64,000 nucleotides of DNA from Rhodocyclales bacterium (GTDB lineage: Bacteria; Pseudomonadota; Gammaproteobacteria; Burkholderiales; Rhodocyclaceae): NCBI GenBank assembly GCA_016235025.1, contig JACRMV010000004.1, positions 124,001 through 188,000 of the forward strand, given 5' to 3'. A program made the translations under genes and the position numbers. How positions within the stretch are numbered: the stretch's first letter is position 1; every line of letters begins with the position of its first letter. Below are positions 1-64,000 of this stretch, piece by piece. The notes below the pieces were generated by a model that worked only from the letters and a program-made list of their open reading frames with translations, ran no database searches and was not told the origin of the DNA.

Positions 1-35
1 ACCCGGATGCGGCCCAACTTTCACGGAGTAAAGCG

Positions 36-881
36 ATGCTCGGCAACTGGCTGAAAACCTCGATTCTGATGGCAGGCATCATGGCGCTGTTCGGCGTCAT
101 CGGGATGCAGCTCGGCGGCCAAAGCGGCATGCTACTGGCGCTGCTGTTTGGCGGCGGGATGAATCTTTTCTCCTACTGGTTTTCCGACACAATGGTGCTG
201 AAGATGTACCACGCGCAGGAAGTCGATGAAGCCAGCTCGCCTTATTTCTACAACATGGTGAAGGAGCTTGCCGCGCGGGCGGAACTGCCGATGCCACGCG
301 TCTACATCATCGACGAGGCGCAGCCGAATGCCTTCGCCACCGGGCGCAACCCGGAACATGCCGCCGTCGCCGCCACCTCGGGCATTTTGCAAATGCTCTC
401 GGCGCGTGAATTGCGCGGCGTCATGGCGCACGAACTGACCCATGTGAAGCACCGCGACATCCTGATTTCGACCATTTCCGCGACCCTCGCCGGCGCCATT
501 TCGGCACTCGCCAACTTCGCCATGTTCTTCGGCGGGCGCGATGAAAATGGTCGTTCATCGAATCCGCTGGTCGGCCTCCTGGTCATGATCCTGGCGCCGC
601 TGGCGGCCAGCCTGATCCAGATGGCCATCTCGCGTGCCCGCGAATTCGAGGCCGACCGCGGCGGCGCCGAAATCTGCGGCGACCCGCTGGCGCTCGCCAG
701 CGCCCTGGCCAAGATCGATGCCCATGCGCGCGGAATTCCCATGCAAACCGCCGACGCGCACCCCGAAACCGCGCAGATGATGATCATGAACCCGCTCTCT
801 GGCGGCGGCCTCTCCGGCCTGTTCTCGACCCATCCGGCGACCGAGGAGCGCATCGCCCGGCTCGAAGCGATGGCGCGGTAA
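36..881 (+). CDS. htpX: HtpX family membrane zinc metalloprotease
   Basis: This 281-aa protein matches HtpX, the inner-membrane M48 peptidase that helps clear misfolded membrane proteins. Two hydrophobic segments fill residues 7-50. The zinc motif HELTH lies at about 132-136, and the third ligand is expected in [10 protein letters not shown] near residue 205. Another hydrophobic pair (about 148-200) precedes it. Length fits the family (about 280-295 aa). The ATG follows a GGAG ribosome site. It is the first gene of the window, 44 bp ahead of rsmB, so the two may be co-transcribed. Identity is clear; the specific substrates are not visible. Confidence 0.96.
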
Positions 882-925
882 AACCCGCGCGGCGAAGGCG
901 GCCGGCTGTTACCATTGCCGCCGTC

Positions 926-2239
926 ATGACTGCTCACTCTTCCGAATCTTTCCGGCCCGCCGTTGCGGCCCGCTCGGCGCCGCTGGCGGCGGCCCTGCTG
1001 GGCGCAGCCGAACTGCTGGCCAGTGTCATCGCCGGACGCAATCTGGATGTCGCGCTGGCGGCGTCCCGCCTGCTCGGCGTCACGCGTGCCGCCGCGATGG
1101 ATCTGGCTTACGGTGCGCTGCGCGCCGGCGGCCGGGGCGATTTCATGCTCTCCCGCCTGCTCACCAAACCTCTCGCCGAGCCCCTGCTGCGCGGCCTGCT
1201 GCTGGCGGCGCTGGCGCGTCTCGAACAGCGCCCGGCGGACGCGCACACCACGGTGGATCAGGCCGTCACCGCCGCTACGGAGCTGATCAACGGCCGCTTC
1301 AAGGCGCTGGTCAATGCCGTGCTGCGTAATTTCCTGCGCCAGCGCGAGGCGCTGCTGGCGCAGGCCGCGGCCGATCCGGTGGCGCACTGGCAACATCCGG
1401 CGTGGTGGATCGCGCGCCTGCAAAAAGATCATCCGCAAGATTGGCAAGCCATCCTCGCCGCCGGCAATACACATCCGCCACTGGCCTTGCGGGTCAATCG
1501 GCGGCGTACCACCAGCGCCGACTTTCTGGCGCAACTGGCGGCGGCAGGCTTGGGGGCGCGCATCGTCGATGAGGCCATCGTCCTCGACAAGCCGGTGCCG
1601 ATCGAGCGTATCCCCGGCTTTCGCGAAGGCTTGTGCTCGGTGCAGGATGCCGGCGCGCAGCGCGCGGCGCGGCTGCTCGATGTGCATGACGGCCAGCGCG
1701 TGCTCGACGTCTGCGCCGCGCCGGGCGGCAAGACCGCGCATCTGCTGGAACTGGCCGCACTCGAGCTGGTCGCGCTGGATATCGATGCCGCCCGCGCCAT
1801 GCGCATCAATGACAATCTGACGCGACTGGGGCTGGCCGCCACGGTAAAAGTCGGCGCCGGCGAGACGCCGCACGCCTGGTGGGATGGCCGGCCGTTCGAC
1901 CGCATCCTGGCCGACGTGCCGTGTTCCGCCTCCGGCGTGGTGCGCCGCCATCCGGATGCCAAATGGTTGCGGCGCCCGGACGACATCGCCCGCTTCGCCC
2001 GCACCCAGCGGCAGATCATCGACGCCGTCTGGCGCACTTTGGCCCCCGGTGGCAAAATGCTCTACGCTACCTGCTCGCTGTTCGCAGAAGAAAATGAGCA
2101 ACAGGTTGCCGCATTTGTCGGCCGTCATGCCGATGCCATGCGTTTGCCAATTGCGCCTCAAACCAATGCGCTCGACCTGAAATTCTTGCCCGATGCCGAC
2201 CATGACGGCTTTTATTACGCGCTGCTGCAAAAGGCTTGA
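926..2239 (+). CDS. rsmB: 16S rRNA (cytosine-967 C5) methyltransferase
   Basis: The 437-aa protein has the RsmB layout: an N-terminal NusB-like RNA-binding domain (about 15-160) and a C-terminal SAM-dependent methyltransferase. The SAM loop DVCAAPGGKTAHL and motif IV DVPCSASGVVRRHP, containing one catalytic cysteine, are visible; the second catalytic cysteine is in YATCSLF. It should methylate C967 of 16S rRNA. Two copies of the window-wide repeat lie in it: one reads TSADF near residue 195, the other KVGAGETP near 310. Both keep the frame. The 3' end overlaps the following DUF4390 gene, suggesting translational coupling. Confidence 0.96.
   Translation: MTAHSSESFRPAVAARSAPLAAALLGAAELLASVIAGRNLDVALAASRLLGVTRAAAMDLAYGALRAGGRGDFMLSRLLTKPLAEPLLRGLLLAALARLEQRPADAHTTVDQAVTAATELINGRFKALVNAVLRNFLRQREALLAQAAADPVAHWQHPAWWIARLQKDHPQDWQAILAAGNTHPPLALRVNRRRTTSADFLAQLAAAGLGARIVDEAIVLDKPVPIERIPGFREGLCSVQDAGAQRAARLLDVHDGQRVLDVCAAPGGKTAHLLELAALELVALDIDAARAMRINDNLTRLGLAATVKVGAGETPHAWWDGRPFDRILADVPCSASGVVRRHPDAKWLRRPDDIARFARTQRQIIDAVWRTLAPGGKMLYATCSLFAEENEQQVAAFVGRHADAMRLPIAPQTNALDLKFLPDADHDGFYYALLQKA
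1502..1525 (-). repeat. Dispersed 25-bp repeat, copy 1
   Basis: Reverse-orientation copy (ACCAGCGCCGACTTT core) inside rsmB, antisense to the gene. It is read there as TSADF. Confidence 0.6.
1846..1870 (+). repeat. Dispersed 25-bp repeat, copy 2
   Basis: Forward copy with one core change (GGCGCC for GGCGCT) inside rsmB, read KVGAGETP. The following GAGACGCCG matches the consensus tail GGGACGGCG closely. Confidence 0.65.
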
Positions 2240-2810
2240 GGTCTGGCGCCGGCCAGTGTCCGTCGCGCTGCTGCTATTCGCGGCCGGCGCCGCGCTGGCC
2301 GGCAGCATCGAACCGCGCCACGCCACGCTTAGCGCCGGCGACGAGCACTATGCGCTGGCGGCAGAGTTCACCATCAACCTCGGCCCCCGGCTGGAGGAGG
2401 CGGTAACACGCGGCGTGCCGCTGAACTTCAACCTCGAATTCACGCTCGACCGGCCACGCAAATACTGGGTCGACGAACACATCGCAACCCGCAACCTGGC
2501 CTATCGCCTGACCTATCACAGCCTGACGCGCCAATACCGGCTCTCGACCGGCAGCCTGTACCAGAATTTCGACAGCCTGCGCGAAGCCCTGCGTGTCATG
2601 TCGCACATCGGGGCGCTGCCGGTGGTGGAAAAAACCGCGCTCAAACCCGGCGAAACCTATACCGCCGCGCTGCGCCTGACGCTCGATCGCAGCCAGCTGC
2701 CAAAACTATTCCAGATCGATGCCTTCACCGATCGTGACTGGCAGGTGGAAGGCGGCACCCTGCGCTGGCAATTTGTCGCTCCGGCGACGGGGTCGGTGAG
2801 CGCGCCATGA
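2235..2810 (+). CDS. DUF4390 exported protein
   Basis: The protein resembles the DUF4390 family, which in Betaproteobacteria usually sits just ahead of ntrY; its function is unknown. From the chosen TTG start (overlapping the rsmB stop as TTGA) it has 191 aa and begins with an arginine pair, then a hydrophobic core ending ALAGS, which is a plausible Sec signal. The ORF track's longer start (ATG 2193) would place 14 extra polar residues before that signal. A GTG at 2256 is a third option. No start has a convincing ribosome site. The stop overlaps ntrY as ATGA, so the gene is probably the first partner of the ntrYX operon and acts outside the cytoplasmic membrane. Confidence 0.8.
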   Translation, partial: LEVWRRPVSVALLLFAAGAALAGSIEPRHATLSAGDEHYALAAEFTINLGPRLEEAVTRGVPLNFNLEFTLDRPRKYWVDEHIATRNLAYRLTYHSLTRQYRLSTGSLYQNFDSLREALRVMSHIGALPVVEKTALKPGETYTAALRLTLDRSQLPKLFQIDAFTDRDWQVEGGTLRWQFVAPATGSVSAP

Positions 2811-4921
2811 AAGTCACCCTGGTCGTCATCGTCGCACTCGGCGCCATCCTGCTTTTTCTGCTGGCCTCGGCCTCGGCCAATACCGCGCTGTTCGCCGCCA
2901 ACTACCCCTGGCTGCTGGCGATCAACGGCATCGCCGCCATTGCCCTGCTGGCGCTGGTGGCGCTGCAGCTGATCCGCCTGCGACGGGATTACAAGGCCGG
3001 AGTATTCGGCTCGCGGCTCAAGACCCGCCTGTTATTAACACTAGCGCTGATGGCGGTGGCGCCAGGGGCGCTGGTGTATGCCGTCTCGATGCAGTTCGCA
3101 GTGAAGAGCATCGATTCCTGGTTCGATGTGCGGATCGATACGGCACTCGAAGGCGGGCTCGATCTCGGCCGCAACGTGCTCGACAGTCTGCGCAGCGACC
3201 TGCTGGAAAAAACCCGTCGCGCCGCACTCGAAATGGGGGGCGACCCGCTGGGTGGCAGCAGCAGTCTCAACCGCCTGCGCGAAGAGGCTGGAGCAGAAAC
3301 CGCAGTGCTGTTGAGCCTTTCCGGCCAGGTTCTGGCCAGCAGCACGACGGGACTCGACACCTTGCTGCCGCCGCTGCCCGATGCTGCCCAGTTGCGCACT
3401 GCACGCAACGGACGGCTGACACTGATCGGCGAAACCCCTGCCGGCCTGCAAATCCGTGCGCTGGCGCCGGTCATCGGCAGCTCCAGCAGCCGGCTCGAAC
3501 TCGAGCCGCGCATCCTGCAATTCACCCGGGCGGTGCCCGCCTCGATCGCCAGGAGCGCGGAAAGCGTCGAAGCGGCGCATCGCGATTACCAGGAGCTGCA
3601 GCTCGGTCGCGCCGGCCTCAAGCGCATCTACACCCTGACCCTGACCCTGACCTTGCTGCTGGCACTGTTCGCCGCCGTGGCGCTGGCCTTCCTGCTGGCC
3701 GAGCGCCTGGCACAGCCGCTGCTGATCCTCGCCGAAGGCACCCGCGCCGTCGCCGCCGGTGACTTCACGCCGCGCGCCACGACAACCAATCCGGACGAAC
3801 TGGGTGTGTTGACGCATTCCTTCAATAGCATGACGCAGCAGCTGGCCGAAGCCCATGCCGCCGCCGAGCGCCACCGCGAGGAAATGGAAGCGGCGCGCGC
3901 CTATCTGGAAAGCGTGCTGGCCAACCTATCGACCGGCGTGCTGGCCTTCGACCTGCGCTTTCGCCTGCGCGCGGCCAACCGCGGCGCGCTGACCATCCTC
4001 GGCGACGACCTGACCGATGTCGAGAAAACCTCCTTGCCGGAATGGCCGCGCCACGAGGCGCTGGCGGCAGTCATTATCGAAGGCTTTGCCAAACGCGGGA
4101 CCGAATGGCAGGAGCAACTGGAAATCGCACGCGCCGACGCCGTGCCGCAAACCTTGCTGATCCGCGGCACGGCGCTGCCGACGGCAGGCGGCGGCGGCTA
4201 CGTCGTGGTGTTCGATGACATCACACGGCTGATCGCGGCGCAACGCTCCGCCGCCTGGGGCGAGGTGGCGCAGCGGCTGGCGCATGAAATCAAGAATCCG
4301 CTGACTCCGATCCAGCTTTCCGCCGAGCGCCTGCGGATGAAGCTGGCCGATCAGCTCAGCGGCGCCTCGCGCGAACTGCTCGAGCGCGCCACGCAAACCA
4401 TCGTCAATCAGGTCGAGGCCATGAAACGCATGGTCAATGATTTCCGCGACTATGCCCGCACGCCGCCGCCGCAGCTCGCCGCTGTCGACCTGCCGGCGCT
4501 GCTGGGCGAAGTGCTGGAACTCTATCGCACCGCCCATGCACCGGTCGCCGTCCCGCCAGCGCCGACTTTTCCACCCGTTCTGGTCGATGCCAACCAGATA
4601 CGCCAGGTGTTGCACAATCTGCTCGCCAACGCACAGGATGCGCTGGCGGATACGCCGCAACCACAAATCACGCTCACCCTTGCCCTCGACGGCGCGCGCC
4701 TGCGGCTCACGCTACATGACAACGGCCCTGGCTTCGCGCCGCAAATCCTCGCCCGCGCCTTCGAACCCTACATCACGACCAAGGCCAGGGGAACCGGCCT
4801 GGGGTTGGCCATCGTCAAGAAAATCATCGACGATCATGGTGGCGAAATTCGTCTCGGCAACAATCACGGCGGCGAAATCAACCTGTGGCTGCCACTGGCG
4901 CAAAGCAAGGAGAAGGCTTGA
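2807..4921 (+). CDS. ntrY: Membrane sensor histidine kinase, NtrY type
   Basis: The 704-aa protein has the NtrY architecture. Three N-terminal membrane segments fall within about 1-95. A periplasmic sensor region follows (about 95-270), then a membrane segment (about 273-300), HAMP (about 300-355) and PAS (about 370-480). The kinase core carries the phospho-acceptor histidine in RLAHEIKNPLTP, the N box NLLANAQDAL and the ATP-lid motif GTGLGLAIVKK. NtrY kinases phosphorylate NtrX and are tied to nitrogen or redox sensing. The gene overlaps DUF4390 as ATGA and abuts ntrX as TGAATG, so the pair is translated together. A repeat copy encodes PAPTF between the HisKA and ATPase domains. Confidence 0.93.
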   Translation: MKVTLVVIVALGAILLFLLASASANTALFAANYPWLLAINGIAAIALLALVALQLIRLRRDYKAGVFGSRLKTRLLLTLALMAVAPGALVYAVSMQFAVKSIDSWFDVRIDTALEGGLDLGRNVLDSLRSDLLEKTRRAALEMGGDPLGGSSSLNRLREEAGAETAVLLSLSGQVLASSTTGLDTLLPPLPDAAQLRTARNGRLTLIGETPAGLQIRALAPVIGSSSSRLELEPRILQFTRAVPASIARSAESVEAAHRDYQELQLGRAGLKRIYTLTLTLTLLLALFAAVALAFLLAERLAQPLLILAEGTRAVAAGDFTPRATTTNPDELGVLTHSFNSMTQQLAEAHAAAERHREEMEAARAYLESVLANLSTGVLAFDLRFRLRAANRGALTILGDDLTDVEKTSLPEWPRHEALAAVIIEGFAKRGTEWQEQLEIARADAVPQTLLIRGTALPTAGGGGYVVVFDDITRLIAAQRSAAWGEVAQRLAHEIKNPLTPIQLSAERLRMKLADQLSGASRELLERATQTIVNQVEAMKRMVNDFRDYARTPPPQLAAVDLPALLGEVLELYRTAHAPVAVPPAPTFPPVLVDANQIRQVLHNLLANAQDALADTPQPQITLTLALDGARLRLTLHDNGPGFAPQILARAFEPYITTKARGTGLGLAIVKKIIDDHGGEIRLGNNHGGEINLWLPLAQSKEKA
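4546..4572 (-). repeat. Dispersed 25-bp repeat, copy 3
   Basis: Near-consensus full-length reverse copy (GTCCCGCCAGCGCCGACTTT) in ntrY, antisense to the gene, coding PPAPTFPP in the linker before the ATPase domain. Confidence 0.8.
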
Positions 4922-6154
4922 ATGTCCAAGATACTGATCGTTGATGATGAAATCGGCATCCGCGAACTGCTCTCGGAAATCCTGCGCGACGAGGGCCATG
5001 ACATCGAGCTGGCCGCCAACGCCGCTGCCGCGCGCACGGCGCGCGCGGCGGCGCGACCGGACCTGGTGCTGCTCGACATCTGGATGCCCGACACCGACGG
5101 CATCACCCTGCTCAAGGAATGGGCCGGCAATGGTCAGCTGACCATGCCGGTGGTGATGATGTCGGGCCACGCCACGATCGACACCGCCGTGGAGGCCACC
5201 CGCATCGGTGCGCTGGATTTCCTCGAAAAACCGATCGGCATGCAAAAGCTGCTGGCAACGGTGAAGCAGGCTCTGGAGCGCGGCGCACGCCAGGCCGACA
5301 GCGGGCTGTCGCTGGCCGCCTTCAACCGTCCCGGCCCCTTGCGCGACCTCAAGCGCCGGCTGGAGCAGATGCTGGCCCGGCGTTCCCTGTTGCTGCTGCA
5401 TTCGGCGCCCGGCGGCCTGGTCGAGCTGGTGGCGCGCACGGCACAGCCGGCCGGCAAGCCCTGGCACGATCTCGGGCAGGAAGCCGATGCGCTCGACAGC
5501 GGCCAGCTGCGGCGCCTCGCCGGCGGCGTGCTGTGGTGCGAGGAATTGGCGCGGCTGACCCGGTTGCAACAGAAAAACCTGCTGTTCGCCGCCGAGCAGC
5601 TCGAACGCCATGGATTGCGCCTGATCGCCAGCACCAGCCGCAGCCGCAGCGAACTGGCCGCACTGGGCTGGGAAGAAGTGGCGCTGGAGCGCCTGTTCGA
5701 GGCGGTGCTGAGCGTCCCGGCGCTCTCCGTGTTGCAGGACGAGATACCGGACATTGCCAGCCATCTCCTGACCCAGCAAGTGGAGGCAGAAAAACTGCCG
5801 CTGCACCGTTTCAGCAGTGCAGCGCTCAATGCCTTGCGCCAACATGCCTGGCCTGGAGGCTATGGCGAACTGAAAGCCGCCGTGCGCTCGCTCGCCCTGG
5901 CCAGCCTGACGGAAGAGATTGGTGCGGACGATGTGTCCGCCCTGCTGCCCCCGCCCGCCATTGCCGTCCCCAGCGGGTTGCCGCCAGGGCTCATCGACCA
6001 GCCGCTGCGTGAAGCGCGTGAGGCCTTCGAGCGCCTGTACTTCGAATACCACCTGGCCAATGGCGGCGGCAACATGACGCAGCTGGCCGAAAAGACCGGG
6101 CTGGAACGCACCCACCTGTACCGCAAGCTGAAAGACCTCGGGTTACGGCAATAA
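4922..6154 (+). CDS. ntrX: NtrX-like response regulator with decayed AAA+ domain
   Basis: The 410-aa protein starts with an intact receiver domain: acidic DDE near residues 8-10, phospho-acceptor aspartate in LLDIWMP (about 54), and the conserved lysine in LEKPI. A Fis-type helix-turn-helix closes it (MTQLAEKTGLERTHLYRKLK). The central region still aligns to a sigma-54 AAA+ domain, with GGVLWCEELARL at the Walker B position and WPGGYGELKAAV at the WPGNVREL position. However, Walker A (LLLLHSAPGGL) has no GxxxxGK and the GAFTGA loop is missing. It should bind DNA under NtrY control but not hydrolyse ATP or activate sigma-54. It abuts ntrY and precedes trkA by 22 bp. Confidence 0.88.
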   Translation: MSKILIVDDEIGIRELLSEILRDEGHDIELAANAAAARTARAAARPDLVLLDIWMPDTDGITLLKEWAGNGQLTMPVVMMSGHATIDTAVEATRIGALDFLEKPIGMQKLLATVKQALERGARQADSGLSLAAFNRPGPLRDLKRRLEQMLARRSLLLLHSAPGGLVELVARTAQPAGKPWHDLGQEADALDSGQLRRLAGGVLWCEELARLTRLQQKNLLFAAEQLERHGLRLIASTSRSRSELAALGWEEVALERLFEAVLSVPALSVLQDEIPDIASHLLTQQVEAEKLPLHRFSSAALNALRQHAWPGGYGELKAAVRSLALASLTEEIGADDVSALLPPPAIAVPSGLPPGLIDQPLREAREAFERLYFEYHLANGGGNMTQLAEKTGLERTHLYRKLKDLGLRQ

Positions 6155-6176
6155 CTACTGCACAGGAAACTGCGCC

Positions 6177-7607
6177 ATGAAAATCGTCATCCTCGGCGCC
6201 GGTCAGGTTGGCGCCTCCGTCGCCGAAGCGCTGGTTTCCGAAGCCAACGACATCACCCTGGTCGACCAGGATGCGGCCGCGCTCGGACATCTGGCCAATC
6301 ACCTTGATGTGCGCACCGTCTGCGGCAATGCGGCGCTGCCCGACGTGCTGCGTCAGGCCGGCATCGAGGACGCCGATCTGCTGGTGGCGGTGGCCCAGTC
6401 TGACCAGACCAATCTGGTGGCCTGCACGATGGCGCGCCGCCTGTTCAATGTGCCGACGCGCATCGCACGCCTGCGCGCTGCCGACGAACTGGCGCGCGAG
6501 GGCCTGTTCAGCGAGGACAACTTTGCGGTGACGCACGCCATCTGCCCCGAGCAGGAGGTCACCGATTACATTGCGCGTCTGGTGGCCTTTCCCGAGGCAC
6601 TGCAAGTGCTTGAATTTGCCGCCGGGCAGGTAACGCTGGTCGGCGTGCTCGCCATCGAGGGCGGACTGCTGGTCGGCAAGCCGATTCAGGCCATGCGCGA
6701 CCATCTGCCCACAGGGGTCGAGGCGCGCATCGCGGCAATCTTTCGTGGTCATGCGCCGCTCGAGCCGACCGGCAAGACGGTGCTCAAAAGCGGGGACGAA
6801 GTTTTCCTGCTGGCGGCGACAAGGCATATTCGCCTCGTCTTGCAGGAGCTGCGCCGCAGCCTTCAGCCTGTACGGCGGATCATGATCGCCGGCGGCGGCA
6901 ACATCGGCAAGCGCGTTGCACGCACGCTGGAGAAGGGCTACCAGGTCAAGCTGATCGAGCACACGGAAGCTCGTGCCCAGCTGATTGCCGCACAGCTGGA
7001 CAACACGCTGGTGCTGACCGGCGAAGCCACCGACGAACATCTGCTGGCGGAAGAAAATATCGACGAAATGGACTTGTTCCTGGCGCTGACCAATGACGAC
7101 GAGGACAACATCATGGCCGCCTCGCTGGCCAAGCGCCTCGGCTGCAAGCGGGTGCTGGCGCTGATCAATCGCCGCGCCTATGCCGACATGGTGCAGGGCG
7201 GCCCGATCGACATCGGCCTTTCACCGGCGCAGGTGTCCATCGGCTCGCTGCTCGCCCATGTGCGCCATGGCGATGTGGTGCGGGTGCATAGCCTGCGTCG
7301 TGGCGCGGCGGAGGCCCTGGAGCTGGTTGTCCATGGCAATCAGGAGACATCGAAAGTGGTGGGACGGCGCATCGATCAACTGCCGGCCATCAAGGGCGCG
7401 CACATCGCAACCATCGTCCGCCGCAATCCGGAAAAACAGGTGGTTGCGCGCGAGGGCTTTCTGGTCGAGGACTATGTCAGCCAGGTGGTGATTCCGCATC
7501 ACGACACAGTGATCGAGGAGGGCGATCATGTTGTCGTCTTCTGCACCGGCAAGGCGCAGATTGCCGAAGTGGAGCGCCTGTTCATGGTCAGCGCCGGATA
7601 CTTCTGA
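6177..7607 (+). CDS. trkA: Trk potassium uptake regulatory subunit TrkA
   Basis: The 476-aa protein contains two RCK modules. The first Rossmann motif is ILGAGQVGASVAEAL at the N-terminus and the second is IAGGGNIGKRVA near residue 236. Each module is followed by a TrkA-C domain (about 135-225 and 370-470). TrkA binds NAD(H) on the cytoplasmic face and gates the TrkH channel. Length matches the family (about 458-480 aa). An AGGAA ribosome site lies in the 22-bp gap after ntrX, and the stop overlaps the trkH start (TGATG), so the two subunits are coupled. Confidence 0.96.
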   Translation: MKIVILGAGQVGASVAEALVSEANDITLVDQDAAALGHLANHLDVRTVCGNAALPDVLRQAGIEDADLLVAVAQSDQTNLVACTMARRLFNVPTRIARLRAADELAREGLFSEDNFAVTHAICPEQEVTDYIARLVAFPEALQVLEFAAGQVTLVGVLAIEGGLLVGKPIQAMRDHLPTGVEARIAAIFRGHAPLEPTGKTVLKSGDEVFLLAATRHIRLVLQELRRSLQPVRRIMIAGGGNIGKRVARTLEKGYQVKLIEHTEARAQLIAAQLDNTLVLTGEATDEHLLAEENIDEMDLFLALTNDDEDNIMAASLAKRLGCKRVLALINRRAYADMVQGGPIDIGLSPAQVSIGSLLAHVRHGDVVRVHSLRRGAAEALELVVHGNQETSKVVGRRIDQLPAIKGAHIATIVRRNPEKQVVAREGFLVEDYVSQVVIPHHDTVIEEGDHVVVFCTGKAQIAEVERLFMVSAGYF

Positions 7608-9067
7608 TGTTCTATCGGCTGCTCCCGGTCAGTCATGTTCTCGGCGGGATGCTGATGTTTTTCAGCCTGACCTATCTGATGCCCATCGTCTCGGCCCTGG
7701 TGTTCGACGATGGCACGCTGATCACCTTTGTTGACGCGATGCTGGTGTCGTTTGCCATCGGTTTCATCCTCTGGTTCGGCACCCGTCGCCACAAACGCGA
7801 ATTGAAACCGCGTGATGGTTTTTTGCTGGTGACCCTGGCCTGGTTCCTGATGGCAAGCATCGCCACGCTGCCGCTGCTGCTGCTGATCGACGACCTGTCG
7901 TTCACCGATGCCTTTTTCGAGACCATGTCCGGGCTGACCACCACCGGCGCCACCGTGCTCTCCGGGCTGGAGCGGCTGCCGCCCTCACTCAACCTCTGGC
8001 GCCATGAGCTCAACTGGCTGGGCGGCATGGGCATCATCGTGCTGGCGGTGGCAATCCTGCCGTTGCTGGGTGTGGGCGGAATGCAGTTGTACAAGGCCGA
8101 AACCACCGGCGTGATGAAGGATTCCAAGCTCACCGCACGCATTGCCGACACCGCCAAGGCGCTTTGGCTGGTGTATTTCGGCATCACCGTAGCCTGCATC
8201 CTGGCGCTCAGGATCGTCGGCATGAACTGGCTGGACGCGATTTGCCATGCCTTTGCCGCACTCTCGCTGGGTGGATTCTCGACCTACGATGCCAGCGTCG
8301 GCCATTTCGATTCCCCCGCGATCGAGGCCGTGCTGATTTTCTTCATGATGCTTGCCGGCATCAACTTCGCCACCCACTTCGTCGCCTGGCGCGGGCGTTC
8401 GCTGCGCGCTTACTGGCTGGACACGGAGGCCAAGGCCTTCGTTGCCCTGGTGGCCTCCAGCACCCTGGTCTGCACGCTGTATCTCGTTATTCACGATACC
8501 TATCCGGACTTTCCTACCTCCCTGCGTCATGTGGCGTTCAATCTGGTGTCGATCGCCACCGACTCGGGTTTCGTCAGCCAGGATTACGACAAATGGCCGA
8601 TTTTCGTCCCGCTGTGGATGCTGCTCCTCTCCTGCATGTCGGTCAGCTCGGGCTCCACCGGCGGCGGTATCAAGATGATCCGTACCCTGATTCTTGCCCA
8701 GCAAGGGTTGATCGAGCTCAAGCGCCTGATCCATCCGCATCTCGCAGCGTCACTGCGAGTGGGCGACGCCGTAATTCCGCAACAGATCGCCGGGGCCGTA
8801 CTCGGTTTCATCTTTCTGTACATTCTTGCGGTGGGCGAGCTGACCTTCTTCCTGGTCGCCAGCGGCCTCGATTTCACCTCCTCGATTACCGCCATCGTCG
8901 CCTGCATCAACAATGCCGGCCCCGGCCTGAATGTGGTCGGACCGGCACAGAATTATGGCTCGCTGACCGACTTTCAAACCTGGGTCTGCACCTTTGCCAT
9001 GCTGCTGGGACGCCTTGAAGTGCTTTCTGTTTTGGTGCTCTTCACCCCGGCTTTCTGGCGCCGATAA
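7607..9067 (+). CDS. trkH: Trk potassium channel subunit TrkH
   Basis: The 486-aa protein is a multi-pass membrane channel of the TrkH/KtrB class. Filter-like P-loop segments are visible, including SGLTTTGATVLSG (about 108-120) and SSGSTGGGIKMIR (about 345-358). It forms the potassium path opened by TrkA. It overlaps trkA by one base. The last codons run into a copy of the dispersed repeat: the stop TAA (9065-9067) lies inside the ATAAAAGTCGG junction. Confidence 0.96.
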   Translation: MFYRLLPVSHVLGGMLMFFSLTYLMPIVSALVFDDGTLITFVDAMLVSFAIGFILWFGTRRHKRELKPRDGFLLVTLAWFLMASIATLPLLLLIDDLSFTDAFFETMSGLTTTGATVLSGLERLPPSLNLWRHELNWLGGMGIIVLAVAILPLLGVGGMQLYKAETTGVMKDSKLTARIADTAKALWLVYFGITVACILALRIVGMNWLDAICHAFAALSLGGFSTYDASVGHFDSPAIEAVLIFFMMLAGINFATHFVAWRGRSLRAYWLDTEAKAFVALVASSTLVCTLYLVIHDTYPDFPTSLRHVAFNLVSIATDSGFVSQDYDKWPIFVPLWMLLLSCMSVSSGSTGGGIKMIRTLILAQQGLIELKRLIHPHLAASLRVGDAVIPQQIAGAVLGFIFLYILAVGELTFFLVASGLDFTSSITAIVACINNAGPGLNVVGPAQNYGSLTDFQTWVCTFAMLLGRLEVLSVLVLFTPAFWRR

Positions 9068-9090
9068 AAGTCGGCGCTGGCACTACGGCG
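9066..9090 (+). repeat. Dispersed 25-bp repeat, copy 4
   Basis: Forward copy that begins in the trkH stop codon and runs into the gap before hemE. This is the only mainly non-coding copy. Confidence 0.7.
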
Positions 9091-9163
9091 AAAGTGACGC
9101 GGCGGCGCACAGGCAGCGGCCTGCCGGATGCGCGATAATCTGCGCTTTGCCCGGAGTATCGCC

Positions 9164-10225
9164 ATGACCCGCCCCGCCAACGACACCTTTCTGCGCGCCC
9201 TGTTGCGCGAGCCGGTCGAGTACACCCCGATCTGGCTGATGCGCCAGGCCGGGCGCTATCTGCCGGAGTACAACGAGACGCGCCGCCGTGCCGGCAGCTT
9301 TCTCAACCTGTGCAAAAACCCGCACCTGGCCTGCGAGGTGACGCTGCAACCCCTGGCGCGTTTCGAGCTCGACGCCGCGATCCTGTTTTCGGACATTCTG
9401 ACCGTGCCCGATGCGATGGGCCTCGGTCTGTATTTCGCCGAAGGGGAGGGGCCAAAATTTGAACGCCCCTTGCGCGATGAATGGGAAATCCGCGATCTCA
9501 CCGCCCCCGACCCGAATGTTCATCTGCGCTATGTGATGGATGCCGTGGCCGAAATTCGCCGCGCCCTGAACAACACCCTGCCGCTGATCGGTTTTTCCGG
9601 CAGCCCGTGGACCCTGGCCTGCTACATGGTTGAAGGCGGTTCGTCGTCCGACTACCGCACAGTCAAAACGATGCTCTATGACCGGCCGGATTTGCTGCAT
9701 CGCATTCTTGATGTCACCACCACTGCAGTAATCAGCTACCTCAATGCGCAAATCGAATCCGGCGCCCAGGCGGTGATGATTTTTGACTCCTGGGGCGGGG
9801 CGCTGTCTCATGCCGCCTATCGTGAATTTTCCCTGAACTATATGGAACGCATCATTGCCGGCCTGAAACGCAGTCACGGCGGCGAGCGCGTGCCTTCAAT
9901 CCTCTTTACCAAAGGCGGCGGCCAGTGGCTGGAAGCCATCGCAGCGACCGGTTGCGATGCCGTCGGGCTGGACTGGACCACTGATCTGGGTGAAGCCCGG
10001 CAACGGGTCGGCGATCGTGTTGCGTTGCAAGGCAACCTCGATCCGATGGTCTTGTTTACCTCACCCGAAAAAGTGGCGGTGGAAGCCCGTCGCGTGCTCG
10101 ACAGCTACGGTAGCGAGACGGGTCACATTTTCAATCTTGGTCACGGCATCTCGCAATTTACGCCGCCTGAAAATGTTGCTGCGCTGGTCCATGCCGTGCA
10201 TAGCCACAGCCGACGCGGGTCTTGA
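9164..10225 (+). CDS. hemE: Uroporphyrinogen decarboxylase
   Basis: The protein catalyses removal of four carboxyl groups from uroporphyrinogen III to give coproporphyrinogen III in haem synthesis. The active-site signatures [13 protein letters not shown] near the N-terminus and [17 protein letters not shown] near residue 140 are intact. I use ATG 9164 (353 aa, MTRPANDTF) because it has a GGAG site 8 bp upstream and matches the family's N-terminus. The track's 9128 start adds 12 unlikely residues. A repeat copy lies in the 96-bp gap after trkH. A large inverted repeat and a DnaA-box-bearing gap follow. Confidence 0.96.
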
Positions 10226-10266
10226 TACGCAAACCCTTGGGCCAGGCGGGTTATAGCCGATTCCCT

Positions 10267-10299
10267 CGCGCAAAGCCGCATCAGACAAGGCTTTGCGCG
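10267..10299. repeat. Inverted repeat downstream of hemE
   Basis: Perfect 11-bp arms CGCGCAAAGCC / GGCTTTGCGCG around an 11-nt loop. There is no T-run on the + strand, so it is a structured 3' end or weak terminator for hemE rather than a classic terminator. Confidence 0.6.
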
Positions 10300-10327
10300 G
10301 AGCACAAAAATCCCGCGCAATGTTGAC

Positions 10328-10525
10328 TTATTCACAAAATTGAATACAGCGAGAAAACCAGGGTCAATACACAGGGCTTTATTAGATAAATATGTATCTC
10401 TTTGATATTCAACGATAAGATAATTATCTGCCATTGCAGAAATGCGACAAGAGCATTACTAACTCATCCCGTGCCCCGAATGCTGCCCATTTACACACAA
10501 AGTTATCCACAGCGTTTGTGGGTAA
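10328..10525. promoter_or_regulatory. DnaA-box cluster (hemE-priA gap)
   Basis: TTATTCACA (10328-10336) and TTATCCACA (10503-10511) match TTATNCACA exactly. TGTGGGTAA (10517-10525) is the complement of TTACCCACA, one mismatch. The last two face each other with a 5-bp gap. AT-rich DNA separates the first from the pair. Confidence 0.55.
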
Positions 10526-10607
10526 TGGGTTTTTTCTTTCACGGCAATGAGTTGCGGGGGAATGTAAAGAGTTTATCTAGCTCTCACCGACAACTGGCTG
10601 ATGCAGC

Positions 10608-12599
10608 ATGAACATCGTCCGCGTAGCCCTTGATGTACCGCTGCCGAGGATTTTTGACTACCTGGCGCCGGACGCCGCTATCAATGATGTGGGCTACCGT
10701 GTCACCGTTCCATTTGGCCGGGGTTTCAAAACCGGGGTGATCGTCGGGCTGGCTGCCGCCAGCGACCAGCCAGCGGACAAGCTCCGGGAAGTGACCGCCA
10801 TATTGCGTGATATGCCACCCTTGCCGGGCGAGTGGCTGGCGCTATGCGCATTTTGCGCCTCCTACTATCAGGCGCCGTTGGGTGAGGTCTGCACCTTTGC
10901 GCTACCGCCTTTGTTGCGGCGCGGCAAGTTGCCGCGGGCAATAAAGCCAGGCGGGGGCAAAGTCGCCGTTTCACCAGCGCCGGGTTTTACGCTCCCCGAA
11001 CTCCTGCCGGCGCAACAAGCAGCGGTCAGCGCCATTAACCGTGCCGGCGGGTTCAGCACCTTCTTGCTGCATGGCGTCACCGGCAGCGGGAAAACAGAAG
11101 TTTACCTGCGCGCCATTGCCGAGGTGCTGGAACGCGGTGGCCAGGTGCTGATGCTGGTGCCCGAGATTGCGCTGACGCCCCAGCTTGAAGGCCGGGTGCG
11201 GATGCGCTTCCCGGCCGCCCATCTGGTAACAGCCAACAGCAGCATTGCCGATGCCGCCCGCGCCCGGGGCTTTCTCGACGCTCTCCATGGCCTGTCCGAT
11301 ATCGTTCTCGGTACCCGGCTGGCTGTATTCATGCCGTTGCCGCGACTGCAACTCATCATCGTCGACGAAGAACACGATGCCTCCTTCAAGCAGCAGGACG
11401 GCCTGCGCTATTCGGCGCGAGACATCGCCATCTGGCGCGCCCATCACCGCGCAATCCCGATTGTGCTGGGCTCGGCGACACCCGCCCTGGAAACGTTTCA
11501 GCACGCGCTTTCCGGCCGCTACCATTTGCTCGACCTGCCCGACCGTGCGGTGGCCGAGGCGCCGCCGGTGGTGCGGGTAATTGATACCCGGCGCGAAAAA
11601 CTGCACGAGGGTCTGAGCGGCGCGCTCATCAAGGCGCTGAAACTCCGGCTGGAGCACGGCGAACAAAGCCTCGTATTCCTCAATCGACGGGGTTACGCAC
11701 CGGTACTGGCCTGCTCTTCCTGCGGCTGGATTTCGCACTGCCGGCGCTGTGCCGCCAATCTGGTCGTGCATTTGCTCGACAACCGGCTGCGCTGCCATCA
11801 TTGCGGGTTTGAAGCCATCTTTCCGCGCGCCTGTCCCGATTGCGGCAACGTCGATCTGCAACCCTTCGGCCGGGGCACCCAGCGTCTTGAACTGGCTTTG
11901 GCTGCACTCCTGCCCTCAGCCCGGATCTTGCGCATCGATCGCGATTCAGCCAACACACCCAAAAAGTGGCAAGCCTTGCTGGCAACGATCCATGCCGGCG
12001 AAGCGGATATCCTGATCGGCACGCAGATGCTGGCCAAGGGGCATGATTTTCCGCGCCTGACGCTGGTCGGCGCCATCGGCGCCGACGCGGCGCTGTTCGC
12101 CGCCGACTTCCGGGCGCCGGAACGGCTTTTTGCGCAACTGATGCAAGTGGGTGGACGCAGCGGACGCGCCGACCTGGCGGGCGAAGTATTGATTCAGACC
12201 GAGCACCCCGAGCACCCGTTATTTCAGGCGCTGGCAGATCACGATTACTCGCGGTTTGCCCAGTCCCAGCTCAGTGAAAGAAAGGTTGCCGGCTTTCCGC
12301 CCTTTACTTTCCAGGCCTTGTTGCGCGCCGAAAGCATGACGATGGATTCATCACTCGCGTTTCTCGGCCAGGCCCGCGCGCTGGCGGATTCCCTTGCCGG
12401 CGACCGGATCACGCTCTACGATCCGGTACCCATGCGCCTGTCCCGCCTGATGACCATGGAGCGCGGGCAATTGCTGGTTGAGTCGGCCAGCCGGCCGCAA
12501 CTGCAGGAGTTTCTTGGCCGCTGGATGGAGGCGCTCTACAAATTGAAGCTGCCACGCGGCTTGCGCTGGCATCTTGACGTCGACCCGCTGGAGTTCTAG
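10608..12599 (+). CDS. priA: Primosomal replication restart helicase PriA
   Basis: The 663-aa protein has the PriA layout: an N-terminal 3'-DNA-binding domain (about 1-100), a helicase core with Walker A GVTGSGKTEVYL (about 150) and DEEHDASFKQ (about 250), then a two-zinc module with eight cysteines (CSSCGWISHCRRC ... CHHC ... CPDC) near 370-410 and helicase motifs V-VI. It reloads the replisome at stalled forks. The length is slightly short compared with E. coli PriA (732 aa), as is common in Betaproteobacteria. The ribosome site before ATG is weak. It converges on hsdR with 99 bp between the stops. Confidence 0.96.
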   Translation: MNIVRVALDVPLPRIFDYLAPDAAINDVGYRVTVPFGRGFKTGVIVGLAAASDQPADKLREVTAILRDMPPLPGEWLALCAFCASYYQAPLGEVCTFALPPLLRRGKLPRAIKPGGGKVAVSPAPGFTLPELLPAQQAAVSAINRAGGFSTFLLHGVTGSGKTEVYLRAIAEVLERGGQVLMLVPEIALTPQLEGRVRMRFPAAHLVTANSSIADAARARGFLDALHGLSDIVLGTRLAVFMPLPRLQLIIVDEEHDASFKQQDGLRYSARDIAIWRAHHRAIPIVLGSATPALETFQHALSGRYHLLDLPDRAVAEAPPVVRVIDTRREKLHEGLSGALIKALKLRLEHGEQSLVFLNRRGYAPVLACSSCGWISHCRRCAANLVVHLLDNRLRCHHCGFEAIFPRACPDCGNVDLQPFGRGTQRLELALAALLPSARILRIDRDSANTPKKWQALLATIHAGEADILIGTQMLAKGHDFPRLTLVGAIGADAALFAADFRAPERLFAQLMQVGGRSGRADLAGEVLIQTEHPEHPLFQALADHDYSRFAQSQLSERKVAGFPPFTFQALLRAESMTMDSSLAFLGQARALADSLAGDRITLYDPVPMRLSRLMTMERGQLLVESASRPQLQEFLGRWMEALYKLKLPRGLRWHLDVDPLEF

Positions 12600-12698
12600 G
12601 CCCTGGCCAGCTTCGCATCTCGCCAGCCGCAGGACGGGAAGCGGCGTTCCACTGAAGTCGATCTGCAGGATCACGCCCAAGCATAGGAACATCAATGT

Positions 12699-15600
12699 CT
12701 ACAGGGTGCCGGAATAGACACCGGCATTCCGCTCCGGATAGCTTTCATACAGATGCTCGAACAATGCCGAGCACTTCTGCCGATACACCTCCGGCGTGTA
12801 AGCCCGCGGCAGGCCGTTATCGAGCATGTCCTCAATGGCAAGCTTCAACTGCGACCGTGCAGCTGCCTTCTGCCTCCAGTTCAATACCAGCAGGCCTTTC
12901 AGCCGGCCCAGCAGGTCACGCGCCACTTTCTTCACTTCGGTGCGCTCTTCAGAGCTAAGCTCGGGCGCTGGACGGGTAAGGATGTCGAAGATGACCAGCT
13001 CCTCCTCGCTCATGTTTTCCCGCACGTGACGCTGTTCCTCGTCATTGAGGCTATTGCTTAGCTTCACCAGTTCCTCGAACAGTTCCTCGATGCTGCGGCT
13101 GCCGGCGTTGTAGCTCTCGATCAGCGCCTCGAACTTCTCGGCGAAGTTGGCGCGGGTGCGGTTCAACCGGATCATTTTTTCCAGTTGGGCGCGGATCGCG
13201 GCCTTGAGCACCTCGATCTCGGTGTTCTTGTGTCTGGATGCTTTGAACCGATTGGCCAGCGCCTCGAAGTTGATCTTCGAGAGGTCGAGTGCCGGCGGGC
13301 CCGATTCGCGGATTTCGTGGCCGGTGATGGATTCGTCGAGCAGGCCGTTGATCTGTCCCATCACCTGGGAGATGTCGGGCGGGTTCGGATTCAGCGTGGC
13401 GCGGATGGCCTCGGCCAGCGTCGTCAGGCACGCGACCCGGCTGGCGAATTCCAGCGCCACCGGGTCGGGTTTCACGGCGCGGTAGAGCGTGCTGACCAGC
13501 CGTTCATGGGCAAAGAAATCGCGGCGCAGCGGGTCGGGGGAGATCAGCGCATTCATGCCGTCCTGGATGCGCGACAGGCGCTCCATGCTTCCGGCAGGCG
13601 TCGCCTCGATCTCGGCCAGCATCACCTTGTGCGCGTCGCAGAAGGCCGTGGCATCGACGACCGCCTTGCGCAGTTCCTCCACCAGTTGCTGCTTGTCCTT
13701 GACCGCGCAGTTGACAGACCCGTTCCCGCCCTTGCCCGCCCCGTAGATGGCCAGTGCCTTTTCCAGCGAGGCGAAGACGTTGGCGTAATCGACGATGACG
13801 CCGCTGTGTTTGCCGGGGAATACCCGGTTGGCGCGGGCGATGGTCTGCATCAGCGTGTGGTTGCGCATCGGCTTGTCGAGGTACACCGTGGAGCAACTCG
13901 GCGCGTCGAAACCGGTCAGCCACATGGCGCACACAAAAACCAGGCGCAGCGGGTCTTCGGTGTCCTTGAACTTCTCGTCCAGCCCCGGCTGTGATTCATT
14001 CATGCGCTTGCGGTGCGGCTCGATGGCTAGGCCCAGCGTCTGCATCTGGGCGATTTCGTTCTGCCCCGGCGAGACGATCACCGCCATGTCGGTGCTGGTC
14101 AGCACCTCCAGCCGCTGTTTCAACTCGGCCATGCGCAGATCACGTCGCGCCTGCTCGGGCGTCATCTCGCCGCCGCGTGGCTGGTAATGCAGCTCGCCCA
14201 GTTCCTTCCGCACCCGTGCGGTTTCCGCCGCCCAAGACGCCTTCACCTTGTCGTGCATGCGCAGCGCGGTGGCCTTGTCGATCGACACCACCATTGCCTT
14301 GCCGACAAAGCCCCGGCCGAGGAAGTGCCGCACGATGTCCTGCGCCACGGTTTCCAGCCGGTCATCGCGGGTGATCAGGTGATATTGCCGTCCCAGCACC
14401 TTCTCAAGCTTGGCCTCCTGATCGGCGTCGAGGTCGGCGTCCTCGATCAGTTGGTAAATGTCTTCATTCAGGTCGGGATTGACGAGCTGCAATTCCGGCG
14501 TGCGATTCTCGTAGAACAGCGGCACGGTGGCGCCGTCTTCGATGGACTGCTGGAAGTCGTAGATCGAGACGTAGTCGCCGAAGACTTCCTTGGTGCGTTC
14601 CTCGCCCGCGATCAGCGGCGTGCCGGTGAAGGCGAGGAACATCGCGCGGGGCAGCGCGGCGCGCATGTTGAGCGCCAGCGTGTCGTACTGGCTGCGGTGC
14701 GCCTCGTCGGTCAGCACGATCACGTCGGAACGGTCGCAGAGCAGTTCCGGCGTCTGGAACTTGTGCACCAGGGTGAAGACGTAGCGGTGGTTGCCGCGCA
14801 GCAGTTCGCGCAGGTGGGCGCCGCTGGCGGCATGGCATGCGTCGCCCTCGGCCTCGCTTACCGCGCCGGTGGTCTTGAAGGTCTTGGCGATCTGCTCGTC
14901 CAGTTCGACGCGGTCGGTGACCACCACAAACGTCCAGTTGCCGGAGAGCTTCCTCAGCACCTTCTGCGCGAAGAACACCATCGAAAAGCTCTTGCCGCTG
15001 CCCTGCGTCTGCCAGAATACGCCGCCGCGCCCGTGGCCCAGCTTGCGGGCTTCGAGCATCGAGGCAATGGCGTTATTGACGCCGAGAAACTGGTGGTTCT
15101 GGCCGATGACCTTGACCAGCCCGGCCTTGTGTTCGGAAAACAGCGTGAAGTTCTCGACCAGATCGAGCAGGCGGCTGCGGTCGCAAGTGCCGCGCAGCAT
15201 CACTTCCAGCGATACGCGGCGCGGTTCGTCCTCGCGCTCGATCCGCTTCCACTCCACCCAGCGCCCCCAGTCGGCGGTCAGCGAGCCGACGCGGCTGTCG
15301 GTGCCGTTACTGGCGATCATCAGCGCGTTGCTCCAGAACAACGCCGGAATCTGCTGCTTGTAGTGGGTGAGGTTTTCGTCGAAGGCGGCGCGCGCCGGCA
15401 CGCCGGGCTTCTTGAGTTCGATCACCACCCAGGGCAGACCATTGACGAAGCCGACCAGATCAGGCCGACAGGTATAGAGCGCGCCGGTGACGCTGAACTG
15501 GCTGACCAGCAGGAAGTCGTTGTTCTCCGGCTGTTCCCAATCCACCACGCGCAGGCGTTCGGTCGTTTGGCCACCTCGCTGCCCGCCGTGTTCGCGGTCG

Positions 15601-15920
15601 GGCACGGACACCGTGATGCCTTCCTTGAGCAGCCGATAGACCTCGCGGTTGGCCGCTTCCAGACTCATCGCCGAGCGGTCGCGGGTCAGCTCATCGACGG
15701 CATTGCTGATGGCTTCTGGAGGCATTGCGGGGTTGAATTTGCAAAGCGCTGCGCGCAGACGCTCAACCAGCACTACCTCGCCCCTGGTTTCACGACCGAG
15801 GGTTCCATTCGTGCCGAAGCTTTCCTCCAGCGCCGACACCGTCTGCCAGCCAAGCGCGGCAAACAGACCGATGGCGGGCTGCTCGACGAGCTGGTCTTCG
15901 GAGTATGCGTGTGCGCTCAC
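12699..15920 (-). CDS. hsdR: Type I restriction enzyme, R (motor/nuclease) subunit
   Basis: The 1073-aa protein is a full-length HsdR. The N-terminal PD-(D/E)xK nuclease shows CRPDLVGF (D about 154) and VIELKKPG (about 167-173). The superfamily 2 motor follows with QGSGKSFSM (about 306-314), TDEAH (about 404-408) and FTGTPL. The C-terminus (after about 800) is the helical part that docks to the methylase. With HsdM and HsdS it would translocate and cut unmodified DNA. It starts 4 bp inside the fic gene and is the last gene of the island's leftward run, far from hsdM and hsdS. No frameshift is seen, so it should be active. Confidence 0.95.
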   Translation of the reverse strand: MSAHAYSEDQLVEQPAIGLFAALGWQTVSALEESFGTNGTLGRETRGEVVLVERLRAALCKFNPAMPPEAISNAVDELTRDRSAMSLEAANREVYRLLKEGITVSVPDREHGGQRGGQTTERLRVVDWEQPENNDFLLVSQFSVTGALYTCRPDLVGFVNGLPWVVIELKKPGVPARAAFDENLTHYKQQIPALFWSNALMIASNGTDSRVGSLTADWGRWVEWKRIEREDEPRRVSLEVMLRGTCDRSRLLDLVENFTLFSEHKAGLVKVIGQNHQFLGVNNAIASMLEARKLGHGRGGVFWQTQGSGKSFSMVFFAQKVLRKLSGNWTFVVVTDRVELDEQIAKTFKTTGAVSEAEGDACHAASGAHLRELLRGNHRYVFTLVHKFQTPELLCDRSDVIVLTDEAHRSQYDTLALNMRAALPRAMFLAFTGTPLIAGEERTKEVFGDYVSIYDFQQSIEDGATVPLFYENRTPELQLVNPDLNEDIYQLIEDADLDADQEAKLEKVLGRQYHLITRDDRLETVAQDIVRHFLGRGFVGKAMVVSIDKATALRMHDKVKASWAAETARVRKELGELHYQPRGGEMTPEQARRDLRMAELKQRLEVLTSTDMAVIVSPGQNEIAQMQTLGLAIEPHRKRMNESQPGLDEKFKDTEDPLRLVFVCAMWLTGFDAPSCSTVYLDKPMRNHTLMQTIARANRVFPGKHSGVIVDYANVFASLEKALAIYGAGKGGNGSVNCAVKDKQQLVEELRKAVVDATAFCDAHKVMLAEIEATPAGSMERLSRIQDGMNALISPDPLRRDFFAHERLVSTLYRAVKPDPVALEFASRVACLTTLAEAIRATLNPNPPDISQVMGQINGLLDESITGHEIRESGPPALDLSKINFEALANRFKASRHKNTEIEVLKAAIRAQLEKMIRLNRTRANFAEKFEALIESYNAGSRSIEELFEELVKLSNSLNDEEQRHVRENMSEEELVIFDILTRPAPELSSEERTEVKKVARDLLGRLKGLLVLNWRQKAAARSQLKLAIEDMLDNGLPRAYTPEVYRQKCSALFEHLYESYPERNAGVYSGTL

Positions 15921-17269
15921 GTGCCGGACTTCGAGAGTGCGTTCAGCCGATCACGCAAGTCGGCCGGTGCATAGAACACATACGCATTGCCTTGCTTGGT
16001 CTTCTCCAGCAGGCCCAGCGCCTCCAGTTCCAGCAGATCGCGCCGTGCCGTTTGGTACACCACGGCGTGCGAACGCCGGTGGGCATCGACGCGGTACGCC
16101 TCGCCCGCGTTGCGCAAGGCATGGTTCAACAGCGCCGTTTGCCGGTGGTTGAAGCGTCCGCGCAGAGCTGGTGACGCGGCCATCAGGCGTTCGGTTTCCT
16201 TCTGCTCGCGCGACTTCCGCGCCACGTATTCGTGCAGCGCGGCGATGGCCTGGCGGATGGTCTGCAACTGGTGCAGCAGAAAGTAGGTCGTGTCGTTCTT
16301 GTCTGTTTCCGTATGCAGGTAGGCGCGCATGTACTTTGCCGGCGCCTTGCGCAGGATGTGGCTGATCGAGGTGTACTCCATCAGCCAGTAACCGCTCCTG
16401 GCCATTGACCAGTAAAACAAGGCGCGCGCCGTGCGCCCGTTACCGTCGACAAAGGGGTGGTCGTAGCCGATCATGAAGTGCAGCAGGATGGCGCGCAGCA
16501 CCGGATGCACGAAGGGCAAAGACGCCTCGTCGGCATTGGCAAAATCGCACAGCCGCTGCATGCGCTCCGGCAGTTCGGCATGCGCGGGCGGCACATGCAG
16601 CGCGGTGTTGTCGCGCACATCGACGACACGCACCTCGTCGTCGCGACGGTAGCGGCCTGCGTCGTCCGCGTTCTCCAGCGTGTCCTCGGTCAGGATCCGG
16701 TGCAGCTCCAGCACATGCGCGGGCGTCAGCTTCACATCGCGCAGCGAGCGCAGATGTTCCATGGCCAGGTAGTTGTTGAAAATCATTTTTTCACTGAGAT
16801 CGCGCGGCTTGCGCCCGCTGCGCAGCATCGTCGCCGCCACGTTGCGGGTTGTGGATGCCCCCTCCAGTTGGCTGGAGGTGATGGCCTCCTCGATCAGCGA
16901 ACTGATCAGGTAGCGCTGGGAATCCTCCTGGAGCGGCGCCCCGGCCGTGGCGCGGATATGCCCGGCGGCATCGCGGTCGATGTGGTGCAGGTCGATCGCC
17001 ACCGGGCTGGGGGTGGCGAAGACGAAAGGCTTGCCTTGCTTGTCCAGCAAGGGCAATTTCTGGAACGCGGACATGCGGCCGACGGTGACGGCTGCCCACC
17101 ATTCGGCATGCGTCAACCCCTCGGGGGCCGGACGCCGCCGTAACTCATCCCAATGGAGATACTTCCCGGTCGGCAGCGGGTTGGCATGCCGCATCACCGC
17201 CTCGATCCGGGCCGGCGCCAGTTGTGCAAAGCTGGTTTCCAAAGAGGGGGCGTGCTCCGGGAGACGCAT
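15917..17269 (-). CDS. Fic family protein with C-terminal winged helix (fic1)
   Basis: The 450-aa protein carries the full Fic active site HPFVDGNGRTAR (about 271-282). The inhibitory helix motif SSQLEG (about 132-137) identifies a class II, self-inhibited enzyme. Fic proteins usually transfer AMP to target hydroxyls. The last 80 residues resemble a winged helix (QTARRDLLELEALGLLEK), as in many type I R-M-linked Fic proteins, so self-regulation through DNA binding is possible. The start codon lies two bases from a palindromic operator, with no room for a normal ribosome site, so translation may be leaderless-like; the next in-frame ATG is codon 26. It overlaps hsdR by 4 bp. The target is unknown. 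Confidence 0.92.
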   Translation of the reverse strand: MRLPEHAPSLETSFAQLAPARIEAVMRHANPLPTGKYLHWDELRRRPAPEGLTHAEWWAAVTVGRMSAFQKLPLLDKQGKPFVFATPSPVAIDLHHIDRDAAGHIRATAGAPLQEDSQRYLISSLIEEAITSSQLEGASTTRNVAATMLRSGRKPRDLSEKMIFNNYLAMEHLRSLRDVKLTPAHVLELHRILTEDTLENADDAGRYRRDDEVRVVDVRDNTALHVPPAHAELPERMQRLCDFANADEASLPFVHPVLRAILLHFMIGYDHPFVDGNGRTARALFYWSMARSGYWLMEYTSISHILRKAPAKYMRAYLHTETDKNDTTYFLLHQLQTIRQAIAALHEYVARKSREQKETERLMAASPALRGRFNHRQTALLNHALRNAGEAYRVDAHRRSHAVVYQTARRDLLELEALGLLEKTKQGNAYVFYAPADLRDRLNALSKSGT

Positions 17270-17271
17270 TG

Positions 17272-17299
17272 TCTACTAAACTTTCATCAAATTAGTAGA
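17272..17299. promoter_or_regulatory. Palindromic operator A of fic1-hsdR
   Basis: Arms TCTACTAA (17272-17279) and TTAGTAGA (17292-17299) around a 12-nt spacer, ending 3 bp before the fic1 start codon. A repressor here would block both transcription and ribosome loading. Confidence 0.65.
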
Positions 17300-17303
17300 A
17301 ATT

Positions 17304-17333
17304 AGTATAGACAGGGGAGGTACCTAAAGTCTA
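17304..17333 (-). promoter_or_regulatory. Possible fic1-hsdR promoter
   Basis: Minus-strand TATACT (17304-17309) and TAGACT (17328-17333) are 18 bp apart. They sit between operators A and B, and the -35 overlaps operator B. Confidence 0.4.
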
Positions 17334-17357
17334 CTAAATTATTACAAAATTAGTAGA
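17330..17357. promoter_or_regulatory. Palindromic operator B of fic1-hsdR
   Basis: Same arms (TCTACTAA / TTAGTAGA) and same 12-nt spacer as operator A. The centres are 58 bp apart. It ends 2 bp short of the decayed gene's stop. Confidence 0.65.
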
Positions 17358-17511
17358 AATTACAATGCAGCAGCGAGCGCCGCGATGCGTTGGCGAACGC
17401 GCGCTATCCGCTGCGAATGGAGATCGTCGAAGGCGACCAGCCCCGGCAGCGCATTCATGAAGTCCGGTCCCGCATGATTGCGGCGAGCTGCTGCCCCAGA
17501 TAGCCCCGCAG

Positions 17512-17538
17512 CGCCGTCCCGCCAGCGCCGACTTCTTC
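17512..17538 (-). repeat. Dispersed 25-bp repeat, copy 5
   Basis: Near-perfect full-length reverse copy inside the decayed gene, sense to it, coding [10 protein letters not shown]. Confidence 0.8.
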
Positions 17539-17745
17539 GACGATGGACTGGCGCCCCTCGATCACGTTGATGATGTCCTCGAAATCGTGGCTCTGCAGCA
17601 AGTCGGCCCTGCCGCGCGTGCGGAATGCCTCGAATTTGGTCGCCAGAAAGGCCGGCGCGGAAATCAGGTTGATCGCCGTGCCGCTCGGCAGAGTCAGGCG
17701 CAGTGCGGCAGCGACCAACTCGACGCTCTGCGCATTGGGATCGCC

Positions 17746-17765
17746 GGCAATCACAGGCAATCACA
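17746..17765. repeat. 10-bp tandem duplication
   Basis: GGCAATCACA occurs twice in tandem (a third copy begins). On the minus strand it contains the TGA that interrupts the decayed gene. Confidence 0.7.
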
Positions 17766-17852
17766 GGCGTGCCTCGAACAAGTCCTGCGCCAACGCCCGT
17801 TCGCGCGCGCTGCCCATGCGCAGCGCGTTGGATGCGCAGGCATCGCGACCAC

Positions 17853-17948
17853 TTTGTGGAGCATACAAACGCCACTAATTAGTTTGTGGAGTACAAAACA
17901 TAAAACATACTCCACAAAAGTCTTTGTTACGTCCGCAGACTCCACAAA
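17853..17948. promoter_or_regulatory. Nested four-site dyad operator
   Basis: TTTGTGGAG at 17853-17861 and 17883-17891 is mirrored by CTCCACAAA at 17910-17918 and 17940-17948. All four are symmetric about 17900.5, with 21/18/21-nt gaps. The inner pair extends to 11-bp arms (TTTGTGGAGTA / TACTCCACAAA). It lies between the fic2 stop and the decayed gene, so it probably controlled the latter. Confidence 0.65.
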
Positions 17949-17952
17949 CACC

Positions 17953-19080
17953 TCAAATGACCTCACGGCCTTCGGCCAGGTTGATGAGTCGTGGAAAACA
18001 CAAGGTGGCGGGTCGCCTGCCACTTCCGGCTTGCAGCTCCCGCAAGATTCCCGCTTCCTTCATCTGCCGAAGCAAACCGGGTGTCGTCTTCTCATGAATG
18101 CCGAATTCCCGGAACAGACGGGATGTCAGGTCCGACGAGCGAAAGATCGGCTTGTTGAAGATGGCGTCCAATACATGCACCGTGTACTGCGAATGCGTGG
18201 CCGCCTGGATGGCCAGCTTCATCTCCTCATAGAGCACCTGGATGGCTGTGACGCGCGTGCTGTTCTGGGCGGCCTGTGTTGCGATGGCGCGCAGGAAGAA
18301 GGCAAGCCAAGCACTCCAGTCTCCATCAGCCGAGATCGCCTTCAGCCGCTGGTAATACTCTTCCCGGTGCGTCTCCAGATATTCCGAGAGGTAGAACATC
18401 GGCTGCGACAGCGCACGCTTTTGATACAGAAACAGCGGAATCAGGATACGACCAATCCGGCCATTGCCGTCCTTGAACGGGTGCAACAACTCGAACTGCG
18501 CGTGTACCACAGCCGTCTGCAGCAGAAAATCGACATCATCGCTGTCGAGATATTTTTCCCACGCCTGCAAATGGAGCGGTAGTTGCAACGGGTTGGGCAG
18601 CACAAAGCTCGCCTGCTCCATCGAGCAGCCGTGTTTGCCGATCCAGTTCTGGTCCTTGCGGAACTCCCCCGGCGTCTTGTCCTGGCCGCGCACACTGCTC
18701 ATGAGGATGCGATGCAGTTCGCGCACAAAGCCCAAACGAATCGGGTAGTCCTTCAAGTGCTCGCGCGCCGCATACAACGCCTGCCGGTAGTTGGAAATTT
18801 CCTGGATATCCTGAAACTTCTCGCCTTCCTTCAGCAGGCCCGCCTCCTGCTCCAGAACTTCATCGACGGTCGCTTGCGTCCCCTCGATTTTTGACGACAA
18901 CACCGCTTCCTGCGTGGTCAGCGGAGACAGCATGACCGCCGGATTCGGAATGCTCTGCAACAAGCCGTCATAGCGCGCCAAGGCCGCATTGGCCTGCCCG
19001 ACCAAGGGCAGCAGCAGGCGGTAATCGAGATTGGTCAGCGGCAGTTGATCGGGAATATAGGAGTGCATGTTGTCAGGCAT
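17953..19080 (-). CDS. Fic family protein with C-terminal winged helix (fic2)
   Basis: The 375-aa protein has an intact Fic core HPFKDGNGRIGR (about 200-211) and the class II inhibitory motif SSKIEG (about 62-67), so it should be a self-inhibited AMP-transferase. The C-terminal 90 residues look like a winged helix (SSDLTSRLFREFGI). The length is typical for stand-alone Fic enzymes. The start overlaps the hsdS stop by 8 bp, placing it in the hsdS transcript. It differs clearly from fic1, so the two are not a recent duplication. The target protein is unknown. Confidence 0.92.
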   Translation of the reverse strand: MPDNMHSYIPDQLPLTNLDYRLLLPLVGQANAALARYDGLLQSIPNPAVMLSPLTTQEAVLSSKIEGTQATVDEVLEQEAGLLKEGEKFQDIQEISNYRQALYAAREHLKDYPIRLGFVRELHRILMSSVRGQDKTPGEFRKDQNWIGKHGCSMEQASFVLPNPLQLPLHLQAWEKYLDSDDVDFLLQTAVVHAQFELLHPFKDGNGRIGRILIPLFLYQKRALSQPMFYLSEYLETHREEYYQRLKAISADGDWSAWLAFFLRAIATQAAQNSTRVTAIQVLYEEMKLAIQAATHSQYTVHVLDAIFNKPIFRSSDLTSRLFREFGIHEKTTPGLLRQMKEAGILRELQAGSGRRPATLCFPRLINLAEGREVI

Positions 19081-20305
19081 GTTCGCATGTCTCCATGTCG
19101 ATCTGGCCAGAGAGCAGGCGCGGCAGCAGCAGGTCGCGGGTGCGACGGAGGTTTTTGACTTGCCGCTGGAGCGTATTTACTTGCTCGAACACGGCATCGA
19201 CATTGCGAGTGAATGCTGCGATCAAGTCATGAGGAGGTTTAGCTACTTGCATTCGGCGGAAGGTGTCGACGACGATGGTGTCGAACGTCGCCCCGCCGGT
19301 ATTGGTTTTCAGATACTCAACCTGCTGGAGCGTCATCAGAAACAGGAACCGCTGTGAAATCCCAGGCTTGCCACGTAGTGCATAGCAGGATTGATTCATC
19401 GCCATCGGCACCGACGGGAGAGCAACTTTTCCAACTGTTCCACGAGCTGTGATGAAAACAGTATCGGGTAGGTAGAGTTGGCTTGCGCACTTGGAAAGCC
19501 CGAGTTCTGTGACGTGCTTATCCGCGTCCTCAACGTAGAAGCAGTCTGGCGCGTCACGCGGGGTGAAGAATGGAATATCTCCGTCCCAGTATTCGGGCGT
19601 GCTGGTCTTGGGTGTGCCACCACTCAGGACGTCAGCGATTTCAGTGAAGGCGATGGCCTCCCACCCCTGCGGAATCTCGCCGAGGGGGGAAGCGACGTGG
19701 GGGTGGTGTTCGTGGCCGGGAAAGCGGAAGTGGACGAACCACTCGCGGTAGAGGGCGCGGGCCATCGCCTCCAGAATTTTTATGCGCCGCTGGCTGTTCT
19801 CGATGAGTTCGTCGTAGGCCGACAGGATGCCCGCGATGCGTTGCTGGATGGGGAGCGGGGGGAGCGAAATTGCAAACTGACGAATCAAGTCTTGATTGAG
19901 GTTTTGCTGAGCAGCTCCTTGCGCCTGAACGGTCAAATCACCACGGTTCAGTAACAGCGAATAGAACACAAATCGCCAGTCGGCCTTGTGCTCGTCAATG
20001 ACCAACCCGCAGATGGCTTGGTTGACGGTCGCCGGCTGACGTAGCCAACCAAGTTGCCCCACATTGGCTCCATACATCGCGATAAGTACCGTATGCGCTG
20101 GAAAGTATTTTGCTGAGGAATGTTGAAGACCATCGTCGGTGATTCGCTCCTCCGTATCTTCGATGGCGCAGTCCAGCAGTTCTTTTGACTTGACCCACAA
20201 GTGGCCAGTCGCATCGCTGGAGAAGTATTCGGCATTCTTGCGAGATGGAGTTCCGCCGCTCGAAACGCGAGCACTAATCGACTCCAGTGTGACCGACGCC
20301 GCCAT
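19073..20305 (-). CDS. hsdS: Type I restriction enzyme, specificity subunit
   Basis: HsdS carries two target-recognition domains separated by a helical spacer and sets the recognised DNA sequence. The first half ends LPPLPIQQRIAGILSAYDEL and the second ends LRRTRDLLLPRLLSGQI, the usual conserved regions. I choose ATG 20305 (410 aa, MAASVTLESI) because GGAGG lies 6 bp upstream and the ATG overlaps the stop of the 62-aa ORF (TGATG). The track's 20353 start has no such support. Both recognition domains appear complete. Confidence 0.93.
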   Translation of the reverse strand: MAASVTLESISARVSSGGTPSRKNAEYFSSDATGHLWVKSKELLDCAIEDTEERITDDGLQHSSAKYFPAHTVLIAMYGANVGQLGWLRQPATVNQAICGLVIDEHKADWRFVFYSLLLNRGDLTVQAQGAAQQNLNQDLIRQFAISLPPLPIQQRIAGILSAYDELIENSQRRIKILEAMARALYREWFVHFRFPGHEHHPHVASPLGEIPQGWEAIAFTEIADVLSGGTPKTSTPEYWDGDIPFFTPRDAPDCFYVEDADKHVTELGLSKCASQLYLPDTVFITARGTVGKVALPSVPMAMNQSCYALRGKPGISQRFLFLMTLQQVEYLKTNTGGATFDTIVVDTFRRMQVAKPPHDLIAAFTRNVDAVFEQVNTLQRQVKNLRRTRDLLLPRLLSGQIDMETCEHA

Positions 20306-20493
20306 CACGCCTCCAGAATCCCCGCCACATTCGCGGCGATTCTTTTCAGGCAATCAGTGGCTGCGGCCCGACCCGCTTCAGCCGAAACGGTATCCGCCAG
20401 CCCGCAGTCGATTTCCGCGGCACAGCGCACGGCTTCGGCGTGCCATGACTGCGCGAGATCTACCTCGCTTTGTAGCAGTGTTTCGGTGTTCAT
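20305..20493 (-). CDS. Small 62-aa hypothetical protein in the hsd operon
   Basis: I do not recognise the family. The 62-aa product (MNTETLLQSEVDLAQSW...) is acidic-helical, rich in alanine and glutamate, with two cysteines (about 24 and 30) and no membrane segment. Two facts argue that it is real: AAGGA precedes its ATG, and its stop overlaps the hsdS start as TGATG. It lies 55 bp after ccdB. It may be a small accessory of the R-M or toxin-antitoxin module. Confidence 0.6.
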   Translation of the reverse strand: MNTETLLQSEVDLAQSWHAEAVRCAAEIDCGLADTVSAEAGRAAATDCLKRIAANVAGILEA

Positions 20494-20548
20494 GGGATTC
20501 CTTTACGACAACAACAACGCGACACCTTGCGCGACAGCGTGGGTGCCG

Positions 20549-20857
20549 TCAAAAATCCCCGATCACTAGATCGATGGCCGGCTTGATTTTCAAGCGGTCT
20601 TCCATGCTGAGACTGCCCACCGGATGGCGGAGCCTGGCGTTTTCGATGGCGAAAATTTCATCGGCAGACAAGACCAGGGAACCGTGACCGGGGACGTCGA
20701 CCAAAGGGTTCATGACCTCGATGGGCGGCACATTCGCACGCAGCGGGATCACGACGGAAGCGCCCGTCCGACTGGAGATGTGGTTGTTCTGGACCACGAC
20801 AAGAAACGGGATGTCCTTCTTGTTGCTGCCTGGGCTGGGATAAATCGAATATTGCAT
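20549..20857 (-). CDS. ccdB: CcdB-like toxin
   Basis: The 102-aa protein begins MQYSIYPSPG and contains VVQNNHI and SVVIPL, matching the CcdB start and core strand pattern. It ends with an IKPAIDLVIGDF helix like CcdB's gyrase-poisoning C-terminus. CcdB traps DNA gyrase-DNA complexes. Length matches (about 101 aa). It follows ccdA by 5 bp. The pair sits between hsdM and hsdS, so loss of the locus would release the toxin. The actual target (GyrA) is inferred from the family. Confidence 0.85.
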   Translation of the reverse strand: MQYSIYPSPGSNKKDIPFLVVVQNNHISSRTGASVVIPLRANVPPIEVMNPLVDVPGHGSLVLSADEIFAIENARLRHPVGSLSMEDRLKIKPAIDLVIGDF

Positions 20858-20862
20858 CCGCT

Positions 20863-21117
20863 TCAGATCCTGTCGAAGTCTGCCCCGGCCAGTCCGGTTT
20901 GCGAGATCACCTTGCCATGCTCACGCAGGGCTTTCGCATTGCGTTCGACCCATTTCCGACGTTCGACCCGGTCGGCAATCACCGAGAACAAGTGTTCTGC
21001 TTCGGCAGAGAAGTTGATTTCCTCGCGCAGTGGTTCAATGCGATCAAGTACCTCCTGGCTGATTGACAACTGCATTCTTCCTTTGCGCTGAGAGAGATGG
21101 TTTTTAGCAGGTGGCAT
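20863..21117 (-). CDS. ccdA: CcdA-like antitoxin
   Basis: The 84-aa protein has a ribbon-helix-helix-like N-terminus (MQLSISQEVLDRIEPLR) and a polar tail RRKWVERNAKALREHG ... FDRI. That tail corresponds to the CcdA segment that wraps CcdB. It should neutralise CcdB and repress the operon. AAAGGAG lies 7 bp before its ATG, a much stronger site than that of ccdB, which fits antitoxin excess. The 75-bp gap to hsdM may hold its own promoter. Confidence 0.85.
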   Translation of the reverse strand: MPPAKNHLSQRKGRMQLSISQEVLDRIEPLREEINFSAEAEHLFSVIADRVERRKWVERNAKALREHGKVISQTGLAGADFDRI

Positions 21118-21192
21118 GGCGCACTCCTTTCATGCGCACGATCATACGCATCATCATGGAGTCGATCAATAGTCCAAGGGCTGCCGGAGTTT

Positions 21193-22824
21193 TCATTTTT
21201 CCAATAACTCCGCGACGTTATTGGCGATGGTGGCTTCCAGTTCCCGCGCCTGGGCGTTCAGCGATTCCAGTTCCTCGTTCAGGGTTTCGAGCTGTTCCTT
21301 GAAGTCCTCGTCGCTGACGGCCTCGCCCGGCGCGACGCCGACGTAGCGGCCGGGGTTGAGCGACCAGCCCTGGGCTTCGATCTCGGCCAGCGTTGCGGCC
21401 TTGCACAGGCCGGGCACGTCGCGATAGGCCGGCGTGTCACCAAAGACCTCGATGAGCTTGGCCGCCGTCTCGCCAGCGCCGACTGTTGTGTCGAGCGTCT
21501 CGCCGCGATAGAGGCGGACGAGGTTGGCGATGAAGCCGATCTGCGCCGATGTCCAGTCGCGGTGGGCACGATCCACCTGCCGGTAGATATGGCGGGCGTC
21601 GATGAAGAGCACGGTGTCAGCACGTTTGGTTTTGGCCTTGCCCTTGTCGAAGAACCACAGCGTGCAGGGCAACGTGACGGTGTAGAACATGTTGGGGCCG
21701 ACGGCGACCATGACATCGACCGACCGCGCTTCAATCAGCTTCTGCCGCAGCTCCTGCTCGCTGGAGCGGGCATCGGACGCCGAGTTGGCCATGACGAAAC
21801 CGGCGCGGCCTTGGCTGTTTAACGCCGAGTAGAAGAGCTGAATCCACAGGTAGTTGGCGTTGTCGGTGCGCGGCAGGCCGAAGGGAAAGCGGCGACCGGC
21901 GCCGACCATGTCTTTCAGCCGTTCCTTGTCCACCGCATTGACGTTGAAAGGCGGATTGGCAAGGACGAAGTCGAACGATCCGGTGGCAGTGTGCGGGTCG
22001 TCGTAGTAGCTGTTGATGTTGCCGCCGTGCTTGATGTCGCCTTCCAGCCCATGCACGGCGAGGTTGAGGCGGCACAGGCGGCCGGTTTCGTCGGTTTTTT
22101 CGACGCCGCAGATGGCGAGTTCGGCGGCGGGGTTCTTCTGGTGCTCGGCGACGAAGCGCGCCGACTGCACGAACATGCCGCCGGAGCCGCAGGCGGGGTC
22201 GAGGATGCGGCCATGGAAGGGTTCGATGATCTCGGTCAGCAGCTTGACGATGCTGGAAGGCGTGTAGAACTCGCCGCCGCCCTGGCCCTCGGTCATGGCG
22301 AAGGCGCCGAGGAAGTATTCGTAGATGCGGCCGAAGGCGTCGTAGTCGAGCGTGGCCGGAATCTCGGAGACCTTCTTCAACAGTTCCTTGAGCAGGGTGC
22401 TGGTGAAGAGGTTGTAGGTCTTGGGCAGCACGCCGGCGAGCTGCGGGTTGTGCTTCTCGATCTCGCGCATCGCGGCATTGACCCTGGCGCCGATGTCGGC
22501 CACTTCGGGAAGCGTCAGCAGGTAGTCGAAGCGCGCCTCGGGGGCGAGGTAGAGGATGCCTTCGGCGTGGTAGGCGGCGGGTTCATCGACCCGGCTACTT
22601 CGTCTGGAAGATGCGCTGGACGACGCGCTGGCGCCTTCGAGCTTGGTGCGCTGGATGGCGAAGCGGACTTCGGCGAAACGCAGGAAGATCAGGCCGAGGA
22701 TGGGACCGGAGTATTCCTGCGCCTTGAGGCCGGAATTGGCGCGGAACTGGTCGGCGGCATCCCACAGGCGCTTTTCGAGCGAGGTGGAGGCGACGTCTTT
22801 TTCGGAGGGGGCGATCCAGAGCAT
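21193..22824 (-). CDS. hsdM: Type I restriction enzyme, methyltransferase subunit
   Basis: The 543-aa protein is a gamma-type N6-adenine methylase: SAM motif [10 protein letters not shown] (about 209-218) and catalytic NPPF (about 290-293), preceded by the HsdM N-terminal helical domain. A serine-rich stretch ([12 protein letters not shown], about 66-77) interrupts the N-domain. A repeat copy encodes [11 protein letters not shown] near residue 450. With HsdS it forms the modification enzyme. It is the first gene of the island's leftward run; its own ribosome site is weak. The reading frame is intact. Confidence 0.95.
21463..21486 (-). repeat. Dispersed 25-bp repeat, copy 6
   Basis: Reverse copy (GTCTCGCCAGCGCCGACTGT) in hsdM, sense to the gene, coding VGAGETA. 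It shows that the island has acquired the host's repeat. Confidence 0.75.
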
Positions 22825-22937
22825 AGACTTGGGTTCTTTGTTATCGGTTGAGTTTATGACAGATTAACCGGATGGCGTAAGTTCGCCATGGGAGTCTGGA
22901 AATATGACATTCCCATGCCTCGACTGAAGCAGCGCAC

Positions 22938-22969
22938 AAAATGAAGAAGCCGATCAACAAGTGATCGGC
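22938..22969 (-). terminator. Probable gyrB terminator
   Basis: Perfect 8-bp stem GCCGATCA / TGATCGGC (22949-22969) with a 5-nt loop. On the minus strand it is followed by the T-rich TTCTTCATTTT. It lies 145 bp after the gyrB stop. The rest of the 22825-23113 gap shows only a weak GAATCCA/TGGATTC repeat. Confidence 0.6.
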
Positions 22970-23113
22970 CTCTTCCGTACCAAAACGAATCCAATATCTT
23001 ATGGATTCTTTATCAATTCACGGCAGTCCCACGAATTCCGTTTCCCATACTTCTGTTATCCAGGTAATCCAGAAAAACCGGAAAAATCCCGAATCAGAGC
23101 GGAGCCCACACGA

Positions 23114-25588
<2,475 letters not shown>

Positions 25589-25593
25589 TTAGC

Positions 25594-26697
25594 TCAAATA
25601 CGCATCGGCATTACGACATATTTGAATGTGTCGTTGCCCGGCAACACGAATAGCGCACTTGAATTAGCATCCGCCAGATGGAGCTCGATGTTTTCTTGGG
25701 TAACATTATTCAGTACATCAAGGAGATAGGTGACGTTAAAGCCGACATCGAGGGCGTCGGCGGTGTAGTCAATTTCGATTTCTTCCTGGGCTTCCTCTTG
25801 TTCCGCATTGTTCGATATTATTTTCAGGCTGCCGGCTCCAAGCACCAGGCGAACACCACGAAACTTTTCATTGGTCAGAATTGCCACACGCTGCAGGGAA
25901 TGCAAAAGCTGCTGGCGTGAAAGGTTGATTATCTTTTCATGATGCTTTGGAATTACACGCTCATAGTCAGGAAACTTGCCATCAATCAGTTTTGAAACAA
26001 GTTCAATGTTGTTGAAGTTGAAGCATGCCTGATTTGGCGTCAATACAATTTCAAGCGGATCATCGCTATCGGTAAGTTGCCGGGAAAGCTCCAGTATTGT
26101 CTTGCGCGGCAGAATTACTTCAATGGGCGCCGGGGTCGTTGGCAATGTTTCTGCGGCGTAGGCCAGGCGATGGCCATCGGTTGCAACAACGCGCAGTTCA
26201 TTGCCTTTGGCTACCAGCAAAAGGCCATTGAGGTAGTAACGAATATCCTGTTGCGCCATGGAGTATTGAACCAGAGCCAACAAGCGTTTCATTTGCTTTT
26301 GTGTAACTACCAAGCGCGTCGGTTGCCCATCAACCATGGACATGCGTGGAAAATCTTCAGCAGAAAGCGTTTGAAGATTAAAGCGGCTTTTCCCTGCTTT
26401 CAGTTGCAGGCGTTTATCGTCCAATGTGAGGCTCACCTCCGAGCTTTCGGGCAGCGAGCGCAAAATATCTTGCAGTTTCCTGGCGCCAACCGTGGTCGCA
26501 ACTTTTTCGCCACTAACGGTTGATGTATGGGATGTGATTTGAATCTCGATATCGGTTGCCAGAAGGGTCAGTTCCGATCCCGCTTTCTCCATGAGGACAT
26601 TCGAGAGAATCGGCAAGGTATGCCGTTTTTCAACAATACCGCAAACCGACTGCAATGGAATCAGCAACTGATCTCTTAAGCCTTTAAATAGGAGCAT
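25594..26697 (-). CDS. dnaN: DNA polymerase III beta sliding clamp
   Basis: The 367-aa protein has three clamp domains of about 120 residues each and the typical C-terminus MPMRI. It encircles DNA and tethers polymerase III. The N-terminus (MLLFKGLRDQLLIPLQSV) is standard. It lies between dnaA and gyrB, separated from dnaA by a 199-bp gap with DnaA boxes, so it may have a promoter of its own there. No anomaly seen. Confidence 0.97.
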   Translation of the reverse strand: MLLFKGLRDQLLIPLQSVCGIVEKRHTLPILSNVLMEKAGSELTLLATDIEIQITSHTSTVSGEKVATTVGARKLQDILRSLPESSEVSLTLDDKRLQLKAGKSRFNLQTLSAEDFPRMSMVDGQPTRLVVTQKQMKRLLALVQYSMAQQDIRYYLNGLLLVAKGNELRVVATDGHRLAYAAETLPTTPAPIEVILPRKTILELSRQLTDSDDPLEIVLTPNQACFNFNNIELVSKLIDGKFPDYERVIPKHHEKIINLSRQQLLHSLQRVAILTNEKFRGVRLVLGAGSLKIISNNAEQEEAQEEIEIDYTADALDVGFNVTYLLDVLNNVTQENIELHLADANSSALFVLPGNDTFKYVVMPMRI

Positions 26698-26896
26698 ATA
26701 TAAATCTCCAATACTATTAAGGGAAGCACATTTCTGTGCATAACATGAATATTTCTATATTTTTCATATTCTTATACTGCATAAAAACCTGTTTAAAACT
26801 TATTTTTGAAATGTTGATGAATGTGGGTAATTATTTTTTTCCCCGAAAGAAACAAGTTATCCACAAATTTCCAACGGCTTGCAGTCAGGTTATTGG
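26698..26896. other. AT-rich dnaN-dnaA gap with DnaA boxes; oriC candidate
   Basis: Three DnaA boxes occur: TGTGCATAA (26735-26743, exact complement of the TTATNCACA consensus), TGTGGGTAA (26822-26830, one mismatch) and TTATCCACA (26857-26865, exact). A long AT-rich stretch (26745-26820) that could unwind separates them. Gene direction switches just beyond dnaA (minus to the left, plus to the right from rpmH), which supports an origin here. Confidence 0.6.
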
Positions 26897-28273
26897 TTAG
26901 CTTTTGATGGTTTGCATTAACACATGCAGATCGTTATTTAACTGGCTGTCTTTTCCGCGCAGACTGACAATGGTGCGGCAAGCATGTATTACTGTTGTGT
27001 GATCCCGGCCACCAAAGGTATCGCCAATCTCGGGAAGACTGTGAGATGTAAGCTCACGTGAAAGCCACATTGCAATCTGACGCGGACGTGCAATCGCACG
27101 TGTACGTTTTTTCGAATACATGTCAGCCGGTTTTATTTTATAAAAATCCGACACGGTTTTTTGGATTTGCTCCAGTGAAATTTGGCGATTCGTTGCACCA
27201 ATGATGTCACGCAGGGCTTCTTTGGCTACATCAAGGTTAACTTCTTTCCCATGAAAACCGGCATAGGCAACCACACGGTTAAGAGCTCCTTCCAATTCCC
27301 TGACATTTGAGCGAAGGTTTTTCGCGATTAAAAAGGAAACGTCGTCAGAGATATGGAAATTCTCTGCCTCTGCTTTCTTTTTGAGAATGGCAATACGCAT
27401 TTCGAGTTCTGGCGGTTCAATCGCGACGGTAAGTCCCCAGTCAAATCTGGAAATTAGCCGCTCCTCCAGTCCCTGCACATCTTTTGGGTAGGTATCGCAG
27501 GTAATGATTATTTGTTTTTTTGCCTCGATCAGGGCATTAAACGCGTAAAAGAACTCTTCCTGGGTTCTGTCTTTACGATTAAAAAACTGGATGTCATCTA
27601 TCAGCAACAGGTCAAGAGATCGGTAGTAGCGCTTAAAGGTTTCGCGGCTGTTTTGCTGAAAAGCACGAACAACATCAGAAAAATAATCCTCGGCGTGAAC
27701 GTAGCGAACTTCCATTGTCGGATTGGAAGCATAGATGGAATTACCGATGGCATGTATAAGATGGGTTTTACCCAAGCCAACGCCACCATAAATAAATAGC
27801 GGGTTGTAGGAGATGCCAGGGTTCATTGCAACTTGCTGGGCTGCAGCCCGAGCGAGGTCATTGGCACGGCCGGTAACGAGCGTGTCAAACGTGAACTCGG
27901 CATTCAGGTGGGTTTTTTCGTAGATCGGATCACCGGTTTTTTTGCTTAGAACAGGTATGGTCGGCGCGACCTGATTTAACTGGTCTGGCTGCTCATTGGA
28001 TTCTGGCGGTGCAGGGGGGTGCGCCGGTGCATCACTGATTCCAAGCGTGATACTAATCGGGTGCGAGAAAAATTCGAGCCCCAGTGCTTCTATTTGAGAA
28101 AGATAGCGCTCGCGCACCCATTGCATGATGAATCGATTGGGTGCGGTGAGATGAAACAGCGTCGGCTCGCCGGAATCGCGTTCAAACCGCAGCCCTTTGA
28201 TCCACGTGTTGAACTGTTGAGCAGGAAGTTCCTGTTTGAACCGGTTCAAACAGGTTGGCCAAAATTCGGTCAT
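26897..28273 (-). CDS. dnaA: Chromosomal replication initiator DnaA
   Basis: The 458-aa protein has domain I (about 1-90), a short linker, the AAA+ domain III with GGVGLGKTHL (about 165) and LLLIDDIQF (Walker B), and the DNA-binding domain IV with the signature GGRDHTTVIHA near residue 430. It binds TTATNCACA boxes and opens the origin. The linker is short, so the protein is at the compact end of the family. DnaA boxes lie on both sides, suggesting self-control. Confidence 0.97.
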   Translation of the reverse strand: MTEFWPTCLNRFKQELPAQQFNTWIKGLRFERDSGEPTLFHLTAPNRFIMQWVRERYLSQIEALGLEFFSHPISITLGISDAPAHPPAPPESNEQPDQLNQVAPTIPVLSKKTGDPIYEKTHLNAEFTFDTLVTGRANDLARAAAQQVAMNPGISYNPLFIYGGVGLGKTHLIHAIGNSIYASNPTMEVRYVHAEDYFSDVVRAFQQNSRETFKRYYRSLDLLLIDDIQFFNRKDRTQEEFFYAFNALIEAKKQIIITCDTYPKDVQGLEERLISRFDWGLTVAIEPPELEMRIAILKKKAEAENFHISDDVSFLIAKNLRSNVRELEGALNRVVAYAGFHGKEVNLDVAKEALRDIIGATNRQISLEQIQKTVSDFYKIKPADMYSKKRTRAIARPRQIAMWLSRELTSHSLPEIGDTFGGRDHTTVIHACRTIVSLRGKDSQLNNDLHVLMQTIKS

Positions 28274-28373
28274 CGAGATTTGCTTAAAGACGACATGCTA
28301 TTAATCGTGATTATGTTTTTGTTATGCGTCACCCAAGGATGGTGAAAGTGGATTCTAGCTGTTTCGGAATGAG

Positions 28374-28382
28374 TTATCCACA
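28374..28382 (+). promoter_or_regulatory. Single DnaA box in the dnaA-rpmH gap
   Basis: TTATCCACA, exact match, about 100 bp upstream of dnaA on the divergent side. It probably takes part in dnaA autoregulation or marks the origin's edge. Confidence 0.6.
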
Positions 28383-28426
28383 GATATTCATGTTGGCTTG
28401 GGGCCCGCTGGCAAGACTGGTTTTGG

Positions 28427-28455
28427 TTGACAATGACAAGGTAAGGCGCTCTAAT
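28427..28455 (+). promoter_or_regulatory. rpmH promoter
   Basis: TTGACA, 17-bp spacer, TCTAAT (five of six match the sigma-70 -10). The start site would be near 28462, about 24 nt before the rpmH ATG. Confidence 0.75.
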
Positions 28456-28485
28456 CTAGGGTTTTCTTGACTCAAGGGAGTTTTC

Positions 28486-28620
28486 ATGAAACGCACCTAT
28501 CAGCCATCAGTTGTGCGCCGCAAGCGTACTCACGGCTTCCTTGTGCGCATGCGTACCCGTGGCGGTCGCGCTGTCATCAGAGCGCGTCGTGCAAAGGGCC
28601 GTCATCGTCTCGCTGTCTAA
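28486..28620 (+). CDS. rpmH: 50S ribosomal protein L34
   Basis: The gene is too short for the ORF track. It encodes 44 residues, [18 protein letters not shown] ... HRLAV, the canonical highly basic L34. AAGGGAG sits 5 bp before the ATG and a strong promoter lies just upstream. It is followed by rnpA in a different frame, as is usual. Confidence 0.97.
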
Positions 28621-28625
28621 GCATC

Positions 28626-29012
28626 ATTTGTTCTTCAGATTTTTCCTTTGGCCCTGTTAGCCGGTTGCATCGGCCACAGGAGTTTTCTGCCGTTTTTTCT
28701 GCACGGAAGGTAGTACGGGGCAAGTTTTTTTCCCTGCATTATTTATCGATTGAGGCGGGAGAAAGAGCGCGCTTGGGTATTGTTGTACCCAAGCGGCTAG
28801 CCAAGGCAGCTACTTTGCGTAATGCAGTCAAGCGGCAGGGGCGTGAGGCATTTCGCCTTAAGGCAAGGGAACTCCCACCCTATGATTTAGTCTTGAGGCT
28901 TGCTCGTCCTTTGGATAAGAGTGAGGCAAGTGGCCGTTATCAACACAGGGAATGGCGGGCTGAAATGGAAGCTTTGCTTGGGCGTGTGACGACACAGGGC
29001 TGCCCGCCATGA
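28626..29012 (+). CDS. rnpA: Ribonuclease P protein component
   Basis: The protein assists RNase P RNA in tRNA 5' maturation. The family core is clear: FSFGPVSRLHRPQEF at the N-terminus and the signature RNAVKRQGREAFR. However, no ATG, GTG or TTG exists in frame between the rpmH stop and this conserved start region. I place the start at ATT 28626 (128 aa). Alternatives are ATC 28623, TTG 28665 (which removes the conserved FSFGPVSR), or TTG 28467, which would make a 181-aa protein enclosing all of rpmH. The stop overlaps yidD as ATGA. The gene is certain; the start is not. Confidence 0.85.
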   Translation: MCSSDFSFGPVSRLHRPQEFSAVFSARKVVRGKFFSLHYLSIEAGERARLGIVVPKRLAKAATLRNAVKRQGREAFRLKARELPPYDLVLRLARPLDKSEASGRYQHREWRAEMEALLGRVTTQGCPP

Positions 29013-29230
29013 CGCCATGGAGGGTGAAGCCCTTGCTGTTTTTGATCCGCTTTTATCAGCTAGGGGTTAGCCCTTGGTTGGGGAATCATTGTCGGTTCAC
29101 TCCAAGCTGTTCATCATTTGCGATGGAAGCCTTGAGAAAATATGGTTTATGTTCCGGAGGGTGGCTGGCGCTACGACGTGTGGGGCGGTGTCATCCCTGG
29201 CATCCGGGCGGACATGACCCCGTGCCTTGA
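29009..29230 (+). CDS. yidD: Membrane protein insertion efficiency factor YidD
   Basis: The 73-aa protein contains the YidD pattern LIRFYQLGVSPWLGNHCRFTPSCSSFAMEAL with three conserved cysteines, then GRCHPWHPGG. It aids insertion of membrane proteins with YidC. It overlaps rnpA by 4 bp and precedes yidC by 53 bp, which is the standard order. Length and motif are complete. Confidence 0.95.
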   Translation: MTPWRVKPLLFLIRFYQLGVSPWLGNHCRFTPSCSSFAMEALRKYGLCSGGWLALRRVGRCHPWHPGGHDPVP

Positions 29231-29283
29231 GTGCACCAGATTCTTAACTCCCTTTTTACTTTAAAGTTACTTCCGAGAGCGCA

Positions 29284-30882
29284 ATGGATAACCGACAATT
29301 AAGTCTGTTTTTGGTTTTCAGTTTTTCGCTGGTCATGCTCTGGGATGGCTGGCAGAGACAGGGCCAGCCGAAAGTGCCCGCCGTAGCAAAAGCAGGTGTC
29401 GTTAGCGGAGTGCCTTCGCTTTCCAATCCTTCCGGGGGGGGTGGCCTTCCTGTCAGCCAGGCGGCTGTTGTGAAGGCCGCGACAACCACCATCGAGACGG
29501 ATGTGTATGCGGCTGATATTTCAGCGCAGGGCGGTGACATTACCCGCCTTGAGTTGCTCTCTCATCCAGCCACCCTCGACAAGACACGAAAATTCAGGCT
29601 GTTCGATAACGGGGAAAAGCACATCTATCTGGCGCAGTCTGGATTGATAGGCGAGGGGTTACCCAATCACAAGACGACATGGCACTTGATTGATGGCGAG
29701 CATCAACTGAAGCCCGGTGTGGATGAGTTATCTGTAAGATTGGAGGCTGATGCCGTAGGCGGAAGAAAGATAGTGAAGACTTACATCTTCCATCGCGCCA
29801 GTTATAAGATTGATATCCGTTATGAGGGGCTTCCGCCTGGAACCCCGGTTTATTATCAGTTCACTCGTGATGGAAAGCCGGCGGAAACGAAGAACAATCC
29901 CATGAATATGGGAATTACCACCTTTACCGGCCCTGCGGTGTTTACCGAAGCGAACAAGTTTCAAAAGGTAAATTTTGATGAGATTGCCGGCGGTAAAGCC
30001 AAATTTGCCACCAAGGCAAACGATGGCTGGATAGCGATGGTGCAGCACTATTTTGTAGCCGCCTGGTTGCCTCCAGAAGGTGTTGCGCGGGAGTTCTACA
30101 TGCGCACACTGGGTGACAACCTTTATGCGACTGGCACGATTCTGCCTGCCGGAGCTGATGGTGGAAGCACCATGTCACTGTACGCCGGTCCCCAGGAGCT
30201 CGATAAACTCAGGCAGCTTGCCCCCGGCCTTGAACTGGTGGTTGATTATGGCTGGTTAACGGTCATCGCTGCACCCTTGTTCTGGGTGTTGACCATGATT
30301 CATAAACTTACAGGCAACTGGGGGTGGGCGATTATCGGCCTTACCTTGCTGATAAAACTGGCGTTCTTTCCATTGTCTGCGGCAAGCTACAAGGCCATGG
30401 CCAAGATGAAGTTGCTCGCGCCGAAAATGGCCAGGCTCAAGGAGATCTATGGCGATGACAAGATGCGCCTGAATCAGGAAATGATGGCGCTCTACAAGAC
30501 GGAGAAGGTTAATCCGTTGGGTGGGTGTTTGCCGATCCTGGTGCAGATTCCGGTGTTCATTGCGCTTTACTGGGTGCTCCAGGGAACCGTCGAAATGCGC
30601 AACGCACCCTGGATCGGCTGGATCACCGACCTGTCGGCCCAGGATCCCTACTATGTCCTGCCATTGATCATGGGTGTCACCATGCTGGTGCAAACAAAGC
30701 TTAACCCCGCTCCACCAGATCCCATGCAGGCCAAGGTGATGCTCATCATGCCGGTTGTGTTCACCGTGATGTTCCTGTTCTTCCCGGCCGGATTGGTGCT
30801 TTACTGGACAGTAAATAACCTGCTTTCCATTGCGCAGCAGTGGCAGATTACCCGACTCATTACGGCGGCAGGCAAGACGTAG
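29284..30882 (+). CDS. yidC: Membrane protein insertase YidC
   Basis: The 532-aa protein has the Gram-negative YidC plan: an N-terminal signal anchor (about 6-20), a large periplasmic domain (about 50-310), then the 60KD_IMP core with several membrane helices (about 335-520). It inserts proteins such as ATP synthase subunit c into the inner membrane; the atp operon lies downstream in the same stretch of chromosome. A short glycine-rich linker (SGGGGLP) follows the signal anchor. Confidence 0.97.
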   Translation: MDNRQLSLFLVFSFSLVMLWDGWQRQGQPKVPAVAKAGVVSGVPSLSNPSGGGGLPVSQAAVVKAATTTIETDVYAADISAQGGDITRLELLSHPATLDKTRKFRLFDNGEKHIYLAQSGLIGEGLPNHKTTWHLIDGEHQLKPGVDELSVRLEADAVGGRKIVKTYIFHRASYKIDIRYEGLPPGTPVYYQFTRDGKPAETKNNPMNMGITTFTGPAVFTEANKFQKVNFDEIAGGKAKFATKANDGWIAMVQHYFVAAWLPPEGVAREFYMRTLGDNLYATGTILPAGADGGSTMSLYAGPQELDKLRQLAPGLELVVDYGWLTVIAAPLFWVLTMIHKLTGNWGWAIIGLTLLIKLAFFPLSAASYKAMAKMKLLAPKMARLKEIYGDDKMRLNQEMMALYKTEKVNPLGGCLPILVQIPVFIALYWVLQGTVEMRNAPWIGWITDLSAQDPYYVLPLIMGVTMLVQTKLNPAPPDPMQAKVMLIMPVVFTVMFLFFPAGLVLYWTVNNLLSIAQQWQITRLITAAGKT

Positions 30883-30974
30883 CAACGACCAGGTTTCCTC
30901 TGGGTGATTCGTCTCGATTTATCGAATAAGAGGAGAGGCGTTCGGGGTGGATATTCACCCTGGAGAGTTCGCTG

Positions 30975-32321
30975 ATGATGTTGCCCGGCTCCCATACCAT
31001 TGCTGCCATTGCGACCGCCCCGGGGCGGGGCGGGATTGGCGTGGTACGCGTTTCCGGGCGGGAGTTGCTGTCCTTTGTGCAGCGTCTTTGCCGCCGTGAG
31101 CCTCTACCCCGCCATGCCACCATCGCCGACTTTCTGGCAGCCGATGGCTCATCGATAGACCGGGGCATTCTGCTTTACTTTCCGGCCCCCCACTCATTTA
31201 CGGGTGAAGATGTGCTGGAACTGCATGGACATGGGGGACCCGTGGTGATGCAGATGTTGCTGGCACGCTGCGTCGAACTGGGGGCACGAATTGCCGAACC
31301 GGGTGAATTTACCCGGCGTGCCTTTCTCAATGAAAAAATTGACCTGGCTCAGGCCGAGGCAGTCGCTGACTTGATTGATGCGACAACAGCGGCAGCGGCA
31401 CGTTCTGCTGTGCGCTCTTTGTCGGGTGAGTTCTCGCGTGAAGTTCATGCGCTGGTGCAGCGTTTGATTGAACTCCGCATGCTGATTGAGGCTACGCTCG
31501 ATTTCCCGGAGGAGGAAATCGATATTCTTCAGGATACCGATGCGAAGCAACGCTTGCGCGCTTTGCGTGAAGACCTTGACGATCTCCGTGCTCGCGCCCG
31601 GGCCGGGAGTGTGTTGCGTTCAGGCCTGCATGTGGTGCTGGCGGGATTGCCGAATGCAGGCAAGTCATCTTTACTGAATCGCCTTGCCGGTGAAGATCGT
31701 GCCATTGTGACCGAGGTGGCGGGTACGACGCGCGATGCGGTGCGTGAAACCATACAGATTTCAGGAATCCCATTGCACATTATTGATACCGCCGGGCTGC
31801 GCGATACAGAGGATGTAGTCGAGCGTCTGGGCATCGAGCGTACATGGCGGGAGATCGAACGGGCGGATGTAATCCTTCAACTGGTCGATGCGCGTACGGG
31901 AATAACTCCGGCAGACCAGGCGATCACAGCCCGGTTACCGGTGCAAGTTGAACGCATAGTGATTGAAAACAAGTGCGACTTGGCACATAAAAATGCTCGG
32001 CATTTTGAGTTAAATGGGCGGGTGCATTTGTTGCTGTCTGCGCGCACTGGCGAAGGCATCAGTTTGCTGCATGATGAGCTGCTGCGTGTAGCGGGTTGGT
32101 GCGGCACGGGTGAGGATGTTGTGCTTGCCCGTGAGCGCCATCTTGCAGCCCTCAATGCTGCCTCCGAAAAGTCGGCGCTGGCAGAGCGGCGACTTGGGCA
32201 GGTCGAGTTGTGTGCCGAGGAGTTGCGGCTTGCCCAGGAAGCCTTGGCCAGCATCACCGGTGAATTTACCGCAGATGATTTGCTTGGTCAGATTTTCTCA
32301 AGATTTTGTATTGGCAAGTGA
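30975..32321 (+). CDS. mnmE: tRNA-modification GTPase MnmE
   Basis: The 448-aa protein has the N-terminal formyl-THF-binding domain ([12 protein letters not shown]), a G domain inserted in a helical domain ([24 protein letters not shown]), and the catalytic C-terminal FCIGK. With MnmG it modifies the wobble uridine of certain tRNAs. The start ATG follows GGAGAG. A dispersed repeat encodes [11 protein letters not shown] near residue 398. Two parS sites separate it from mnmG. Confidence 0.96.
32166..32191 (+). repeat. Dispersed 25-bp repeat, copy 7
   Basis: Forward copy in mnmE (GAAAAGTCGGCGCTGGCAGA), sense, read in a second frame as EKSALAERR. Confidence 0.75.
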
Positions 32322-32351
32322 TTCGACTTTCTGAAGCATGCCGGTAAATGT

Positions 32352-32367
32352 TGTTTCACGTGAAACA
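32352..32367. promoter_or_regulatory. parS: parS site 1
   Basis: TGTTTCACGTGAAACA is a perfect match to the ParB-binding palindrome, between mnmE and mnmG, about 3.4 kb before parB. Confidence 0.95.
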
Positions 32368-32386
32368 AAGGGTTGTGTGCCAAGTT

Positions 32387-32402
32387 TGTTTCACGTGAAA
32401 CC
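32387..32402. promoter_or_regulatory. parS: parS site 2
   Basis: TGTTTCACGTGAAACC matches 15 of 16 positions of the palindrome. It starts 35 bp after site 1. Confidence 0.92.
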
Positions 32403-32470
32403 AATAGCGTTTAGCGTTTTGATTTATGGCGGCGTATGATTGCGCCTCTTCTGGTTTGGATAAAACAAAC

Positions 32471-34348
32471 GTGCATTTCCCAACATCATTTGATGTGATC
32501 GTGATTGGCGGCGGCCATGCTGGCACCGAGGCGGCGCTTGCTTCGGCGCGCAGTGGGGCGAGTACGCTTTTGCTTACGCACAATATCGAAACCCTCGGGG
32601 CAATGTCGTGCAATCCGTCCATTGGCGGCATCGGCAAGGGTCATCTGGTCAAGGAAATTGACGCGCTGGGTGGTGTCATGGCAGTAGCGACGGATGAAGC
32701 CGGGATTCAATTTCGGATTCTTAATGCTTCCAAGGGGCCGGCGGTGCGCGCAACCCGCGCCCAGGCAGACCGCCAGCTTTATAAGCGGGCGATTCGTCAG
32801 CGCTTGGAAAATCAGCCGAATCTCACGCTGTTCCAGCAGGCTGCTGACGACCTGATGGTGACTGGCGATCAGGTTCAGGGCGTCGTCACTCAGCTTGGTG
32901 TTTGCTTCAAGGCCCCGGCTGTGGTGCTGACGGCTGGCACTTTTCTGAATGGTTTGGTGCATGTTGGGTTGGAACACTATCCGGCTGGCCGGTTTGGTGA
33001 TCCGGCGGCAATTTCGCTCGCTCGTCGACTGAAGGAATTGAATTTACCGATAGGGCGTCTGAAAACCGGAACGCCGCCGCGACTGGATGGGCGATCGATT
33101 GATTTTTCGGTGATGGAGCGGCAGCCGGGGGACGATCCGGTGCCGGTGTTTTCGTTCATTGGCTCGGCTGCTTCGCATCCCCGGCAGGTGCCGTGCTGGA
33201 TCACACATACCAATGCGCGCACCCATGAAATCATTCGGGCCGGTCTCGATCGCTCGCCCATGTTTACCGGTGTCATCGAGGGCGTCGGGCCGCGTTATTG
33301 CCCATCGATCGAAGACAAGATTCACCGCTTTGCCGGCAAGGACAGCCATCAGATTTTCATGGAGCCCGAAGGGCTGGAGACGCATGAGATTTACCCGCAA
33401 GGGGTGTCCACCAGCTTGCCATTCGATGTCCAGCTTGCGCTGATCCGTTCGATTCGGGGGTTGGAGCAGGCTCATATCACGCGACCTGGATATGCCATCG
33501 AGTATGACTATTTTGATCCAAGAAATCTCAAGGCCAGCTTGGAAACCAAATCCATTTCCGGCCTGTTTTTCGCCGGGCAAATCAATGGCACAACGGGCTA
33601 TGAGGAGGCGGCTGCACAGGGATTGCTGGCCGGCTTGAATGCTTCCCGTCATGCACGGCAATTGCCATCCTGGTCGCCGCGGCGGGATCAGGCCTACCTT
33701 GGGGTATTGGTGGATGACCTGATTACGCGGGGCGTTTCTGAGCCGTACCGGATGTTCACCAGTCGTGCCGAATACCGATTATCCCTGCGTGAAGACAACG
33801 CCGACCTGCGCTTGACTGAGCTTGGCCGTGAACTGGGTTTGGTCGATGATCAGCGCTGGAATATCTTCAATCGCAAACGCGATGCGATAGCCGCTGAAAT
33901 CGAGCGCATGAAGAGTACCTGGGTCAATCCCCGGCTGGTTTCCGACAGTGAAGCGACTCGTGTGCTGGGCAAGCCGCTGGAGCGGGAATATAACTTGTTT
34001 GATCTGCTTCGGCGCCCGGATGTGAGCTACTCCAGCCTGATGAGCCTGACTGGAGCGAGTGGCGGAATCATCCATCCCGAGGTTGTTGAACAAATCGATG
34101 TGCAAGCCAAGTATCAGGGATATATCGAGCGTCAAAAAGACGAGGTGGCCAAAAGCCTCGCGCACGAATCAGCCCCCATTCCTGCGGGCATGGAATACAA
34201 CGAAGTTCACGGACTTTCCATTGAAGTGCGCCAGCGGCTGAGCCAGGCGCGGCCCGAAACGGTTGGACAGGCCTCGCGAGTGCAAGGGGTGACGCCGGCA
34301 GCCATTTCCCTGCTGCTGGTCCATTTGAAGCGTCGGCAGACGGCATGA
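32471..34348 (+). CDS. mnmG: tRNA uridine-5-carboxymethylaminomethyl synthase subunit MnmG
   Basis: MnmG is the FAD-dependent partner of MnmE. FAD motif [11 protein letters not shown] is at the N-terminus; the second signature [11 protein letters not shown] and the [16 protein letters not shown] region are intact, and the C-terminal MnmE-binding helices are present. I take GTG 32471 (625 aa) because [14 protein letters not shown] lines up with the family's start and length (about 629). ATG 32426 would add 15 residues without a ribosome site. The stop overlaps rsmG as ATGA. Confidence 0.95.
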
Positions 34349-34980
34349 CGCTGGATGCGCGCTTGCAGCATGGGCTGGCCGAGCTGGGTCTGGATCTTCC
34401 ACCGGAAGCCGTAAACCGCTTGCTCGCCTATCTTGCACTGCTGAAGAAATGGAATGCGATCTACAACCTCACGGCAATTCGCGATGAAGACCAGATGTTG
34501 GTGCAACACCTGCTGGATTCGCTTTCTGTACTTCCTGTGCTGGAGAAGTCGGCGCTGGCGGGACGGCGCTGGGCGGATGTCGGCAGCGGTGCCGGCTTGC
34601 CCGGAATACCGCTCGCGATTGCCTGCCCTGAGATGGCTATGAGTCTGGTCGAAGCGGTGGAAAAAAAGACGGTATTCCAGCGCCAGGCAAAAATCGAACT
34701 GGGGCTGGCCAATCTGACTGTTGTTGGCGGTCGGGTCGAGCAGTTGTCGGCAGGCGGTTTCGATGCGGTCATCTCGCGCGCCTTTGCCTCGCTGGCGGAT
34801 TTTGTCGGGCTTGCCGGTCATCTGCCGGGCCCACACGGCAAGCTGTACGCAATGAAAGGACGCCTGCCGCAGGATGAGATCGAGCAACTGCCGGCCGCAT
34901 GGCGAGTACTTGAAAATGCTTCGCTGCATGTTCCGGGATTGGATGCCCAGCGCTGTTTGATTGTTCTCCAGAAAGACTGA
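34345..34980 (+). CDS. rsmG: 16S rRNA (guanine-527 N7) methyltransferase
   Basis: The 211-aa protein has the RsmG SAM site [15 protein letters not shown] and the upstream [12 protein letters not shown] motif. It methylates G527 of 16S rRNA. A repeat copy encodes [14 protein letters not shown] immediately before the SAM loop and seems to lengthen that linker compared with E. coli. It overlaps mnmG by 4 bp and parA by 1 bp. Confidence 0.96.
34542..34568 (+). repeat. Dispersed 25-bp repeat, copy 8
   Basis: Full-length forward copy (AAGTCGGCGCTGGCGGGACG) in rsmG, sense, read EKSALAGRR, directly before the SAM-binding loop. Confidence 0.8.
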
Positions 34981-35756
34981 TGATGCACATATTTGCCATA
35001 GCAAACCAGAAAGGCGGCGTCGGGAAAACCACGACGGCGGTCAATCTGGCAGCTGCCCTTGCCGCCAGTGGCCAGCGTACCTTGCTGGTTGATCTTGATC
35101 CGCAGGGAAACGCTACCATGGGCAGCGGGGTTGATAAGCGAAACCTTCGCTCTTCGGTGTACCAGGTGCTGCTTCAGCTTGCCACGCTCGCCGAGGCGCG
35201 TGCGCCATCGCCTTCCGGCAAGTTCGACGTATTGCCCGCCAACCGTGACCTGGCAGGTGCCGAAGTCGAACTGGTTGATCTTGATTTGCGCGAGATGCGG
35301 CTCAAGGCCGCTTTGGCCGCGCACCGGGATGATTATGATTTCGTCCTGATCGATTGCCCGCCGTCACTTTCCATGCTGACTCTTAACGGCCTATGCGCAG
35401 CGCATGGTGTGATCATTCCCATGCAATGTGAATACTACGCGCTGGAAGGCCTTTCCGATCTGGTCAATACGATCAAGAAAGTGCACGCCAATCTCAATCA
35501 CGAACTCAAGGTCATCGGCTTGCTGCGGGTCATGTTCGATCCGCGCAATACCTTGTCGAACCAGGTTTCGGCGCAGCTTGAACAGCATTTTGGCGACAAG
35601 GTGTTCAAAACCCTGGTACCACGCAACGTGCGTCTGGCAGAGGCTCCCAGCTACGGGGTGCCGGGTGTGCTGTTCGACAAGGCTGCCAAGGGTGCGCAGG
35701 CCTATCTCGCGTTTGCCAGCGAAATGATCGAGCGGGTTAATCACTGGAAGGAATGA
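34980..35756 (+). CDS. parA: Chromosome partitioning ATPase ParA
   Basis: The 258-aa protein has the deviant Walker A KGGVGKTTTAVNL (about 12-24) and DLDPQGNAT, typical of chromosomal ParA/Soj. It drives origin segregation together with ParB bound at parS. Its first ATG (a second lies at codon 2) overlaps the rsmG stop. parB begins 1 bp after its stop. Confidence 0.96.
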   Translation: MMHIFAIANQKGGVGKTTTAVNLAAALAASGQRTLLVDLDPQGNATMGSGVDKRNLRSSVYQVLLQLATLAEARAPSPSGKFDVLPANRDLAGAEVELVDLDLREMRLKAALAAHRDDYDFVLIDCPPSLSMLTLNGLCAAHGVIIPMQCEYYALEGLSDLVNTIKKVHANLNHELKVIGLLRVMFDPRNTLSNQVSAQLEQHFGDKVFKTLVPRNVRLAEAPSYGVPGVLFDKAAKGAQAYLAFASEMIERVNHWKE

Positions 35757-35757
35757 A

Positions 35758-36609
35758 ATGAATGCAACGCGAATGAAAGGGTTGGGGCGGGGCCTCGACA
35801 GCCTGCTGGACCCGGAAACCACAAGCAGGTCACAGCGCCAGGATACCTTGTCGCTGGACGCATTGCAGCCGGGGAAATATCAGCCACGCACCCGCATGGA
35901 TCCGGGCTCGCTGGAAGAGCTTGCTGCCTCAATCAAGGCGCAGGGCTTGATCCAGCCCATTTCAGTGCGACCGGTTGGCGCGGAACGTTACGAGATCATC
36001 GCCGGTGAGCGGCGCTGGCGTGCAGCCCGGATTGCCGGTCTGGTTGAGGTTCCGGTGCTGATTCGTGATATTCCTGATGATGCGACACTGGCTATTTCCC
36101 TGATCGAAAATATCCAGCGCGAAGACCTGAATCCACTGGAAGAGGCAGCCGGAATCCAGCGCCTGATCGACGAATTCGGCATGACGCATCAGCAAGCGGC
36201 GGATGCGGTAGGGCGGTCGCGGTCGGCTGCTTCCAACCTGTTGCGCTTGCTGCAACTGGCCAAGCCGGCACAGGATATGTTGATGGCGGGTGACATCGAA
36301 ATGGGCCATGCCCGCGCTTTGCTGCCGCTGGAAAAGAATGAACAGAGCCGTCTGGCTGCCTTGATTGCCGATAAGGGTTACTCGGTTCGTGAAGCAGAAC
36401 GATTGGTGGCGCACGAGATGAACCCACCCCAGAAGAGGGCGGCCGAGTTCCAGCCAAATCGCGATTTGTTGCGCCTGGAAGAAGATTTATCGGATCGCCT
36501 GGGGGCGACGGTTAAAATTATGGCAAATCGCAAGGGCATCGGAAGTCTGACCATTCGATTTGGCAGTCTGGATCAGCTAGACGGGTTACTGGCGCGGCTT
36601 GGCGAGTAA
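35758..36609 (+). CDS. parB: Chromosome partitioning protein ParB
   Basis: The 283-aa protein has the CTP-binding motif GERRWRAARIAG and the ENIQREDLNPLEEA box. The DNA-binding helix-turn-helix follows (MTHQQAADAVGRSRSAASNLLRLLQL), and a C-terminal dimer domain closes it. It loads at the two parS sites 3.4 kb upstream and slides along DNA. GGAAG precedes the ATG. Confidence 0.96.
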   Translation: MNATRMKGLGRGLDSLLDPETTSRSQRQDTLSLDALQPGKYQPRTRMDPGSLEELAASIKAQGLIQPISVRPVGAERYEIIAGERRWRAARIAGLVEVPVLIRDIPDDATLAISLIENIQREDLNPLEEAAGIQRLIDEFGMTHQQAADAVGRSRSAASNLLRLLQLAKPAQDMLMAGDIEMGHARALLPLEKNEQSRLAALIADKGYSVREAERLVAHEMNPPQKRAAEFQPNRDLLRLEEDLSDRLGATVKIMANRKGIGSLTIRFGSLDQLDGLLARLGE

Positions 36610-36701
36610 TGTTCGTTTTTCCTAAGCATAAAAAGGCAGACCGCCATGAAACGGGCCAAGCGCAGTCTTGTAAAAGATGCATGCTGCGACGCAACAAAAA
36701 G

Positions 36702-36730
36702 TTGACAGGACGTATCCGAGCATTTAACAT
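36702..36730 (+). promoter_or_regulatory. Probable atp operon promoter
   Basis: TTGACA, 17-bp spacer, TAACAT, in the 138-bp gap between parB and atpI. Confidence 0.55.
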
Positions 36731-36747
36731 GCGCGGGCTTTGTTTGG

Positions 36748-37095
36748 ATGCAGTATGTAATGTATAAGACTGTCGTCCTGCAATTGGCCGCAATTCTGAT
36801 CGTAGCTGCCCTGGTTGGATTTTGGCTGGGTGAGCGCGATGCGATATCCGTGTTGCTTGGGGGTGCGGCCTACCTTGTTCCAAACGCGTTGTTCGTTGTG
36901 AGGCTCTCAGCTACCGCAGGCAGCGGCCAGGCGAGTGGCGCGACATTTTTTGTTGGCGAGTTGCTCAAGATTCTCTCAACGCTGGTGATTTTGACGTTAG
37001 CGCAAAAGTTCTACGACGTGCAGTGGCTGGCAATGCTCGGCGGGCTTTTTGTGGCTTTGAAGGCAAACCTGTTTGCATTTTTGTTAAAAAACTGA
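36748..37095 (+). CDS. atpI: ATP synthase subunit I
   Basis: The 115-aa protein has four predicted membrane helices and the AtpI look (GWL-type start, then [18 protein letters not shown]). It helps assemble the c-ring and is the usual first gene of the operon. An alternative ATG lies at codon 5. It stops 1 bp before atpB. Confidence 0.88.
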
Positions 37096-37096
37096 C

Positions 37097-37924
37097 ATGG
37101 CATCTGGCACTGAAGAACACGCCCTGACCGCGGGCGACTACATAGTCCACCACCTGACTCATCTCACGAGCACTGGACACAAGCAGGCTTCCGTTATTGA
37201 CTGGACCGTGATTAACGTCGATACGCTGTTCTGGTCTATTGGCATGGGGCTGCTGGCGGTTTTCCTGTTGGCGCGGGCGGCGAGAAATGCGACATCCGGG
37301 GTTCCCGGCCGCTTTCAGGCAGCCGTCGAAATTCTGGTTGAAATGGTCGAAACCCAGTCAAAGTCGATAGTGCACGGAGATCGCAGTTTCATCGCCCCGG
37401 TGGCGCTGACGGTCTTCATGTGGGTTCTATTCATGAATGCCATGGACTTTTTGCCGGTCGACCTGTTGCCCAACATCGGCGCGATGTTGGGTTTCCATTA
37501 TCAGCGCGTGGTCCCGACAGCCGATTTGAACGGCACCCTGGGCATGTCGATCGGCGTGTTGCTGCTCTGCCTGTACTACAACATCAAGGTCAAGGGGCTG
37601 GGTGGATGGGTGCATGAGCTATTTACTGCTCCATTCGGTAATCATCCGTTGCTCTATCCAGTCAACTTTGCAATGCAGTTGATTGAATTTACCGCCAAAA
37701 CGGTTTCACATGGCATGCGGCTGTTCGGCAACATGTACGCTGGTGAATTGGTGTTCATGCTGATTGCGCTGATGGGCAGTACGGCGACAGTAGGTGGATT
37801 CCTGGGCCATGTGGTTGCCGGCTCGATCTGGGCAATCTTTCATATTCTGATTGTCGTTCTGCAAGCTTTCATCTTCATGATGCTGACACTGGTGTATATC
37901 GGCCAGGCACATGAAAGTCACTAA
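37097..37924 (+). CDS. atpB: ATP synthase F0 subunit a
   Basis: The 275-aa integral protein carries the proton half-channels. The essential arginine is visible in the [14 protein letters not shown] segment (about 213-225). Five to six membrane helices are predicted. The N-terminal segment before the first helix is typical of Betaproteobacterial forms ([16 protein letters not shown]). It works with the c-ring encoded next. Confidence 0.96.
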
Positions 37925-37957
37925 TTAAATCGTCTCATCTGTTTGTTGCTTCACTAA

Positions 37958-38224
<267 letters not shown>

Positions 38225-38255
38225 TTGCTCCTTCATTGCTTAAAGGAGCGATAAC

Positions 38256-38726
38256 GTGAATCTGAACGCAACACTGTTTGCCCAGCTGATTGTGTTCTTC
38301 ATTCTGGCGTGGTTCACGATGAAGTTCGTGTGGCCGCCCATCATGAAGGCGCTTGATGAACGTGCAGGCAAGATCGCTGACGGGCTCGCGGCTGCGGACA
38401 GGGCGAAAACCGATCTGGCACTGGCTGAGAAAAAGGCGACTGACGAACTGCGCAAGGCGCGTGAGTCTGCTGCCGAGTTTCGTTCTGGCGCTGAAAAGCA
38501 GGCAGCGCAGCTGCTTGAAGAGGCGCGCAACGAAGCGACTCGTATCGTGTCTGCTGCCCGTGAAGCGGCTGAAGCCGAGGCGGGCGTGGCGGCGCAGCGC
38601 GCCAAAGAGGCCTTGCGTGACCAGGTTGCCCAGTTGGCAGTTGCTGGCGCCGAAAAGATTCTGCGCAAGGAAATCAATGTCCAGGTCCATGCCGAGTTGC
38701 TGACGCAGCTTAAGTCGGAACTGTAA
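38256..38726 (+). CDS. atpF: ATP synthase F0 subunit b
   Basis: The 156-aa protein has one N-terminal membrane helix (about 5-26) followed by a long charged alpha-helical stalk, ending in the delta-binding tail. It is the peripheral stator. Length is standard. AAAGGAG precedes the GTG-ATG start region. Confidence 0.96.
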
Positions 38727-38731
38727 CGATC

Positions 38732-39274
38732 ATGGCTGAAAACGTCACCCTTGCACGACCCTATGCCGAGGCGGCCTTCCAGTTGGCGAGGGGTGCCGGC
38801 GCGGAAGCAATGGCAGCTTGGTCAGGTACCCTGGCGCATCTTGCGGCCGCTGTTTCTCGCCCCGAAATGGAAGAGTGCATTGGTAATCCGCGTTTAAGTC
38901 CGGATCAGCTGACACAGCTTTGCATCGATATTTCAGGCCAAACCCTGACGCCCGAGCAGCAGAATTTCATTCGGGTGCTGGTGGGAAATAACCGTTTGGT
39001 CGTCTTGCCGGAGATTAGCGTACTTTACGATTCGCTCAAGCATGCACAAGAGGGGATCAAGGATGCCGAGATTACTTCCGCATTCGCTCTGGATGATGCT
39101 GCACTGAAAAGTCTTGTGACTGAACTGGGGCGCAAGTTTGGCTGCCAGATTCAGGCGACCGTCAAGGTTGATCCCGCGCTTATTGGCGGTGTCCGAATTG
39201 CTGTTGGTGATGAGGTAATCGATGCCTCCGTCCGCGGCAAACTCTCCGCAATGGCCACTGCGCTAAAGAACTAG
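38732..39274 (+). CDS. atpH: ATP synthase F1 subunit delta
   Basis: The 180-aa protein begins [12 protein letters not shown], the delta-subunit signature, and ends with a beta-rich domain ([24 protein letters not shown]). It joins the stalk to the F1 head. It starts 5 bp after atpF. Confidence 0.96.
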
Positions 39275-39284
39275 GAGTTATTTA

Positions 39285-40823
39285 ATGAATCTCAATCCAT
39301 CCGAAATTAGCGACCTGATCAAAACGCGGATCCAGAGCATGCAACTGGTCGCGTCCGCCCGTAACGAAGGTACGGTTGTTTCCGTGACTGACGGCATTTG
39401 CCGCGTTCATGGTCTGGCTGATGTCATGCAAGGCGAAATGCTTGAGTTCCCCGGCAACACCTTTGGTCTCGCGCTGAATCTTGAGCGCGACTCTGTTGGT
39501 ACCGTGATCCTTGGTGATTACGAGCACATTTCCGAAGGCGATACCGTCAAATGTACTGGTCGCATTCTGGAAGTGCCGATCGGCCCCGAACTGCTCGGCC
39601 GCGTGGTGAACGCGCTGGGCGAGCCGATTGACGGCAAGGGCCCGGTCAATGCCAAGCTGACTGACAAGCTAGAAAAAGTTGCGCCGGGCGTGATCTGGCG
39701 CAAGTCGGTGTCACAGCCGGTGCAAACCGGTTTGAAGGCAATCGACTCCATGGTTCCGGTGGGCCGTGGCCAGCGCGAGTTGATCATTGGCGACCGCCAG
39801 ACCGGCAAGACCGCGGTGGCAGTCGATGCCATCATCAACCAAAAAGGGCAGAACATGTTCTGCATCTACGTTGCGATCGGTCAGAAAGCATCGACCATCG
39901 CCAACGTAGTGCGCAAGCTGGAAGAGCATGGCGCCATGGAATACACCGTGGTAGTCGCTGCGGCGGCCTCCGATTCGGCGGCGATGCAGTTTCTTGCGCC
40001 CTACGCCGGTTGCACGATGGGCGAATATTTCCGCGATCGCGGCATGGATGCGCTGATTGTTTATGACGATCTAACCAAGCAGGCCTGGGCTTATCGTCAG
40101 ATTTCCTTGTTGCTGCGCCGTCCTCCGGGGCGCGAAGCCTATCCGGGCGATGTGTTCTACATTCACTCGCGCCTTCTCGAGCGCGCTGCACGCGTGTCCG
40201 AGGCATGGGTGGAAAAATTGACCAACGGCGAAGTCAAGGGCAAGACGGGCTCGCTTACCGCACTGCCAGTGATCGAAACCCAGGCCGGCGACGTTTCTGC
40301 CTTTGTGCCGACCAATGTGATCTCGATTACCGACGGCCAGATATTCCTTGAGACCGATCTGTTCAATGCCGGTGTTCGTCCGGCCATGAACGCCGGTATT
40401 TCGGTATCGCGCGTCGGTGGCGCCGCGCAAACCAAGGTCATCAAGAAGCTGGGTGGCGGTGTGCGTCTGTCATTGGCCCAGTATCGCGAACTGGCGGCTT
40501 TTGCCCAATTCGCCTCCGATCTGGATGACGTTACCCGCAGTCAGCTGGAGCGCGGTCGCCGTGTTACGGAGCTGATGAAGCAGTTGCAGTACTCGCCGCT
40601 GACCGTGGCTGACATGGCTATTTCGCTGTATGCCTCAAATGAAGGTTTCATGGACGATATCGACGTGTCCCGCATTTTGGCCTTCGAAACGGCGCTGCAT
40701 CAGACCATGCACCAGAAACACGCAGATCTGGTCGCCAAAATCGAAAACACCAAGGATCTGGACAAGGACAGCGAGGCGCAGCTCAAGGCCGCAATTGCCG
40801 AGTTCAAGAAGTCCTGGGCCTGA
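39285..40823 (+). CDS. atpA: ATP synthase F1 subunit alpha
   Basis: The 512-aa protein has Walker [13 protein letters not shown] (about 169-180), the alpha/beta signature and the alpha-specific N-terminal beta barrel. It holds the non-catalytic nucleotide sites. GGAG precedes the ATG. Length and motifs match E. coli AtpA. Confidence 0.98.
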
Positions 40824-40867
40824 GCGTCGCGTTCTGTAACCAGCTAACGAGTTGACCAAGGACGATC

Positions 40868-41743
40868 ATGGCAGGCAGTAAAGAGATACGTACCAAGATC
40901 AAGAGCGTTCAAAATACGCGCAAGATCACCAAGGCCATGGAGATGGTGGCCGCATCCAAAATGCGCAAGGCGCAGGAGCGGATGCGTGCTGCCCGTCCCT
41001 ATGCCGAGAAAATCCGTCGTCTGGCGGCAAATCTTTCGCATGCGCTGGTCACCGACTACCGTCACCCCTTCCTGGTAAAGAGTGCATCGGTGAAGCGGAT
41101 CGGCCTGATTGTGGTGTCGACCGACAAGGGTTTGTGTGGAGGTCTTAACACCAACATCCTGCGTCTCGCCATGAATTCCATGCGGCGCTGGGAAACGGAC
41201 GGAGCCAGCGACATTCGCGTGACCTGCATCGGCAACAAGGCGCTGGGTTTCATGCAGCGGCTGGGCGCCAAAGTGGTATCACAGGTAACGCACATGGGTG
41301 ATACGCCGCACCTCGAGCAGTTGATCGGGCCAATCAAGGTCATGATCGATGCCTATCAGGCCGGTGAACTGGATGCGGTGCACATTGCCTACACGCGCTT
41401 CATCAACACGATGAAACAGGAAGCCGTCATCGAGCCGCTGTTGCCGCTCTCGGGCGAACGACTGGGGACGCCGGAAACGGGTTGGGATTATCTCTACGAG
41501 CCCGATGCCGAGACGGTGATTGACGATTTGCTGCTGCGCTATGTCGAAGCCCTTATCTACCAGGGTGTGGCGGAAAACATGGCTTCCGAGCAGTCGGCGC
41601 GGATGGTGGCGATGAAGGCGGCGACCGACAATGCCGGCAGTGTCATCAAGGAATTGCAGCTCGTTTACAACAAGGCGCGGCAGGCGGCAATTACCAAGGA
41701 AATTTCAGAGATCGTTGGCGGTGCGGCTGCGATTGCAGGTTGA
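40868..41743 (+). CDS. atpG: ATP synthase F1 subunit gamma
   Basis: The 291-aa protein forms the rotating shaft. Signature [22 protein letters not shown] is at the N-terminus and [19 protein letters not shown] at the C-terminus. Confidence 0.97.
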
Positions 41744-43207
<1,464 letters not shown>

Positions 43208-43283
43208 ATCGACAGGCTGGATTGCAAAGGGCAGGGGCGTACGGCGCTCCTTGCTCGACGCATGACGGCAAGAGGGGTAAAGT

Positions 43284-43706
43284 ATGGTCATGACTGTTCA
43301 TGTTGACGTAGTGAGTGCCGAAGCGCAGATATTCTCGGGTCTTGCCGAGTTTGTTGCGTTGCCTGGTGAATCCGGCGAGCTGGGCATTCTGCCCGGCCAC
43401 ATGCCGTTGATGACCCGTATCAAGCCGGGTGCCGTGCGCATCAAGCTGCCTGACAGTAAAGAAGAAGTTGTCTTTGTTGCCGGCGGCATGCTGGAAGTGC
43501 AACCCGGACTGGTTACCGTGCTTGCCGATACCGCGATTCGCGGTGCCGATCTGGATCAGGCCAAGGCGCTGGAAGCCAAGAAGAAGGCCGAAGAAGCATT
43601 GGCCGATCGGCGCTCGGAACTGGATTACGCGCGAGCCCAGGCGGAACTGGCGGAAGCCATCGCACAGTTGGCAGTAATCGATCAGTTACGCAAGCGTGGC
43701 CATTGA
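43284..43706 (+). CDS. atpC: ATP synthase F1 subunit epsilon
   Basis: The 140-aa protein has the N-terminal beta sandwich ([17 protein letters not shown]) and a C-terminal helical hairpin that can brake the enzyme. Start at ATG 43284 or two codons later. It ends the operon, just before a strong terminator. Confidence 0.96.
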
Positions 43707-43722
43707 GATTCAGCGTCAAGCA

Positions 43723-43758
43723 GAATAAAAAAGGCAGCCTCGGCTGCCTTTTTTATTC
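43723..43758. terminator. Bidirectional terminator between atpC and ubiJ
   Basis: Perfect 17-bp arms with GGCAGCC / GGCTGCC, a 2-nt apex and T6 on each strand. It serves the atp operon from the left and ubiJ (stop 43781) from the right. Confidence 0.95.
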
Positions 43759-43780
43759 TCTGGACATTGATGCCTGGCCA

Positions 43781-44353
43781 TCAGCGTAGCCTGTCCAGCC
43801 TCTTTTCCAGGCGCGCCACATCGTCACGCAAGTGATCGACTGTGACGGAAAAGTCGGCGATGGCAGCACGGCGCGCGATCATCGGCTGTTCCTCAGTGAA
43901 ATATTCGGCGAGGTTTTCAGCCAGGGCCATCGCCATCTGGTGTTGTTTGGCCACAAACGCTTGCGCCCCGCTGACGAGGCGATGTGCGGCGATGTCACCC
44001 AGCCAGCGGGATAGATCCTCTTCGGCATCCCAGCGCAAGTTGCGCATCAGGTCGCTCAAGGCCTGGGCAAAGTCAGCCGAGCCTTCCAGGCGGGCCGCCC
44101 GCAGCAAGGCATCCTTGCCCTGCAGGGCCAGCAAGGGAGCCGTCGCCGGCAGGGATATGACTACTTCGGGCACGGCGTCGGCGGGTGCGGCAGCAAGCGT
44201 TCCCGTTTCGGTAACACGAAACGCCAACTGCATGAAGGGAAGCCTGATTTGCGCACTGTGCCCTGCAAACGGCACGAGCTTGACACGCGCCCATGTGGCC
44301 TGCTCCAGCAAGTGATTAATGGCGACAAAAGCAGGGGCGGGTAGGACGCGCAT
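43781..44353 (-). CDS. ubiJ: Ubiquinone biosynthesis accessory factor UbiJ (SCP2 domain)
   Basis: The protein resembles UbiJ/YigP: an SCP2-like lipid-binding fold in the first 110 residues and a C-terminal helical stretch (VDHLRDDVARLEKRLDRLR). I use ATG 44353 (190 aa, MRVLPAPAF) because the track's 44410 start extends into the upstream gene. UbiJ helps organise soluble ubiquinone biosynthesis. It follows the Tim44-domain gene, overlapping none of it by this start. ubiB, which often follows, is not present here. Confidence 0.8.
   Translation of the reverse strand: MRVLPAPAFVAINHLLEQATWARVKLVPFAGHSAQIRLPFMQLAFRVTETGTLAAAPADAVPEVVISLPATAPLLALQGKDALLRAARLEGSADFAQALSDLMRNLRWDAEEDLSRWLGDIAAHRLVSGAQAFVAKQHQMAMALAENLAEYFTEEQPMIARRAAIADFSVTVDHLRDDVARLEKRLDRLR
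43847..43873 (+). repeat. Dispersed 25-bp repeat, copy 9 (variant)
   Basis: Forward copy with a core change (GGCGATGGC), antisense to ubiJ. Flanks GGAAAAGTC and CACGGCG keep the consensus. Confidence 0.5.
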
Positions 44354-44363
44354 GGCGGAGCGA

Positions 44364-45275
44364 TCAGGACATTTGCTGGATGCCGGCGACCAGCCAGCCA
44401 CGGCTGCCATCCACGGGTTTGATCAGGTGCCAGACTTCGGTGAAATCCTCTGGGGCAGCCTGTGCGTCTTCACGCAGCTGGCCGGAAAAGCGCACGCTGA
44501 CGACATGGCGCGTGGGTTCGGTGGAGACGTCGAGCACGTCGGCGTCCAGCCGAATCACATCGGTTTGCTGGACGCTGTGGCCACGTTCCTGGTACTGCAT
44601 CTGAATTTCGGCAGCGACTTCAGGCGTGGTGAATTGGCGAATGTCTTCCATGTCGCCGCGGTCGTTGGCGGCCTGGAGACGGATGAAGTTGAGCTTGGCC
44701 TGGCGCAGGAAGCCCTCGCTATCGAAATCGGCCGGCAAGCCATCGGCCGCAGTGGCGAAGGGGGCGCTTGCACCGGGCAGAGACACATTCGCCGTCCCGC
44801 CAGCGCCGAGTTTTCCGGCATCGAAACGCGGCACATCTCCCGCGCTTTGGGTGGCCGCATACTGTAGCCCGACTGCTGCGGGTTCCCGCTTGCGCAACAG
44901 CAGACGCACTACAAACATGACTGCCATTGCAGCCAGGGCGATCAAGAGGAAGTTAGCCATCGCTTCGCCCATACCGAAGTGGGACAGCAATGCAGCCAGG
45001 CCGATGCCGGCGGCGAGGCCGGCCAGCGGGCCCAGCCAGCGGCTCATGCCGCCTGCCGGAGGCGCAACCGGCGCAGGCTTGGCTCCTGAAACAGGCGCGG
45101 CACTTTGCGCCGGCGCCGCAGCCCGGGGTGGAATCGCTTCACGCTTCATTACCCCGGAGTCGCGGCTCATGCCAAGCGAGCGCCCGCCGCCCAGACGCCG
45201 GGCCTCGGCATCGTCGATCAGCAAGCCTGATCCAAGAATCATGGCAACAGCAACAAGCACCAGCTTTTTCATCAA
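44364..45275 (-). CDS. Tim44-like domain exported membrane protein
   Basis: The 303-aa protein has a signal peptide or anchor (MMKKLVLVAVAMILGSGLL), a proline/alanine-rich linker, a second hydrophobic stretch pair (about 82-125) and a C-terminal Tim44-like domain (about 190-300, ending WLVAGIQQMS). The family often accompanies ubiE in Betaproteobacteria; its role is unknown. A repeat copy encodes KLGAGGTANVSLPG in the linker ahead of the Tim44 domain. Confidence 0.85.
   Translation of the reverse strand: MMKKLVLVAVAMILGSGLLIDDAEARRLGGGRSLGMSRDSGVMKREAIPPRAAAPAQSAAPVSGAKPAPVAPPAGGMSRWLGPLAGLAAGIGLAALLSHFGMGEAMANFLLIALAAMAVMFVVRLLLRKREPAAVGLQYAATQSAGDVPRFDAGKLGAGGTANVSLPGASAPFATAADGLPADFDSEGFLRQAKLNFIRLQAANDRGDMEDIRQFTTPEVAAEIQMQYQERGHSVQQTDVIRLDADVLDVSTEPTRHVVSVRFSGQLREDAQAAPEDFTEVWHLIKPVDGSRGWLVAGIQQMS
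44790..44816 (-). repeat. Dispersed 25-bp repeat, copy 10
   Basis: Full-length reverse copy (GTCCCGCCAGCGCCGAGTTT), one mismatch, sense to the Tim44-domain gene, coding KLGAGGTAN. The following GAATG resembles the distal end of the long copy at 53.2 kb. Confidence 0.8.
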
Positions 45276-45282
45276 AATTTCC

Positions 45283-46014
45283 TCAGAATTTGTAGCCGCG
45301 GTGCAAGGCCACCACGCCAGCCGTCAGATTGAATACTTCGACACGCTCCAGCCCGGCGCGTTCCATCATGGCCTTGAGCGTGGCCTGGTCCGGGTGCATG
45401 CGGATCGATTCGGCGAGATAGCGATACGAATCGGCATCGCCGGCGATTTTTTCGCCCAGCCAGGGCAGCAGCTTGAACGAATACAGATCGTAGGCTTTTT
45501 CCAAGGGCTTCCAGACCTTCGAGAATTCCAGCACCAGCAGGCGCCCGCCGGGCCGCAGCACACGCTGCATCTCCGCCAGGGCCTGCTCCTTGTGCGTCAT
45601 GTTGCGCAGACCGAAAGCCACGGTGACGATATCGAAATGATTGTCGGGGAAGGGCAGCTTTTCGGCATCGCACTGCGCGACTGGCGTCAGCACGCCTTCG
45701 TCGAGCAGGCGGTCGCGGCCGACGCCAAGCATGGCGTTGTTGATGTCGGTGAGCCAGACTTCGCCTTGCGGACCGACGCGGCGGACAAAGGCGGAAGAAA
45801 GGTCCGCCGTGCCGCCGGCGACATCCAGCACCCGCTCGCCCGGACGGGGCGCCGCCAGCTCGATGGTGAATTTTTTCCACAGCCGATGCAGTCCGGCCGA
45901 CATGAGATCGTTCATCACGTCGTATTTTTGCGCCACCGAGGAGAACACGCCGGCGACACGCTGCGCTTTCTCGCGTTCGTCGACCTTCTCGAAACCGAAA
46001 TGGGTTTCGGCCAT
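45283..46014 (-). CDS. ubiE: Ubiquinone/menaquinone C-methyltransferase UbiE
   Basis: The 243-aa protein (start [13 protein letters not shown] 6 bp upstream) has the UbiE signatures [17 protein letters not shown] and the SAM loop [24 protein letters not shown] is also present. It methylates the demethoxy-quinol ring in ubiquinone synthesis. The track's 46110 start adds 32 residues from the overlapping upstream gene and is rejected. It overlaps the DUF971 stop by 1 bp. Confidence 0.95.
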
Positions 46015-46430
46015 CAATGGCTCCCGCAGCCGCTTTTTGGCGCTGGCGTGGTGGAATCGACATCGCGACTGGCGCCAGCCGCTTCCAGGCGGCCCAGGTA
46101 ATCTGCCCACAAGTCAGCGTAATTTGCGCCCAGCGAATACAGCAAGTCCCATGAGTAAATGCCGGTCGCATGACCATCGGAAAACGTCGGCTGCACGCCG
46201 TAGTTGCCGACGGGCTCAAGCGCCGTGATCGCGACCTCGCGTTTGCCGGTTTGCAATGTTTCCTGCCCCGGACCGTGGCCGCGGACTTCGGCCGACGGGC
46301 TATAGACGCGCAGGAATTCGGCCGGCAACTGAAAATGGCTGCCGTCATCGAAGGCGATTTCCAGCACACACGATTTTTTGTGCAGCGTGATTTCGGTGGG
46401 TGTCGGGGTGTTGCGGGCAAGGCCGGACAT
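46014..46430 (-). CDS. DUF971 domain protein
   Basis: The 138-aa protein from ATG 46430 ([14 protein letters not shown]) matches DUF971 (gamma-butyrobetaine hydroxylase-like N-domain): [21 protein letters not shown] and [12 protein letters not shown]. The function is unknown, but it is typically linked to ubiE in Betaproteobacteria. It lacks the catalytic dioxygenase half. The track start 46493 reaches into the phoB promoter. Confidence 0.88.
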
Positions 46431-46499
46431 GGCAGCGGATAGATTTGACTGACGGGCCGCTATCATAGCGCAGCTGGCGCAGGGGCGTGTCATTGGGCG

Positions 46500-46517
46500 G
46501 TGTCACCGAATTGTCAT
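46500..46517 (+). promoter_or_regulatory. Pho box of phoB
   Basis: GTGTCAC (46500-46506) and TTGTCAT (46511-46517) are 11 bp apart, the spacing of the PhoB direct repeat CTGTCAT. They lie 45 bp before phoB, so autoregulation is expected. Confidence 0.65.
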
Positions 46518-46561
46518 CACGCTGCAATAGACTGGCGCTTTATCTCGATGGAAGAGGAGCC

Positions 46562-47248
46562 ATGGCCGCGACTATTCTCGTAGTGGAAGACGAACCGTCG
46601 ATCCAGTCACTGATTGAGGTCAATCTGCGCCGTGCCGGGCATGAGGTGATTCTGGCCAGCGATGTTGAAACCGCACGCCGTCTGGTGGGCGCCGCATTGC
46701 CGGACCTGATCCTGCTCGACTGGATGTTGCCGGGGTTGAGCGGGATCGACTTTGCCCGCCAGCTGCGGCGCGATGCGCGTACCAAAATGCTGCCCGTCAT
46801 CATGCTCACGGCGCGTTCCGAAGAGCGCGACAAGGTGGAAGGACTGGACGTCGGCGCCGACGACTACATCACCAAGCCGTTCAGCCCGCGCGAACTGGTG
46901 GCGCGCATCAAGGCCGTGCTGCGCCGCCATGCGCCACAGGTGACCGAGGATGCCGTCGAACTGGGCGGCATCAGGCTCGATCCGGTGAGTCATCGCGTGA
47001 CAGCCGGCAATGAAGACATCGCCTTCGGCCCGACGGAATTTCGCCTGCTGCACTTTCTGATGACTCATCCGGAACGCGTCTATACCCGCACGCAACTGCT
47101 TGACCAGGTCTGGGGCGATCACGTCTTCGTCGAGGAGCGGACGGTCGATGTACATATCCGCCGCCTGCGTGCCGCACTCGAAGCGACCGGACACGACAGC
47201 CTGGTACAGACCGTGCGCGGCAGCGGTTATCGATTTTCGGCGACATGA
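46562..47248 (+). CDS. phoB: Phosphate response regulator PhoB
   Basis: The 228-aa protein has a receiver domain (VVEDEPSI; phospho-acceptor D in LLDWMLPG; K in TKPFSPREL) and a C-terminal winged-helix OmpR domain with [13 protein letters not shown] and VRGSGYRF. It activates phosphate-starvation genes by binding Pho boxes. ATG 46562 (MAATILVV) has GAGGAG upstream; the track's 46487 start would include the Pho box. phoR follows after 7 bp. Confidence 0.96.
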
Positions 47249-47255
47249 TAGTGGC

Positions 47256-48584
47256 ATGATGGCGATCTGGATCGAGCTGCTGATGGTTTTGCTGTTGACC
47301 GGCAGTGCGGCACTGGTCGGCTGGCTTGCGGGTGATGCGGATGGCGCCGAATTCATGGCGCTGGTTGCGCTGGGCCTTTACATCCTGCGCAATGCACTCT
47401 GGATGGCGCGCCTGTTGCGTTGGGCGCGTTCGCCGCTGGATGCGCCGACGCCGAGCGCCCGCGGGGTCTGGGCCGAACTGTTTGAAGTGCTGCACCAGCG
47501 GGCGCGCCAGGCGAGCAGGCAAGGCACACTGGCCAGCGAGGAGCTGGCGCGCTTGCAGCGGGCGGCAGAGGCTTTGCCCGAAGGCGTGATCATCCTCGAT
47601 GGCTTCCGTGCCGTGGAATGGATGAACCATGAGGCGGAATCCTGCCTCGGCTTGCGCTCGGCCGATATCGGCAGCCGTATTACCCATCTGCTGCGCGAGC
47701 CACAGTTGCTGGCTTATCTCGACAGCTCGCCGCGCCAGTATGCCCCGCTTCTGCTGCAAACCCAGCGCTGTCCCGGCCGTGCCTTGCAGATTCAGGCCGT
47801 GCCGTTTGCGGCGGGCCGGACCTTGCTGATGGTGCGCGATGTGACGCAGCTGGAGAAACTGGCCACCATGCGCCGCGATTTTGTGGCGAATGTCTCGCAT
47901 GAGCTCAAAACGCCGCTCACCGTCGTTCTCGGCTTCATCGAAACGGCGAGTGATGCCCTGGCCGATGGCACGCCGGAAGAAGCGGCCAACTACCTGGCCA
48001 CGGCGACGGAGCAGGCGCAGCGCATGCAGCATCTGGTCGATGACCTGTTGATGCTCTCCTCGCTGGAAACCGATGCGCCGCCGGTGGAGGAGGAGATTGA
48101 CATGGCGACACTGCTGGCTGAACTGCGGACGGAGGCCGAGGTGCTCTCCGCCGGCCGCCACCGCATCGCGCTCAATGCCGAAGGGCCGCCCGGTCTGCTT
48201 GGCAGTGCGCGCGAGGTACGTTCGGCGCTGGGCAATCTGGTGACCAATGCCGTGCGCTACACCCCGCCGGGCGGGGTAATCAAGTTATCCTGGACAGCCA
48301 GTGCCGCTGCAACACGCGGTGCGCGGTTCACCGTGACAGATACCGGGCCGGGCATCGCGGCCGAACATCTGCCGCGGCTGACCGAGCGCTTTTACCGGGT
48401 CGATCGCGGCCGTTCGCGCGAAGTGGGTGGCACCGGTCTCGGCCTCGCCATCGTCAAGCATGTGCTCGAGCGGCACCAGGGTTTGCTCGAAATCGACAGC
48501 GAAGTCGGTAAAGGCTCAACGTTCAGCGTGATATTTCCGGCGCAACGCGTGATAGTCGAGCGCGCTGGCGTCACCGCGGACTGA
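47256..48584 (+). CDS. phoR: Phosphate regulon sensor kinase PhoR
   Basis: The 442-aa protein (MMAIWIELL) has a membrane hairpin (about 5-45), a cytoplasmic PAS domain (about 100-205) and a kinase core with the H box FVANVSHELKTPLTV, N box NLVTNAVRY and G box GTGLGLAIVKH. It senses phosphate through the Pst system and phosphorylates PhoB. The track start (47100) would overlap phoB by 149 bp. The 3' end overlaps the convergent hemerythrin gene by 14 bp. Confidence 0.95.
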   Translation: MMAIWIELLMVLLLTGSAALVGWLAGDADGAEFMALVALGLYILRNALWMARLLRWARSPLDAPTPSARGVWAELFEVLHQRARQASRQGTLASEELARLQRAAEALPEGVIILDGFRAVEWMNHEAESCLGLRSADIGSRITHLLREPQLLAYLDSSPRQYAPLLLQTQRCPGRALQIQAVPFAAGRTLLMVRDVTQLEKLATMRRDFVANVSHELKTPLTVVLGFIETASDALADGTPEEAANYLATATEQAQRMQHLVDDLLMLSSLETDAPPVEEEIDMATLLAELRTEAEVLSAGRHRIALNAEGPPGLLGSAREVRSALGNLVTNAVRYTPPGGVIKLSWTASAAATRGARFTVTDTGPGIAAEHLPRLTERFYRVDRGRSREVGGTGLGLAIVKHVLERHQGLLEIDSEVGKGSTFSVIFPAQRVIVERAGVTAD

Positions 48585-49122
48585 TTTGGCGGCGGTCGCT
48601 CATGGCCTGGCCGAGGCGGGCGAGGTCATCAGGACCCAGCAGACGCGCGGCCATCGGCAACAGCTCTCTGTTCTCGCGTTCGATGTGTGCCCGGTAGGCG
48701 GCAGTGAATGCCGTTACCGTGTCTGCAAACGACACAGCCGGCGGCGTTTCGCCAGCGCCGACTTTTTCCAGCAGCGACTGAAGGCGCTGCCAGTGGCCGG
48801 CGAGGCTGCAATGCTCGGCGGCAAGGCTTTCCGTCAGCGCACGCAGGCAGATTGCATCCGAGCCGGCCACTGCTTCGAACAAGGCAGGGAATAGATCGAT
48901 TTCTTCATCGGCATGGTGATTTACTGCGGCGGTCGTGAAATAACGGATAACGCCGCTCGCCGCCGTACGCGCGGCGGGATCGGCGCCATTGACAGGGAGA
49001 TGCGAGGCCAGCCGTTGCAAGGTGGCGCACTGCCGCTCGATGCGCTCATGGCAGGCTGCAAGGACCTGCAGCGGCTCATCCATGCCGGCCGCGGGATTCG
49101 GGAAGCCGGGCAGGGAGCTCAC
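48571..49122 (-). CDS. Hemerythrin-like HHE domain protein
   Basis: The 183-aa protein holds the diiron/oxygen-binding HHE pattern: HERIERQC (about 25), NHHADEEIDLFP (about 72-83), EHCSLAGHW (about 107) and HIERENRELLP (about 150). Such proteins sense or carry O2 or NO-like ligands. A repeat copy codes EKVGAGETPPAVS in the loop before the last helix. It overlaps the PAS gene by 4 bp, so the two are a likely unit. It runs into phoR tail to tail. Confidence 0.9.
   Translation of the reverse strand: MSSLPGFPNPAAGMDEPLQVLAACHERIERQCATLQRLASHLPVNGADPAARTAASGVIRYFTTAAVNHHADEEIDLFPALFEAVAGSDAICLRALTESLAAEHCSLAGHWQRLQSLLEKVGAGETPPAVSFADTVTAFTAAYRAHIERENRELLPMAARLLGPDDLARLGQAMSDRRQISPR
48742..48769 (-). 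repeat. Dispersed 25-bp repeat, copy 11
   Basis: Reverse copy (TTTCGCCAGCGCCGACTTTT) in the hemerythrin-like gene, sense, coding EKVGAGETP. Confidence 0.8.
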
Positions 49123-49523
49123 GGGTTTTCGTTTTTCCCGGCGCGCGCCGCCAGATAGCGGGCGGTAATGTCGCGGCCGCTGGCGATTACACCGCAGACT
49201 GCGCCTTCTGTCCCCGGTACCAGGCCGAAAGCGATTTCGAGATACAGGGCATGGCCGTTCTTGTGTACCGCACGCGTCGTCAGTGCCTTGCCGCCGAGCC
49301 GGGTGTGGCCGCTGTCCACGGCGCGGCGAAAACCGTCATGGTGCGCTTGCCGCAGGCGCTCTGGAATGATGAAGTCGAGCGGACAGCCCAGCACCTCGGT
49401 GCGGGAGTAGCCGAACACCTCTTCGGCGCGGCAATTCCAGAAGCGGATGATTTCGTCGGTATCGACGAAAATTATCGCATCCGGAGCATGCTCAAGAATG
49501 GCGAGGGCGAGTGATGGCTCCAT
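49119..49523 (-). CDS. Single PAS domain protein
   Basis: The 134-aa protein (ATG 49523, MEPSLALAILEHAPDAIIF) is one PAS domain: FVDTDEIIRFWNCRAEEVFGYSRTEVLG, VHKNGHALYLEI and the C-terminal GRDITAR. It has no output domain. It may sense a ligand and act with the hemerythrin partner whose start it overlaps by 4 bp. Upstream ATGs (49541, 49595) exist without clear ribosome sites. Confidence 0.85.
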   Translation of the reverse strand: MEPSLALAILEHAPDAIIFVDTDEIIRFWNCRAEEVFGYSRTEVLGCPLDFIIPERLRQAHHDGFRRAVDSGHTRLGGKALTTRAVHKNGHALYLEIAFGLVPGTEGAVCGVIASGRDITARYLAARAGKNENP

Positions 49524-49592
49524 GCGAACCAAGAATAGCATGGAGGGAAGGCCGGTGCTGATGAGGCAACTGGCGCTACAAGGCGGCCGTAA

Positions 49593-49620
49593 CAAAAAAC
49601 GGGCGCTTGCGCGCCCGTTG
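49593..49620 (-). terminator. Terminator of the porin gene
   Basis: Stem AACGGGCGC / GCGCCCGTT with TTTTT on the minus strand, about 27 bp after the porin stop. Confidence 0.85.
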
Positions 49621-49646
49621 TGCTGCGGATGACGAGAAGCTGATAA

Positions 49647-50795
49647 TCAAAAGGCGTGAGCGATACCGAAAGTCAGGGCAGACAGTTTGGTGTCGTTGCC
49701 GGTGATACCGGTCTTGCCATCGCCGAAGTCGTAGCCCTTGGTGGAAATGTTGCCGGCCACGGTGCCGGTGCGGCTGTCGTTCTTCAGATAGGCGTAGTGG
49801 GCGGTGAGCGTGGTGCGCTTGGACAAGCTGTGCTCATAGCCCAACACCCAGAACTTGGCGCCGGTGTCAGACAGGTTGGGTTGGCCGGTCAGGCTGCCGC
49901 TCAGGTCGTTGGCGCGATAGTACTGGGCCAGAACCTTGCCGTTGGCAGTGACTTTATAAGTGCCGCCAATGCCCCATACATTCTGCTTGAGATTGGCGGT
50001 GCTGCCGTCGGCCTTGGTGTGGCCGATGATGGCACGGATACTGGCATCGCCGAAGGTATACATACCGGCAAGACGGGTTTCGGTGGCATCTGAATCAAGC
50101 CCGGTCACAAAAGTACCGTTTCCGGTCTTGTTCTTTTCGCTCAGTTTGCCGTGGGTGAGTCCGGCAAACAGGGGGCCGTTATCGTAGGTCAGGCCAAGCT
50201 CTACGAGCGACGTGTTGGTGCCGGTCGCTGTGTCATCCTTGTTCTCGTTGGCCTGATACTGAACTGTCGCCTCGAAGCCGGAGAACTTCGGCGAGACATA
50301 AGCGATGGAGTTGGCATAACGGTCGTCGAAATACTTGCCACGGCCGCCCAGCTTGCCAAGCAGCGCGGTGTTGTCGCCAACACCTTCACTGTAGGCGACG
50401 ACATCGACCTTGCTCAGAAGATTGCGATTCGGGCCGCTGAAGTAACCCAGCTTGACGGTACCCAGGTCGTTGCTCTTGAGGCCGACAAAGCTGTCGCGGG
50501 CGCTGCCGAAAAGGTTGGTTGACTCGCCGCCATCGAGAATAATTTTGGTTTCATACTGGAAAACGGCACTGAGGCCGTTGCCAAGATCCTCCGCACCCTT
50601 GAAGCCAAGACGCGAGGCGTTCGAGGTGACGCGGTTGTAGTTCGGGGCGCCACGGGCCGCGTTGCTGCCGCTGACGTTGATGAAATCATAGGAGGCATAG
50701 GCCAGGCCATAGACCGTGACATTGGATTGCGCGGAGGCGGTGCCGGAAAGGCCGGCAAGACTGGCGATGGCCAGTGCGATGAGTTTTTTCTGCAT
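49647..50795 (-). CDS. Trimeric outer-membrane porin, Betaproteobacterial type
   Basis: The 382-aa protein has a signal peptide (MQKKLIALAIASLAGLSGTASAQ) and mature start SNVTVYGLAYASYDF, the pattern of 16-stranded general porins. It ends in a C-terminal phenylalanine (IAHAF), required for outer-membrane insertion. The constriction loop region (about 110-140) is present. A Pho box directly upstream suggests induction by phosphate starvation, hence an anion/phosphate channel like PhoE or OprP in role, though not in sequence. A terminator follows. Confidence 0.93.
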   Translation of the reverse strand: MQKKLIALAIASLAGLSGTASAQSNVTVYGLAYASYDFINVSGSNAARGAPNYNRVTSNASRLGFKGAEDLGNGLSAVFQYETKIILDGGESTNLFGSARDSFVGLKSNDLGTVKLGYFSGPNRNLLSKVDVVAYSEGVGDNTALLGKLGGRGKYFDDRYANSIAYVSPKFSGFEATVQYQANENKDDTATGTNTSLVELGLTYDNGPLFAGLTHGKLSEKNKTGNGTFVTGLDSDATETRLAGMYTFGDASIRAIIGHTKADGSTANLKQNVWGIGGTYKVTANGKVLAQYYRANDLSGSLTGQPNLSDTGAKFWVLGYEHSLSKRTTLTAHYAYLKNDSRTGTVAGNISTKGYDFGDGKTGITGNDTKLSALTFGIAHAF

Positions 50796-50883
50796 GGTGG
50801 TAACCCCTGAAAGTTGGAAAACGCCGTCAATAAAAGCGCCACGTGTCGGCCTCTACCGACGGCTGGCGCAGTTTAGTAAGCGA

Positions 50884-50914
50884 TTGTTACGGGGCTGTAA
50901 CAGAAATATGACAG
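50884..50914 (-). promoter_or_regulatory. Three-unit Pho box of the porin gene
   Basis: On the minus strand, CTGTCAT, CTGTTAC and CCGTAAC follow each other at exactly 11-bp spacing. The first 20 bp (CTGTCATATTTCTGTTACAG) are a near-consensus Pho box. A TACTAA -10-like hexamer lies 8 bp downstream. Confidence 0.8.
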
Positions 50915-50960
50915 GGGGACTACGCAAACGGACTACAAAGAGACTATCGAGGATGCTGGC

Positions 50961-52580
50961 CTATTTTTCGTAGCTGCAGCGCTCGAATGCGCCGCCGTGG
51001 TCAAGCAGGTGGGTGAGCCGGAGGCGCTCGCTATCTTGCCGCATGATTTCGATCTCGCGGCCGAGGCGGAAACTTCCGGCTGGCAGGATGATGCTCTGCT
51101 CCTGTGTGGCACCGGCATCGCCGGCCAGCAGCAGGCAGGGTTGCCAGGAGCTGATGGGCGGATCGAGCAGGCGGGCGGCAGCGGGCTCTGCGCTGCCGTG
51201 AAAGAGCTTTACCCCGAGGTTCATGTTGAGTCCGTCCGGACACAGCACCCAGCGCACGGCGCCGACCGTGAATCCGGTCGCCGGCAGGCGGCGAATGGCA
51301 ATCAGCATGCCCGCGCCGATGCGGGTATTGGCTTGCAGCGGCCGGGTCAGTTGCAGACCGCCGAGCGACTCATCAGCCAGTCGGCCATTGTCCATCAGCT
51401 CGACCTGTTCAATCGCAGACTCTGCACCCGAGCTGGCCTGGCTATGTCGACGGCCGCCAAAGGTCTCCATCTCCTCGCGCTCGCGGCGCAAGGCGGCATC
51501 GTCCTGGGCCGGCGGCTGGAACAGGCGGCGATCAGAAAGCTGGAAATAAACGGCGTTGATGCCGACCACGAATTCACATCCGGCGCTGGCCGGATTGCCT
51601 ACCGCCTGGCGCGGATGCTGGCGCGGTATGCCGCCCTGGCACCAGCGTTGCAGCAGGCGCGCAAGCAGCTGCCCCGCCGCAGGCTGGGTGACATCATCGC
51701 CGAGTTGCAGATCGGCCGGGGTGCGGTTTTTCTGGAGCAGGTCGATGCGGGCGCTGAGGCTGGTGCGCAGCGCCGTGGTTTCCAGCCAGCGGCCATGCCG
51801 TGCGCCCGGCCGAGGCAGATAGCCCGCCGGACGGTCGGCCGCCAGGTCGACCCAGAGCGGCAGGGCGCGATTGCGTATGCCTTCCGGAGCAGCGGACAGC
51901 AATTCGATCTTGCTGCCCCAGCGCCGCGCCCAGCGGGCGATCCAGGCAATATGACGCACGGGCAGCTCGAACAGGCTGGCGGCATGCAGCAGATGACACT
52001 CGGCGAAGGCAGCCTGCGGGGTGGTGGGCAGATTGCCATGACGCAAGGGGTCTTTGACGACTTCCCTGGACAGCCTGGCGGCTTCGATGCTGGCGAAAAT
52101 TTGATTGAGCTTTTGCCAGTAGGCGGACGGCGGCAAATATTCGGCATGAATCAGGGAGCACTGCCAGTCGGCCAGCACCGCCAGCGTGCGCTGCGCAATG
52201 CGTGCGGTCACGGCGGTCGCGGGGCCTTTCGCCGAGGCCGCGAGGCAGTGCAGATAATTCGTCAGCAGTGACTGCCAGAGTGCTTGCGTGCTGTCCAGCG
52301 CGGCCTTTTCCGACGGGGTCAGCGGCAACGCCCGGGCGGTGAATTTTTGCGCCATGTCTTCCTGCACGTCGAGCAGCGGGCCGCGCAAGACCTCCAGAAT
52401 GGCAAAGCGTTCATCTTCGGCCAATGTGTAACGACTCAACAGGGAAAGCTGTTGTTGCAGTTCGGCCTGCGTGCTGACCGGATTGGCCAGCGTCCGCTTT
52501 GCCAGCCAGTCTTCGCAGGTGCGCCGCGTGGAAAAGGCGGGCGGCTGGGCGGACGAGGTGACGGGAACGTCAAAATTCAT
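50961..52580 (-). CDS. Large protein with C-terminal PilZ-like domain
   Basis: The 539-aa protein is largely of unknown function. The N-terminal 350 residues are helical with repeated leucines, a globular alpha domain. The last 130 residues resemble a PilZ barrel: GRLADESLGGLQL fits the D/NxSxxG motif, then IGAGMLIAIRR and VGAVRWV fit the strand pattern. An arginine-rich stretch (ALRREREEMETFGGRR) precedes it where PilZ carries RxxxR. This suggests a c-di-GMP-binding protein. It overlaps the HIT gene by 4 bp. Confidence 0.65.
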   Translation of the reverse strand: MNFDVPVTSSAQPPAFSTRRTCEDWLAKRTLANPVSTQAELQQQLSLLSRYTLAEDERFAILEVLRGPLLDVQEDMAQKFTARALPLTPSEKAALDSTQALWQSLLTNYLHCLAASAKGPATAVTARIAQRTLAVLADWQCSLIHAEYLPPSAYWQKLNQIFASIEAARLSREVVKDPLRHGNLPTTPQAAFAECHLLHAASLFELPVRHIAWIARWARRWGSKIELLSAAPEGIRNRALPLWVDLAADRPAGYLPRPGARHGRWLETTALRTSLSARIDLLQKNRTPADLQLGDDVTQPAAGQLLARLLQRWCQGGIPRQHPRQAVGNPASAGCEFVVGINAVYFQLSDRRLFQPPAQDDAALRREREEMETFGGRRHSQASSGAESAIEQVELMDNGRLADESLGGLQLTRPLQANTRIGAGMLIAIRRLPATGFTVGAVRWVLCPDGLNMNLGVKLFHGSAEPAAARLLDPPISSWQPCLLLAGDAGATQEQSIILPAGSFRLGREIEIMRQDSERLRLTHLLDHGGAFERCSYEK

Positions 52581-53026
52581 GGCAATGATGTACCGGAATA
52601 CGGTTGTTTCAGGTGCTGCAACAGGTGCGCCGCAAGTGTAGCCGAAGGCGGCTGCGGCCGTGTCGGGGCCGGACGACAGCCGGTGGCCCAGATCGGCGCC
52701 GGGAAATGACTGTCGTCATGCCAGCGCGGAATCACATGCCAGTGCAGGTGTGGCACCGCGTTGCCCAGGCTGGCCAGGTTGATCTTGTCCGGACGCATGA
52801 CAGCGCGCAGAGTGCGCTCAACGGCCAGCACCACATGCAGCAAATGGGCGGCGTCGGCCGCCGCCAGGTCGCTCATCTCGGCCACATGCGCTTGCCAGAT
52901 GACGCGGCAGAAACCGGGAAAGTCGCGGCCTTCGTCGCCCGTGACGCGGATCACCCGGCAACGGCCATCGGCCCACAGCAACTCGCCGCCCTCGTCGCGG
53001 CACAGGACGCAGCCGGCGACGGACAT
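52577..53026 (-). CDS. HIT family nucleotide hydrolase
   Basis: The 149-aa protein has the HIT motif HLHWHVIPRW (histidine triad) near residue 93 and a fold start C-V-L-C (CVLCRDEGGELLW). Such enzymes cleave nucleotide-phosphate bonds. The C-terminal 30 residues are proline/leucine-rich and unlike the core. It starts 23 bp after the oxidoreductase stop. Confidence 0.9.
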   Translation of the reverse strand: MSVAGCVLCRDEGGELLWADGRCRVIRVTGDEGRDFPGFCRVIWQAHVAEMSDLAAADAAHLLHVVLAVERTLRAVMRPDKINLASLGNAVPHLHWHVIPRWHDDSHFPAPIWATGCRPAPTRPQPPSATLAAHLLQHLKQPYSGTSLP

Positions 53027-53049
53027 CGCTCAGGCAACCCCTGCCGCGT

Positions 53050-56000
53050 TCACAGCAGCACCCGCTCTATGCCGCCGGTATTGGCGGCGCGGACATAGTT
53101 TTCCAGCCAGTCGGGGCCGAGAATCGACTTGGCCATCTCGACCACGATGTAGTCGGCCGTGGTGCCCGCGTCGTCATCGTAGCGCGACAGCCCCTGCAGG
53201 CAGGAAGGGCAGGAGGTGAGGATTTTTACCGCCACCGGTGTGGCATTCGCCGTGCCGCCATCCGCTACGGCGAGGAGACCTGCCCGCGAAGCGGAAAGTT
53301 CAGGTCTGCAAAGCTGAGCGTTTTTTGCTCGACCGCCTTGTAGCGCAGTGGCTTCATCAGCGCCGACTTTACGGAGCGTCGCCGCCCCCTTTTCGATTTC
53401 CTCCTGCTTGCGGAACCGCACCTGGGTCGAGATGTCCGGCCGGGTCGCCGCCAGCGTGCCCGACTCGCCGCAGCAGCGGTCGTTCAGATCCACGCGCTGC
53501 CCCATCAGCGCATTGGCCACCTTGATTCCCGAATGGTGTTTCATCGGCGTGTGACAGGGCTCGTGATACATGTACTGCACGCCCTTGATACCATCGAGCT
53601 GGATGCCTTTTTCATACAGCCATTCGTGGATGTCGACCAGCCGGCAGCCGGGGAAAATCTTGTCGAATTCGTATTTCAGCAACTGGTCCATGCAGGTGCC
53701 GCAGGACACCACCACGGTCTTGATGTCGAGGTAGTTGAGCGTGTTGGCGACGCGGTGGAACAGCACCCGGTTGGCCGTGGTGATGGCCTGGCCCTTGTCC
53801 TCAAATCCGCTCGAGGTCTGCGGATAACCGCAGCACAAGTAGCCGGGCGGCAGCACCGTGGTGGCGCCGGCATGCCAGAGCATGGCCTGCGTGGCGAGGC
53901 CGACCTGCGAGAACAGGCGCTCGGAACCGCAGCCGGGGAAGTAGAACACGGCCTCGGCATTCTCCGTCGTCTGCTTTGGATTGCGGATCACCGGAATCAG
54001 CGTGTCATCCTCGACGTCGAGCAGGCCGCGCGCGGTGCGTGCCGGCACGTTGCGCGGCATCGGCTTGTTGATGAAATGAACCACCTGCATCTTGACAGTC
54101 GGCTTGCCCAGCGTTGCCGGCGGGTGTTTGACGCTGTCCTGAATCAGGCCCAGGGCCTTGCCCATCCGGTGCCCCAGGCGCTGCGCCTGGTAACCCAGCT
54201 TGATCATGCCGCCACGGATCAGTTTGATCGTTGCCGGGTCGGTGGCGTTGAGGAAGGCCATCGCGGCGAAGGTGCCGGGGTTGAACTTCTTCTTGCCCTG
54301 CTTGCGCAGGAAGTTGCGCATCGCGATCGAGACGTCGCCGAAGTCGATATCCACCGGGCAGGGCGTCACGCATTTGTGGCAGACCGTGCAGTGATCGGCG
54401 ACATCGGCAAATTCGTCGAAATGCTGGAGCGAAATGCCGCGTCGCGTCTGCTCCTCGTAAAGAAATGCCTCGATCAGCAGCGAGGTGCCGAGAATCTTGT
54501 CGCGCGGCGAATACAGCAGGTTGGCACGCGGAACATGGGTCGAGCACACCGGCTTGCACTTGCCGCAGCGCAGGCAATCCTTGATCGAATCCGAAATCTT
54601 GCCGATCTCGGATTGCTCCATGATCAGCGATTCGGTGCCGAGCAGCGAGAACGACGGCGTGTAGGCGTTGGCCAGGTCGCCGCCGGGCAACAGCTTGCCG
54701 CGGTTGAAGCGGCCTTCCGGGTCGATGCGCTGTTTGTAGTCGCGGAACGGCGCAATCTCGGCATCTTCGAGAAATTCCAGCTTGGTGATGCCGATCCCGT
54801 GCTCGCCGGAAATCACGCCGCCGAGCGACTTGGCCAGCGCCATGATGCGCACCACGGCCGCGTTGGCGGTGGCGAGCATCTCGTAGTTCTCGGAATTGAC
54901 CGGAATGTTGGTATGCACGTTGCCGTCGCCGGCGTGCATGTGCAGGGCAACGAAGACGCGGCCCTTGAGCACTTCCTTGTGTTTTGCGATGAGGGCGTCG
55001 AGCAGCGGCCGGAAAGCGGCGCCGTCGAAAATGACCTCGAGGCCGGCCTTCAGTTCCAGCTTCCACGACGCGCGCAGGCGATAGCTCTGGAGGTCGTCGA
55101 AATAGCGGTCGAGCTCGTCGAGGTACGCCTGCCAGCGCCCGCGTACGTCGCGCACCAGCTCCAGCGCCCGCTCGCGGCGGTCACCGAGCAGCACCTCCTT
55201 GTCGAGGCCGGTATCGCCGACGGTCAGCGGCAGCTCGCCCTGCAGCAGTTCGATCAATGCCGCGCAGAGCGTCAGCTTGTTGTCGAGTGAAAGCTCGATG
55301 TTGATGCGCTCGATGCCATCGCAATAGTCGCCCATGCGCGGCAGCGGAATCACCACGTCCTCGTTGATCTTGAAGGCGTTGGTGTGGCGCGAGATGGCGG
55401 CGGTGCGGCCGCGGTCGAGCCAGAATTTCTTGCGTGTTTCCGGGCTCACGGCGATGAAGCCTTCGCCGCTGCGGGCGCTGGCCAGGCGCACGACTTCGGA
55501 GGCGGCGGCCATCACCGCCGTCTCGTCAGCGCCGACAATATCGCCGATCAGCACCATCTTCGGGCGGCCGTGCCGCTTGGCCTTGGTGGCGTAACCGACG
55601 GCCTTGATGTAACGCTCGTCCAGATGCTCGAGTCCGGCCAGCAAGGCGCCGCCGGGGCGGGTTTTCAGGTAGTCGGTGATCTCGACGATCGAAGGCACGG
55701 CATCCCGCACCTGGCCGAAGAATTCGAGGCAGACGGTGCGCGTGACCGGCGGCATCTTGTGCAGAATCCACACCGCCGAGGTGATGATGCCGTCGGTGCC
55801 TTCCTTCTGCACGCCGGGAATGCCGGCGAGAAACTTGTCGGTCACATCCTTGCCCAGCCCCGCCTTGCGGAAACGCTGGCCGGGCACGCGGATGATTTCT
55901 TCGTCGAGCTTGTGGCTGCCGGTTTCGTCGTAACGGGTGAGGCGGAAGACAACCTGTTCCTGGTCGTGGATCTTGCCGAAGTTGTGGTTCAAGCGTTCCA

Positions 56001-56928
56001 CGTCGAGCCAGTGACCGTCGGGCGTGACCATGCGCCACGAAGCCAGGTTGTCGAGCGCCGTGCCCCACAGCACCGCCTTCTTGCCGCCGGCATTCATCGC
56101 GATGTTGCCGCCGATGCAGGAGGCATCGGCCGAGGTCGGGTCGCAGGCGAAGACAAAGCCGGCATTCTCGGCGGCTTCCATCACGCGCCGGGTGACGACG
56201 CCGACGCCGGTGCGCACCGTGGCGTAATCGCGTTCGGCATCCGGCAGGCGCTGCATGGCCACGGCACCGAGATCGATCAGCTTTTCCGTGTTGATGACGG
56301 CCGAATATGGATCGAGCGGCACTGCGCCGCCGGTATAGCCGGTGCCGCCGCCACGCGGGATGATGGTGAGGCCGAGTTCGATGCAGCCCTTCACCAGCGC
56401 GGCGATTTCTACTTCGGTGTCGGGTTTCAGCACCACGAAGGGAAACTCGACGCGCCAGTCGGTGGCGTCTGTCACATGCGTGACACGCGAGAGGCCGTCA
56501 AAACAGATGTTGTCGCGGCGAGTGTGACTCTGGAAGCGTTTCACCACCTCCTTGCGCCGCCGGGCGGTGTCGTCGAACCATTGCTCGAAGGCATCGACGG
56601 CGACAAAGGTCGCCTGCAGCAATTGCGCGACGCGTTCGTTGCCTTCGCGGCGGCGTTCGATCTCGCCCAGGCGGTGGCGCAGCGCCCCGACCAACGCGCT
56701 GCGCCGTTTGCGGTTGGCCAGCAGGTCATCTTCCAGATAGGGATTGCGGCGCACCACCCAGATGTCGCCCAGAACCTCGTACAACATGCGCGCCGAGCGG
56801 CCGGTGACGCGTTCCGTGCGCAAGCCGGTGAGCGTTTCCCAGGCCGCGCTGCCGAGCAGGCGAATCACGATCTCGCGGTCGGAGAAGGAGGTGTAGTTGT
56901 ATGGAATCTCGCGCAGGCGGGCGTTCAT
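53050..56928 (-). CDS. DUF3683 FAD-linked oxidase / Fe-S oxidoreductase fusion
   Basis: The 1292-aa protein fuses an N-terminal DUF3683 domain (about 1-120), an FAD-binding PCMH domain ([16 protein letters not shown], about 190-205) with its oxidase C-terminal cap (about 500-770), a double 4Fe-4S ferredoxin domain ([23 protein letters not shown]) and two CCG domains ([19 protein letters not shown]). It resembles D-lactate/glycolate dehydrogenases joined to a GlpC-like subunit; the substrate is not visible. Near the C-terminus a 40-residue segment unlike the family ([13 protein letters not shown]...) is bounded by the dispersed repeat. A second copy sits near residue 470 (VGADETAVM). Confidence 0.9.
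53243..53375 (-). repeat. Dispersed repeat, long split form (copy 12)
   Basis: On the minus strand, AAAGTCGGCGCTG is followed by about 100 bp and then GCGGCACGGCGAATGCC. Together the two halves rebuild a full-length repeat copy like that in the Tim44 gene. The interior has AGACCTG/CAGGTCT arms around CCGC-GAA-GCGG, plus a GAGC/GCTC hairpin. The whole element stays in frame. Confidence 0.7.
55516..55539 (-). repeat. Dispersed 25-bp repeat, copy 13
   Basis: Reverse copy (GTCTCGTCAGCGCCGACAAT), sense to the oxidoreductase, coding IVGADETAV. Confidence 0.65.
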
Positions 56929-57090
56929 GGTGGCGGCACGACAAAGTAATCAAGCCCGCATTTTAGGGCATCGTACTGCTGTCCGGCAGACAACATGGCC
57001 CTATGGACGTCAAGGAGAAAGCCGGTACGGCTGCCGCCGCCCGGGGATTGGCTCTAAACTGCGCCCTCCAGGATTGGCAATGGCGAGGTC

Positions 57091-57486
57091 ATGATGAAGG
57101 AAACCCCATTCGGCACCGGCGGTGGTATCGGTCGCCTGCTCGCTGCGGCGCGCAATTCATGGCAGGGGCTGCGGCTCGCCTGGCGGCTGGAGGCAGCCTT
57201 TCGCCAGGAGCTGCTGCTGGTGACGGTGCTGTTGCCTTTCGCCCTCTTGCTGCCATTGACGGCGATCGAGCGGGTGTTGCTGATTGCTTCGCTGCTGCTG
57301 GTGCTGATCGTCGAGCTGCTCAATTCTGCCGTCGAGGCGGTGGTCGACCGCGTCTCGCTGGAGTATCACGAGCTCTCCGGGCGGGCCAAGGATATCGGCA
57401 GCGCGGCGGTGCTGCTGACGCTGCTGCTGATGGCCTGTACCTGGGGTCTCATCCTCTGGCCGCAAGTATCGGCGTGGCTGAAGTAA
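57091..57486 (+). CDS. dgkA: Diacylglycerol kinase
   Basis: The 131-aa membrane protein has three helices. The DgkA signatures are visible: NSWQGLRLAWRLEAAFRQE near the N-terminus, then VELLNSAVEAVVDRVSLEYHELSGRAKDIGSAAV. It phosphorylates diacylglycerol to recycle lipid. The GAGG site before ATG fits. It is divergent from the oxidoreductase across a 162-bp gap that shows no clear promoter, and it overlaps the MATE start by 13 bp. Confidence 0.95.
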   Translation: MMKETPFGTGGGIGRLLAAARNSWQGLRLAWRLEAAFRQELLLVTVLLPFALLLPLTAIERVLLIASLLLVLIVELLNSAVEAVVDRVSLEYHELSGRAKDIGSAAVLLTLLLMACTWGLILWPQVSAWLK

Positions 57487-58880
57487 CAACGCCCATCCGC
57501 ACGCCAGGCGCACCTCCGGCGCCGCGCTCGCTGCCGCGCGAGCTGCTGCACCTGGCGTGGCCGACGCTGATTGCGCAGATCGCCGTGATGGGCAGCGGCG
57601 TGATCGATACCGTGATGGCCGGCCACCTCTCGGCGCTCGATCTGGCGGCGGTCGGCATCGGCGCCAGCATCTATGCCACCGTTTTCGTCACTGCGATGGG
57701 CGTGCTGCTGGCACTGATTCCCGTGGTGGCGCATCACTATGGCGCGCGCCGCCTGGCCGCGATCGGTGCCGACGTGCGGCAGAGCCTCTGGCTGGCGCTG
57801 ATCCTTGCCGCCGGCGCGGTGTGGCTGCTGCGTCATCCCGAGCCGTTTCTCGCCCTCGCCCGCATCACGCCGGAAGTCGAGCTCAAGGTGCGCGCCTATC
57901 TTGGCGCGCTGTCCTTCGCCGTTCCCGGTTATCTGCTGTTCCGCGTGTTTTACGGCTTTGCCAGCGGCATCGGCCGGCCGCGTCCGGTGATGCTGTTCAA
58001 CCTCGCCGGCTTGGCATTGAAAGCGCCGCTCAACTGGGTTTTCATGTACGGCCACTTCGGGATGCCGGCGCTGGGCGGCCCCGGCTGCGGCTGGTCCTCG
58101 GCGGTGATCGCCTGGAGCCTGGCGCTGGCGGCCTGGAGCTGGTGCCGGCGCGAGGAAAGTTTCGCGCCCTATGAGATTTTCAGCCGCTTCGACTGGCCGC
58201 AGCAGGCGGCGCTGAAAGAGCTGCTGCGGCTGGGGATTCCCACCGGCATCACCTTTCTGGTGGATGTCACCGCATTCACCTTCATGGCCCTGTTCATCGC
58301 CCGCCTCGGCCCGGTGATGTCGGCTGCGCACCAGATCGCCGCCAATGTCGCCGTGTTCCTGTTCATGGTGCCGATGGCACTGGGCAGCGCGACCGGCGTC
58401 ATTGTCGGTCAGGCGCTGGGTGCGGGAGAAAGTCGGCGCTCGCGACACGCCGGCCTGCTTGGACTGGCGGTGGCGGCGACGTTTGGCCTGGTGCTGGGCG
58501 CGGTGATTTACCTTGCTGCCCTGCCGCTGGCACGCCTCTATACACCCGATGCGACGGTTGCCGCGCAGGCCGCCGCGCTGCTCGCACTGGTCGCTTTCTA
58601 TCATGTCGCCGACACCGTGCAGGCGGTGATGGCGCAGGTGCTGCGCAGTTACAAACGGGCGCTGGCGCCGATGCTGATTTATGCCGTGGCGCTGTGGGGC
58701 GTCGGCCTCGGCGGCGGCTACCTGCTGGGACTGACCGATGTCTTCGGCCCGTCACGCGGCGCCGCCGGTTTCTGGCTGGCGGCAGTGGCCAGCCTGGTGG
58801 TGGCCGGGATCGGTGTGACCGGGTATTTTTTGCGCATCTCGGCGCATCCTGTCCTGCCCAAGTCTTTTTCGGGAAGGTGA
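57474..58880 (+). CDS. MATE family multidrug exporter (NorM-like)
   Basis: The 468-aa protein has twelve predicted membrane helices in two MATE bundles and the family start LLHLAWPTLIAQIAVMGSGVIDTVMAGHL. It should export cationic drugs using a sodium or proton gradient. I choose GTG 57474 (MAEVTTPIRT) inside the end of dgkA; the track's 57003 start would span all of dgkA in another frame. A repeat copy reads GAGESRRSRHAG in the loop between the seventh and eighth helices. Confidence 0.9.
   Translation: MAEVTTPIRTPGAPPAPRSLPRELLHLAWPTLIAQIAVMGSGVIDTVMAGHLSALDLAAVGIGASIYATVFVTAMGVLLALIPVVAHHYGARRLAAIGADVRQSLWLALILAAGAVWLLRHPEPFLALARITPEVELKVRAYLGALSFAVPGYLLFRVFYGFASGIGRPRPVMLFNLAGLALKAPLNWVFMYGHFGMPALGGPGCGWSSAVIAWSLALAAWSWCRREESFAPYEIFSRFDWPQQAALKELLRLGIPTGITFLVDVTAFTFMALFIARLGPVMSAAHQIAANVAVFLFMVPMALGSATGVIVGQALGAGESRRSRHAGLLGLAVAATFGLVLGAVIYLAALPLARLYTPDATVAAQAAALLALVAFYHVADTVQAVMAQVLRSYKRALAPMLIYAVALWGVGLGGGYLLGLTDVFGPSRGAAGFWLAAVASLVVAGIGVTGYFLRISAHPVLPKSFSGR
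58425..58452 (+). repeat. Dispersed 25-bp repeat, copy 14
   Basis: Forward copy (GAAAGTCGGCGCTCGCGACA) in the MATE gene, sense, read GESRRSRH in the third frame. Confidence 0.65.
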
Positions 58881-58918
58881 TGCTTTCCGAAGCGGGTTCC
58901 GGGTGTTCGTATCAAAAA

Positions 58919-58932
58919 TTGATGCCAGTCAA
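58919..58932. promoter_or_regulatory. FNR/DNR-type box upstream of nosZ
   Basis: TTGAT-GCCA-GTCAA matches TTGATnnnnATCAA at nine of ten positions. It lies 107 bp before the nosZ ATG, in the only sizeable gap before the nos genes. Confidence 0.7.
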
Positions 58933-59038
58933 TAAATTTGCAAGAAATTGCGCGTAGTCTCCTTGGTAACTGAAAAGCTTGCTTTCGGCTGCCGGCAACC
59001 AGGTACGACAGGCGGTCATAAAAAAAAGGGTGGGTTCC

Positions 59039-60994
59039 ATGAGTGATAAACAACAACAGACAACGGCAGATGAAACTCCGGCCGAGCCGGGCCGGCGCAA
59101 GTTTCTGGGTTCTGCCGCAGTGGTCGGGCTGGCCGGCGCCGGTTTGGGCTTGGCGGCCTGCAACAAGGAGGCCGACAAGGCTCCGGCCGCCGTAGTGCCG
59201 GGCAAGGATGCCGCCGGCAAAACGGCCGTTGCCGGCGCGCATGCCAGTGGCGAAGTCAAGCCGGGGCAGTTGGACGATTACTACATCATGTCCAGCGGCG
59301 GACATTCGGGTGAAGTGCGGATATACGGCGCACCCTCGGGTCGTACCATCAAGCGCATCCCTGTATTCAACATCGATCCCATGGTGGGCTGGGGCATCAC
59401 CAACGAATCGAAAAAAATCATCGGCGTCAAGCCGGACGGCAATCCGAAATATCGTACCGGCGACACGCACCATGTGCACGGTTCCTACACGGACGGCACC
59501 TACGACGGCAAGTATTTCTGGACCAACGACAAGCTCAACAACCGTCTGGCGCGCATCCGCGGCGATTACATGGAATGCGACAAGATCACCGAGATTCCCA
59601 ATGTGCAGGGTTTCCACGGCATGTTTCCGGACAAGTGCGATCCGCTCGATGCCAAGATCAACCACACCACCCGTGTCTTCTGTGGCGGGGAATTCAATAC
59701 GCCATTCGTGACCCGCGGACCGGGTGTCAGGGACATCAAGAACTATGCCTCGCTGGCCACCTGCGTCGATGCCGAAACCATGGAAATCCGCTGGCAGCTC
59801 AAGCTCGACGGCAACATGGATTTGTGCGCCACATCGTATGACGGCAAGCTGGCGGCGTTCAACCAGTACAACAGCGAGAACGGTGTGATCCTGGGTGACA
59901 TGATGTCCGCCGAACGCGATGGCTGCGTCTTCCTCAACATCGAACGCATCGAAGCGGCACTCAAGGCGGGCAAGTTCGTCACCCTTGGCGATTCGAAGGT
60001 GCCGGTGATCGACGGCACCAAGGCGGCGAATGCCGATCCCAAGACTGCGCTGACCTGCTATGTGCCGGTGCCGAAGAATCCGCACGGCGTGAATATCACG
60101 CCCGATGGCAAGTATTTCGTCTGTGCCGGCAAGCTCTCGCCCACCGCGACGGTGATCGCGCACGAGCTGGTGCTGAAATGGTTCGACGGCGGGCTCAAGG
60201 AGCCGCGTGAGACCGTCGTCGCCGAACCGGAAATCGGGCTGGGGCCGTTGCACACCGGTTTCGACGGCCACGGCAATGCCTACACTTCGCTCTTTCTTGA
60301 CAGTCAGGTCGTCAAGTGGAACATCGACAAGGCCATTGCCCAGTTCAAGGGCGACAAGCAGGCGCAGGTGGTGCTCGACCGCATCGATGTGCATTACCAG
60401 CCAGGCCACGGCTACACCTCGATGGGCGAGACCAGGGAGGCCGACGGCAGGTATTTCAACTCGGGCAACAAGTTTTCCAAGGATCGTTTCCTGCCGGTGG
60501 GGCCGCTGCACGTCGAGGCCGAACAGTTGATCGACATCACGGGTGCAAAGATGGTGCTGCTGCACGACCATACGGCCTATCCCGAACCGCACGATGCGAT
60601 CATCGTGCGGCGCGACAAGATCAAGACCAAGCAGATCTACACCATGGACGAGTTTCCGCATGCGGTGAAGGATGCCAATGCGGCGGGCGTCGAACGCAAG
60701 GGTAACAAGGTCACCGTGCGCCTGATGGGTGTTGCTCCAAACTTCAGCATGAACGAGTTCACGGTGAAGAAGGGTGACGAAGTGACGATCATCCTGACCA
60801 ACCACGACAAGGTCGAGGATCTGGCCCACGGTTTCGGTCTGGAGCAGTACGACATCAACTTCATCGTCAACCCCCAGCAGACCGCCTCGGTCACCTTCAA
60901 GGCCGACAAGCCGGGGATGTTCTGGTACTACTGCACGCATTTCTGTCATGCTTTGCATCTGGAGATGCGCGGCCGCATGATTGTCGAGGCCTGA
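59039..60994 (+). CDS. nosZ: Nitrous-oxide reductase, clade I (Tat-exported)
   Basis: The 651-aa protein (start MSDKQQQ) begins with a twin-arginine signal, GRRKFLGSAAVVGLAGAGLG. The CuZ histidine motif GDTHHVHGSYTDGTYDG is near residue 140 and the CuA site YYCTHFCHALHLEM closes the protein (CxxxC spacing). It reduces N2O to N2 in the periplasm. Clade I is shown by the Tat signal. I reject the track's 58979 start, which adds 20 residues before the Tat motif. It is first in the nos cluster, ahead of nosR, the reverse of the common nosRZ order. Confidence 0.97.
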   Translation: MSDKQQQTTADETPAEPGRRKFLGSAAVVGLAGAGLGLAACNKEADKAPAAVVPGKDAAGKTAVAGAHASGEVKPGQLDDYYIMSSGGHSGEVRIYGAPSGRTIKRIPVFNIDPMVGWGITNESKKIIGVKPDGNPKYRTGDTHHVHGSYTDGTYDGKYFWTNDKLNNRLARIRGDYMECDKITEIPNVQGFHGMFPDKCDPLDAKINHTTRVFCGGEFNTPFVTRGPGVRDIKNYASLATCVDAETMEIRWQLKLDGNMDLCATSYDGKLAAFNQYNSENGVILGDMMSAERDGCVFLNIERIEAALKAGKFVTLGDSKVPVIDGTKAANADPKTALTCYVPVPKNPHGVNITPDGKYFVCAGKLSPTATVIAHELVLKWFDGGLKEPRETVVAEPEIGLGPLHTGFDGHGNAYTSLFLDSQVVKWNIDKAIAQFKGDKQAQVVLDRIDVHYQPGHGYTSMGETREADGRYFNSGNKFSKDRFLPVGPLHVEAEQLIDITGAKMVLLHDHTAYPEPHDAIIVRRDKIKTKQIYTMDEFPHAVKDANAAGVERKGNKVTVRLMGVAPNFSMNEFTVKKGDEVTIILTNHDKVEDLAHGFGLEQYDINFIVNPQQTASVTFKADKPGMFWYYCTHFCHALHLEMRGRMIVEA

Positions 60995-61064
60995 TCCGGC
61001 TGCACCAGAAAGAAGCGGGGCGCCAAGACCCCGCCTTTTCTCCGACCCTGTTCCCGATCGAATC

Positions 61065-63320
61065 ATGAGATTCCCGCGCTCCCTGCTTTGGCTGGGCAAT
61101 GTGCTGCTCGCCCTGCTGTGGTCGGCGGCCGGTTTCGCCGGTTCCTATGATGCACCGCTGCCGCCGCAACTGGCCAGCGACCCTGATCTCTGCGCGTATG
61201 CACCGTGCCGTGAGGTGATGCCGGGCGCCGACAGTTTTTCCCTGCGCAAGGGACGACCCGGCTACGTCGAGGCTTACAGGATCAGGGACGAGTACGAGAA
61301 GGCGGGGCGCGATGGCCGCAAGGACCAGGAGGACGAACACCAGGAGGGGGAACGGGAGGAGCGCGAGCACGGCGAGTTGATCGGCTACGTTTTTTTGTCC
61401 ACCGACATCGTCGATATTCCGGCGTATTCGGGCAAGCCGATGGTTACTCTGATCGGGATGGATACGCGCGGCATTATCCGTGGCGTGCGAGTCCTCAAGC
61501 ACAGCGAACCAATTCTGCTGGTGGGCATTCCCGAAGCGCAGCTTGATCGCTTCATCGCCCAATACATCGGCAAATTTGCCGGCGCCAAGGTCGAGATCGG
61601 CACCTCGCTGGCGGGGAGCGGACGCATCGGGCTCGACGCAATCAGCGGCGCGACGGTCACCGTCATCGCCGAGAACCAGACGATCATGCGCAGCGCCTAT
61701 GCCGTTGCGCGCCAGGTGGGGATCGTCAAGGCCGTACCGAGGGCCGCGGCGCGATTCACGGCGCTGAATGATGCGCCCGACTGGAACGCCATGGTCAGGG
61801 AAGGCGCAATCGAGCGCCTGACGGTGAAGCCCGGCGACCTTGGGTTGCCGGAGACGGGCGAGCCCTACATCGACATGTATTTCGGCTATCTGAATGCACC
61901 GGCCATCGGCCGCGCCATGCTCGGTGCGGACGGCTATGCCCGCTTGATGGCAGACCTGAAAGCCGACGAACATGCAATCTTCATCGTGGCCAATGGCCTC
62001 GGCTCGTTCAAGGGCTCGGGTTTCGTACGTGGTGGCATCTACGATCGCATCCAGGTGCTGCAGGAGATAGACAGCTTCACCTTTCGCGACACCGATTACC
62101 TGAATCTCTACCGGATCGAGGCGGCCGGTGCGCCGTCGTTTCGCGAATCGGGCATTTTCATCATCCGCAATCCGGCATTTTCCGCCGCCTATCCGTGGCA
62201 CATGGTGTTTCTCGGCAACAAGATGGATCGCGAGACCCGCGTCAAGAGCTTTGTCAATTTCGAGCGCGAGTACTGGCTGCCGGCACGCTACCTCGAAGGT
62301 GGGCGACCCGCAGTGAGTCAGCCCGAGCCAGCCTGGCAAGCGATCTGGAAAGCAAAGCAGGTCGAAATCGCAATCTTCCTGCTGCTGCTGGCTGCTACCG
62401 CAACCGTCTATGGTTTGCGTGACCATCTGGTGCGACGTGCCACGCACAAGGACAAGCGCTGGGTGTCGTGGCCGAAATATGCAATTTGGACGGCCAGTAT
62501 CGGCTTTGTCGGTTTCTATACCATGGCGCAGCCCAGCATTACCCAGGTGCTGACCTGGTTCCATGCGCTGGCCTTCGAGTGGAAGTGGGAACTGTTTCTC
62601 TCCGATCCGCTGATTTTCATCTTCTGGTGGTTTCTCCTCGGTACGACCCTGGTCTGGGGGCGCGGCTTGTTCTGTGGCTGGTTGTGCCCGTATGGCTCGC
62701 TGTCCGAGATCGCCTTCAAGCTGACGCGTGCCACACCGCTGCGCCGCTTCCAGTTCGAACTGCCGCAGCGCCTGCATGACAAGCTGAAGTGGACCAAGTA
62801 CGCGGTTTTCGCCGGCCTGCTCGCGGTATCGTTCTGGTCCATGGGCGCCGCCGAACAACTGGCCGAGATTGAACCGTTCAAGACCACCTTCCTGGTCGGG
62901 GTCTTGAACCGTTCCTGGCCCTTCGCGCTTTACTTCGTCGCGCTGCTGGTGCTGTCGATGTTCACCGAGCGACCGTTCTGCAAGTACCTGTGTCCGCTCG
63001 GTGCCGGACTGGCGATGCCGACCACCTTCCGCTGGTTCGGACTCAAGCGCAAGGCGGAATGCACCACCTGTCATGCCTGCCAGGCCGGCTGCGGGCCGCA
63101 GGCGATCGCCGACGACGGCCGCATCGACCCACGCGAATGCCTGCTGTGTCTGGATTGCCAGATACTCTACTATGATGACCATGGGTGTCCGCCGCTGGTG
63201 CAGGAACGCAAGCGGCGGGGCAAGGCGGGCCTGCCGTTGACCCCGATCGCCGGCAACGGTTACTACATCCCGATCAAGCCGGTGCCGGCCGATAAACCTG
63301 CGCAGGATGACGTCACATGA
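61065..63320 (+). CDS. nosR: NosR flavo-iron-sulfur membrane protein
   Basis: The 751-aa protein from ATG 61065 has a signal or anchor (MRFPRSLLWLGNVLLALLW), a periplasmic FMN-binding domain with the flavin threonine in AISGATVTV, a membrane domain of five or six helices with GWLCPYGSLSE and CKYLCPLG, and two terminal iron-sulfur motifs (CTTCHACQAGCG; CLLCLDCQ). It feeds electrons to NosZ and is needed for its maturation. A charged run of about 30 residues (KDQEDEHQEGEREEREHG) sits at about 74-104. Its stop overlaps the next gene as ATGA. Confidence 0.95.
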   Translation: MRFPRSLLWLGNVLLALLWSAAGFAGSYDAPLPPQLASDPDLCAYAPCREVMPGADSFSLRKGRPGYVEAYRIRDEYEKAGRDGRKDQEDEHQEGEREEREHGELIGYVFLSTDIVDIPAYSGKPMVTLIGMDTRGIIRGVRVLKHSEPILLVGIPEAQLDRFIAQYIGKFAGAKVEIGTSLAGSGRIGLDAISGATVTVIAENQTIMRSAYAVARQVGIVKAVPRAAARFTALNDAPDWNAMVREGAIERLTVKPGDLGLPETGEPYIDMYFGYLNAPAIGRAMLGADGYARLMADLKADEHAIFIVANGLGSFKGSGFVRGGIYDRIQVLQEIDSFTFRDTDYLNLYRIEAAGAPSFRESGIFIIRNPAFSAAYPWHMVFLGNKMDRETRVKSFVNFEREYWLPARYLEGGRPAVSQPEPAWQAIWKAKQVEIAIFLLLLAATATVYGLRDHLVRRATHKDKRWVSWPKYAIWTASIGFVGFYTMAQPSITQVLTWFHALAFEWKWELFLSDPLIFIFWWFLLGTTLVWGRGLFCGWLCPYGSLSEIAFKLTRATPLRRFQFELPQRLHDKLKWTKYAVFAGLLAVSFWSMGAAEQLAEIEPFKTTFLVGVLNRSWPFALYFVALLVLSMFTERPFCKYLCPLGAGLAMPTTFRWFGLKRKAECTTCHACQAGCGPQAIADDGRIDPRECLLCLDCQILYYDDHGCPPLVQERKRRGKAGLPLTPIAGNGYYIPIKPVPADKPAQDDVT

Positions 63321-63778
63321 GCGAAACACACGATCTGCCCACGATGCTGCCGCACTACGCTGCAGACAACAGCCGCATGGCCTGGATCGGCCGCGAGATT
63401 TGGGATCACCTGTGGCCCTGGAGCCGGCGCGGCTTCGGTCGCCATCGCTTCCTGCTGGCGCTCTCCGGCGGCGCGGCGACGGCGGTCGCAGTGGTCTGGC
63501 TGCTCGCTGCCGCAGGCCGCATCGGCCCATCGGTGGTGATTGGCTGGTGGGTTGGCTGGAGCGTGTTCGAAGTTCTGGTGCGGATGGAGTCGAAGCCCTA
63601 CATCAAGGAGGGGCCGTGGTGGGGCCGCCACTACCGACGCGCGAATTTGATGGACATGATCTGCTATGTCTCCTTCAAGAACCTGCTGCTCGGCGCACTG
63701 CTGTTTCTTGCATTGCATGCCGTCGGCGTGCTCGATTTTCTGCAGCGGTTGCCGGCCCTCGACTGGCTGTATCGGTGA
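63317..63778 (+). CDS. Membrane protein of the nos cluster
   Basis: I do not recognise the family. The 153-aa protein has three hydrophobic segments (about 45-65, 70-85 and 115-135) and a cytoplasmic arginine/tryptophan-rich N-terminus (WDHLWPWSRRGFGRHRF). It overlaps nosR by 4 bp and lies 2 bp before nosD, so it must be co-transcribed with them. A role in NosR/NosZ maturation or electron supply is an inference from position. Confidence 0.75.
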   Translation: MSETHDLPTMLPHYAADNSRMAWIGREIWDHLWPWSRRGFGRHRFLLALSGGAATAVAVVWLLAAAGRIGPSVVIGWWVGWSVFEVLVRMESKPYIKEGPWWGRHYRRANLMDMICYVSFKNLLLGALLFLALHAVGVLDFLQRLPALDWLYR

Positions 63779-63780
63779 GC

Positions 63781-64000
63781 ATGGCTCCTGTCGCCGCCAT
63801 GAAAACTCGGCGCTGGCAAGGCGCCGCGCTGCTGGGCTTTTGTCTTGCGGGGCCGGCCATCGCCGCCGAATGGATCGTACATCCGGGCGCGTCGGTCGCC
63901 GCTGCCATCAGCACGGCTGCCGCCGGCGACACGGTTACTATCAGGCGAGGGTTGTACGCCGAGCATCTGATACTCGACAAACCGCTGACGCTGCGCGGCA
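63781..64000 (+). CDS. nosD: NosD periplasmic copper-handling protein (partial)
   Basis: Only the first 73 codons are in the window, so the ORF track omits it. A signal peptide (RRWQGAALLGFCLAGPAIAA) precedes EWIVHPGASVAAAIS and AAAGDTVTIRRGLYAEHLIL, the start of the NosD beta-helix. NosD helps build the CuZ centre with NosFY. ATG 63781 or ATG 63799 could be the start; a repeat copy supplies part of the signal peptide's basic end. Confidence 0.85.
   Translation, partial: MAPVAAMKTRRWQGAALLGFCLAGPAIAAEWIVHPGASVAAAISTAAAGDTVTIRRGLYAEHLILDKPLTLRG
63801..63828 (+). repeat. Dispersed 25-bp repeat, copy 15
   Basis: Forward copy (GAAAACTCGGCGCTGGCAAG) at the nosD start, sense, read KTRRWQG in the signal peptide's n-region. 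Confidence 0.65.

Follow-up and report, generated by a model that had tools for sequence, protein, structure and literature searches.

The locus described here raises the question of which protein reads a symmetric DNA repeat (17853-17948) that lies just past the end of a Fic protein gene, fic2, and what such reading would achieve. The window (the whole analysed stretch of 64,000 nucleotides) has the minus-strand order hsdM, ccdA/ccdB, hsdS, fic2, the array of repeats, a toxin-antitoxin remnant, fic1 and hsdR. The gene-level features are:

12699-15920, minus strand: hsdR, type I restriction subunit, 3' of fic1 (PADLOC REase_I, 1.7e-168)
15917-17269, minus strand: fic1, a second Fic gene (Pfam Fic, 7.5e-21)
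17360-17455, minus strand: frameshifted C-terminal piece of the toxin, following the PDC-M21B remnant
17455-17760, minus strand: PDC-M21B toxin remnant, profile residues 115-201 of 234 (PADLOC, 5.6e-24)
17761-17829, minus strand: what remains of a PDC-M21A-type antitoxin gene, its 3' end, NALRMGSARERALAQDLFEARL and stop (by comparison with L003)
17853-17948, no strand: putative Fic2 array
17953-19080, minus strand: fic2, 375-aa SoFic-like Fic protein, class II (Pfam Fic_N 9.5e-28, Fic 3.8e-20; PADLOC SoFic 1.3e-113; Foldseek SoFic 3zcn, TM 0.85)
17998-18183, minus strand: predicted C-terminal winged helix-turn-helix (HTH) of Fic2, residues 300-361 (AlphaFold2, mean pLDDT 91.8; half-site co-variation)
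18055-18087, minus strand: predicted recognition helix of Fic2, residues 332-342 (AlphaFold2 model)
19073-20353, minus strand: hsdS, immediately 5' of fic2 and overlapping it (Pfam Methylase_S, 5.5e-36)
21193-22824, minus strand: hsdM (PADLOC MTase_I, 2.6e-241)

The SoFic profile (PADLOC PDLC03963) spans residues 4-369 of Fic2, a full-length match, and the Pfam SoFic-like_C match is sub-threshold (19.8 vs 27 bits). The Fic motif, HPFKDGNGRIGR, starts at H200 and the inhibitory motif is S62-SKI-E66-G67. They conform to the HxFx(D/E)GNGRxxR and N-terminal (S/T)xxxE(G/N) patterns of a CccR-like class, and are invariant or nearly so across 26 homologues. According to the structural model, Fic2 has a predicted HTH DNA-binding domain at its C-terminus.

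The window also contains a ccdA/ccdB toxin-antitoxin pair (20549-21117), with hsdM on one side and hsdS on the other. fic1 has a separate array on its 5' side (17272-17357), consisting of two TCTACTAA-12-TTAGTAGA dyads that overlap promoter-like sites and adjoin the start codon. Many of the fic1 homologues (n=19) display repeated dyads at the equivalent place with other half-sites (e.g. ACTATCAA, TACTAA), which suggests that these may be Fic-specific autoregulatory operators.

Sequence and geometry of the array

Exact copies of TTTGTGGAG occur four times in the window (17853 and 17883 on the plus strand, 17910 and 17940 on the minus strand), both pairs being centred on 17900.5 with gaps of 21, 18 and 21 nt. 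This is the symmetric nested dyad of four half-sites that the preliminary description reported, recovered with the same centre and gaps. There is no copy elsewhere in the 64 kb, where 0.41 copies are expected, and none of 100 dinucleotide-preserving shuffles of the window gave four. The inner dyad extends to 11 bp per arm (TTTGTGGAGTA-14-TACTCCACAAA). Two degenerate half-sites bring the total to six, and once these are added the array resolves into dyads of 26, 36 and 26 bp (17853-17878, 17883-17918 and 17923-17948), three in all, which abut through 4-bp links:

17940-17948, minus strand: half-site A, TTTGTGGAG, lying 7 nt past base 1 of the fic2 stop codon
17923-17931, plus strand: half-site B, degenerate, TTTGTTACG; B positions are found again in relatives
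17910-17918, minus strand: half-site C, TTTGTGGAG(TA), exact match
17883-17891, plus strand: half-site C', TTTGTGGAG(TA), exact match
17870-17878, minus strand: half-site B', degenerate, TTAGTGGCG, found again in relatives
17853-17861, plus strand: half-site A', TTTGTGGAG, exact match

The exact dyad is present once in the 2.43-Mb genome, and is still single in a pattern search that allows up to 2 mismatches. A genome-wide search for the same-strand pair at up to 3 mismatches returned, besides the array, a single match with 3 mismatches. Rfam gave no family for the array at threshold, blastn against phage records gave one short, weak match, and a literature search with the 9-mer listed matches whose titles look unrelated.

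Occurrence in other genomes

An exact TTTGTGGAG dyad (gap 8-38) is found in 3 of 399 genomes of the same order. One of these loci (G211) has the 18-nt gap and lies about 37 nt past the stop of a C-terminal remnant of fic2. The preliminary description had proposed a search for the 9-mer elsewhere, and this revealed a conserved spacing: among about 85,000 species genomes, exact TTTGTGGAG-N17..19-CTCCACAAA occurs 32 times with gap 18, compared with 11 and 9 times for the neighbouring gaps 17 and 19. Gap 18 is clearly enriched, and about 10 of the 32 matches may be due to chance. Many of the gap-18 loci are 3' of fic2 homologues with 67-88% identity. In another locus (L137), where the Fic protein is 80% identical to Fic2, the geometry is kept and the half-site is TTTGTGTATCG.

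The geometry itself was scanned for as four 11-mers spaced at 30/36/30, rewarding a TTTGTG start and the mutual similarity of the remaining bases. Markov shuffles of the same stretch served as the null, the cut-off was z>3.5, and the scan began 30 nt earlier, to take in arrays that overlap the stop codon. The array of the window scores z = 12-15. In a sample of genomes that is not exhaustive, either for arrays or for the neighbouring genes given below, such an array was detected at the 3' end of all 14 fic2 homologues with at least 65% identity, of 5/8 at 55-65%, of 12/20 at 45-55% and of 0/35 below 45%, while control windows of 230 bp elsewhere in those loci exceeded the cut-off in 15 of 1222 cases. 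When the TTTGTG reward was removed, which makes the scan fully sequence-blind, all 14 loci in the highest band and none of 559 controls scored z>5. Counted from the fic stop codon, the first half-site usually starts between -5 and +13 nt, and the two often overlap; both the outer (-30, +57) and the inner (-13, +40) half-sites are also present in loci of other genomes. Some homologues in the 45-60% identity range have no detectable 3' array, and in L140, perhaps also L138, the array is 5' of fic. The symmetric repeat is, as judged from these comparisons, a real and widely conserved, putative protein-binding array at the end of fic-family genes.

Two further arrangements were seen. At L166/L028 (Roseiflexaceae), a fic2 homologue lies between two arrays that are separated by about 1.27 kb. 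On a viral contig (L195, 3001-4098), the gene for a Fic2 homologue (59%) has at its 3' end an array of its own, whose half-sites belong to a separate type (TTTGTGAMT).

Co-variation of half-site and winged helix

The half-site varies among homologues (TTTGTGGAG, TTTGTGTATCG, TTTGTGTACGG and others), and at least five types can be distinguished. The TTTGTGGAG type, TTTG(T/C)GGAG, is paired with IH(E/D/I)KT(T/A/V) and a helix 2 that is longer by 4 residues, TTTGTGTATCG with IHKPTAM, TTTGTGTACGG with NRG(T/S)AN, and NNTCA-type half-sites with P(K/R/A/E/S)(P/G)TA. TTTRTGTMTGR-like half-sites occur in L199-L201. In the AlphaFold2 model, the varying residues are at the start of the recognition helix.

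Partial Mantel tests, in which shared ancestry can inflate r and is not fully removed, gave r=0.73 (p=0.0001, 21 proteins) for the half-site against HTH residues 310-345 given the body, and r=-0.16 for the half-site against the body given the HTH. With 30 proteins the values were r=0.51 (p=0.0005) for the HTH, 0.25 for the wing/tail and -0.02 for the catalytic segment 201-255. L198 was left out, the scan having chosen another repeat; by eye, its array is of a degenerate GGAG type. A mosaic protein is also found. The body of the L137 protein groups with TTTGTGGAG-type proteins, and the body data reject a TATCG clade (AU p=0.017). In the tree of the winged helix, L137 is placed together with L180 and L181 (0.987). 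As the L137 array is made of TTTGTGTATCG, domain and array appear to have changed together.

The half-site tracks the predicted recognition region of the Fic2 winged helix, and not the catalytic body. The array is assigned to fic2 because it is linked to the 3' end of the gene in homologues and co-varies with the winged helix. That it could be an element bound by this domain had been put forward as an alternative in the preliminary description, and this is the option favoured by the 3' position, the conservation in homologues and the co-variation.

Orphan dyads

Of 19 element-bearing genomes, 8 have no fic2 match at E<=1e-20. TTTGTGGAG dyads without an adjacent fic2, some with outer half-sites, were seen in L012, L040, L051, L023, L029, L019 and L014; the one in L023 sits between mltG and tmk, and that of L012 follows a HEPN/nucleotidyltransferase-type pair. 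Such orphans occur in Chloroflexi MAGs, Thiomicrorhabdus and phages. Several orphans that are linked to restriction-modification genes still have remnants of fic2 (L007, L036, L045, L046), and others have none. One phage lineage (L077, L082, L083, L086, L089, L090, L092, L097, L101, L102, L109 and others) has only the central 36-bp dyad, placed between two small genes and flanked by a promoter-like GGTATAAT and a ribosome site; this dyad may be a site of the kind seen next to fic2, or it may form a hairpin. In three loci, an AlbA/HATPase_c_4-type gene precedes a TTTGTGGAG array (L024 6791-7450, L026 6356-7999, L052 6596-7960). In L024 and L052 it looks truncated and a type I restriction operon is present. 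No common winged-helix recognition motif was found in the three proteins.

Genes downstream of the array

In most readable loci, the array is followed by hsdR or a type III res gene. Pfam HSDR_N was detected in the next gene of L167, L179, L185, L201, L203 and L204, and ResIII in that of L136, L137, L164, L197, L198 and L211. The distance from the end of the array to the restriction start codon is about 10-30 nt in L136 and L167. Other genes found after the array encode an AAA ATPase (L180), another Fic protein (L181), a PDDEXK protein of the YhcG type (L209), a translation GTPase (L207) and, in L169, an MmeI-type methyltransferase followed by a DEAD helicase. No restriction gene directly follows the array in L181, L199, L202, L206, L207, L212 and the window, where the toxin-antitoxin remnant and fic1 are placed between array and hsdR. 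Sigma-70-like promoters are not enriched within the arrays (mean z -0.41, 31 loci), leaving promoter occlusion inside the array unsupported.

Alternative explanations

The array immediately precedes the antitoxin and toxin remnants, and the first proposal in the preliminary description was that it is the operator of the missing antitoxin of the lost toxin. The antitoxin is not wholly missing, as its last 22 codons remain. An operator of this decayed PDC-M21 pair is nevertheless highly improbable: two intact pairs (L002, L003) have other palindromes upstream and no TTTGTGGAG, so that no motif is shared with the array, and in relatives the array is beside fic2 at many loci, none with a PDC-M21 gene seen. 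The palindromes 5' of the intact antitoxin genes are of the form TTCGC...GCGAA (L002 840-950, L003 850-930) and are a candidate operator of the PDC-M21 family. Very unlikely as well is a hairpin or terminator acting at the transcript level between fic2 and the next gene. As single-stranded DNA the array does fold better than shuffles (z -3.6), but it has no terminator-like site of the kind made of a GC-rich stem and a T-run, the T-run being absent; a hairpin would not need the A/C same-strand identity at 30 bp, and would not be expected to co-vary with a protein helix.

A mobile, MITE-like palindrome that favours gene ends, and is near fic2 incidentally, might account for the TTTGTGGAG dyads in several phyla and viral contigs, for those by unrelated genes (mltG-tmk in L023), and for the dyads on either side of fic2 in L028. 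This too is improbable, since REP or MITE elements occur as many dispersed copies and the array is single in its genome, mismatches included, and since hitch-hiking predicts neither the near-fixed position relative to the fic stop nor the co-variation. Somewhat less improbable, though still unlikely, is that the array is mainly a DNA platform gating AMPylation by Fic2, rather than a transcriptional operator: the enzyme would be kept or primed there, and a lost or changed DNA contact during infection would alter its activity. In the Fic-HTH enzyme CbFic2, both (de)AMPylation and dimerisation are stimulated by DNA binding (PMC10628234), SoFic proteins are anti-phage AMPylators (PMC12249575), and the arrays are without a promoter signal. 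Yet CbFic2 is stimulated by random DNA, which makes a specific array unnecessary for gating, and the common position before restriction genes would be left unexplained.

Proposed function

The best explanation overall, and one that we consider likely, is that Fic2 is the reader of the array and limits the downstream restriction gene. The array would be the cognate DNA-binding site of Fic2, each C-terminal winged helix reading one half-site (TTTGTG plus about 5 specificity bases), with Fic2 subunits occupying all six half-sites, four strong and two weak. Because the array is just before the restriction gene in relatives, bound Fic2 would most likely lower expression of that gene, by blocking read-through or occluding the leader; these modes seem preferable to promoter occlusion, as the arrays show no promoter enrichment. 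In the window, the restriction gene would have been displaced by fic1 and by a toxin-antitoxin pair that was inserted and has since decayed. The computed results establish the array with its geometry, its link to fic2, the order of the genes and the co-variation of half-site and winged helix. The sequence data point strongly to physical binding of Fic2 to the array, and more weakly to an effect on the restriction gene and to its being negative. Stated more broadly, Fic2 probably reads the array to control either the downstream restriction gene or its own activity.

A wider proposal is tentative, and possible rather than likely. In it, a subfamily of AMPylating Fic proteins would be controllers of type I and III restriction, each reading an array of its own, with four to six sites, that separates its gene from the restriction gene. 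The enzyme and its site would diversify together under a helix-to-base code, and restriction dosage would be coupled to AMPylation-based defence.

Comparison with known systems

SoFic of Shewanella oneidensis (PDB 3eqx, 3zcn) shares its whole-chain fold with Fic2, winged helix included (TM 0.85), but the identity is only about 26%, and homologues below 45% showed no 30/36/30 array (0/35). No published operator for SoFic was found in the open-access literature. The SoFic-like Fic proteins are classed among the anti-phage toxins, and the array suggests what their C-terminal winged helix may read. In CbFic2 of Coxiella burnetii, also a Fic enzyme with a DNA-binding C-terminal winged HTH (binding being predicted in the case of Fic2), this domain binds random DNA, which stimulates (de)AMPylation; it differs in that only random DNA was tried, with no known cognate site, and in its N-terminal domain, DUF4172 (PMC10628234). 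Kinch et al. (PMC2686095) suggested a possible role of Fic-fused HTH domains in the regulation of fic or of further genes.

The nearest precedent is CccR of Yersinia pseudotuberculosis, a transcription factor. Like Fic2 it belongs to class II of the Fic proteins, has an HTH at its C-terminus and is paired with long-spaced inverted repeats; as a dimer, CccR protects AGATAATCAT-N26-ATGATAATCT and represses the promoter of its own gene (PMC9755527). Fic2 likewise has a predicted cognate site of this kind near its gene, as judged from the arrays and their co-variation. The CccR site consists of two boxes in its own promoter, whereas the Fic2 array has four to six half-sites at 30/36/30 spacing, at the fic 3' end and usually before a restriction gene. 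Autorepression through a site in its own promoter is not indicated for Fic2, as the array is 3' of the gene, hsdS overlaps fic2 upstream, and the dyad is single-copy. The CccR site is the only specific Fic-HTH site found in the open-access literature, and what was searched describes none that lies at a fic 3' end and none tied to restriction genes. The array represents a conserved class of site, defined by geometry and position, with a first correspondence of helix to sequence over at least five half-site types.

Type II restriction-modification systems have controller (C) proteins, small HTH proteins of the XRE type, whose regulatory gene is found directly before the restriction gene with the binding sites close by. 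In most readable relatives, the fic gene and its array have this arrangement; in the window, the toxin-antitoxin remnant and fic1 come in between. Fic2, in contrast, is not a small XRE-type protein: it is a winged-helix Fic enzyme of 375 aa, and is associated with type I and III systems. To our knowledge, type I and III restriction enzymes have no well-known dedicated controllers. The position of the array before hsdR or res leads to the testable proposal that a Fic enzyme may set how much type I or type III restriction enzyme is present.
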